Shown here: positions 1 through 40,633 of the stretch, piece after piece
Numbering within the stretch: position 1 is the first letter of the stretch
Layout: each line of letters begins with the position of its first letter
Source of the DNA: Olavius algarvensis Gamma 3 endosymbiont
GTDB taxonomy: Bacteria; Pseudomonadota; Gammaproteobacteria; GCA-001735895
Direction of reading: 5' to 3'
Length of the DNA stretch: 40,633 bases
NCBI GenBank assembly: GCA_001735895.1
Contig: DS021198.1
Location: forward strand, 592,045 to 632,677
Program-made: the position numbers and the translations under genes
The notes under the pieces: generated by a model
What the model saw: only the letters and a program-made list of their open reading frames with translations
The model's database searches: none
Told to the model about the DNA's origin: nothing

Positions 1-2
1 GT

Positions 3-857
3 GCTCGACGCCGACAGTTCCTGATCAGCGCCAATGCGGGGCCGTCGCAAATCGCGGGTAAGCGTTGCCACGCGAACTTCTTTTCGTCTTCCTGGCAAAA
101 CGACCAAACCCCGATGGCGATGGGCGAACACCTGAACCAGAAGGGCGTCAAATCGATTTACGTCATGGCGCCGAACTATGCCGCCGGCAAGGATATGGTG
201 CGCGGCGTCGAATCCACCTTCAAGGGCAAGGTCAGCGGCAAGGACATGACCAAGTGGGGCGCCGATGCGCAGCTCGACTTTTCCGCCGAACTGGCCAAAG
301 CCAAGTCATCGGGCGCGGAAGCGATATTCGTGTTTTATCCGGGCAAGGCCGGCGGTGCCTTTATCAAGCAGTATCAGCAGGCCGGCCTGCAGGGCAAGAT
401 GGATCTCTATTCGGTGTTCACCGTCGATTCAATCGCCTTGCCGAAACTGCAGAAAGCCGGGTTATCCGGCGTGCTCGGGTCGAAGAATACCCAGCAATGG
501 TCGCCTGATATCCTGAATGCCGCCAACCAGCGCTTCGTCGGTGACTACCTGAAAAGGCACGGCAAGTATCCGTCATTCTACGGCGCGCAGTCTTACGATG
601 CGATCATGCTGATCAAGAGCGCGGTCGAGAAGGTGGGCGGCAATCTAAAGAACAAGGATGCGGTGCGCGCGGCGCTCAAACAAGCCGATTTCGACTCGGT
701 GCGCGGCAATTACAGCTACGGCAACAATCATATGCCGATTCAAAATTTTTACCTGCGCGAAGTCGTCGAGGACTCCGAGGGCCGCTGGACCACGAAGATC
801 GTGTCTACGGTCTTGACCAACCACCAGGACCCCTACGCCAGTCAGTGCAATATGTAA
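3..857 (+). CDS. Liv-type ABC transporter substrate-binding protein (5' end beyond window)
   Basis: Periplasmic binding protein of a branched-chain/aromatic acid ABC importer (Peripla_BP_6 type). The frame is open from base 3 and gives a typical lobe-1 segment (FLISANAGPSQIAGK, then SSWQNDQTPMAMGEHL), so translation starts upstream of the window and the signal peptide is not visible. The second lobe carries the usual YGAQSYDAIMLIKSAVE region and the protein ends YASQCNM. It is followed by LivH, LivM, LivG and LivF on the same strand, the standard gene order. The first five codons in this frame (ARRRQ) look less natural than the alternative frame (VLDAD), so a one-base indel near base 15 is possible. 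The family is certain; the ligand is unknown, though the monooxygenase downstream hints at an aromatic acid. Confidence 0.9.
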   Translation, partial: ARRRQFLISANAGPSQIAGKRCHANFFSSSWQNDQTPMAMGEHLNQKGVKSIYVMAPNYAAGKDMVRGVESTFKGKVSGKDMTKWGADAQLDFSAELAKAKSSGAEAIFVFYPGKAGGAFIKQYQQAGLQGKMDLYSVFTVDSIALPKLQKAGLSGVLGSKNTQQWSPDILNAANQRFVGDYLKRHGKYPSFYGAQSYDAIMLIKSAVEKVGGNLKNKDAVRAALKQADFDSVRGNYSYGNNHMPIQNFYLREVVEDSEGRWTTKIVSTVLTNHQDPYASQCNM

Positions 858-865
858 TCTGAGCG

Positions 866-899
866 GAGGCGCCCGGATTCCGTGGAAAGCGGGCGCCTC
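866..899 (+). terminator. Intercistronic GC-rich hairpin after the binding-protein gene
   Basis: A perfect 10-bp stem (GAGGCGCCCG at 866-875 with CGGGCGCCTC at 890-899) and a 14-nt loop lie between the binding-protein stop and livH. It is followed by GATTCTTCGATCTGTTT, not a clean T run. Known hairpins in this position act as partial terminators or mRNA 3'-end protectors that keep binding protein in excess over the membrane parts. That role is inferred here. Confidence 0.6.
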
Positions 900-930
900 G
901 ATTCTTCGATCTGTTTGTCTAGGCCGTAGC

Positions 931-1854
931 ATGGACTGGAACCTGTTGATAACACAATTGCTGAACGGCTTGCAGCTCGGGCTGCTGTTGTTCCTGCTGG
1001 CATCCGGTTTGACGCTTATTTTCGGCATCATGGATTTCATCAACCTGTCGCACGGTTCGTTTTACATGATCGGCGCCTATTTCTGCGGCAGTGTGGTGGC
1101 GAAGAGCGGATCGTTTGTCGCCGGAATCCTGTTTGGTTTAATCGGCATGTTCGCCGTCGGCGCGCTGGTGGAATGGTTCATAGCGCGCAAGCTTTATCGC
1201 GCCGACCATCTCGACCATGTGCTCGTTACCTTCGGGTTGATCCTGATCTTCGATACGCTGGTGCACTTGATCTGGGGCGCCGCCGGCATGGCGATTCCAT
1301 TGCCGCAGGTGCTCAACGGACAAATGACTCTGGGTGACCTGGTGTTTCCGATTTATCGCCTGTTGATCATTTTTGCCGGGCTGCTGGTAGCGGGCATCCT
1401 GTTTATCCTGGTGACCAAAACCCGGCTGGGCATGCTGATTCGAGCCGGCGCCTCGAATCGCACCATGGTCGAGGCCCTCGGCATCAATATCAACCGCCTG
1501 TTCTTGATCGTGTTCGCGCTCGGCGCGGCGATGGCTGGACTCGCCGGCATGCTGATCGCACCGATTACCGAGGCCAGTATCGGCATGGGCAACGACATCA
1601 TAATCGTCGCCTTTGTGGTCGTTATCGTCGGCGGTATCGGCTCGGTCAAGGGCGCATTCTATGCCGCACTAATCCTCGGCTTGATCGATACCATGAGCCG
1701 CTCCTATCTCGACGCCCTGTTAAAACTCGCGATGCCGGTCACCTATGCCGAAACCGCGGCGCCGGCACTGTCGGCAATGCTGATTTACATCCTGATGGCC
1801 GGCGTGCTCGCGTTTCGCCCGCAGGGTTTATTCCCACCCGCCGGGCTGAAATAA
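931..1854 (+). CDS. livH: Liv-type ABC transporter permease LivH
   Basis: Inner-membrane permease of the branched-chain amino acid/aromatic acid importer family, 307 residues, the usual size. The N-terminus (QLLNGLQLGLLLFLLASGLT) and the LSHGSFYMIGAY motif are characteristic of LivH. Several hydrophobic segments follow, and the protein ends in the family's typical FRPQGLFPPAGLK. The C-terminal half contains the GGIGSVKGAFYAALILG loop seen in these permeases, which contacts the ATPase. Its stop codon overlaps the livM start by one base (TAATG), indicating translational coupling. It works with the LivM, LivG and LivF proteins encoded directly downstream. Confidence 0.95.
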   Translation: MDWNLLITQLLNGLQLGLLLFLLASGLTLIFGIMDFINLSHGSFYMIGAYFCGSVVAKSGSFVAGILFGLIGMFAVGALVEWFIARKLYRADHLDHVLVTFGLILIFDTLVHLIWGAAGMAIPLPQVLNGQMTLGDLVFPIYRLLIIFAGLLVAGILFILVTKTRLGMLIRAGASNRTMVEALGININRLFLIVFALGAAMAGLAGMLIAPITEASIGMGNDIIIVAFVVVIVGGIGSVKGAFYAALILGLIDTMSRSYLDALLKLAMPVTYAETAAPALSAMLIYILMAGVLAFRPQGLFPPAGLK

Positions 1855-2804
1855 TGATCGGCTTTCCGCAATCGATTTCCGGCAGAGTTTATGCAGCGAT
1901 ACTGTTGATACTGGCGCCGGCGCCGTTTATTTTCGAATGGATCAACCAGCCTTTTTATCTCGACCTGTTAAGCCGCGCGTTAATCCTCGCGATTGCGGTC
2001 ATTAGTCTGAATCTGATTCTCGGATTCGGCGGTATGATCAGTCTCGGTCACGCGGCCTATATCGGTATCGGAGCCTATAGCGTCGGTATTCCCGCCTACT
2101 ATGATTATTACAATGGCTGGCTGCATCTGGCGCTGGCGCTCGCGGTGAGCGCAAGTTTTGCCCTGATTACCGGCGCTATCAGTCTGCGCACCAAGGGCGT
2201 TTATTTCATCATGATAACCATGGCGTTCAGCCAGATGGTTTATTTCACTTTCCTGAGCCTCGAAGAGTACGGCGCCGACGACGGGTTGGTAATTTATTCC
2301 CGTAGCGAATTCCCGCAGTGGATGACGATGGATGGCGGCACCAGCCTTTATTACTGGATCTTCGCGCTGCTGTTACTGAGCCTGTTTTTCACCTATCGGC
2401 TGGTGTATTCACGCTTCGGGCGTGTCATCGTCGGTGCCAAATTCAATGAACAACGGATGCAGGCACTGGGTTTCAACACTTATCGTTATCGCCTGGTGTG
2501 TTATGTCATTTCGGCGATGATTTGCAGCCTGGCTGGCGTGCTGTTGGGCAATTTCACTGGCTTCATCAGTCCTGATATGATCGGCTGGGCGCGTTCCGGG
2601 GAATTGATTTTCATGGTTATTATCGGCGGCGCCGGCACTTTTTTCGGCCCCCTGGTGGGGACTATCGCATTTGTTTTGCTGGAGGAGTTCCTGTCGCTGA
2701 TAACGGTTTACTGGCATTTGATTTTCGGTCTCATGCTGGTAGCGCTGGTGCTGTACGGCAAGGGCGGTATCCACGGCTGGTTGAGTCGGCTGGATCGCAA
2801 CTGA
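1854..2804 (+). CDS. livM: Liv-type ABC transporter permease LivM
   Basis: Second inner-membrane permease of the importer, 316 residues. Family marks are ALILAIAVISLNLILGFGG near residues 42-60, SLGHAAYIGIGAY, and RTKGVYFIMITMAFSQMVY, the conserved LivM region. The ATPase-contact loop (IIGGAGTFFGPLVGTIAFVL) lies near the C-terminus. It begins on the last base of the livH stop codon and ends seven bases before the livG start, so the genes are co-transcribed. The protein forms a heterodimeric channel with LivH. No anomalies seen. Confidence 0.95.
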   Translation: MIGFPQSISGRVYAAILLILAPAPFIFEWINQPFYLDLLSRALILAIAVISLNLILGFGGMISLGHAAYIGIGAYSVGIPAYYDYYNGWLHLALALAVSASFALITGAISLRTKGVYFIMITMAFSQMVYFTFLSLEEYGADDGLVIYSRSEFPQWMTMDGGTSLYYWIFALLLLSLFFTYRLVYSRFGRVIVGAKFNEQRMQALGFNTYRYRLVCYVISAMICSLAGVLLGNFTGFISPDMIGWARSGELIFMVIIGGAGTFFGPLVGTIAFVLLEEFLSLITVYWHLIFGLMLVALVLYGKGGIHGWLSRLDRN

Positions 2805-2811
2805 GCCAGCT

Positions 2812-3564
2812 ATGACCGAGCCCTTGTTAAAGATTCATGATCTGAATAAACACTTTGGTGGGATTGTCGCCACGGATCATGTCAACCTGGAAGTCGAAAA
2901 GGGTCTGATTCACGCCATTATCGGACCTAACGGCGCCGGTAAAACCACGTTAATTGCGCAGCTCTCAGGGCAAATTAAACCGGATAGCGGCGATATCGAA
3001 TTCGGCGGTCACAGTATTACCGGATACAGCGTGGCGCACCGCGCGCGCGCAGGATTGGCGCGATCCTTCCAGATTACCAGTGTGGTGATGCCGATGACGC
3101 TGCTGCAAAACGTCATGCTCGCGGTGCAGGGCGGTAGCGGGCATTCGTTCCACTTCTGGACACCGGTCAGCGAAGACGCCGAGATGCAAGCCGCCGCCAT
3201 GGCGAGCCTGGCAGAGGTCGGCCTCGAAGATCGCGCCGAGCGGATTGCCGCCAATGTATCGCATGGCGAGCAACGCCAGTTGGAGGTAGCGATGGCGCTG
3301 GCGATGAAACCGCGCATGCTGCTGCTGGACGAACCCATGGCGGGCATGGGCAAGGAAGAGGGGGCGATGATGGTCGAAATCCTGAACCGCCTCAGAGGCG
3401 ATATGACGATCCTGCTGGTCGAGCATGACATGGATGCGGTGTTCAGCCTGGCGGATAAATTGTCGGTGTTGGTCAACGGCCACATTATCGCCACCGATAC
3501 CGTGGAAAATATTCGTAGTAACCATGAGGTGCAAAAAGCTTACCTGGGCGACGGTCATGCTTGA
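2812..3564 (+). CDS. livG: Liv-type ABC transporter ATP-binding protein LivG
   Basis: Cytoplasmic ATPase, 250 residues. The Walker A motif is GPNGAGKT at residues 38-45. The signature is the variant SHGEQRQLEVAMAL (from residue 150) that is usual in LivG, and Walker B is LLLDEPMAGM around residues 170-179. H-loop LVEHDMD follows. The C-terminus NHEVQKAYLGDGHA is typical of the family. It powers import through LivH/LivM together with LivF. The last eight bases overlap the livF start (ATGCTTGA), so the two ATPases are translationally coupled. Confidence 0.95.
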   Translation: MTEPLLKIHDLNKHFGGIVATDHVNLEVEKGLIHAIIGPNGAGKTTLIAQLSGQIKPDSGDIEFGGHSITGYSVAHRARAGLARSFQITSVVMPMTLLQNVMLAVQGGSGHSFHFWTPVSEDAEMQAAAMASLAEVGLEDRAERIAANVSHGEQRQLEVAMALAMKPRMLLLDEPMAGMGKEEGAMMVEILNRLRGDMTILLVEHDMDAVFSLADKLSVLVNGHIIATDTVENIRSNHEVQKAYLGDGHA

Positions 3565-4258
3565 ATTGAATCGGGTCGAAACTTTTTACGGCACGATTCA
3601 GGCGCTGTTCGGTATGAGCCTAGATTGCGAACAGGGACAGGTGACGACCCTGCTCGGGCGCAACGGCATGGGTAAAACCACCACCGTGGGTTCGATAATC
3701 GGCACGCTGGCGAGCCGCAGCGGAGAAATTCGGTTCGACGGCGAAGTCGTCAACGGCAAGCCCGCCTACGAGGTGGCGCAGCTTGGCATCGGCCTGGTGC
3801 CGGAAGGTCGGCAGATATTTCCGAACTTGAGCGTACGCGAAAATCTGATCGCCACGGCTGCAAATTACGCCGGCAGCGGCGATCCCTGGACGCTCGATAA
3901 GGTGCTCGACTTTTTTCCGCGACTCGCCGAGCGCCTCGACAACCAGGGTAGTCAGCTTTCCGGCGGCGAACAACAGATGCTCGCGATTGGACGGGCCTTG
4001 ATGCTGAACCCGCGCTTGCTGATTCTGGACGAGGCGACCGAGGGGCTGGCGCCACTGATTCGCCAGGAAATCTGGCGCCGGCTGGAGCAATTGAAACAAT
4101 CCGGGTTGACGATTTTACTGATCGATAAAAATATCGACAAGTTGGCGCATATAGCCGATCGGCACTTCATCATTGAAAAAGGGCAGGTGGTATGGCAGGG
4201 CGATTCCGATTTGCTGATCGGAGACGCCGCTTTGAAAGCCCGTTATCTCGGCATTTGA
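3557..4258 (+). CDS. livF: Liv-type ABC transporter ATP-binding protein LivF
   Basis: Second ATPase of the importer, 233 residues. The frame is open further upstream (to 3425), but that part lies inside livG. The start at 3557 gives the family N-terminus MLELNRVETFYGTIQALFG, and it overlaps the livG stop in ATGCTTGA. Walker A is GRNGMGKT (34-41), the signature LSGGEQQMLAIGRAL starts at residue 134, and Walker B LLILDEATEGLAP starts at residue 154. A typical LivF C-terminus (GDAALKARYLGI) closes the protein. This is the last gene of the transporter operon. Confidence 0.95.
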   Translation: MLELNRVETFYGTIQALFGMSLDCEQGQVTTLLGRNGMGKTTTVGSIIGTLASRSGEIRFDGEVVNGKPAYEVAQLGIGLVPEGRQIFPNLSVRENLIATAANYAGSGDPWTLDKVLDFFPRLAERLDNQGSQLSGGEQQMLAIGRALMLNPRLLILDEATEGLAPLIRQEIWRRLEQLKQSGLTILLIDKNIDKLAHIADRHFIIEKGQVVWQGDSDLLIGDAALKARYLGI

Positions 4259-4365
4259 TCGCACGGCAAGGTTGCCCGCGCGCCAGGTCCGCCGCCATGA
4301 CTATGCCGAACCCATGGCTAGGACCGTTCGATAAAGCACCGTATTTGCGGGTATGACGATGAACG

Positions 4366-4378
4366 TTACGCAGAGTAA
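4366..4378. promoter_or_regulatory. Operator-like dyad upstream of the FAD monooxygenase
   Basis: The 13-mer TTACGCAGAGTAA differs at one position from a perfect 6-1-6 dyad (TTACTC-A-GAGTAA) that occurs twice at 20523-20563. With two flanking bases the match to the 20523 site is 14 of 15. It ends 23 bases before the preferred monooxygenase start, a position suited to a repressor site. The regulator is unknown. Confidence 0.4.
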
Positions 4379-4401
4379 AACGCTTGGTTAGGTTAAACCG
4401 A

Positions 4402-5529
4402 GTGGAGATTATCGGTGCGGGACCCGCCGGGTTGTGCGCCTCCATTTTGTTGAAAAACCTGTCGCCGCGCATCGACGTGCGCGTTACGGAACAGAATCCG
4501 GCGCACGCCACCTTCGGTTTCGGTGTCGTGTTTTCCGACCAGGCGCTCGATTTTCTGCAAGTCGGCGATCCAGAGACCCACGCGTTGATTGCGCCGCAGA
4601 TGGAACGCTGGCGCGACATGAGGGTTTCGCTGCATGGCGAAACGATCACCCTGGACGGCATCGGCTTTTCCGCGATCGGTCGTGTGCGCCTGCTCGAGCT
4701 ACTGCAGTCACGCGCACGCGAGCTCGGGGTCGAGATGCATTTTGGTCAACGGCTGGAGTCGTTGCAAGGTATCGAGCACGCAGCCGATCTGATTATCGGC
4801 GCCGACGGCTTGAATTCGCTGGTCCGCCGTAGTCACGAGGCATCGTTTTCGCCGACGCTCGAATCCTTCGGCAACCATTTTGCATGGTTCGGCACGCCGC
4901 GAGCATTCGATAAACTAACGCAAACTTTTATTCGCGGCCCGCATGGCGAGATCAACGCCCACCACTATCGATACGCGCCGAACTTGAGTACCTTCATCGT
5001 CGAATGCGATGCGGCGAGTTTCGAGGCCTATGATTTTGCCGCAATGGATGAACAACATAGCGCGGAAACGTGCCGCGTACTGTTCGCCGATACGCTGGAA
5101 GGTGCGCCGCTTTTGACCAACAAAAGCGAGTGGCGCCGGTTTCCCAGACTATGGTGCGACAGCTGGATTAGCGGCAAGCGGGCTTTGCTGGGGGACGCCG
5201 CGCACAGCGCGCATTTTTCGATCGGCTCCGGCACGCGTCTCGCGTTCGAAGATGCGATCGCACTGGTCAATGCGCTCGCCCGCGAAAACGAATTGCCCGC
5301 GGCGCTGGCGCTATACCAACAACAACGCATGCCCGTGGCGCGCAAGCTCTTCGCTGCCGCCAACGCCTCGGCGCAATGGTACCAGGGCTATCGCGAAAAA
5401 ATGACGCTGCCGCTACCCGAATTCGCCTTCAGCTATCTGACCCGTTCCGGCCGGCTCGATCTTGAACGTATGCGCCAGCTGTCGCCCGGGTTCATGCGCG
5501 ATTACGACGAATATCGACGGGGCACTTAA
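4402..5529 (+). CDS. FAD-dependent monooxygenase, N-terminal half of 2-aminobenzoyl-CoA/salicylyl-CoA hydroxylase type
   Basis: A group A flavoprotein hydroxylase of 375 residues. The GxGxxG dinucleotide-binding motif (EIIGAGPAGLCAS) lies at the extreme N-terminus, the family-typical FGFGVVFSDQALDFL follows, then IIGADGLNSLVRR and the second FAD motif LLGDAAHSAHFSIGSGTRLAFEDAI. These blocks match the FAD domain of bifunctional 2-aminobenzoyl-CoA monooxygenase/reductase and of salicylyl-CoA 5-hydroxylase. Those proteins are about twice as long, with a C-terminal old-yellow-enzyme domain that is absent here. A GTG start at 4402 places the FAD motif where relatives have it; a TTG at 4384 would add six residues. 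Its place after a Liv importer suggests hydroxylation of an aromatic CoA thioester, which is inference. Confidence 0.85.
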   Translation: MEIIGAGPAGLCASILLKNLSPRIDVRVTEQNPAHATFGFGVVFSDQALDFLQVGDPETHALIAPQMERWRDMRVSLHGETITLDGIGFSAIGRVRLLELLQSRARELGVEMHFGQRLESLQGIEHAADLIIGADGLNSLVRRSHEASFSPTLESFGNHFAWFGTPRAFDKLTQTFIRGPHGEINAHHYRYAPNLSTFIVECDAASFEAYDFAAMDEQHSAETCRVLFADTLEGAPLLTNKSEWRRFPRLWCDSWISGKRALLGDAAHSAHFSIGSGTRLAFEDAIALVNALARENELPAALALYQQQRMPVARKLFAAANASAQWYQGYREKMTLPLPEFAFSYLTRSGRLDLERMRQLSPGFMRDYDEYRRGT

Positions 5530-5599
5530 GAACAAGGCGAAGATTTCGCACAGCCATGCGTTTCATGTTTTCCCAAGGCTAGTGTATCGTTGGTAAAAC

Positions 5600-5630
5600 T
5601 CGCTTATCGGGTCATTGACCCGATAAGCGA
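5600..5630. repeat. Perfect 14-bp hairpin downstream of the monooxygenase
   Basis: TCGCTTATCGGGTC (5600-5613) pairs perfectly with GACCCGATAAGCGA (5617-5630) around a three-base ATT loop. It lies 70 bases after the monooxygenase stop. No T run follows, so a simple intrinsic terminator is not certain; a bidirectional terminator or a protein-binding palindrome are alternatives. Confidence 0.6.
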
Positions 5631-5732
5631 TTCTCAGATGAGGGAACACTAGGTATGCGCAATCAATTCAATAACTTAGATATCCTCAAAGTTCTCTGGG
5701 CCAATTATCGAGTCAACCCGACAATAATAATT

Positions 5733-5755
5733 AAAGGTCGAAGACCTTTTAATTA
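5733..5755 (+). terminator. Possible small intrinsic terminator
   Basis: AAAGGTC (5733-5739) pairs with GACCTTT (5743-5749) around a GAA loop and is followed by TAATTAG. The A-rich left flank and T-rich right flank extend the stem imperfectly. It could end transcription in either direction, but the stem is short. Confidence 0.4.
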
Positions 5756-5758
5756 GAC

Positions 5759-5789
5759 TTTATACGCCATGCTCCGCACTGCGTATAAA
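5759..5789. repeat. 9-bp inverted repeat
   Basis: TTTATACGC (5759-5767) and GCGTATAAA (5781-5789) are perfect inverted repeats separated by 13 bases. Its function is unknown. Confidence 0.45.
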
Positions 5790-6100
5790 CGCTAAGATGT
5801 TATGCGGCACGGAAAAGTGTCAAAGTAAAACAGCACTGGATTTGATAGAGTAGACCGAATCACCGAGAATATGAGCCAACCGAAGTAGCCAGAAAATATC
5901 AATAAGAAACGGCAACCGAAACAGACGAAAAATGCAAAGAAGCATTGGAGAAGGCGTTGAAGGAAAAACAGTTCATCACAAAAACTCAGCCCCGAACTTA
6001 TGGATTGATTTTACTTCGTCCATCAACACGCCAGGGTTCAACTGGGATGGTGAATCGCCCCGGGTTTGTCGGAGGCTCAATTTCTTGAGAGGATTGGGTA

Positions 6101-7316
<1,216 letters not shown>

Positions 7317-7356
7317 CTCACACAAAACAGCCTCCGGAAATCCCGGGGCGATTCAG

Positions 7357-8700
7357 CCGGTGGTGGTGTTGTGGCTGGTAGTCGGCGCCATATTTTTTAC
7401 ATTTTATATGGGCTTCATCAATCTGCGGGGTTTCAAGCATGCGATTCACTTGGTGCGCGGCGATTACGCCGACCCCAATAGCCATGGTGAGGTATCCCAC
7501 TTCCAGGCGCTGGCAACCGCGGTATCCGGAACCGTGGGCATCGGTAACATCGGAGGCGTCGCGGTGGCGGTCACCGTCGGTGGTCCGGGCGCTACCTTCT
7601 GGCTGATTCTGGCCGGATTCCTGGGAATGTCGACCAAGTTCGTGGAGTGTACCCTGGGCGTTAAATACCGAAACGAATTCGAGGATGGTCACGTATCGGG
7701 CGGTCCCATGTACTACCTGCGCCAGGGCTTCAAAGAGCGCGGCATGGAAGGTTTCGGCAAGTTTATCGGCACCTTTTACGCGATCGGCATCTTCATCGGT
7801 GCCTTGGGTATCGGCAACATGTTCCAGTCCAATCAAGCCTATGTGCAATTGAATAATGTATCCGGCGGCGCCCTGGATGGTTTCGGCTGGCTAGTGGGCC
7901 TGGTGCTTGCCGGGGTCGTGTTTTCGGTCATCGTCGGCGGTATCAAGTCAATCGCCCGCGTCACCGAAAAGATCGTACCCTTCATGGCGATATTTTACTG
8001 CCTGTTCGCGATTATCGTAATCCTGATGAACGCCAATACCATCCCCACCGCGATCGGCAATATATTCACCGGTGCGTTTACCGGAGAGGGCGTTGCCGGC
8101 GGTGCGCTCGGCGCCATGATCATCGGTTTCCAACGGGCCGTGTTTTCGAATGAAGCCGGTATCGGCTCCGCCTCGATTGCGCATTCGGCGGTCAGAACCG
8201 ACGAGCCGGTGACCGAAGGAGTCGTATCCCTGCTCGAACCCTTCATCGATACCATCATCATTTGTACCATTACCGCGCTGGTTATCGGTACCGCGCAAGT
8301 GGCTGCTCCGGATTTCGCCGGCGACGCGCAAGGCGTGGCGATGACTTCGGCCGCGTTCGAACGCGAGTTTTCCTGGTTTCCGATTCCATTGGCGTTCGCC
8401 GCCTTGCTGTTCGCCTTTTCGACCATGATTTCCTGGTCTTATTATGGGCTCAAGGGCTGGACTTATTTGTTCGGCGAGGGTGAGAGAGGGCAAACCATCT
8501 ATAAGATCATGTTCTGCGCTTTTGTCGCTCTGGGTTGCGTGGTGCAGCTGGGGCCGATTCTGGATATCTCGGATGCGCTGGTGTTTCTGATTTGCGTACC
8601 CAACATTCTCGGGCTTTATTTCTTGGCGCCAATCGTCAAGCGTGAAATGGAGTCGTATTTCGCCCGCGTTCAGAGTGGTGAAATCAAGAAGTTCAAGTAG
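7357..8700 (+). pseudogene. AGCS-family Na+/alanine symporter, 5' end removed by IS
   Basis: A multi-span membrane transporter of the alanine or glycine:cation symporter family. Conserved regions present include HFQALATAVSGTVGIGNIGG, GGPGATFWLILAGFLGMSTK, KFVECTLGVKYRNE and RAVFSNEAGIGSASIAHSA. The frame runs without interruption to the stop, but the IS ends only one base before the first codon. The initiation region and an estimated 50-70 residues of relatives (the first membrane span) are missing. GTG codons at 7360-7366 could serve as starts, but no ribosome-binding site can exist in native sequence there. A strong terminator follows the gene. Confidence 0.88.
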
Positions 8701-8713
8701 CCAAGCAGCAATA

Positions 8714-8745
8714 GAGAGCCCGGACAGGGCCGGGCTCTCGTTTTT
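8714..8745 (+). terminator. Rho-independent terminator after the symporter
   Basis: A perfect 10-bp stem (GAGAGCCCGG with CCGGGCTCTC) and a six-base loop are followed by GTTTTT. It begins 13 bases after the symporter stop codon. Confidence 0.93.
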
Positions 8746-8854
8746 AAGCAACCGCTTACTTCCGCCTGCCGGCAATCCGCCGGAATTCATGCTGCCGCCT
8801 GACGCAGGGCCGATGAGCGCCACACCGAGCTCGGTCACGGCTTTGGCGGAGTAA

Positions 8855-9670
8855 TTAGATAATCGCGTGACGAATTTTCGCCGAGACCCATTCGCTGACG
8901 ATTACGGTGGCCAGAATCACCAGCAGTATCAATGAAACCTGGGTCCAGGCCAGGGTCGATATCGATGCATCCAGCTGCAGACCGATACCGCCGGCGCCGA
9001 CCAGCCCGAGCACGGTCGATTCGCGGATATTGATATCCCATCGAAATACCGATATACCGGCAAAGGCGGGCATGATTTGCGGCACGATGCCGAAACTGAG
9101 TTGTTGACTGCGGGCCGCGCCGGTGGCGATGACCGCCTCGACCTGGCTATGGTCGATTTCCTCGATCGCCTCGTATAGCAGCTTGGCGCAAAATCCGATC
9201 GAGCGCAGGCCGATAGCGATCACTCCGGCGAGCACCCCGGGACCGATCAGCGTCACCAGCATTAGCGCCCAGATCAATGAGTTGATCGAGCGCGAGGAAA
9301 CGATAATGAACAAGGCTACCGGGCGTACGAAGTGTACGCTCGGCGTGGTATTGCGCGCCGCGCAAAACGCCACCGGCACCGCGATCACGATCGCGATCAT
9401 GGTGCCCAGTGTGGCGATATTGATCGTGTCCCACACCGGCGCCCACAGCGTATCCATGTAAGACCACTTAGGCGGCACCATGCGTTGCGCCATGTCCGCC
9501 GCCTGCTTGGGGGCGTCGGTAACGAAAAACCAGATGGTCTTGTCGGAGATCAACCGCCAGCAGTAGGCGAAGATGGCGACCCCGAGCAGCCAGCCGAACC
9601 AGACGCCGAACTGGGCGCGCGTGGTGCGCCGCTGCCAGACTTTTTTATCCGAGATTCCCTGCACTGGCAT
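8855..9670 (-). CDS. phnE: Phosphonate-type ABC transporter permease (PhnE-like, second copy)
   Basis: Inner-membrane permease, 271 residues, with the family's permease loop (DHSQVEAVIATGAARSQQLSFG) and the C-terminal RWDINIRESTVLGLVGAGGIG motif that marks PhnE proteins. The ATG at 9670 overlaps the stop of the upstream permease (TAATG) and is preferred over a TTG four codons earlier. It is paired with a second PhnE-like permease, an ATPase and a binding protein in one operon. Likely substrates are phosphonates, phosphite or a related anion; the sequence does not decide. Confidence 0.9.
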   Translation of the reverse strand: MPVQGISDKKVWQRRTTRAQFGVWFGWLLGVAIFAYCWRLISDKTIWFFVTDAPKQAADMAQRMVPPKWSYMDTLWAPVWDTINIATLGTMIAIVIAVPVAFCAARNTTPSVHFVRPVALFIIVSSRSINSLIWALMLVTLIGPGVLAGVIAIGLRSIGFCAKLLYEAIEEIDHSQVEAVIATGAARSQQLSFGIVPQIMPAFAGISVFRWDINIRESTVLGLVGAGGIGLQLDASISTLAWTQVSLILLVILATVIVSEWVSAKIRHAII

Positions 9671-10470
9671 TACTGCACCCAACGCCGGATATATCCGGAG
9701 CTGTATTCCATCGCCATGACGATACCGATGATGACCAACAGAATCGCGGCCGCGGAATCGAATTCGTAACGATCAAATGAAGTTAACAGCGTCGCGCCGA
9801 TGCCGCCGCCGCCGACGATGCCGACCACCGCCGATTCGCGGAAATTGATATCCAGCCGATAAATTCCGAGCCCGATCATGCGCGGCATGACCTGCGGTTG
9901 CACCGCGTAGTTAAGCCACTGCAGCCAGCCCGCGCCGACCGCTTTGATCGCTTCGGCCTGTACCGGGTCCATATCCTCGATATCCTCGGCCAGCAGTTTG
10001 CCGTAAAAACCGATGGTGCCGACACTGAGCGCGAGAAAACCCGCAAACGGCCCGAAGCCGAACAGTTTGACGAAAAATATCGCCAGAATGATTTCCGGAA
10101 AGGTACGCGATACCGCGAGCACGCCGCGGCAGAATAAATACACCGGCCGATAGGCCAGGTTTCTGGCGGCGCCGAGACCGATCGGGACCGACAGAAGAAT
10201 GCCGATCACGGTCGAAGTAATCGTCATCCACAGGCTCTCCAGGATGCCGTCCTGGATCGAGTCCCAGCGCGAGGTAAAGTCGGGTGGAAAAAATGCCATG
10301 ATGAAGCGTTTGCCGCGGACCGCCCCCTCCGCGACCCGGTTCCAGTCTACCTCCATGGTTCCCAGCGCCAAGGCGAGATAAATTGCGATGCCTACCCACA
10401 GTCCCCAACGCAGGGTCGGGTTTTTTATGAATGGCGGGCGTCGCCAGCGGCGCAAAGTGGCTACAGGCAT
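9670..10470 (-). CDS. phnE: Phosphonate-type ABC transporter permease (PhnE-like, first copy)
   Basis: Inner-membrane permease, 266 residues. The open frame continues upstream into the ATPase gene, but that extension is an arginine-rich out-of-frame reading. The ATG at 10470 shares one base with the ATPase stop codon (TGATG) and gives a normal N-terminus ([20 protein letters not shown]) ahead of the first span. Family motifs are DIEDMDPVQAEAIKAVGAG and RLDINFRESAVVGIVGGGGIG. Two different permeases imply a heterodimeric channel, as in some PhnCDE1E2 systems. Confidence 0.9.
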   Translation of the reverse strand: MPVATLRRWRRPPFIKNPTLRWGLWVGIAIYLALALGTMEVDWNRVAEGAVRGKRFIMAFFPPDFTSRWDSIQDGILESLWMTITSTVIGILLSVPIGLGAARNLAYRPVYLFCRGVLAVSRTFPEIILAIFFVKLFGFGPFAGFLALSVGTIGFYGKLLAEDIEDMDPVQAEAIKAVGAGWLQWLNYAVQPQVMPRMIGLGIYRLDINFRESAVVGIVGGGGIGATLLTSFDRYEFDSAAAILLVIIGIVMAMEYSSGYIRRWVQ

Positions 10471-11303
10471 CAGGAAACGGGCTTCAGCTGGGTGACCTGG
10501 CTGTCCGTATCGGTCGGCGTCCCGGTCGTTTCTTCGTCCTTGACCGTTTCGATGGTGGCCTCCCAGTCTTCCTCGCCGTAGATATCGGTTAATACATCGG
10601 GGGTCAGATCTTTGGGAGGACCATCGTAGACGATGGTACCCAGCTGCAGGCCCACTACGCGGCGGGCGAACATCTGCGCCAGCAGCACGTCGTGGATATT
10701 TATGATTGCGGCCAGTTGCCGTTCGTCGCAGAGTTCGCAAATCAGGCGCATGATTTGACGCGATGTCTTCGGGTCGAGGCTGGCGGTGGGTTCGTCCACC
10801 AGCAATAGATCTGGGTTCTGTATTAAAGCACGGCAGATTCCTACGCGCTGGCGCTGGCCGCCGGATAACTCGTCAGCGCGTTTATCGGCCATGTGATCGA
10901 GCCCGACCCGCTCTAACAGGTTGAAGGCTTCATCGATGTCGGATTGCGGGAACTTGCGAAAAAAGCTGCGCCAGAATCCCACATAACCGAGCCGTCCGGA
11001 GAGCACGTTTTCCATGACGCTCAAGCGTTCTACCAGCGCGTATTCCTGAAAGATCATACCCATGCGCGTGCGCGCCCGGCGCAACTCGGTCGAACCCAAA
11101 TGCGCCAATTCGAGATCGCCGAGAAATATTCGGCCGGAGGTGGGTTCAACCAGCCGGTTGACGCAGCGGATTAAGGTGCTTTTACCGGCTCCGGACGGAC
11201 CGATAAGCGCCATAACCTGTCCCTTGGGAATTACGAGATTGACGTCCTTGAGCGCGTGATCTCCCGTTTTGTATTGCTTTTCGAGATGTTCGATGCGAAG
11301 CAT
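10470..11303 (-). CDS. phnC: Phosphonate-type ABC transporter ATP-binding protein (PhnC-like)
   Basis: Cytoplasmic ATPase of the PhnC family. Walker A is GPSGAGKST, the signature [15 protein letters not shown], and Walker [35 protein letters not shown] is typical of PhnC, with the N-terminus [20 protein letters not shown]. An upstream TTG (11342) would add 13 unlikely residues, so the ATG at 11303 is chosen. The C-terminus carries an acidic, threonine-rich tail ([20 protein letters not shown]) beyond the usual end. It is translationally coupled to the downstream permease. Confidence 0.9.
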
Positions 11304-11359
11304 ATGGGGTACCGATGATTGGATGCTGATATCTATCCGCAACTGCCGCAGGTCAGAGG

Positions 11360-11386
11360 GTGAGCCACGACTCCGTCGTGGCTCAC
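11360..11386 (-). terminator. Intercistronic hairpin between binding protein and ATPase genes
   Basis: A perfect 11-bp stem (GTGAGCCACGA with TCGTGGCTCAC) and a five-base loop sit between the binding-protein stop and the ATPase start. No T run follows in the direction of transcription. As with the hairpin at 866-899, it may limit read-through or protect the upstream mRNA. Confidence 0.6.
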
Positions 11387-11406
11387 ATAATGCGTGGCTC
11401 TAAGGC

Positions 11407-12378
11407 TTACTTGCAGTCGTAGCTGACGCCGTTGGCCGCGTCGATCTTGCGGATGACGTCCCAGTCGGATTTATGGTGAATCCCGACGAAGCGGCCTTCT
11501 TTCTTGAATTCTTTCTGCAGCTCCGAGCCTTCCCATTCAAAGGTGAAAAAGGCTTGCTTGATCTTGGCCGCGACTTCCGGATGCAGGTTATGGGCATGAC
11601 CGTAACCGGTGGTCGGGAAGGTGGCCGATTTGTAAATCGACATGACTTGAGATGGTTCGACTACCTTACGATCGAACATGCGGTTCATCACTGAATTGGC
11701 GACCGCCGCGACCTCGTAGTCCTTGTTGGCGATTCCGAGCACCGAATTGTCGTGCTTGCCGGAAAACACGGTTTTGAAATCGACGTCCTTGACCAGTTTG
11801 AATTCGGACTTAAGCAAGGCCGAGGGCGCCTTGTTACCCGAGTTCGAGGTGGGCGAAGTGAACGCCAGGGTGCGCCCCTTGATATCGGACGGCGACTTGA
11901 TGTCGCTGCCCTTGGGCACGATGATTTCCATTTCGTAGCCGTAAGATCCGTCTTTCGACGCCATCATCGCAAACGGTACCAGTCCGGCGCAGGAGACTGC
12001 AACCGGGTTACCGCCGGTGTTGACGCCGGCGATATGCAGCCGGCCGGAGCGCATCGCTTCGTACTGGGCCGCGTAGGATTGCACCGGAAAAAATACGACC
12101 TTTTTGCCGGTGACCTCGGACATGTGTTTGATGAACCCATCCCAGACCTTGGCATAGATCGCCGGGTCCTCGACCGGGGTATAGGAAAAGATGATGGTAT
12201 CCGGGTTGACCCATTCCTTGGGATTCAGTGGCAGGTCGGCCACCTGGTCGCGGTTGCGGTCGCAGTATTGTTTATCCAGCGTTCCGCGATAACAGTCTTC
12301 GGCCAGCGCACCGCCCGAAAAGCAGAAAACCAAGAGCAGGCCGATTAGCCTGATATAGGTCGAAGTGTGATTAGTCAT
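11407..12378 (-). CDS. phnD: Phosphonate/phosphite-type substrate-binding protein (PhnD-like)
   Basis: Periplasmic binding protein of 323 residues. The ATG at 12378 has a good ribosome-binding site (AGGAG, seven bases upstream) and opens a signal peptide (YIRLIGLLLVFCFSGGALAED). The mature part has the PhnD features PVEDPAIYAKVWDGFIKHM, AMRSGRLHIAGVNTGG and LAFTSPTSNSGNKAP, which form the oxyanion pocket in relatives. Two cysteines near the mature N-terminus (EDCYRGTLDKQYCD) and one near the C-terminus may form a disulfide. It is the first gene of a - strand operon followed by PhnC and two PhnE proteins, and faces the phosphatase gene divergently. Confidence 0.9.
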   Translation of the reverse strand: MTNHTSTYIRLIGLLLVFCFSGGALAEDCYRGTLDKQYCDRNRDQVADLPLNPKEWVNPDTIIFSYTPVEDPAIYAKVWDGFIKHMSEVTGKKVVFFPVQSYAAQYEAMRSGRLHIAGVNTGGNPVAVSCAGLVPFAMMASKDGSYGYEMEIIVPKGSDIKSPSDIKGRTLAFTSPTSNSGNKAPSALLKSEFKLVKDVDFKTVFSGKHDNSVLGIANKDYEVAAVANSVMNRMFDRKVVEPSQVMSIYKSATFPTTGYGHAHNLHPEVAAKIKQAFFTFEWEGSELQKEFKKEGRFVGIHHKSDWDVIRKIDAANGVSYDCK

Positions 12379-12489
12379 TATATTTCTCCTCGCTCTGATT
12401 GATAGGACGGCGTTATTATCGATTCTGTGTTCGTTGGGGCCGTCACAGCGGATCATTATCATGTTTCAAAACTGATGATGCAACCTTAG

Positions 12490-12504
12490 ACAATGTTGTA
12501 TTGT
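12490..12504. promoter_or_regulatory. Possible operator in the divergent phnD/phosphatase region
   Basis: ACAAT and ATTGT form a 5-bp inverted repeat around GTTGT between the two divergent genes. This is a weak signal, listed for its position only. Confidence 0.25.
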
Positions 12505-12548
12505 GGACGGTATAGATTTCCGCCCGGGACCCTTGCTGGTAAAAATCC

Positions 12549-13157
12549 TTGAATCAACTGCTACAAATCGATCGCCTGGCAAATCGCTATTTTGCGATGC
12601 GGCATGGCCACAGTTTGGCCAACGAGCAAGCTATCATTGTCAGCGACCCGCAAAACGGTTGTTCGGGTTTCGGCCTGAGCGAGCAAGGTAGTGTCCAGGT
12701 TAAACAAAGCCTGCGGCAGGCCTCCATGCTCGATGCCGGGACAATGATTGTCTGCTCCGATTTCAGACGCGCCCGCGAAACTGCCGAAATCGCTCATTCC
12801 TGGCTCGGCTGCGCCGCTCCGATAGCCGTCGAGTTGCGATTGCGCGAGCGTAATTTCGGTGAATTCGAATTGACCGCGGACAGCGGCTATGAAGATGTCT
12901 GGCGCCAGGATAAGACGAATCCGGACGGTCGCTGGCGCGGCGTCGAGAGTGTCAACCGGGTTATGCGCCGGGTAACGTCGTTGATAAGAGAAATCGATGA
13001 GCGCTATTGCGATGCAAAAATACTGCTGGTATCTCACGGCGACGCATTGCAGATTTTACAAACCGCCTTTGCCAGGCGGGCCGCGACGGATCATCGGCAA
13101 CTCGAGCACCTGCACACGGCCGAAATCCGACGCTTGCATCTGAGTCCGCCGGAATAG
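12549..13157 (+). CDS. Histidine phosphatase family protein (phosphoglycerate mutase-like)
   Basis: A cytoplasmic phosphatase of 202 residues. The catalytic RHG motif is in YFAMRHGHSLANE. Other active-site blocks are the conserved arginine region CSDFRRARETAEIA, the acidic residue in LRERNFGEFE and the second histidine in ILLVSHGDALQIL. The start is probably the TTG at 12549; the only in-frame ATG (12597) would cut into the catalytic motif. It is divergent from the phosphonate-type importer, so it may release phosphate from an imported or derived phosphoester. The substrate is unknown. Confidence 0.87.
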   Translation: MNQLLQIDRLANRYFAMRHGHSLANEQAIIVSDPQNGCSGFGLSEQGSVQVKQSLRQASMLDAGTMIVCSDFRRARETAEIAHSWLGCAAPIAVELRLRERNFGEFELTADSGYEDVWRQDKTNPDGRWRGVESVNRVMRRVTSLIREIDERYCDAKILLVSHGDALQILQTAFARRAATDHRQLEHLHTAEIRRLHLSPPE

Positions 13158-13186
13158 CCGCAAAGTCTGGGCCCATCGCCGATCGC

Positions 13187-14770
13187 TTAGGTCTGTTTGT
13201 CGCGGGCGAGGTTGAGGTAGTAGCAGATACGGCTGAGATGGCGGCTGACCCGGGTCAGCCAACGCAGGGCTTCCGCACATTCGGTGGCGTAACGAATATC
13301 GATTTCGCCGCTTGCCACCGCCTGGTAAATTTTCTCCCGCTGCGGGTCTTCCATAGCGAAAGTGCGCTGATAAGCTTCGTCGGCAAGCCGTTGTGCGCGC
13401 TGTAATCGCTGTGCTTCGACCGCATCGATAATTTCATCGATTTGACTGTCGAGCACGATTTCGACCTCGGTTAACTCGGACCGCTGGCTGGCGACAACGG
13501 CGCGCTGCAAATCTTCATCGCAGCGCTCGTGCAGGCGTTGCATATGGTCGATGGCGTGAATCAGCGCGATTAACTGGCGCGCCTCGCGGCTTTGCGGATC
13601 GCGAACCTTGATCTGGTCGAGGAATTCATGAGTTTCGTCGAGTATTGCCTGAAGCCGCGGCATGTCGGCGCGAATTTCGTGTTCTTCCTGTTCCAGGATC
13701 AGGTTGATGTTTACCATCAGGGTCAAGAACTCGGTGATGATGACTTTTTGCGAAGCCAGCAACGCCACTTCGGGTTCCTGTAACAGCGCTTTGTCGAGGC
13801 TGCGGCTATAGCGCGGGCTGAGATCGGGGATCAGGTTTTCGATCAGGCGCGCGAATTGCGGGGTAAACGGCAACGCCAGTAGAGCGCCCAGTAAATTGAA
13901 GCTGGTGTGAAAGGCGACCAGGGCGATTTCCGGGTTGTCGATAATTCGACCGCCGCTGCCGGTCTGCCAGATATAAACGAATGGAGTGATTAGAAGTAAC
14001 GCGCCCATAGCGGTAAAAATATTGTAAACCACATGCGAAAAACCGGTGCGACGGGTTCCCGCGGAACCGCCGATGGTAGCGACTGCCGCGGTGACCGTGG
14101 TGCCGACATCCATGCCGATGACCATAGCCGCCGCTTGTTCGAAGTTAATCGCCCCGGCGTTTATTGCAACCAGTGCCGTTGCGACGCCGGCGCTGGAGGA
14201 CTGGGTAACAATGGTGATCGCGATGCCGAGCAGCAACAACTTGACGCGGCCAGGCCAGTTGTCCGCCGGCATTAAATCGAGGTCGATGAAATCCGCATGC
14301 TGCGCCGCTGCCTGTTGCAGCAGGTCGATGCCGACAAAAATCAGGCCGAAACCCGCCAGCGATAATCCTAGCTGGGCGAGGCGCCCCGAGGCGAAGAAGC
14401 GCAGCATGACACCGACAAATATCAACGGCAGCAGCAAGCTGCCGAGTTGCAGCTTGAATCCGACCAGCGCTACCAGCCAACCGGTGATCGTAGTGCCGAT
14501 ATTGGCCCCGAATATAATGCCGAGCGATTGCGGGAAAGTCAGCAGGCCGGCACCGACGAAACCGACCGCCGCAACCGTGGTCGCGCTCGAGGATTGTAAA
14601 ATGGCGGTACTGATGGCGCCGGTAGTAGCGCCGCTCCACGGGCTGCGGGTCGCATTTGCCAGCCATTGGCTGATGCTGGCGCCGGTTAAGGCTTTCAGGC
14701 CTTCCGTCATGACTATCATGCCCAGCAAGAAAACACCGACGCCGCCAATTGCCTGTATCAGGGACTGCAA
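13187..14770 (-). CDS. Na+/phosphate cotransporter family protein with PhoU-like C-terminal domain
   Basis: An inner-membrane NptA/YjbB-type transporter of 527 residues. It has two inverted Na_Pi_cotrans repeats, each with the QSSSA signature (TAILQSSSATTVAAVGFVGA and TIVTQSSSAGVATALVAINA) and glycine-rich GANIGTT and GMDVGTT motifs. Roughly residues 330-527 form a helical PhoU-like regulatory domain. The TTG start at 14770 is supported by GGGAGG five bases upstream. It is convergent with the phosphatase gene and probably extends the phosphorus theme of the adjacent importer. In relatives the protein imports or exports phosphate; direction here is unknown. Confidence 0.9.
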   Translation of the reverse strand: MQSLIQAIGGVGVFLLGMIVMTEGLKALTGASISQWLANATRSPWSGATTGAISTAILQSSSATTVAAVGFVGAGLLTFPQSLGIIFGANIGTTITGWLVALVGFKLQLGSLLLPLIFVGVMLRFFASGRLAQLGLSLAGFGLIFVGIDLLQQAAAQHADFIDLDLMPADNWPGRVKLLLLGIAITIVTQSSSAGVATALVAINAGAINFEQAAAMVIGMDVGTTVTAAVATIGGSAGTRRTGFSHVVYNIFTAMGALLLITPFVYIWQTGSGGRIIDNPEIALVAFHTSFNLLGALLALPFTPQFARLIENLIPDLSPRYSRSLDKALLQEPEVALLASQKVIITEFLTLMVNINLILEQEEHEIRADMPRLQAILDETHEFLDQIKVRDPQSREARQLIALIHAIDHMQRLHERCDEDLQRAVVASQRSELTEVEIVLDSQIDEIIDAVEAQRLQRAQRLADEAYQRTFAMEDPQREKIYQAVASGEIDIRYATECAEALRWLTRVSRHLSRICYYLNLARDKQT

Positions 14771-15233
14771 ATCAGCCTCCCGAAAATCGGCGTTTTCCCA
14801 TAACTAGGCGTACGCCGAACAGTTAAACCTTTATCTAGTTCATATGACAGCATTGCGACTTGTTTTTAAATTCTCAAGTTACGTGGCTTCATAAGGTATC
14901 AGGAATCTTATGTGAGCTTCAATTACAACGGATTACGAGCACGCTAACATCAGCGCAACCCAGTAGGCTTCGTGCAGCGACTTCTTCAAGGTCCTCGCAT
15001 TCTTCTTGCTGATGCACATGCTGTCGGCCTGCGTATTGGCATGAGATCGGCAATTCCCCTTCCGAGATACAGGACAGAGACAGGAACTGGAAATATACGC
15101 CACGCTCAAGGGTTATTACTTGACTAAGCGCAGCAACGCGCCGGAAAAAAGGCTTAGCGGGAAATTATCGAAAAGATCGCGCTGCTGCGAAGATGATGCC
15201 TCGGCCAAAAGGAGTAGCTCGCGCAACAGGCGC
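14771..15233. other. Intergenic region without a recognised gene
   Basis: No intact gene is supported. On the - strand around 14945-15060 a short reading (SKKNARTLKKSLHEAYWVAL) and around 15130-15240 another (AIERLLRELLLLAEASSSQQ) look protein-like. They lack starts, signals or recognisable relatives and may be decayed fragments. No terminator or RNA gene was seen. Confidence 0.4.
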
Positions 15234-15524
15234 TCAATCGCCGTCGAGGATAAACAGAGTACATTGCGCATTATCGCGGCGTAGCGGTTTGACCGGCGCA
15301 TATTCTGCGGAGTCGACGAAGGCTCTGGCCGAGGCCATGTCGGGGAATTCGATCACGACCATCCGGGTCGGCGTCCACAAGTCGGTTTCGCGAACCTCCA
15401 TTTCACCGCCACGCGCGCGGTAACGACCGCCGTACTTTTCGGCGATCGGCTTGGCCAGTTTTTTGTACTCTTCATAGACTTCGGGGTTTTCGATCCGGGT
15501 ATCTACTATTAAAAACGCACTCAT
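15234..15524 (-). CDS. DUF1330 domain protein
   Basis: A small cytoplasmic protein of 96 residues with the ferredoxin-like DUF1330 pattern: SAFLIVDTRIENPEVYEEYK, then KPIAEKYGGRYRARGG and RMVVIEFPDMASARAFVDSAEYA. The ATG at 15524 has a ribosome-binding site (GAGGAG) and is favoured over an extended frame. It is divergent from the enoyl-CoA hydratase gene. DUF1330 proteins often sit in catabolic clusters, but their reaction is generally unknown, so no function is assigned. Confidence 0.88.
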   Translation of the reverse strand: MSAFLIVDTRIENPEVYEEYKKLAKPIAEKYGGRYRARGGEMEVRETDLWTPTRMVVIEFPDMASARAFVDSAEYAPVKPLRRDNAQCTLFILDGD

Positions 15525-15550
15525 CAGTTGCTCCTCGCCTGGATAGTCAA

Positions 15551-15563
15551 AGTAAATTTTACT
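15551..15563. promoter_or_regulatory. Palindrome in the divergent DUF1330/enoyl-CoA hydratase promoter region
   Basis: AGTAAATTTTACT is a 6-1-6 dyad between the two divergent starts. It shares half-site letters with, but is arranged differently from, the dyads at 20523-20563. A possible -10 element (TATACT) lies near 15583 on the + strand. Confidence 0.35.
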
Positions 15564-15616
15564 GAATTTATGATGACTCGTTATACTGTGCCTACCTAAT
15601 TCCAAGCAAGCAGCGA

Positions 15617-16402
15617 ATGAATAATTTCGAAACTATAAAATTTGACAAACAGGGCGCAATTGCCCGCATCGAACTAAACCGCCCCGCTGCCGCCAATGGC
15701 CTGAATGCACTCATGGCGAGCGAATTACACCAGGCTGCGAAGCTTTGCGGGCGCGATCCCGAACTCAAGGCGGTGCTGTTGAGCGCCAGCGGGCGCTTCT
15801 TTTGCGCCGGTGGCGATCTCAAGGAACTACTGGCGCGGGGTGACACCGTGGGGCAGGCGATCGAGTCGCTGGCGGACGATTTACATGGCGCGATTTCTCA
15901 ACTGGCGCGCATGCAGGCAGCGCTGATCGTCGCGGTCAACGGCGTCGCCGCCGGTGCCGGTTTCAGTATCGCGCTGGCTGGCGATATCGTGTTGGCGGGC
16001 GCATCGGCAAGCTTCACCATGGCTTATACCCGAGCCGGGTTGTGCCCCGACGGTAGCTCGAGTTATTTTCTGCCACGCCTGGTGGGATTGCGCCGGGCCC
16101 AGGAGTTGATGCTGACCAATCGAACCCTGAGCGCCGCCGAAGCCCTCGATCTGGGCCTGGTGACGCGGGTCGTTGACGATGACGAGCTGGCAGGGCAGGC
16201 GGAACGGGTTGCCAGCGAACTCGCCGCCGGTGCACGGCTGTCGACGGCCTATATAAAGAAGCTGCTGTTGGCCAGCGCCGGTAACGACCTCGAAACCCAG
16301 ATGGAACTCGAGACTCAGCTGATATCACAGTGTGCGGCCTCGCCGGATGGGCGCGAGGGGATCCAGGCTTTTGTCGATAAACGCAAACCCAAATATGACT
16401 GA
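15617..16402 (+). CDS. Enoyl-CoA hydratase/isomerase family protein (PaaG-like)
   Basis: A crotonase-fold enzyme of 261 residues. The oxyanion-hole regions are RFFCAGGDLKE (61-70) and NGVAAGAGFSIALAGD (108-123). An acidic residue, D145, sits in GLCPDGSSSYFLPRLVG, where PaaG-type isomerases have their catalytic aspartate. The first glutamate of classical hydratases is not evident. It probably hydrates or isomerises an unsaturated acyl-CoA. Its last eight bases overlap the start of the aminotransferase gene, so the two are coupled. It stands divergent from the DUF1330 gene and near two CoA ligases. Confidence 0.92.
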   Translation: MNNFETIKFDKQGAIARIELNRPAAANGLNALMASELHQAAKLCGRDPELKAVLLSASGRFFCAGGDLKELLARGDTVGQAIESLADDLHGAISQLARMQAALIVAVNGVAAGAGFSIALAGDIVLAGASASFTMAYTRAGLCPDGSSSYFLPRLVGLRRAQELMLTNRTLSAAEALDLGLVTRVVDDDELAGQAERVASELAAGARLSTAYIKKLLLASAGNDLETQMELETQLISQCAASPDGREGIQAFVDKRKPKYD

Positions 16403-17306
16403 CAGGGGAATTACACCCGATTTTTCTAAAGGAGCGGCCTTTATCGAGGGCGAGTATGTCGGCATCGCCGACGCCAAAATCCCGCTGCTGGACTGGGGTT
16501 TCCTGCATTCAGATGCGACCTACGATGTCGCGCACGTCTGGCGCGGTAAATTTTTCCGCGTCGGTGAGTATCTCGATCGTTTTCAAGCCAGCATGGCAAG
16601 ACTGCGCATGTCGATTCCCTATAACCGTGACCAGGTCCGGGCGGTCATGTTCGAACTAGTCAGACTTAGCGGATTACGCGATGCTTATGTCGAAATTGTA
16701 TGCACCCGCGGCATTCCGGCGCCGGGTTCGCGCGATCCGCGCAGTTGCGAAAACCGATTCCTCGCCTTCGCGGTTCCGTTTATCTGGATTGCCAATGATG
16801 AAAAGCGCGAGCAGGGCCTCAATCTGTTGATTAGCAAGCGCCAACGAATTCCGCCCGAGGCTGTCGATACCCGCATCAAGAATTATCACTGGCTGGATAT
16901 GGTGATGGCCCTGTTCGAAGCTTACGACGAGGGCGCCGATACCGTTGTGCTGGTCGATGGGCAAGGTAACCTGGTCGAAGGGCCGGGATTCAACGTCTTC
17001 GTGCGCCATGAGGACACCGTTATTACCCCGGTGCGCGGCGTGCTCGAGGGGGTCACCAGGCAAACCATTCTGGAGTTGTTGGCACGGCAAGATTTACAGG
17101 TGAAACAGGAGCCGCTGCCTCCGGCTACGGCCGTAGCCGCCGACGAAGCCTTTATTACCAGCACCGCGGGTGGCATTATGCCGATTACCCGCATCAATGG
17201 CTCGCCGATAGGCGACGGCAGGCCGGGAGCCCTGACGACCGGACTAAACCAAGCTTATTGGGCGTTACACGATGATCCCGAACTCAATATAGAAGTCGAG
17301 TACTGA
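16395..17306 (+). CDS. Class IV aminotransferase (BCAT/D-amino acid aminotransferase-like)
   Basis: A PLP-dependent aminotransferase, fold type IV, 303 residues. The ATG at 16395 overlaps the preceding stop (ATGACTGA); an upstream frame extension lies inside the hydratase gene. K162 in [12 protein letters not shown] is the expected PLP lysine. The cofactor-binding [18 protein letters not shown] and [15 protein letters not shown] regions follow. The N-terminal part ([20 protein letters not shown]) is the usual substrate-binding segment. Its place between a PaaG-like enzyme and an SDR suggests a catabolic amine or keto acid step instead of branched-chain amino acid synthesis, but the substrate is unknown. 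Confidence 0.92.
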
Positions 17307-17317
17307 AGGAACGAAGA

Positions 17318-18076
17318 ATGAGTGACAGTTTGCAAGTGGCGCTTGTCACGGGGGCCGGAAGCGGTATCGGCAGGGCGGTATGCCATGCCTTGTGGGATGC
17401 GGGTTACGCCGTGCTGCTCGCCGGCAGGCGGCTGCCGGCTTTGCAGGAAACCGTCGATCTCGCCGGCGCAGATGGGTCACGCTGCCTGTGTGTGCCAACC
17501 GATGTGGGTAAACCGGAACAGGTTGCGGCGTTATTCGAGCAAGCCGAAAAGACATTCGGTCGGCTCGATCTGTTGTTCAACAATGCGGGCAGCTATACCC
17601 CCGGCGTGCCGCTGGAGGAGTTGACCTACGAGCAATGGCAGGCAACGGTGGATGTCAACCTGACCGGCCCGTTTTTATGCGCCCAGCAGGCGATAAGAGT
17701 GATGAAGGCGCAGCATCCCAGGGGCGGGCGCATCATAAATAATGGCTCTATTTCCGCGCATGCGCCGCGTCCGTTTTCCGCGCCTTACACTTCGACCAAA
17801 CATGCGATTACCGGGCTTACCAAATCGATTTCACTCGATTGCCGCAACGACAATATCGCCTGTGGTCAGATCGATATCGGCAACGCCGCGACGCCAATGA
17901 CGAAAGCCATGCCGCAGGGCGTACCGCAGGCGAACGGCGAACGCGTCGAGGAGCCGGTCATGGACGTAACCCATGTTGCCCGCGCGGTACTGCAGATGGC
18001 GTCGTTGCCGCTCGATACCAACGTTCAATTCATGACGATCATGGCGACCACGATGCCCTATATCGGGCGCGGTTAA
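17318..18076 (+). CDS. Short-chain dehydrogenase/reductase (SDR)
   Basis: A classical SDR of 252 residues. TGAGSGIG (11-18) binds the nucleotide, NNAG is at about residues 88-91, and the catalytic set is S144 (NGSISA), Y157 and K161 (YTSTK). The TDVGKPEQ segment after beta-3 suggests NAD(H) preference. A good ribosome-binding site (AAGGAACGAAG) lies in the 11-base gap after the aminotransferase, so this is the third gene of a small operon. It probably oxidises a hydroxy intermediate made by the other enzymes, by inference. Confidence 0.92.
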
Positions 18077-18144
18077 CGCGAAAACGCTCCAGCGCTGCGC
18101 GCAGGGCGAGCGGCAGGATACCCGGAGATGCGTCTGGATGTAGG

Positions 18145-19239
18145 CTAAATGGCGCCGCTGGATTTCCAGCATAGAGCGTCGACCGCATCGACCAGTTCCG
18201 GACTGCTGTCCGGTCGCAGCGCCCGTTGATCGATCCAGGCGGGGTAGGTCGGTCCGTTTTCGTCGATAGCATGGCGCGCCCGGAATTGCGCATGGTTTGC
18301 CAATTCATCCGGCGCAAACAGAAGTTCGAAACAGCAATCGACCGAGTCGAATATTTGCTGCCAATGCCTTCCGGGTTGGGCGGCGATTTCCGCTGCGACG
18401 GCGTCGATTAACCCATGCTGCGGCATTTTTTCGAACTGCCGTGCAATCCATTCGGGCTTGCCCAGTAGCTTACAAAAGTTTTCCCAAAATCCGGCTTCGA
18501 GGGCGCCGAGGCTGACGAAGCGATCGTCGGCGCAGCGGTAAATGTTGTAACAGGCGGCGCCGCCGTTGAGAATCGATGCCGCCCGCTCGGTCGATTTTCC
18601 CAACAACGGCAGATACTGCCAGGCCATCAACGACTCGGTCATGCTGATATCGAGATAGACGCCGCCGCGGCCTGATTTTTTTGCGTGCAGAGCGGCCAGC
18701 ATGGCGATACTGGCCTGCAGCGCCGCGGCATGATCGGCGATTGGCGGGTAGCCGATGCCCGGTGTTTCGGCGCTGCCGCTAACGATCGATTGCGCGCTCA
18801 CCGCGCAGTAATTAATGTCGTGGCCGGCGCGCTGGGCATAGGGTCCGTTTTGTCCGTAACCCGAAAGCGCACAATGAATCAGGCCGGGATTTAGCGAATG
18901 CAGTTGCGCGCGCCCGAATCCGAGCCGGGCCAAAACCCCGGGACGATAGGATTCCAGCAGGATGTCGGCGTTTTCCAACAGGTCGGCGAGTTTCCGCCGA
19001 TCCTCCGGCTGCTTGAGATTGAGCTGGCAAATGCGTTTGCCGCGATTGAGGTGGCGATAAATAGGGGACAGCCCGGCTTTGTCTCTCTGCATGAAAAAAC
19101 GCATCGGATCCCCGCCTGGCGGTTCCACCTTGATTACGTCGGCGCCGAGATCCGCCAGCTGGCGAGTTGCGAACGGCCCGGGGATATATTGCGATAAATC
19201 GATGACCCGAACCTTTTCGAGCAGGGCTTGCGGCGACAT
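18145..19239 (-). CDS. CaiB/BaiF (family III) CoA-transferase, alpha-methylacyl-CoA racemase-like
   Basis: A family III CoA-transferase or racemase of 364 residues. The N-terminus (VRVIDLSQYIPGPFATRQLADLGADVIKVE) and GGDPMRF are family signatures. D141 in RAGHDINYCAVSAQ is the catalytic aspartate; the GHDINY context matches alpha-methylacyl-CoA racemases more closely than formyl-CoA transferases. It starts 15 bases after the PaaK-like gene stop and is the last gene of the - strand operon. It could epimerise a branched acyl-CoA or move CoA between acids; the sequence does not separate these. Confidence 0.9.
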   Translation of the reverse strand: MSPQALLEKVRVIDLSQYIPGPFATRQLADLGADVIKVEPPGGDPMRFFMQRDKAGLSPIYRHLNRGKRICQLNLKQPEDRRKLADLLENADILLESYRPGVLARLGFGRAQLHSLNPGLIHCALSGYGQNGPYAQRAGHDINYCAVSAQSIVSGSAETPGIGYPPIADHAAALQASIAMLAALHAKKSGRGGVYLDISMTESLMAWQYLPLLGKSTERAASILNGGAACYNIYRCADDRFVSLGALEAGFWENFCKLLGKPEWIARQFEKMPQHGLIDAVAAEIAAQPGRHWQQIFDSVDCCFELLFAPDELANHAQFRARHAIDENGPTYPAWIDQRALRPDSSPELVDAVDALCWKSSGAI

Positions 19240-19254
19240 CGGATTCTGGTCCGT

Positions 19255-20493
19255 CTACTCGTAGCTGCGAATATCGTCGATGACCTTGCCATCGTTGGGC
19301 AGACTGCCGGGTGCCAGCATTTCGACCGCGCCGCGAAGTTTGCAGATCGAACGGATGCTGGCGGCGATCGCATCGGCCAAGTCGGCACCGCCGCCGGCCT
19401 CCGATTCGCATTGTAGCGTGATCTGGTCGGATTGATCGATCCAGTCGATCACCAGCCTGGCTTTGGCGATTTCGGGATGGCGTTTTATCACCCGATCGAC
19501 CTGTTCCGGGCGGATAAACATGCCCCGCACTTTGGCGGTTTGGTCGGCGCGGCCCATCCAGCCCCGGATGCGTTGATTGGTGCGTCCACAGGGGCTTATG
19601 CCCGGCATGAAGGCGGACAGGTCGCCGGTAGCAAAGCGTATCAGCGGATATTCCCGGCCCAGGTTGGTGACCACCACTTCACCGACTTCGCCCGCGGCGA
19701 CCAGCTCGCCGGTTCCGGGCCGCACGATTTCGAGATACACGCCTTCATCGATAATCAAGCCTTCCTGGGCGCTGGATTCGTAAGCGATCAGCCCGAGGTC
19801 GGCGGTGCCGTAACACTGCTGTACCCGGATTCCGCGTTCGACGAATCCGGCGCGCAGCGGCGGGGGCAGGGCTTCGGCGCTCACCATTGCTTTGGTGATC
19901 GAGCCGAACTCGGCACCCAGCGCCTCGGCCTGCTCCAGGATGATTTTGAGGAAGGATGGGGTGCCGACATAGGCATCGGGTTTGAGATCGGCGATGGTTT
20001 GCACCTGAAGCTCGGTTTGTCCGACACCGGCCGGGATGACGGCGCAGCCGAGGGCCGCCGCGGCGCTGTCGAACATTTGCCCTGCCGGCGTAAAATGGTA
20101 ACTGAAACAATTGTGCACCAAATCACCGGGACGAAATCCGCTGGCATAGAGCGATCTTGCGAAGCGCCAGAAATCGGGTACCGCGTAACCCGGTTCATAA
20201 ATCGGTCCCGGAGAGGCAAATACGTGCGAATAAGTCGCGCTGTTGGCGGGGGTGTAGCCGCCGAAGGGGCGCTGTGACTGCTGTAGTTCGATCAGCTCCG
20301 ATTTGCGCGTCACGGGCAGGGCGCTGAACGAATCGGCATCGGTTATCTGACTCGCATCGATATCCCGCAGCGACTCGGCGTAAGCCGCGGTATCATTTTT
20401 AACATGTCCGATTTGCGCACGGATCGATTCGAACTGCTGCAATGCGCGTTCGTCCGCGCTGCGTGTTTCCAGGCTGTCGTAAAATTCGCTCAT
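19255..20493 (-). CDS. PaaK-like AMP-dependent CoA ligase
   Basis: An adenylate-forming ligase of the phenylacetate-CoA ligase family, 412 residues. The late motifs are clear: YGTADLGLIAYE, LIRFATGDLSAF, GRADQTAKVRGMFIRPEQVD, and a C-terminal lysine in LPNDGKVIDD. The usual P-loop (SSGTTGKP-like) is replaced near residues 90-100 by FASPGPIYEPG. It activates a carboxylic acid to its CoA thioester; the acid is unknown. Two copies of an operator-like dyad lie 30-70 bases upstream, so it may have its own promoter within the longer operon. Confidence 0.9.
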   Translation of the reverse strand: MSEFYDSLETRSADERALQQFESIRAQIGHVKNDTAAYAESLRDIDASQITDADSFSALPVTRKSELIELQQSQRPFGGYTPANSATYSHVFASPGPIYEPGYAVPDFWRFARSLYASGFRPGDLVHNCFSYHFTPAGQMFDSAAAALGCAVIPAGVGQTELQVQTIADLKPDAYVGTPSFLKIILEQAEALGAEFGSITKAMVSAEALPPPLRAGFVERGIRVQQCYGTADLGLIAYESSAQEGLIIDEGVYLEIVRPGTGELVAAGEVGEVVVTNLGREYPLIRFATGDLSAFMPGISPCGRTNQRIRGWMGRADQTAKVRGMFIRPEQVDRVIKRHPEIAKARLVIDWIDQSDQITLQCESEAGGGADLADAIAASIRSICKLRGAVEMLAPGSLPNDGKVIDDIRSYE

Positions 20494-20522
20494 GTGGATC
20501 TGCCCTCGCCCTGGAATAAATC

Positions 20523-20563
20523 TTACTCAGAGTAAAAATTCCCAGAATTTTTACTCTGAGTAA
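20523..20563. promoter_or_regulatory. Paired operator-like dyads forming an 18-bp inverted repeat
   Basis: TTACTCAGAGTAAAAATT (20523-20540) and its perfect reverse complement (20546-20563) flank a five-base spacer. Each arm contains a 6-1-6 dyad of its own (TTACTC-A-GAGTAA and TTACTC-T-GAGTAA), 28 bp between centres. Nested dyads and a near-match upstream of the monooxygenase (4366) favour a repressor operator over a simple terminator. As RNA it would form a stable hairpin between livF and the ligase gene. Confidence 0.6.
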
Positions 20564-20592
20564 ACCTTATTATTGCGGCCTCACCAAAAGAT

Positions 20593-21423
20593 TTAAGTCA
20601 GCCAGCGTTTGCGGCGACGATAATGTTTGACGTCGCGAAAATTAACCCGTTCACCTTCGCTGATGCCCAGGTAAAACTCCTTGACGTCGGTATTTTCACG
20701 CAGTTCGGCGGCGCTGCCGTCGAGCACCACTCGACCATTTTCAAGAATATATCCGTGATCGGCATAGCGCAGCGCGATATTGGTGTTTTGCTCGGCCAGT
20801 AAAAAGGTGACGCCTTCGTCCCGGTTCAAGCGTTCCACGATTTCGAAAATCTCTTCCACCAGTTGCGGCGCCAGCCCCATCGATGGTTCGTCGAGTAAGA
20901 TCATTTTTGGGCGCGACATCAGCGCGCGGCCGATGGCGACCATTTGCTGCTCGCCGCCCGATGTGTAACCCGCCTGGGCGCGATTACGTTTCTTCAGGCG
21001 CGGAAAATAACTGTAAACCAGCTCGAGATCGCGATTGATCGCGGCGTTGCCGTCGCGTCTGGTGTAGGCGCCGGTCAGTAGGTTTTCCTCGACCGTCAAA
21101 TGCTCGAAGCAGTGCCGTCCCTCCATCACCTGGATAACACCTTGCTGGACCAGTTGGGCCGAGGTCAGTTTGTCGATACGCTCGCCCTCGAATTCTATGC
21201 TGCCCTTGGTGATGTCGCCACGCTCGGCGCGCAGCAGGTTCGAAATCGATTTCAGGGTGGTGGTTTTACCGGCGCCGTTGGCACCGAGCAGGGCGACGAT
21301 GCCCTGCTCGGGAACCTCGAGCGATACGCCTTTCAATACCAGGATGACGTGATCGTAGATCACCTCGATGTTGTTTACCGACAGCAATATTTTACTGCTG
21401 GTCGCTATCGCAGCTTCACTCAT
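20593..21423 (-). CDS. livF: Liv-type ABC transporter ATP-binding protein LivF (second system)
   Basis: An ATPase of 276 residues, longer than LivF of the first system. Walker A is GANGAGKT (47-54), the signature YTSGGEQQMVAIGRAL, and Walker B MILLDEPSMGLAP. Extra residues lie at both ends: an N-terminal MSEAAIATSSKI and a basic C-terminal tail (DVKHYRRRKRWLT) after YLGISEG. This longer form is common in Liv clusters linked to CoA ligases. It follows the binding-protein gene by 24 bases and belongs to the - strand operon. Confidence 0.93.
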   Translation of the reverse strand: MSEAAIATSSKILLSVNNIEVIYDHVILVLKGVSLEVPEQGIVALLGANGAGKTTTLKSISNLLRAERGDITKGSIEFEGERIDKLTSAQLVQQGVIQVMEGRHCFEHLTVEENLLTGAYTRRDGNAAINRDLELVYSYFPRLKKRNRAQAGYTSGGEQQMVAIGRALMSRPKMILLDEPSMGLAPQLVEEIFEIVERLNRDEGVTFLLAEQNTNIALRYADHGYILENGRVVLDGSAAELRENTDVKEFYLGISEGERVNFRDVKHYRRRKRWLT

Positions 21424-21447
21424 GAAACGTTTTCCTGGTATCCCGGT

Positions 21448-22747
21448 TTAGTTACAGCTGCGCATGGAAACGTTATTTTCCTTCGCGAACATGGCTGAGT
21501 CCTCTGCAATCAACGGACCGGTAATGTCACGCAACGGATCATAGAAGTCGCTGACAAGATTCCATTTCTTGGCCTTGGCATCCCACTGCTGCAGCGCAAC
21601 CTTGCCCGGACCTTCGTGGTTCTCGCAAGTCACCTTGACCGGGATGGTGAAATTGGCCAGACCCAGCTGCTTTAAACGCGCTTCGTCGACTTCGAGCGCC
21701 TCGAAACCGTCACGTACGTGCGTGCCCCTGATTTCGTTGGTGCCGTGGATTTCCATCGCTGTACGAATCGCTTCGGAGGTCCACATCGCGGCTACCAGAC
21801 CTCGGTTGTAAAGGACTTCGCCGATACGATCGCGATCACCCAGGCCCATGCCCTTGTCGTAGACATGCTTTTTGATGTCGTCGTGGGCGCCGAAGTTGTC
21901 GCCCGGTTGGTGGAAAGCGCCTGACAGGTAACCATCGGCCGCTGCACCGGCGGGTAAAACGTCGTTTTCAGAGCCCGACCACCAGACGCCGATGAAACGA
22001 TCCATCGGGTAGCGGATCGACGCGGCTTCCTTAATGGCGACCTGGTTCATAACGCCCCAGCCCCACATCATCACCCAGTCGGGCTTTTCGCGGCGAATTT
22101 GCAGCCAGGTTGCCTTTTGTTCTTGTCCGGGATGATCGACCGGCAGTGCGAGGAATTCGAAACCGAATTTTTCGGCCGCCTTTTCGAGCGTGCGGATCGG
22201 TTCCTTGCCATAGGCCGAGTTGTGGTAAACCAGCGCGATTTTCTTGCCCTTCAGATTTGCCATGCCGCCCTCTTTTTCACCGATGTATTGCACGAATACG
22301 GTTGCCTGGCTCCAGTAGGTTGCCGGAAAGTTGAAGACCCACGGGAATACCTTGCCGTTGGCGGCGGAAGTACGGCCGTAACCCATCGAGAAAATCGGGA
22401 TTTCGTCGACGCTGGCCTTGGGAATCAACTGATAAGTGATGCCGGTGGAAAGTGGTTGGAAAACCAGCGCGCCGGACTGACCTTCGCCCTTGGTATTCTC
22501 ATAACACTCGACACCTTTTTTGGTGTTGTAGCCGGTCTCGCAGGGCACCAGACTGATGCGTGCACCGTTGATGCCGCCGTCACGCTCGTTGAGCATGTTG
22601 AGGTAATCGCCGTAACCGTTGGCGAATGGGATGCCGTTCGGCGCGTAGGGGCCGGTTCGATAATCCAGGGTCGGCATGACCAGCTCGTAGGCGCTGGCGA
22701 CACCGGAAATCATCGGCACCGCCGATAGTTCTGGTTAGTTTTTTCAT
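21448..22747 (-). pseudogene. Liv-type substrate-binding protein (second system), frameshift in signal peptide
   Basis: Periplasmic binding protein of the second importer; the mature part of about 415 residues is intact (YELVMPTLDYRTGPYAPNG through SMRSCN). The only good start is ATG 22747, giving MKKLTRTIGGA, preceded by GGAGG. That frame leaves the protein frame within the signal peptide. One extra base near 22717 would restore an MKKLTRTIGGA-PMISGVASA-type leader. A GTG at 22719 would start in frame but leaves too short a leader for export. The protein is thus either non-exported or the base is a sequencing error; the remaining transporter genes look intact. Confidence 0.85.
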
Positions 22748-22815
22748 TTTACTCTCTTCCTCCGGTTGTATTTTTAACAACATTTAAAGTCACGCGCCGG
22801 TGGCTAATCCATCCC

Positions 22816-23892
22816 TTAGTAGGGGAAAGGCCACAACCGCATTTTTTCCTTGGCGATCCGCCACAGGCGTGCCAGCCCGTGCGGTTCGACAATCAGAAAA
22901 CCAATTATCAGTACCCCGACGACGATGATTTCGATATGCGCGGCCAGCGCGCTGTCGGTGCCGAAGCCATCGACCATGATGTTTTTCAGCAGTATCGGCA
23001 TGATGACCAGGAATGCTGCGCCGAGAAACGAACCCAGCACCGAACCCAGGCCGCCGATGATAATCATGAACAATACCAGGAAGGATTGATTGATATCAAA
23101 CGCTTCGGTCGGTTCCGCCGATCCTAGCCAGACGGCAAAGTACAGGGCGCCGGCCATACCGACATAAAAGGACGATACCGCGAATGCCGAAAGCTTGGCG
23201 ACCAACGGGCGCACGCCGATTAGCTCGGCGGCGATATCCATGTCGCGAATCGCCATCCAGTTGCGGCCGATGCGCCCGCGCGCGATGTTTTTCGCGGCCA
23301 ATGCGAACACCGCGACTATTCCGGCGACGAGGTAGTATTTAGCAACCCCGTTCGCCTCCGGGCCGGTCACGATAACGCCGAAAATCGTCATCGGCGGCGC
23401 GTTGATCATGCCCGACGCGCTATAGTTGAAAAACCAGCCGACTTTGTTGAACAGCCAGATCAGGAAAAACTGCGCCGCCAGCGTGGCGACGGCCAGGTAA
23501 AACCCCTTGATGCGCAGCGAGGGCAGGCCAAACAGCGTGCCGACCGCGGCGGTAATCAACCCCGACAGCAATACCAGCGGGATGAATCCGAGCTCGGGGA
23601 AAGCAACCATCAGCTTGTAAACCGAAAACGCGCCCACCGCCATGAATCCCCCGGTGCCGAGCGAGAGCTGGCCGCAGTAGCCGGTTAAGATGTTGAGTCC
23701 GAGCGCCGCCAGCGAGTAAATCAGGAACGGCAACAGAATCGCATTGAGCCAGTACTCGTTCAGCAAATAGGGCACCAGGGCAAAGGTGACAAACAATACC
23801 CCGAAAATGACGTAACGATCCTGGTCGATCGGGAATAGCGCTTGATCGTCCTGGTAATGCGCCTTGAATTGGCCGGTTTCGCGGTAAATCAT
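22816..23892 (-). CDS. livM: Liv-type ABC transporter permease LivM (second system)
   Basis: An inner-membrane permease of 358 residues. It has a polar N-terminal extension of about 28 residues before the first span. Family marks are SLAALGLNILTGYCGQLSLG, SLRIKGFYLAVATLAAQF and the ATPase-contact loop IIIGGLGSVLGSFLGAAFLV. It starts four bases after the livH stop and is followed by the binding-protein gene. It forms the channel with the LivH protein of the same operon. Confidence 0.93.
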   Translation of the reverse strand: MIYRETGQFKAHYQDDQALFPIDQDRYVIFGVLFVTFALVPYLLNEYWLNAILLPFLIYSLAALGLNILTGYCGQLSLGTGGFMAVGAFSVYKLMVAFPELGFIPLVLLSGLITAAVGTLFGLPSLRIKGFYLAVATLAAQFFLIWLFNKVGWFFNYSASGMINAPPMTIFGVIVTGPEANGVAKYYLVAGIVAVFALAAKNIARGRIGRNWMAIRDMDIAAELIGVRPLVAKLSAFAVSSFYVGMAGALYFAVWLGSAEPTEAFDINQSFLVLFMIIIGGLGSVLGSFLGAAFLVIMPILLKNIMVDGFGTDSALAAHIEIIVVGVLIIGFLIVEPHGLARLWRIAKEKMRLWPFPY

Positions 23893-23896
23893 TAAC

Positions 23897-24805
23897 TCAA
23901 ACCCTTTCTATAATTTTTTCGCCGAACAATCCCTGTGGGCGGAACAGTAAAAATGCCAACGCCAGCATATAGGCGAACCAGTTTTCGATGGCGCCCCCGA
24001 CAAACGGTCCGACATAGACTTCGGCAAGTTTCTCGCCCACGCCGATGATCATGCCGCCGATGATTGCGCCCGGCACCGAGGTGAAGCCACCGAGTATCAG
24101 TACCGGCAATGCTTTTAATGCGATCAGCGACAGCGAAAACTGGACACCGGATTTGGAGCCCCACATGATGCCCGCGACCAGCGCGACGATGCCGGCAACC
24201 GACCATACGATGACCCAGATAGTGTGCAACGAAATGCCGACCGACAGGGCGGCCTGATGGTCATCCGCCACCGCACGCAGGGCGCGGCCGATACGCGTCT
24301 TCTGGAAAAAAACGGCCAGGAAAGCGACCATGATTGCCGCCGTGCCCGCAGCGAACATTTCGAGTTTCTCGATATAAACCCCTTTATCGTAAAGCCATTC
24401 CCAGGCGCCTTGAGGAATGCCTAGATCGAGCACTTTGACATCGGAACCCCATAGGATATCGCCCATGCCCTCGAGCACGTAGGCGAGTCCGATGGTCGCC
24501 ATGAACAGGATGATGGGCTCTTGATTGACCAGTTGGCGCAGCATCACGCGCTCGATCAGCCAGGCCAGCGCAATCATAACGGCGATCGTGCCGATGATCG
24601 CTAGCCAGATCGGAAAGCCGAATTTTTCCATTAACCCGACCAGCGTCAGCGCCGCGAACAGCGCCATCACGCCCTGGGCGAAATTGAAGATTCCCGAAGC
24701 CTTGAAAATCAGCACGAAGCCCAGCGCCACCAGCGAATACATGACGCCCGCCATCAGACCGCTGAGGGTGACCTCGATAAAAAACAGAAAATCAAGCATG
24801 TTCAT
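23897..24805 (-). CDS. livH: Liv-type ABC transporter permease LivH (second system)
   Basis: An inner-membrane permease of about 302 residues. The start MNMLDFLFFIEVTLSGLMAG is chosen at 24805, overlapping the last codons of livG; an ATG two codons later would form an ATGCTTGA overlap and is also possible. FNFAQGVMALFAA is the LivH motif equivalent to LSHG. The contact loop LILGGFTSVPGAIIGGMIIG and the terminal FLLFRPQGLFGEK are typical. It is part of the ligase-livG-livH-livM operon. Confidence 0.93.
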   Translation of the reverse strand: MNMLDFLFFIEVTLSGLMAGVMYSLVALGFVLIFKASGIFNFAQGVMALFAALTLVGLMEKFGFPIWLAIIGTIAVMIALAWLIERVMLRQLVNQEPIILFMATIGLAYVLEGMGDILWGSDVKVLDLGIPQGAWEWLYDKGVYIEKLEMFAAGTAAIMVAFLAVFFQKTRIGRALRAVADDHQAALSVGISLHTIWVIVWSVAGIVALVAGIMWGSKSGVQFSLSLIALKALPVLILGGFTSVPGAIIGGMIIGVGEKLAEVYVGPFVGGAIENWFAYMLALAFLLFRPQGLFGEKIIERV

Positions 24806-25586
24806 GTGGAACCCCAAGGTAGGCGTCGATTACGTCCTGATTACGGCGCACCTCGTCCGGTAAGCCATCGGCCAGCTGCTTGCCATAGTCGAGCACCAGC
24901 ACGCGATCGGATAAATCCATGACCACGCCCATATCGTGTTCGATCAACGCAATCGTGGTGCCGAACTGTGAATTGACGTCGATGATAAAACGTGACATGT
25001 CTTCTTTTTCCTCGGAATTCATGCCGGCCATCGGTTCGTCCAGCAGCAGCAGGTCGGGTTCGGCCGCCAGCGCCCGACCCAGCTCGACCCGCTTTTGCAA
25101 CCCGTAAGGCAACTTGCCGACTGGTTTTTTACGGATTGCCTGGATATCGAGGAAGTCGATAATTTGTTCCGCCGCCTCACGATTTTCCAATTCTTCGAGA
25201 CGCGCCGGGCCCAGGTGCAGCGCTTGCCAGAAGAGATTGGTTTTCATCTTCAGGTTGCGTCCGGTCATGATATTGTCGAGTGTGCTCATGCCCTTGAACA
25301 GCGCAATGTTCTGAAAGGTGCGCGCAATGCCGTGGCTGGCCGCCACGTGTGGCGCCATCTGCTTGCGGGTTTCGCCTTTGAAGGTAATCGAACCTTCCTG
25401 CGGATGGTAAAAACCGTTGATGACGTTCAGCATCGAACTCTTGCCGGCGCCGTTAGGGCCGATGATCGAGCGAATTTCGCCGCGCTTGATGTCAAAACTG
25501 ATATCGTCGAGTACCTTCATAATGCCGAAGGAGAGGCTGATATTTTCGACCGAGAGAATTGTCTCTGCCGCGTTTTGCCGGTTCAT
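24792..25586 (-). CDS. livG: Liv-type ABC transporter ATP-binding protein LivG (second system)
   Basis: An ATPase of 264 residues. Walker A is GPNGAGKS (43-50), the signature is LPYGLQKRVELGRAL, and Walker B is LLLLDEPMAGMNSEEKEDM. The ARTFQNIALFKGMSTLDNIM Q-loop region is typical of LivG. Its start overlaps the synthetase stop by four bases (ATGA) and its end overlaps livH, so the genes are tightly coupled. The coupling to an acyl-CoA synthetase suggests the imported compound is activated to a CoA ester on entry. Confidence 0.94.
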   Translation of the reverse strand: MNRQNAAETILSVENISLSFGIMKVLDDISFDIKRGEIRSIIGPNGAGKSSMLNVINGFYHPQEGSITFKGETRKQMAPHVAASHGIARTFQNIALFKGMSTLDNIMTGRNLKMKTNLFWQALHLGPARLEELENREAAEQIIDFLDIQAIRKKPVGKLPYGLQKRVELGRALAAEPDLLLLDEPMAGMNSEEKEDMSRFIIDVNSQFGTTIALIEHDMGVVMDLSDRVLVLDYGKQLADGLPDEVRRNQDVIDAYLGVPHEHA

Positions 25587-27556
25587 GCCGCGGCTTCCTG
25601 GCTGGCTGCCGCTTGCGCGAATACCTGCGCATCGCAGATGCGAACATCGGCCGCCAGGCTGCCGGTGCGACCATCTTCAAATGTAACCTGGGTTTCTACA
25701 TGACATTCGGATCGGTCCGAATATAAGGCGTCGACCAGGGTAGTGTAGCGCTCCTCGACGAAATTGCGGCGTACCTTGGCCGTGCGGGTCAGTTCTCCGT
25801 CGTCGGCATCGAGTTCTTTGTGCAGTATCAAAAAGCGGTGAATCTGGGAATTGGCCAGGCGGCTATCCGCCGATAAATCCCGGTTGACTTTGTTCACGCA
25901 TTCGTTGATCAGTTGATAAACCTCGTCGAGGCCGGCGAGGTCGATGTATCCCGAGTAGGCAAGGCCGCGACGTTCGGCCCAGTTGCCAACCGCGTTGAGA
26001 TCGATATTGATAAATGCGGTGCTGTGATCTCTGCCGTTGCCGAACAATACCGCTTCTTTGACGAAGGAAAAAAACTTGAGCTTGTTTTCGATGTACTTGG
26101 GCGCAAACAGGGTGCCGTCGTTGAGCTTGCCGACATCTTTGGCGCGGTCGATAATTTTCAGGTGGCCGTTGTGTTCGTCGAAGAACCCGGCATCGCCGGT
26201 GTGTACCCAGCCGTCCTCGGTCTTGGTGCTCGCGGTCGACTCGGGATTCTTGTAATAAGACTGAAATACGCCCGGGCTACGATACATAATTTCACCGTTG
26301 TCGTCGATCTTGATTTCGACGTCGATCGCCGGGGTGCCGACGGTATCGGCATAGACTTCGCCGTCGGGTTGAACGCAAACGAATACCATGCACTCAGTCT
26401 GACCGTAGAGCTGCTTGATGTTAATGCCCAGGGAGCGGTAAAAATCGAATAACTCGGGGCCGATCGCCTCGCCCGCGGTATAGGCCAGCCGCGTGCGGCT
26501 TAAGCCGAGCACGTCCTTGAGCGGTGCATAGACCAGGATATTGCCGAGTTTGTATAACATCGAATCCATCAGCGATACCGGTTCGCGGTTCAGAATTCTG
26601 CCGCCGACCTTGCGCGCGTGCTCCATGAAATAGTGAAACAGTTTTTGCTTGATTTGGGCCGCGTCTTCCATGCGGATCATGACATGGGTCAACATGTTTT
26701 CGTAAACGGCGGGGGGTGCGAAGTAGTAGGTCGGGCCGATTTCGCGTAAATCGTGATGCACGGTGGATGCGTCTTCCGGGCAGCTGACGCAAAATCCGGC
26801 GACGAAGGACTGCGCATAGGAGAACAGGTTGTCGCCTACCCAGGCCATCGGCAGATAGGCGAGTACTTCTTCATCGGCGGTTAGGTTTTCGCGCTCGATT
26901 CCGTTGCGCGCGGTAATGATGACATTGTCGTTGGATAACATCACGCCCTTGGGGTTGCCGGTGGTGCCCGAGGTATAAAGCATGATCGAGATATCGCTGC
27001 CGTTGCCGGCGGCGATCTCCCGGTCGTAAAAATCGGGATGGTCGTGATCGTATCCAATCCCGAGCTGCTGCACTTGTTCGTAGCTGTGCAGGAAATCATG
27101 CTCGTAGTCGCGCAGCCCGCGGGGTTCGTCATAGATGATATGTTCGATCTGCGGGCAGCGTTCCATGATCTCGAGAATCTTGTCGACCTGCTCCTGGTTT
27201 TCAACTAGCGCAATCTTGACGTCGGCGTTGTCGAGCACGTAAGCCATTTCATCGGCGACCGAATCCTGGTAAAGCGGCACTGGAATCGCTCCCAGCGACT
27301 GCGCCGCGGTCATGCCCCAGTAGAGGCGCGGCCGGTTGTCGCCGATGATGGCGAGCTTGTCACCGCGCTGTAATCCGAGTTGGGCCAGCCCGCAGGCGAG
27401 CGCCCTGATCTCGGCCGCCGCTTCGACCCAGGTCCAGGATTGCCAGATGCCGAGATCTTTTTCGCGGATCGCATCCCGGGTCGGGCGTTCTAATACGTGG
27501 CTCTGCAACAGCTTGGGAAAGGTGTCGAGGGCAGTGTCCTTATCCTGTTGGTTCAT
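25583..27556 (-). CDS. AMP-dependent acyl-CoA synthetase (long-chain/aromatic type, FAA1-like)
   Basis: A large adenylate-forming ligase of about 657 residues. The ATP-binding P-loop is IMLYTSGTTGNPKGVMLSND, followed by YGQTECMVFV, the GDAGFFDEHNGHLKIIDRAKD hinge region and LNDGTLFAPKYIENKLK. The size and motifs match the FadD15/FAA1 type. The ATG at 27556 is preferred to a TTG five codons upstream. It opens a - strand operon with livG, livH, livM, binding protein, livF, PaaK-like ligase and CoA-transferase; the synthetase-plus-Liv arrangement recurs in proteobacteria that use aromatic or aliphatic carboxylic acids. The actual acid is unknown. Confidence 0.92.
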   Translation of the reverse strand: MNQQDKDTALDTFPKLLQSHVLERPTRDAIREKDLGIWQSWTWVEAAAEIRALACGLAQLGLQRGDKLAIIGDNRPRLYWGMTAAQSLGAIPVPLYQDSVADEMAYVLDNADVKIALVENQEQVDKILEIMERCPQIEHIIYDEPRGLRDYEHDFLHSYEQVQQLGIGYDHDHPDFYDREIAAGNGSDISIMLYTSGTTGNPKGVMLSNDNVIITARNGIERENLTADEEVLAYLPMAWVGDNLFSYAQSFVAGFCVSCPEDASTVHHDLREIGPTYYFAPPAVYENMLTHVMIRMEDAAQIKQKLFHYFMEHARKVGGRILNREPVSLMDSMLYKLGNILVYAPLKDVLGLSRTRLAYTAGEAIGPELFDFYRSLGINIKQLYGQTECMVFVCVQPDGEVYADTVGTPAIDVEIKIDDNGEIMYRSPGVFQSYYKNPESTASTKTEDGWVHTGDAGFFDEHNGHLKIIDRAKDVGKLNDGTLFAPKYIENKLKFFSFVKEAVLFGNGRDHSTAFINIDLNAVGNWAERRGLAYSGYIDLAGLDEVYQLINECVNKVNRDLSADSRLANSQIHRFLILHKELDADDGELTRTAKVRRNFVEERYTTLVDALYSDRSECHVETQVTFEDGRTGSLAADVRICDAQVFAQAAASQEAAA

Positions 27557-27654
27557 TACGGTTGTTATCAACTCTTTATATTTATTTGGTCTTGTTTTAT
27601 CGACCGATGCCGGCTGGATTCGACACGGCAGTCGATAAACTGGCGAAGAAGCTT

Positions 27655-27670
27655 ACGTTTACGTAAACGT
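27655..27670. promoter_or_regulatory. 16-bp perfect palindrome upstream of the synthetase-liv operon
   Basis: ACGTTTACGTAAACGT lies about 100 bases upstream of the synthetase start. From memory it resembles operators of MerR-type LiuR regulators of branched-chain/acyl-CoA catabolism, but this was not verified. It is the best operator candidate for the operon. Confidence 0.5.
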
Positions 27671-27851
27671 CCTGTCTAATTGTTATTTGCTACCTGACTT
27701 TTGTAGCCAGCTTACATTCAAGCTCGTATTAGAACGCTAAACGCCTGACCTGTATAGTGTATTTACAACTAATATCATTCGCGAGTAAGCGCGAGAGTCA
27801 TTGGATAATTCAATGATGCCCATTGATTTGGTAAATATCAAAACGCAAAAA

Positions 27852-29431
27852 GGGGGACAGACCAGAATGGCACTAAGTTAAGCCCAGTTATCGTAGAAAA
27901 ACAAGAGCCGGACATTGCCTGAAATGGGATAATTAGGCATGAAAAATCCCAACCTGTTTTTGCCAGGATTTCACTTGGCAACCCTGCGTCGAAGACCTCG
28001 ATCAGCGCGTCAGAAATTGGCTGATCAAGTTGCTGCGATACGTCGAAAGTCTATCGGGCAACTGGCGCAATGCTTTGCAGATTTTGTCCCTTGCCAACTC
28101 CTTCATCCTCACCAATTCGGTGCTCAGAGCCGGCGACGATTATTCAGTAAAGAAAACACATTCTGGGGTTTCTTTTCTCAGATACTCGATGCTGATGGCG
28201 GCTGCTCTGAGGTGGTGCGCAAGTTTCAAGCTTTTGCTGCGAGTCAGTCATTGGTGTTGCCCTCATCGTCCACTTCTGCCTACTGTCAGGCACGCCGGAA
28301 ACTGGAGGAATCCGATCTGGAGAGGATTCTGGCACACACCGCCAAGCAACTCATGCGACGAGGCGAAGATCGTGTTTTGCAAGGTCGTCGAGTGGTTGTC
28401 GTCGATGGCACTGGTGTCAGCATGCCTGACACCTCGGAAAACCAACAGGCATGGCCTCAAACCCGGCAACAAAAGCCTGGCTGTGGATTTCCACAGGCGC
28501 ATATTTGTGCGTGTTTTAATCTTCAAACCGGGGCGTTGCTGAGTTACCAGGTGGGCAACAAAAAAAGTTCTGAACTACTCATGCTGCGGGAACAGTGGGA
28601 CAGTTTCAATCCAGGAGATATTTTTCTTGGAGACAAGGCTTTTTGCAGCTTCTACGATGTTTTCAAGTTATGGAATAAAGGCGTTGATTCGGTCATTACC
28701 AAGGGCAGAAGAAAGCTCGTATCCTCAAAGGATGCGGATCAAATACTCGGTGAGGATGATCTGCTTATTCATTGGCCCAGACCGAAATGGACAAAGCAAC
28801 TGAGCTATAGTCGGGAGGAATGGCAGGACTTACCTGAAAAGCTGGTATTGCGACAGATCAAAGTCAACGTAAAAGAAACCGGATTTCGTACCCGATCGTT
28901 TCATATCATCACAACATTGACAAATCCCGGTCGCTATAGCGCCAAGGCAATTGCCGATTTATATTTTCAGCGTTGGGATATCGAGCTGTTCTTCCGGGAT
29001 ATCAAAACCACCATGGGCATGGATATTCTACGTTGTAAAACACCCCGAATGATTCGCAAAGAGATATTGATGTACTTCATCGTTTACAACGGTTTACGCT
29101 TGTTGATGCTCAAAGCGGCCGATCAAGCCAACGTACCGATTCGCATGATTGGTTTCAAGGCCAGTGTTCAGACATTGCGGCAATGGGAGCCTCTACTAAA
29201 ATCAGATCTAAGCAAACAGGAGCAAGCCCGTCTACTGTCATTGCTCTGTGATAGCATAGCCGCGAGCGTCATTCGCCCGCGCCCAGGTCGATTGGAACCA
29301 CGATGTAAAAAGCGAAGACCAAAAAACTATCAACGATTGACCAAACCCAGGCATCAAATGCAAGAAACTCCTCACCGTAACAAATACCTTGCTGATAGTG
29401 CTTAACTTAGTGCCATTCTATACTGTCCCCC
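27852..29431 (+). mobile_element. IS4-family insertion sequence (1580 bp)
   Basis: Terminal inverted repeats of about 32 bp begin GGGGGACAG and continue, after a short mismatched stretch, with AGAATGGCACTAAGTTAAGC at both ends. One transposase gene fills the element. No clear direct repeat flanks it. The right end lies 40 bases before the start of the TPR-protease gene and may have displaced its promoter. Confidence 0.92.
27939..29405 (+). CDS. IS4-family transposase
   Basis: A DDE transposase of 488 residues, apparently intact. The first catalytic aspartate is in VVVVDGTGVSMPDT, the second in FLGDKAFCSFYD, and the glutamate in YFQRWDIELFFRDIKTTMGM, the Y-(2)-R-(3)-E-(6)-K pattern of IS4. 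The insertion-type beta domain between the second D and E is present. It cuts and joins the element's ends during transposition. It lies wholly between the 27852 and 29431 repeats and is probably functional. Confidence 0.95.
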   Translation: MKNPNLFLPGFHLATLRRRPRSARQKLADQVAAIRRKSIGQLAQCFADFVPCQLLHPHQFGAQSRRRLFSKENTFWGFFSQILDADGGCSEVVRKFQAFAASQSLVLPSSSTSAYCQARRKLEESDLERILAHTAKQLMRRGEDRVLQGRRVVVVDGTGVSMPDTSENQQAWPQTRQQKPGCGFPQAHICACFNLQTGALLSYQVGNKKSSELLMLREQWDSFNPGDIFLGDKAFCSFYDVFKLWNKGVDSVITKGRRKLVSSKDADQILGEDDLLIHWPRPKWTKQLSYSREEWQDLPEKLVLRQIKVNVKETGFRTRSFHIITTLTNPGRYSAKAIADLYFQRWDIELFFRDIKTTMGMDILRCKTPRMIRKEILMYFIVYNGLRLLMLKAADQANVPIRMIGFKASVQTLRQWEPLLKSDLSKQEQARLLSLLCDSIAASVIRPRPGRLEPRCKKRRPKNYQRLTKPRHQMQETPHRNKYLADSA

Positions 29432-29471
29432 GAACGGAATTAGATGTCGAATTGGAGCGTTTTAACGAACC

Positions 29472-30683
29472 ATGAGGTTACTGGTCTTACTAAGCTGCGC
29501 GTTTTTGCTGGGTTGGGTACTCAGCTGGATGTATTACGTGACGGCCACGGAGGTAGCCGATTCGGCTCCGACCGACTCGATTGCCCAGCCGTATCCATCG
29601 ACCACGGTTTCACCATCGATTTCCGCGGACAGTGGCGAAACCCCATTACCCGAATCCGCCGCGGCAAAACCAACCGCAAATTCCGTTTCCATATTGAATA
29701 TCACATTGGAACGATTGAGAAAGGGTGAGTTCGAAGCCGTCATGGCCGAATACCCGGATATTCAAAGCGAGCTGTCTGAAAGCGATGCCATGGCGCACAG
29801 GAAAATCATCATCGACCATGCGCGAGCACTGCTTGAATCCGGCCAGCCCGTCATTGCCCGGGCCTTGCTGACCCTTTACCTGCGACAGGAATATCGAGAT
29901 GTGTCGGCGCTTTTACTCATGGCGCGGATTCACCGGGATACGGGCAACGATATGGAAGCGATTGAAGTCCTGTTCCAGGCCAGGTCCTACGCATATACGC
30001 CCGGGTTAATCGAGCAAACCGACCGAGCCGTTCGATCGGCTGCCAGGCGTTTCAATGCGCAATTATCGGCGCGGAAAGATTACATCGCGCAGTTGAATCT
30101 GTACCAACGGCTTACCGAACTAGAGCCCGAATACACCCTGCATTATATTGGCCTTGCCGAGACCTACCTGGCTTTGGGTAATGCCGTCGATGCCCGCAAG
30201 GCACTGGCACTCACGCGGCACGATGCTTCCGTTTCGGACAAGGCGAACGACATCGTTCGTCGAATCGAGGCGCAGATGGAACCGGACCGGTATTACGCCG
30301 CCGATATTTCGTTACAGGCGCTCGGTAACCAGTTTTTGGTCGATGCGCGGTTGAACAACACACGGGATGCCGTCCTGTTGTTAGACACCGGTGCGTCACT
30401 GTCGATCATCAGCACCGAGTTACTGGCTGCGTTAGGCATCCCCAATCGGCCGACGGACCGGATGGCGTGGTTCAGTACCGCCGGCGGCCGCATCAAGGCG
30501 CCCATCATTCAACTCGATAGCCTGGTGCTGGACGGCGTCGCGGTCGAAAACATCGAAGTGGGCGTGATCGGCGAGTTTGACAACAACCGGTTCGATGGCC
30601 TGCTGGGGATGAATTTCCTGCGCCACTTCGAATTTTTCATCGACCAGAACGCAAACACACTACAACTCAATCCACGCGGATAA
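29472..30683 (+). CDS. TPR-containing retropepsin-like aspartic protease (clan AA)
   Basis: A membrane-anchored protein of 403 residues. An N-terminal hydrophobic segment (LLVLLSCAFLLGWVLSWMYY) is followed by a low-complexity Ser/Thr/Pro stretch, then helical tetratricopeptide-like repeats (roughly 75-270) and a C-terminal retropepsin-like domain. DTGAS at 305-309 is the catalytic aspartate motif, followed by FDGLLGMNFLRHFEFFID, the hydrophobic-hydrophobic-glycine region. The layout matches periplasm-facing single-domain aspartic proteases that dimerise. The substrate is unknown. An IS4-family element ends 40 bases upstream, so native promoter sequence may be missing. Confidence 0.88.
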   Translation: MRLLVLLSCAFLLGWVLSWMYYVTATEVADSAPTDSIAQPYPSTTVSPSISADSGETPLPESAAAKPTANSVSILNITLERLRKGEFEAVMAEYPDIQSELSESDAMAHRKIIIDHARALLESGQPVIARALLTLYLRQEYRDVSALLLMARIHRDTGNDMEAIEVLFQARSYAYTPGLIEQTDRAVRSAARRFNAQLSARKDYIAQLNLYQRLTELEPEYTLHYIGLAETYLALGNAVDARKALALTRHDASVSDKANDIVRRIEAQMEPDRYYAADISLQALGNQFLVDARLNNTRDAVLLLDTGASLSIISTELLAALGIPNRPTDRMAWFSTAGGRIKAPIIQLDSLVLDGVAVENIEVGVIGEFDNNRFDGLLGMNFLRHFEFFIDQNANTLQLNPRG

Positions 30684-30754
30684 AGACTGGGCGAAAGGCC
30701 AACTAACTCGCTGAACCCGGGTCTCTGGATTTCCCTCTAGCCCGGCAAACGAGC

Positions 30755-30930
30755 AAACACGATCGTTATGCCAACGAATCGCGCCGCTACCACGGCATCG
30801 GCCTGTCGGGCCCGAATGCACGCGAATTCCTGTCCCGAATCACGCGCGACGGTGTTTCCGGCGATGCACTCAAAATCCGCGATATCAGAGGAACCTTCAC
30901 CGACACTGTGCCGGCGAAGAAAAAATACGC
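30755..30930 (+). pseudogene. Fragment of a GcvT-domain (dimethylglycine dehydrogenase-like) oxidoreductase
   Basis: The + frame gives RYANESRRYHGIGLSGPNAR then EFLSRITRDGVSGDALKIRD, closely resembling the aminomethyltransferase (GcvT) part of dimethylglycine/sarcosine dehydrogenase-type proteins (GISGPxAREFLxRLT). There is no start, no FAD domain and no C-terminus. The frame then runs into the palindromic repeat. It is a short relic of a one-carbon or methylamine catabolic gene. Confidence 0.6.
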
Positions 30931-30944
30931 GCATAATTATTCCT

Positions 30945-31041
30945 CGTCATTGCGAGGCGTGAAGCGCCGAAGCAATCTTGCAATTTCAGGAAGATTGCTT
31001 CGAGGAACCTGCCCCGGCGAAGGCCGGGGCTCGCAATGACG
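30945..31041. repeat. 97-bp palindromic MITE-like repeat
   Basis: Outer arms CGTCATTGCGAG (30945-30956) and CTCGCAATGACG (31030-31041) are perfect inverted repeats. Inside are a 12-bp stem (CGAAGCAATCTT with AAGATTGCTTCG) and an 8-bp GC stem (GCCCCGGC with GCCGGGGC). CGTCATTGCGAG-type elements are dispersed in many bacterial genomes. Confidence 0.75.
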
Positions 31042-31051
31042 CTGACTAACG

Positions 31052-31100
31052 GCGTCATCCCGGGAGTTACCCGTCATCCCCGCGCAAGCGACGGTTCGGC
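31052..31100. repeat. REP-like GTCATCCC motifs
   Basis: Two GTCATCCC-type motifs lie close together (one followed by GGGAG, the next by CCGCGCAAGCGACGG). They resemble degenerate extragenic palindromes of the CCGCG-CAAGCGG kind seen again near 35430 and 36760. Confidence 0.4.
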
Positions 31101-31268
31101 GAATCGGAGTGTTACAACGCAGGCACCCAATTCAAATCCGGACAAATTCAGAGTCACATCATTAATACAGTTTCCGGATGCCCTGACCTTCACGAATTCG
31201 ATACTGTGTACCCGGAATTCCATTAATCACTATGGTATTTATATGTGCTGTTGCTTCGGAGCAAGAAT

Positions 31269-32381
31269 TTGAAATCCGCGATCTATTACCTGTTCATCAT
31301 CGGTATTTTGTCGGGCTGCGGCAGTTCCGGCAGCAGTACCCCGGAAAAGGAAATTCCGGTGGTGCCCCCGAGCCTGATCGAAATTCCGGTGACCGGTATC
31401 CCCGTGGACCTGGGTAGCTTTGACCCGGCGCCAACCGTGGATGCCGGCGGCGGAGTCTGGATGAGCTATTCGCAGGTCTCGCTCGACGGGAGCGGGCTCA
31501 AGCTCATCGAGACACGGCTGGCCAGCAGCCTGGACGCCGGCGATAGCTGGACGGATCAGGGCCTGAGCATCAACCCGGCCGCGGCATTCACGATAGGCCC
31601 GGATACCGTTGCCTGGGCGCAGGAAGTGTCGCGGCTGGTGTATAACCCGTTTGCGTCCGGGGCCGGTGCGGACCCATGGATTATTCTCTGGCACCGCTAC
31701 CTGTCCATCCTCAGCGGCAGCGAAACGCTGCGACTGTTCGACAATGGCTGGATCGGTATGAAATCAGGCAATAGCGTGATGACACTTGGCAACGAGCGCA
31801 AGCTGTTTACCGGCGCTTTATACAATGCGGCCAACAATTCCACCATCGGCCCGCCGGAAGTGGCACTGGATACACTGGACCCCGCGCTGGCCGATTGTGT
31901 CGCTTTTACCGAGCCGGGTGTGCTGCCCAAAAGCAGCGGAATATACATCTCCTTGCTTTGTGCCACCGCCGCCCCGCCCGGAAAAATTATCCTGTTGCGG
32001 TGCGATCACCATATGAATAACTGCGGATACCTGGGGGCCCTGATCGATGGCAGCGAGGCTGCTTTGCTCGATAGCGGTTACGACAATTTTTCCGCCTCCG
32101 AACTGGTTTCGGTCAATGGCGAAGACTATCTCATCGTTACGCCGAGCGAGGCGACCATTTACCGCGGCTGCGCCATCTACAGGATCCGCGACCTCGACCA
32201 GGCGAGCATCGAACGCGAAGGCGGAAGCGCTAAAGCCACGGCGGTATTCGAGGCGCATGGCGATTTCAACGGGGCCTGTGGGTACGTGGAGGGTCTGACC
32301 GGGAGCGGCGTCATGATCAGCGAGGCTTTTACGACTTCGGTCCCGGTGTTCAGGCTATTTACCACCGACTATAATTTCTAG
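31269..32381 (+). CDS. Putative lipoprotein with an Asp-box (BNR-like) motif
   Basis: An exported lipoprotein of 370 residues and unknown function. A TTG start at 31269 has GGAG seven bases upstream and gives a short leader (MKSAIYYLFIIGILSGC) with a lipobox and lipidated Cys17. A GTG at 31245 would add eight residues. SLDAGDSW (87-94) matches the Asp-box S-x-D-x-G-x-[ST]-W of sialidase-like beta-propellers, so a propeller fold is possible; other Asp-boxes are not obvious. Several cysteines (ADCVAF, LLCATA, LRCDHHMNNCGY, FNGACGY) may form disulfides. Confidence 0.75.
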   Translation: MKSAIYYLFIIGILSGCGSSGSSTPEKEIPVVPPSLIEIPVTGIPVDLGSFDPAPTVDAGGGVWMSYSQVSLDGSGLKLIETRLASSLDAGDSWTDQGLSINPAAAFTIGPDTVAWAQEVSRLVYNPFASGAGADPWIILWHRYLSILSGSETLRLFDNGWIGMKSGNSVMTLGNERKLFTGALYNAANNSTIGPPEVALDTLDPALADCVAFTEPGVLPKSSGIYISLLCATAAPPGKIILLRCDHHMNNCGYLGALIDGSEAALLDSGYDNFSASELVSVNGEDYLIVTPSEATIYRGCAIYRIRDLDQASIEREGGSAKATAVFEAHGDFNGACGYVEGLTGSGVMISEAFTTSVPVFRLFTTDYNF

Positions 32382-32400
32382 CGTCCGAAAAGTTACGGGG

Positions 32401-32455
32401 TCAGGCTTTACAATCGACATTGCTGCTCGTAACGTTTGTAAAATGTAAGGCCTGA
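32401..32455. repeat. Short palindromic element with TCAGGC ends
   Basis: TCAGGCTTTACA and TGTAAGGCCTGA are inverted repeats with one mismatch, preceded by GGGG. A similar GGGGTCAGGC motif is found, inverted, at the right side of the IS200-like element (near 36270-36279). It may be a mobile-element relic. Confidence 0.5.
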
Positions 32456-32589
32456 TTCCTTTACCCGAACCCTTTTACCAATGACAACCAGAAGTGACCA
32501 CGTGGCGGAACGGGAATAGCAATGACATGGTCCAATAGATTGATACCACCCAGTTAAGAGATAATGAAACTTAACTGAGGTAACGATAG

Positions 32590-32862
32590 ATGACAACGAG
32601 AAAGAAATATACGAAAGAATTCAAACTGGATGCAGTGAGCCTGGTAACTGATCAGGGCTACAGCCGGGCGGAAGCAGCGCGAAGCCTGGGCATCAATGCC
32701 AATATGCTGTGCCGATGGGTGCAAGAGGAACAATCGGGTGATGGCCAGGCTTTCCGTGGGAACGGCAAGCTGACACCGGATCAGGAAGAGAACCGTCGAC
32801 TTAAAGCTGAAATCAAACGCCTGAAAAAGGCGACGGTATTCTTTGCAGCAGAAACGAAATGA
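32590..32862 (+). CDS. IS3-family transposase OrfA (type 2)
   Basis: A transposase DNA-binding subunit of 90 residues: KYTKEFKLDAVSLVTDQGYS, then the helix-turn-helix RAEAARSLGINANMLCRWVQ, and a C-terminal zipper segment (EENRRLKAEIKRLKKATVFF). GAGG precedes the start. Its stop overlaps the OrfB start by four bases (ATGA). It is intact although the following gene is broken. Confidence 0.95.
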   Translation: MTTRKKYTKEFKLDAVSLVTDQGYSRAEAARSLGINANMLCRWVQEEQSGDGQAFRGNGKLTPDQEENRRLKAEIKRLKKATVFFAAETK

Positions 32863-33353
32863 AATACTCGTTTATCACCCAACACAAGAATACCTTTCCC
32901 GTTCGCCTGATGTGTCAGGTGCTGGGTGTGGACCGGTCATGTTATTACCACTACCGGCGCCAGATGGACACAAGACCGCCTGATCCCGAGCATGAGGAAA
33001 TGCTGGAGTGGGTTCAGCGGGTTGATGATGCGAGTGATCATACCTACGGCAGCCGACGTATGAAACGGGCCCTGAACTGTCTGGGTTATCCGGTGAGCCG
33101 GAATAAGGCGCGGAATTTGATGCGGGAGGCCGGAGTTCAGGTACGTCATCGCAAGAAATTCAAGGTGACCACGAACAGCAATCACAAACAACCGGTGTAC
33201 GACAATCTGCTTCAGCGGCAATTTGATGTGCCCCAGCCTGATCAGGTCTACGCAGCGGATGTGACTTATGTATGGACCCAGGAGGGCTGGCTTTACCTGG
33301 CTGTCGTGATAGATTGAATCGCCCCGGGATTTCCGGAGGCTGTTTTGTGTGAG

Positions 33354-34553
<1,200 letters not shown>

Positions 34554-35067
34554 TACCCAATCCTCTCAAGAAATTGAGCCTCCGACAAACCCGGGGCGAT
34601 TCAGATCTGTGTTTGAGAAAGGTTGTGGGCTGGAGCATGAGCCCTCGGATGAAATCGCAGTTGGTCTGTGATGCCTTGAAGATGGCCGCCTGGCAGCGCC
34701 GACCCAAGGCAGGTTTAATCCATCACTCGGATCGTGGGTCTCAGTATGCCAGCAAGGCATTCCGAAAATTACTCAGAATCAACGGGTTCCAGGGCAGCAT
34801 GAGCCGTAAAGGTGACTGTTGGGATAATGCGGTGGTCGAGAGCTTCTTTGGCAGTCTGAAGCAGGAGCGGGTGCAATGGCGAAATTATCAGACTCGATAT
34901 GAAGCACAGCAGGATATTCTGCAGTACATATCCAGCTGGTATAACCCATATCGATTACATTCGACGCTGAATTATGTCAGCCCGAATGATTATGAAAAAC
35001 GACTACTCGAAACGAAGCATGCCGCTTAACTGGGGTGTATCAAAAAGTTTGACCACATCACAACGAC

Positions 35068-35259
35068 CTAGACATCCGGCATAACATCCACCACCCGGAA
35101 CAGCTCTTCTTCCCATTCCTGCAGTTTGATAATGATTTCTTTCAGATCGTCTTCGGATATGCCGCCGATGCTCTGAGAGGGTCGGACCTTTTTCAGCTGG
35201 TCGATCGCCGTGGTGATGTGCACTCGGTCGATTACCTTGATGTATTCGTGTTCTTGCAT
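35068..35259 (-). CDS. Small hypothetical protein (63 aa)
   Basis: An acidic, probably helical protein of 63 residues with no recognised family: it begins MQEHEYIKVIDRVHITTAID and contains GGISEDDLKEIIIKLQEWEE. GAGG lies eight bases before the ATG, and composition is protein-like without stops for its length. It ends only 12 bases from the type 2 IS right end, so its downstream context has been changed. No function is proposed. Confidence 0.5.
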   Translation of the reverse strand: MQEHEYIKVIDRVHITTAIDQLKKVRPSQSIGGISEDDLKEIIIKLQEWEEELFRVVDVMPDV

Positions 35260-35343
35260 GATTCTGGCCTCGTTGATCTTGCTTTCCCGAACAGTTTGTT
35301 TATTTTACTAGAATCCATTCCCCCGGTGTTGAGCGTTTTCCGT

Positions 35344-35407
35344 GGACACAATACTTGTTTCAAGTCAGGCAAATTATTCGGCCTGCTTAGAAATAAGTAT
35401 TGAGTCC
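35344..35407. repeat. 64-bp MITE-like imperfect palindrome
   Basis: GGACACAATACTTGTTTC at the left pairs, with few mismatches, with GAAATAAGTATTGAGTCC at the right, and an inner CAGGC/GCCTG stem surrounds an AT-rich loop. It has the look of a small non-autonomous repeat. Confidence 0.5.
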
Positions 35408-35602
35408 CCAGATTTCCGTCCACAGGTGTCACCCCCGCGAAAGCTGCGGTCCGACGTATCGGGATCTCCGAAACTCAGTTCGCAAGAAAATGATGCCTCA
35501 TCCGAATTGCACTTACATTAGCTGTCAGGCCCGCGTAAGCGGGCATCTTTTAAGCGCTATCATGCTGTGGTTAGGAGATCCCGCTTGCGCGGGAAGTCAC
35601 CT
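35408..35602. repeat. REP-like extragenic palindromes, including an inverted pair
   Basis: A degenerate copy (GTCACCCCCGCGAAAGC) lies at about 35428. Two better copies, GTCAGGCCCGCGTAAGCGGG (from 35524) and, inverted, CCCGCTTGCGCGGGAAGTCA (to about 35599), face each other across about 30 bases. Each has a GC stem with a short loop. The pair resembles a BIME next to a Y1 transposase gene. Confidence 0.55.
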
Positions 35603-35631
35603 ACTACCGGCATAGCCGGTAGTTTGAATTA

Positions 35632-35650
35632 AGCCCCCCAGTGGGGGGCT
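35632..35650 (-). terminator. GC-rich hairpin downstream of the Y1 transposase
   Basis: AGCCCCCC pairs with GGGGGGCT around AGT, 23 bases past the transposase stop. On the transcribed strand it is followed by TAATTC. It may terminate transcription or be part of the transposon end. Confidence 0.5.
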
Positions 35651-35672
35651 ATGGGCCCGTGCCAAGTTTCAG

Positions 35673-36107
35673 TTAATAGTATTGCATCTCTTTCTGTTGC
35701 TCTTCCTTGTCCTTCTTCTCCTGACTTCGGATGTAATCGATCACCTGGGCTTCTTTCAGTCCTATCGTACTTACGCAGTATCCCCTCGACCAGAAATTGA
35801 GCCCCTTGAAGTTCTTCTTCCTCCCATATCTCTGGTGCAGAAGAATTGTCGACTTACCTTTCAACTTGCCGATAAATTCCGATACGCTAAATTTGGGCGG
35901 AAGCTCCAGGCACATATGGACGTGATCCGGCATTACGTGCCCTTCAACTACTTCCACTCCGTATCGAGTACAAATCTCCTTTAATAGCTCTCCTATTATT
36001 TTTCGCGTCGCTCCATATAACTGCCGACGCCGATACTTTGGTACAATCACCATGTGGTACCTGCAGTACCATCGTACGTGGCTCTGGCTTCGCCATTGTC
36101 TCAACAT
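35673..36107 (-). CDS. tnpA: IS200-family Y1 transposase (TnpA)
   Basis: A HUH single-strand transposase of 144 residues, normal for IS200. The HUH motif is H62-V-H64 in GHVMPDHVHMCLELP, and the nucleophile is Y110 in WSRGYCVSTIG. The N-terminus (SHVRWYCRYHMVIVPKYRRR) matches the family. The C-terminus is a charged Lys/Glu/Gln helix (SQEKKDKEEQQKEMQ). It is probably functional, as the frame is complete and hairpin ends are present on both sides. Confidence 0.93.
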   Translation of the reverse strand: MLRQWRSQSHVRWYCRYHMVIVPKYRRRQLYGATRKIIGELLKEICTRYGVEVVEGHVMPDHVHMCLELPPKFSVSEFIGKLKGKSTILLHQRYGRKKNFKGLNFWSRGYCVSTIGLKEAQVIDYIRSQEKKDKEEQQKEMQYY

Positions 36108-36301
36108 GGTTTCTCTCCTCTTTTGGACTTACCAGGCCCAAGGGGAGAGAAACCATATCTCTATCATCGATTCAATGCTTACTCGGCAATGCCCTTGTTA
36201 TTCACACCGGCATAGCCGGTGGTTTCGGGCATTAAATGACTGACATGGTTAATGTAAGCGCCATTAATGCCTGACCCCTGTTAACTCCGAGGAAAACACC
36301 T

Positions 36302-36733
36302 ATGTCGCTGCCCGGACACATTGATGCCGAGCTACTGAGCCTCGACCCAATCCGCGAAAGCCTGGCCGCATTGCCGCAGGTCGACGTACCCCGCATGCGC
36401 CAGGATCACCTCGATCGTTTGCAGGCCGAGTTGCAGCAGCGCGACCTGGGCGGCATTTTACTCTACGACCCGATCAATGTGCGCTATGCAAAGGACTGCC
36501 GCAATATGCAGATCTGGACCATGCACAACTCCGCGCGCTATTGCTTCGTTCCGGCCGAGGGTAAGGCGGTCATTTTCGACTACGTCAACTGCGAGCATTT
36601 ATCCACGGATAACCAAACCGTCGGCGAAACCGGCGCCCGCGAGGGCGTCAAGCTGGAAGAGATGGTGAGGATTACCGAAACCGGCTGCGAACTGGTGGCG
36701 AATTATCCGTTCGAGGATAAGCTGCTGAGCTGA
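36302..36733 (+). pseudogene. M24 peptidase/DddP-like protein with internal deletion
   Basis: An open frame of 143 residues. Residues 1-102 are the creatinase-type N-terminal domain of a Xaa-Pro peptidase-family protein (GGILLYDPINVRYAKDCRNM, QIWTMHNSARYCFVPAEGKA), similar to DMSP lyase DddP and its relatives. Residues from about 112 match the extreme C-terminus of the same family (GVKLEEMVRITETGCELVAN, YPFEDKLL). The pita-bread catalytic domain with its metal ligands, an estimated 250-300 residues, is missing, yet the frame is preserved. A good ribosome-binding site (GAGG) remains. It cannot have the parent activity. Confidence 0.7.
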
Positions 36734-36934
36734 AATAAGACCGCGACGCCGGCCTCACCTCATCATTCCTGCGAAAGCGGCGGTCGGGCGTCCCGGAATC
36801 TTATTTGAAAACGAACTTCCGGGGTCACTCCCGCAAAAATCAAAAATCCTGACCCTGCACGTTCCTTGCTAACTGTCACCCTGATCCCGCAATAAACTGT
36901 GCTGTAAATTGGCTTTCTAGTAAACTTGCGCGCT
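36734..36934. repeat. Short intergenic region with degenerate REP-like motifs
   Basis: Contains ATCATTCCTGCGAAAGCGGC near 36761 and a second degenerate copy (GGGGTCACTCCCGCAAAAATC) near 36823, both of the GTCAT(T/C)CCCGCG type. Nothing else was seen. Confidence 0.4.
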
Positions 36935-37192
36935 ATGATGGATCGATTCCTGCTCGCGCATGGCGCCGGTCAGTCTGGCGGCAAGCTACTCGATGATTGC
37001 CTCAATCAACTGGGCGATATTCCGCCCGAAGCCAATTTCGGTTTTTTATACCTGAGTGAGCAACTGGCCGCCACCGCCGAACCCTTGATCAATCGGCTTA
37101 AGGAAGCGACCGGAATCACGGCCTGGGTCGGAACTAACGGCCTCGGCATTATCGGCGGCGCGAAAGAACAAGACCGGGACAGATTTATTTAA
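36935..37192 (+). pseudogene. Truncated FIST-domain sensory protein
   Basis: The first 76 or so residues match the N-terminus of FIST signal-transduction proteins (FLLAHGAGQSG, NFGFLYLSEQLAATAEPLIN, TGITAWVGTNGLGIIGG), which are normally near 380 residues. The match stops at GGAKE, after which a foreign-looking tail (QDRDRFI) leads to a stop. The join contains GGGACAGATTTATTT, a motif like mobile-element ends. The start is ATG 36935 or 36938; a TTG at 36926 is also open. The gene was probably cut by insertion of the DNA carrying the helicase. Confidence 0.65.
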
Positions 37193-37280
37193 TCGTTGCA
37201 GTTTGCTGATTGACTAAGCTTTTCCTTGCCTCCATTGTTAGCGTTAATTCCTTCTCTAGTTAAATAGATCGTAAATCGGC

Positions 37281-40200
37281 GTGAGTAAGCATCTCAAATC
37301 AGGACAAGTCAGCCTGTTCGACCAGGAAGTCGATTTTCTTGCCGAGCTCTCTTCCAGGGACGGTTGGCCTGACCCAAAAGAATTTCCATTTAATCAACGG
37401 AGCGCATCAGTTGGCTCTGTTGTCACCTCTGATCTGCAGTCGTCTGAAAACCCTCTAATAATCACTGGCTATGCTTCCCTGGATAAGTTGATCGGTTTCT
37501 GTTCCGAAATCGATGCAAGCAGTACGTCCATCCGTATCCTGCTCGGCAGCGAGCCCCATCCTACCCAGCGCACAGAATTTCGAGTTGAATCGATTTCCTT
37601 CCCTGACGAAGTTCGCGAATACTGGCTGGAGCAATCAGTCTCCATTTTACTAAGTGCACAGCTCATTCAGATGATCGAGGATCTTAAGTCTGGACGAATT
37701 CAGGCACGTTATATCAATGCGCCACGGAATCGCCTGCACGCCAAAATGTATGTCGGTGATCAGGCGGTCACAATAGGATCGAGTAATTTCTCGGCCAATG
37801 GCCTACAGCACCAGCTTGAGGCCAATGTGCGTTTTACCCGGTCGCGAGATAAGAAGCGCTATGCGAGTGCCAGCAGTCTGGCCGTTAATTATTGGGATAT
37901 GGGAGAAAGCTACAACGACCAGTTGATCGCTCTCCTGGAACAACTACTTCGGGTGGTGAGCTGGCAAGAGGCGCTGGCGCGTGCCTGTGCTGAAGTGTTG
38001 GAAGGCGACTGGGCTAAACGTTATCTCGAAATTCAAATGTTGCCCGGAGACTTGCCGCTCTGGCCATCGCAAAAGCAGGGCATAGCACAAGCCTTGTGGT
38101 TATTGGAAACCGTTGGCAGCGTGCTCTTGGCCGATGCGACGGGGGCGGGAAAGACTCGCATGGGCGCTTATCTGGTGCGTGCAGCGGTCGACAGAATCTG
38201 GAGCACCGGGCGCGTTCGAAAGGGGCGCCCATTCCTAGTGTGCCCGCCATCAGTTGTCGACGTATGGGATCGGGAATCTCGCTCATGCCAATTGCCGCTG
38301 GATGTTGAATCTCAGGGAGGTTTGAGCCGTCACTCCACCGAGCGTGGCGCCAACATCGCCGATGCCGCTCGGCGGGCGCAAATTCTTGCGGTTGATGAGG
38401 CGCACAACTTTCTGAATGTGACGAGTAACCGGACACAAATGTTGTTGGGCAACATCGCTGATCACGTGATTCTGTTTACGGCGACGCCGATTAATAAAGG
38501 CCCGAAGGACTTGCTACGCCTCGCCGATATGTTGGGGGCGGACAACCTGGATGACGAAACGATTGCCATGTTCGAGCGCCTTTTGCGAATGAAGTCGGTT
38601 GCCGCGCAAGGCCTTTCAGAGGCGCAAGTAAAGCAGCTTCGCCAGCAGATCCAGCAGTTCACGGTTAGGCGCACGAAGGCGATGCTGAATGCGCTCATCG
38701 ACCAGAGCCCCCAGGAGTATCGAAGCAAATCAGGTGATCTGTGCCGCTATCCCGAGCATGATTCGAGAACCTATAAACTGGGTGAACCCGAATCCGATTG
38801 CAGGATCGCCGAAAAAATCTCCGAAATTGCGGATTCGTTGCAGGGCGTTGCCTATTTGAAGCGCAAACTAGAATTGCCTCCGATATTAAGACGGGAAGGC
38901 TGGGATGATGAGAAGTATCTGCGCTCGCGCCTGCTGTCGGCGCGCAAGCTTGCTCGATATATAGTCATGTCCTGTTTGCGCTCTTCACGCGCGGCGCTGG
39001 TGGAACACCTGGAAGGTACGGAAGCCGCGATTGCATTTGAGAACCTGGCAGCTTCGGCAAAGAAAAATCCCACGGGGAACCAGCTGGCAAAACTCGCGAC
39101 ATTGAAAGGTCATCCGCCTGGATTGGCTCTTTCCGTTGATGACGCGCCTGAGTGGTTGAGCGATATAGACGCGCACGCTTCGGCCTGCGATCAGGAAATC
39201 GAACGCTACCGGGAAATTTCCCGGCTTACACGAAAATTATCTCCGGGTCGAGAGATTGCCAAAGGTGTTCACCTGGCCAAGTTAGCAGGCAATCATGAGC
39301 TCTCTATTGCCTTTGACTCAAAGCCGATTTCATTAGCCGTCATTAAAAAATACCTTCTGGAAAAGGCACCTGGTATCGAGGCTGTGATCGCCACCGGTGA
39401 AAACAAGAAAGAGCGGCAGAAGATACAGAAGCTTTTCGATCACAGCTCATCCGCCACAGGCATGGTTGCCTTGTGTTCTGATTCCATGTCGGAAGGCGTG
39501 AATTTGCAGCAGGCATCGGTAGTGACGCATCTGGACATGCCCACCGTAGTGCGGGTTGCTGAGCAGCGGGTTGGACGTGTCGACCGCATGGATAGCCCGC
39601 ATAAGACCATTCAAGCCTGGTGGCCTGAAGACGCGGAGCAATTTGCGCTGACCACAGATGACCGGCTCGTCGAACGACTGGAAGAGGTGGATGTTCTCAT
39701 TGGTTCGAATATGCCGTTGCCGGATTCGATTCGAAGCCAGGGAAAGTCAAGAATCACCGCAAAGGAAGCAATCGAGGAGCAGGAAGCACTGCAGGCTGCG
39801 GAAAATACCTGGGATGAGTTACACGATGCTTTACAGCCAGTGCGCGAGTTGACTCAAGGCAAATTTTCGCTGATCGACGATGACGTTTATGAGCAATACA
39901 AGCATGAGAAAGCAAGAGTGCTCTCGCGCGTAAGTTTGGTGGAGTCAACGAAGCCCTGGGCATTCTTTTGCATATCCGGCTCGCTACTCGGTGCGCCACG
40001 TTGGGTTTTCTTCGATTCAAGCCGGGTCAGGCCATTGGTCGGCTTGACTGATATAACGCGAGCCTTGCGCGGAGTGCTAAGCGACGAGATTGTCAATCTC
40101 GAGATGGATGCGAAAGCATCGGCTCAGTTGGATGTCTATCTGAACAGGTTACTCGAAAGTGAAAGGGAGTTGTTGCCCCGACGAAAACGGCGAGCCCTTG

Positions 40201-40484
40201 AAGAGATGACCGATGTAATGAAAGCATACCTTGACGAGGCGAGCCGCGGGCAGGACCAGAGAGCACTGGAGTTTTTCTCGAAGCTGCTCGATGTGCTCGA
40301 AATGGTGGATCGTCGCTATGTGCCAGACTGGGGAGCCATCGCCGATCGCTGGCTAGATCTCATCAGACCCGTGTGGTACGAGAGACTCATGGACCGTCGC
40401 AAACGTCCGTTACTGTTGAAAGATATTCGCTCAAATTTAACTGGAGACCTGACGTGGTCAAACTTTTTGATACACCCCAGTTAA
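37281..40484 (+). CDS. PLD-nuclease/SNF2-type helicase fusion, candidate anti-phage protein
   Basis: A large cytoplasmic protein of 1067 residues. An N-terminal phospholipase D-like nuclease domain has one HKD motif (H153-x-K155, D160, then GSSN at 166-169), so a dimer would be needed for a full active site. An SF2/SNF2 helicase follows: Walker A DATGAGKT (285-292), DEAH (372-375), TATP (400-403), and in the second lobe SEGVNLQQA and motif VI QRVGRVDR (762-769). A long helical C-terminal region ends the protein. PLD plus SNF2 architecture is known among phage-defence proteins (from memory, not searched). The GTG start has no clear ribosome-binding site. The last nine residues (WSNFLIHPS) and stop come from the type 2 IS inserted at 40455, so the native C-terminus is replaced. 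Confidence 0.85.
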   Translation: MSKHLKSGQVSLFDQEVDFLAELSSRDGWPDPKEFPFNQRSASVGSVVTSDLQSSENPLIITGYASLDKLIGFCSEIDASSTSIRILLGSEPHPTQRTEFRVESISFPDEVREYWLEQSVSILLSAQLIQMIEDLKSGRIQARYINAPRNRLHAKMYVGDQAVTIGSSNFSANGLQHQLEANVRFTRSRDKKRYASASSLAVNYWDMGESYNDQLIALLEQLLRVVSWQEALARACAEVLEGDWAKRYLEIQMLPGDLPLWPSQKQGIAQALWLLETVGSVLLADATGAGKTRMGAYLVRAAVDRIWSTGRVRKGRPFLVCPPSVVDVWDRESRSCQLPLDVESQGGLSRHSTERGANIADAARRAQILAVDEAHNFLNVTSNRTQMLLGNIADHVILFTATPINKGPKDLLRLADMLGADNLDDETIAMFERLLRMKSVAAQGLSEAQVKQLRQQIQQFTVRRTKAMLNALIDQSPQEYRSKSGDLCRYPEHDSRTYKLGEPESDCRIAEKISEIADSLQGVAYLKRKLELPPILRREGWDDEKYLRSRLLSARKLARYIVMSCLRSSRAALVEHLEGTEAAIAFENLAASAKKNPTGNQLAKLATLKGHPPGLALSVDDAPEWLSDIDAHASACDQEIERYREISRLTRKLSPGREIAKGVHLAKLAGNHELSIAFDSKPISLAVIKKYLLEKAPGIEAVIATGENKKERQKIQKLFDHSSSATGMVALCSDSMSEGVNLQQASVVTHLDMPTVVRVAEQRVGRVDRMDSPHKTIQAWWPEDAEQFALTTDDRLVERLEEVDVLIGSNMPLPDSIRSQGKSRITAKEAIEEQEALQAAENTWDELHDALQPVRELTQGKFSLIDDDVYEQYKHEKARVLSRVSLVESTKPWAFFCISGSLLGAPRWVFFDSSRVRPLVGLTDITRALRGVLSDEIVNLEMDAKASAQLDVYLNRLLESERELLPRRKRRALEEMTDVMKAYLDEASRGQDQRALEFFSKLLDVLEMVDRRYVPDWGAIADRWLDLIRPVWYERLMDRRKRPLLLKDIRSNLTGDLTWSNFLIHPS

Positions 40485-40633
40485 GCGGCATGCTTCGTTT
40501 CGAGTAGTCGTTTTTCATAATCATTCGGGCTGACATAATTCAGCGTCGAATGTAATCGATATGGGTTATACCAGCTGGATATGTACTGCAGAATATCCTG
40601 CTGTGCTTCATATCGAGTCTGATAATTTCGCCA
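40455..40633 (-). mobile_element. IS3-family insertion sequence, type 2, second copy (partial at window edge)
   Basis: The right end of the element at 32528-35055 appears here inverted: TGGTCAAACTTTTTGATACA is followed by the C-terminal codons of OrfB. It interrupts the 3' end of the PLD-helicase gene. The rest lies beyond the window. Confidence 0.93.
40481..40633 (-). CDS. IS3-family transposase OrfB (type 2), C-terminal part only
   Basis: The last 50 residues of OrfB, from WRNYQTRYEAQQ through SSWYNPYRLHSTLNYVSPND to YEKRLLETKHAA, identical to the end of the interrupted copy at 34607-35029. The start is outside the window, so whether this copy is intact cannot be seen. Confidence 0.93.
   Translation of the reverse strand, partial: WRNYQTRYEAQQDILQYISSWYNPYRLHSTLNYVSPNDYEKRLLETKHAA

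Follow-up and report, generated by a model that had tools for sequence, protein, structure and literature searches.

A PLD-SNF2 fusion gene clipped by an insertion sequence, from a family that may represent a methyltransferase-free branch of HKD-SNF2 restriction nucleases

Results

A PLD nuclease region joined to an SNF2 motor

Near the end of the window, by which we mean the whole 40,633-nucleotide stretch of the Olavius algarvensis Gamma 3 endosymbiont genome analysed here, a single long gene lies between the remnant of a FIST-domain gene and an insertion sequence (IS) that has entered its 3' end. The features discussed below are as follows.

36926..37192, + strand: remnant of a FIST-domain gene coding for the first ~75 residues, with its break near 37163-37172 (from genus relatives)
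37281..40484, + strand: PLD-SNF2 protein gene; GTG start, 1067 codons in its present form, of which the native part runs to ~40453
37281..37985, + strand: PLD (HKD-type) nuclease region, residues 1-235 (from Pfam PLDc_2, invariant columns and PDB profile matches)
37737-37739, + strand: H153, invariant nuclease residue
37743-37745, + strand: K155, invariant nuclease residue
37785-37787, + strand: N169, invariant nuclease residue
37818-37820, + strand: E180, invariant nuclease residue
38130..38156, + strand: Walker A, residues 284-292 (ADATGAGKT), from the alignment of nine
38394..38405, + strand: motif II DEAH, residues 372-375, from the alignment of nine
39564..39587, + strand: motif VI QRVGRVDR, residues 762-769, from the alignment of nine
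39603..40453, + strand: C-terminal region, residues 775-1057, with no Pfam-recognised domain; past ~residue 921 it does not align with the distant cousins
40454..40633, - strand: IS in the 3' end of the PLD-SNF2 gene, the same element as at 34604-35056; it supplies the last nine codons

The reading frame is open, with no internal stop over 1067 amino acids, and eight full-length relatives, which align to its product at 44-51% identity, show it to be a real gene. A sequence-only reading of this DNA had proposed that it fuses a PLD nuclease to a following SNF2-type helicase, and searches against PLDc_2 and the SNF2/Helicase_C models agree: PLDc_2 (residues 130-190, E 1.2e-7), SNF2-rel_dom (residues 366-472, E 6.1e-15) and Helicase_C (residues 687-770, E 2.4e-10) all match above the Pfam cut-off. 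The frame is accordingly predicted to encode an N-terminal PLD (HKD-type) nuclease followed by an SNF2-type SF2 ATPase. Its G+C content (53%) does not stand out against that of the window (55%), and a consensus scan of the + strand found no promoter-like site ahead of it.

When the window protein is aligned with its eight full-length relatives, H153, K155, G166-S168, N169 and E180 are invariant in all nine, and H153, K155, N169 and E180 stay invariant once distant cousins are added (13-row and 18-row alignments). Of the catalytic trio originally named, H153 and K155 are thus secure, but D160 varies: position 160 holds D in six of the nine members, E in two and A in one, which rules it out as a conserved catalytic residue. 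SauUSI has been reported with E at the matching position (HxKx4E; PMC7913695). The claim that Walker A, DEAH and motif VI of an SF2 helicase are intact stands, the motifs being kept across the nine members: Walker A (284-292) in 9/9, with position 289 (A/S) the sole variable one; motif II as DE(A/G/C)H at 372-375; TATP at 400-403; and motif VI from Q762 to R769 in 9/9, varying at position 764 alone. With a PLD domain bearing HxK...N...E and then an SNF2 motor with intact motifs, the protein has the make-up of the HKD-SNF2 superfamily. Searching PDB with the nuclease profile returned a viral nicking-joining enzyme (3.4e-6), BfiI (2c1l; E 6e-4) and SauUSI (7clg; E 0.008), and in both BfiI and SauUSI the HxK aligns together with the downstream N and E.

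The C-terminal region and predicted structure

Profile comparison of the window family with its distant cousins indicates homology to about residue 921 (E 1.1e-50); the C-terminal parts alone gave no match between the two. Pfam recognised no modified-base reader or other recognition domain in the C-terminal region, where the structure models are poor. The AlphaFold model of the window protein (18 rows; mean pLDDT 67.5, pTM 0.51) contains the SNF2 core, with fair confidence in the nuclease core and motor and poor confidence at residues 1-41, 91-123, 224-251, 820-881 and 1032-1067; a separate model of the C-terminal region reached a mean pLDDT of 38.9. Foldseek ranked eukaryotic SNF2-type ATPases and remodellers at the top, with Zorya ZorD at rank 27, and a fold search of BFVD gave at least 50 matches, the named ones mostly viral SNF2-type helicases.

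An IS has replaced the native end of the window copy

Positions 40450-40633 of the window share 99.5% identity (184 bases) with an inverted IS copy ending near 35056, and the two diverge just outside ...TTTGACCAC, setting the IS edge at ~40454, a position uncertain by a few bases because only two copies were compared. Given that edge, residues 1059-1067 are IS-encoded, as had been proposed for the last nine residues from the sequence. All eight intact relatives carry 31 to 41 native residues past the matching point; the nine IS-derived codons of the window copy stand in place of at least 31 native residues. Without that native end, the gene in the window is probably impaired or inactive.

The mobile surroundings and the truncated upstream gene that had been noted are likewise real. 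Besides the IS in the gene end there is the inverted copy at 34604-35056, and the FIST remnant at 36926-37192 lies directly upstream, its break 109-118 bp before the PLD-SNF2 start. About 75 residues remain of a protein that has ~373 in relatives from the genus, and Pfam FIST scores the remnant at 13.3 bits, below cut-off. FIST matches occur in 14/41 genomes of the order, the source genome included; of the 13 others, 11 have an open frame of 370 codons or more. Stretches from six relatives were compared at the nucleotide level with the sequence beyond the gap, and nothing there matched the rest of the FIST gene. The genes neighbouring the PLD-SNF2 gene in the window are also remnants. Sequence past the IS is unreadable: in the genome record, an assembly of 22 contigs that is 87% complete, the window is followed by 5312 N.

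A rare family with a patchy distribution

Relatives of the PLD-SNF2 protein were found in 13 genomes besides the window's own, at 42-54% identity over the matched stretches. One, at 49% identity, belongs to Mangrovimicrobium sediminis in the named genome collection. The order sample gave matches in 4/41 genomes including the source itself, the three relatives all coming from the same genus, and the class sample in 11/369, including the source and G011, with nine further relatives; in the phylum sample the source was alone among 398 genomes. Since at most the two best first-look candidates were scored per genome, the class and phylum counts are lower bounds, and the phylum sample says little. 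The copy in G006 is split by a frameshift, and in two genomes its pieces lie on two different contigs. No match to the protein came from phage records; viral contigs gave none in a first scan and only distant relatives in later ones. The order (4/41) and class (11/369) samples show a patchy spread.

In a tree built from residues 1-650 (18 rows: 13 family rows and five cousins), the family rows and one cousin, that of Neotabrizicola, separate from the four other cousins with support 100/100. The Neotabrizicola row has a very long branch and was flagged as unsure by the tree program. G011 and G002, from the same genus, group together, apart from the window and G006, and nine of the 15 inner branches are open. 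This pattern fits repeated acquisition of the gene, short of proof.

Differing neighbourhoods, a few with restriction genes

We compared 15 stretches around the gene from the 13 other genomes, taking frames of at least 70 amino acids (182 besides the gene itself); several stretches are short, ending with their contigs. No conserved partner gene emerged from these readable neighbourhoods beyond isolated pairs, and the neighbours differ from genome to genome, as the sequence-only reading's view of a single-gene system would have it. One such pair is a small gene (78/117 aa) that immediately precedes the PLD-SNF2 gene in G006 and G372, with 61% identity over 61 residues; another is a stretch common to L004 and L030 (43% over 79). 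Two weak pairs at 24-29% complete the set, one linking L020 with distant window genes and the other L027 with L029.

Neighbours were annotated with Pfam for 59 of the 182 frames and with PADLOC for 19. The PLD-SNF2 gene of G059 is flanked by HsdR, 79 bp before it, and Mrr, 6 bp after it, with an OLD-type AAA/TOPRIM gene farther upstream. Upstream of the G180 copy are a res gene of Type III and a gene resembling mod, the latter matching the later part of its model. In G006 an HTH-M78 gene resembling PD-Lambda-2_B precedes an N6_N4 methyltransferase gene, which is followed in the same direction by the 78-aa gene and the PLD-SNF2 gene. HipA- and Fic-type genes lie near the copy in G262, a TacA-type antitoxin near that in G372, and patatin- and caspase-type genes near that in G011; the remaining scanned neighbours are metabolic or have no assigned function. 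Restriction-modification (R-M) genes were absent from the scanned neighbours (59/182 frames) outside G059, G180 and G006. A motif scan for methyltransferases overlooked the mod-like gene of L022 and is hence not relied on. In all, two members directly adjoin R-M genes and a third has a methyltransferase one small gene upstream.

Distant cousins mostly adjoin or lie near a large methyltransferase

The plasmid collection yielded 62 matching records, with 24-29% identity among the 20 matches listed. We inspected eleven cousin plasmid records. A large methyltransferase is annotated next to the PLD-SNF2 gene in Lactococcus and Haladaptatus, and with genes between in Deinococcus, Planktothrix, Microcystis and Nostoc (a TaqI-like protein). 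In Paenarthrobacter the adjoining 1336-codon gene is a methyltransferase by profile, and in Brasilonema the assignment comes from a partial profile match. Levilactobacillus and Calothrix have unannotated ~1100-aa genes at 19 and 37% identity to the Deinococcus methyltransferase, and these were included in the methyltransferase alignment. No methyltransferase was seen in the Neotabrizicola plasmid record. Viral contig L037 has a 1176-aa methyltransferase-like gene directly downstream, with a GNPPY motif read by eye. The cousins, on plasmids and one viral contig, thus appear mostly to be accompanied by an adenine methyltransferase of ~1100 residues; the Lactococcus lactis pair, pLd8 orf33/orf34, has already been called a putative R-M system (PMC6098607).

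A profile (A2) built from six cousin-type, TaqI-like methyltransferases found a full-length match in none of the 13 host genomes of the window family. Its sole match there is partial (44 bits), in a 1206-codon frame on another contig of G262 (C4, near 209416) that could be a large methyltransferase. Negatives with A2 are not absolute, because in the control it matched four of six cousin records, with good scores for two (1182 and 241 bits) and partial matches for the others, and missed L037 and Neotabrizicola. The G006-type methyltransferase was full-length in G006 alone and partial in G304 and G372 among the same 13 genomes. Neither DUF499 (PF04465) nor DUF1156 (PF06634), which we take to be a marker of the COG1743-type N6-methyltransferase, occurs in any of the 13, with Thermotoga maritima positive as control for both; DUF3780 (PF12635) gave 0/13 as well, while the control genomes also returned no match. 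The accompanying ~1100-aa adenine methyltransferase that marks a two-gene R-M pair was not found with the window family; in the window itself the downstream side is the run of N.

Discussion

A possible single-chain restriction nuclease

The account that we lean towards, by a small measure, is that the window family comprises single-chain, ATP-dependent, DNA-translocating restriction nucleases, forming a branch of the HKD-SNF2 proteins without the adenine methyltransferase of the cousins. The domains, the conserved catalytic residues, the lack of a shared partner, the few R-M neighbours and the patchy spread support it from sequence. By analogy with SauUSI, which makes cuts at multiple positions, the active site would arise through dimerisation of the PLD domains; foreign DNA would be recognised, by some mark or state, through the C-terminal region, pumped by the SNF2 motor at the expense of ATP and cut by PLD dimers at several places. 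We infer dimerisation, translocation, cleavage, the trigger and any anti-phage effect from this analogy. With no cognate methylase, self-protection would come through what is recognised, whether base modification, in the manner of Type IV enzymes, or some unusual state of the DNA; because no methylase is linked to the gene, a trigger absent from host DNA would be the simplest solution. Part of the family may nonetheless work with a methylase, since G006 has its N6_N4 methyltransferase one small gene upstream and a relative of that small gene occurs in G372.

A narrower form of this proposal, and one that we hold only tentatively as rather less probable, makes the protein a methyltransferase-free counterpart of SauUSI with an SNF2 motor. 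Its family-specific tail, from ~residue 925 to the native end, would sense DNA modification or state and so replace the specificity presumably borne by the methyltransferase in the cousins, so that a single gene with a new reader domain would provide a Type IV-like defence.

Other explanations change the picture to different degrees. The family might instead supply the nuclease and motor of a two-part R-M system whose methyltransferase lies in the unread stretch past the window or elsewhere in the genome. The plasmid cousins and the one on a viral contig, most of which lie with a ~1100-aa methyltransferase, point that way, as do the co-directional N6_N4 methyltransferase, 78-aa gene and PLD-SNF2 gene of G006 and the partial methyltransferase-profile match in the 1206-codon frame of G262, and there is room for such a gene in the 5312 N past the window and in a source assembly (G000) that is 87% complete. 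Yet the cousin-type methyltransferase is full-length in 0/13 host genomes, the G006-type is full-length only in G006 (partial in G304 and G372), and the longer neighbourhoods of G059, G372, G161 and Mangrovimicrobium share no common neighbour; we judge this division of labour unlikely. Far less credible is a housekeeping helicase for repair or transcription recycling, of RapA type, with an incidental PLD domain. Although the motor's best sequence match in PDB is RapA, the gene is present in only 4/41 genomes of the order, its neighbours differ between genomes, the nuclease residues are kept and two genomes have R-M neighbours, the patchy spread and gene context in particular disfavouring such a role. 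The sequence-only reading had held that its proposal would fail were the best homologues housekeeping repair helicases with conserved chromosomal neighbours, and what we find is a rare gene whose neighbours differ.

Whether the window copy itself still functions is a separate matter, compatible with the restriction nuclease that we prefer for the family: opinion is evenly divided on its being a decaying copy, without present function, of what is elsewhere a real defence nuclease. The IS sits in the gene's 3' end, eight full-length relatives carry 31 to 41 residues past that point, and the neighbouring genes are remnants too; the frame is otherwise intact, however, with all catalytic motifs present, and the lost tail lies outside nuclease and motor.

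Published HKD-SNF2 restriction proteins are described as parts of methylase-bearing systems (PMC6098607, PMC7641849, PMC12839542), and our search of the open-licence literature found no published HKD-SNF2 branch without a methyltransferase. A methylase-free branch poses the question of how a processive DNA shredder spares its own genome. Should the tail read modified bases, it would add a reader domain to those of Type IV enzymes; should it read DNA ends or replication intermediates, it would link restriction to the sensing of DNA state. The IS-clipped copy draws attention to the tail as the part worth study.

Comparison with known systems

A search with defence-system models returned matches, with DpdE the top one in both PADLOC and NCBIfam, and among those tested none reached its NCBIfam cut-off: DpdE of Dpd scores 87 bits against 500, DrmD of DISARM 62.2 against 610. 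DISARM (DrmD with DrmC) and Dpd (DpdE with DpdK) are defence systems that also contain SNF2 and PLD proteins, but each has several genes and encodes the two proteins separately. NCBIfam NF042964, 'phospholipase D-like domain-containing anti-phage protein', and PADLOC PLD_Helicase combine, by name, PLD and helicase in one protein; membership of NF042964 is rejected at 36.4 bits against a curated cut-off of 1100, and the PLD_Helicase match (E 2.5e-6) covers the motor only. Mokosh type II, with which the protein's domain order had been contrasted, is probably not the closest yardstick: no Mokosh model appears among the 25 of 32 PADLOC matches listed (E<=1), and the HKD-SNF2 restriction proteins and SauUSI appear nearer.

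Type-2 BREX-related loci (PMC12839542) and COG1743-DUF499-SNF2-nuclease operons (PMC7641849) are described with HKD at the N-terminus of a Swi2/Snf2 helicase, as here. Such loci are reported to carry DUF499, an N6-methyltransferase and DUF3780, whereas DUF499 and DUF1156 are found in 0/13 host genomes of the window family, with the control positive, and on these two markers a Type-2 BREX-related system is rejected. The HKD/PLD-SNF2 and adenine methyltransferase pair described for pLd8 orf33/orf34 (PMC6098607) has the same PLD-then-SNF2 architecture, at 24-29% identity to the window protein in the listed plasmid rows; those cousins mostly have the large methyltransferase that the window family lacks, and the C-terminal parts cannot be aligned. 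SauUSI, a Type IV enzyme (PMC7913695; 7clg), is likewise a single chain with an N-terminal PLD nuclease bearing HxK, an SF2 motor and a C-terminal region, but it is described as having an HsdR/LlaBIII-like motor and an SRA domain for a tail (PMC7913695), against an SNF2-like motor and no known tail domain here. The PLD-then-SNF2 order is thus already described (PMC6098607, PMC7641849, PMC12839542), and what appears to be new, judging from sequence, is a branch without methyltransferase and with a tail of its own. Nearest to it among published proteins, so far as these sources describe them, are the HKD-SNF2 restriction proteins (PMC6098607, PMC7641849, PMC12839542), with SauUSI (PMC7913695) the nearest in how it acts.

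Apparent inserted material before the FIST gene and sequence past the window end

In two genus relatives (stretches L054 and L057), the FIST gene, of which the window keeps a truncated remnant just before the PLD-SNF2 gene, lies at most about 1.5 kb from a match to window 30764-30917, and much of window 30918-36890 therefore appears, from this comparison, to be inserted material. Two features lie in this stretch:

32590-35056: apparent nested insertion, judged by reading frames
36302-36733, + strand: DddP-like frame of 143 aa, with a match to the N-terminal portion of NF043017, the model for the DMSP lyase DddP

Another copy of the element that truncates the PLD-SNF2 gene ends near 35056 and appears to be interrupted by a second IS (33315-34603; other copy at window 6051-7355, 97.6%), the reading frames of the interrupted element spanning about 32590-33317 and resuming from 34604. 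The DddP-like frame scores 103 bits against NF043017, far under the cut-off of 600; its N-terminal match, together with an end that by eye resembles the C-terminal end of a DddP-type protein, suggests a remnant with an internal deletion.

Directly past the window end lies a run of 5312 N (L002:279-5590 of the genome record), on whose far side we noted, naming genes by eye, a thiolase frame without a start and then a PHB-type gene cluster.

Neighbourhoods of family members

Three other neighbourhoods contribute the following features:

L020:8477-8830 (genome G372) and L029:13190-13426 (G006): small gene just upstream of PLD-SNF2
L030:3704-6124 (G011): adjacent genes of the patatin and caspase types, in the vicinity of PLD-SNF2

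The two small genes share 61% identity over 61 residues, and a Pfam scan of both returned no match. The PLD-SNF2 copy of G006, from the same genus (L029:9935-13184), is frameshifted, split between residues 640 and 642, reflecting either a real frameshift or an assembly error. As judged from its gene content, the G059 stretch is a dense defence-like island:

L021:30-11671: OLD-type nuclease, DUF3800, two unassigned frames, HsdR, PLD-SNF2, Mrr

Close to a distant cousin of PLD-SNF2 on Nostoc plasmid pn2 (L034) are an EVE protein, a deoxynucleoside kinase and a viperin-type gene.
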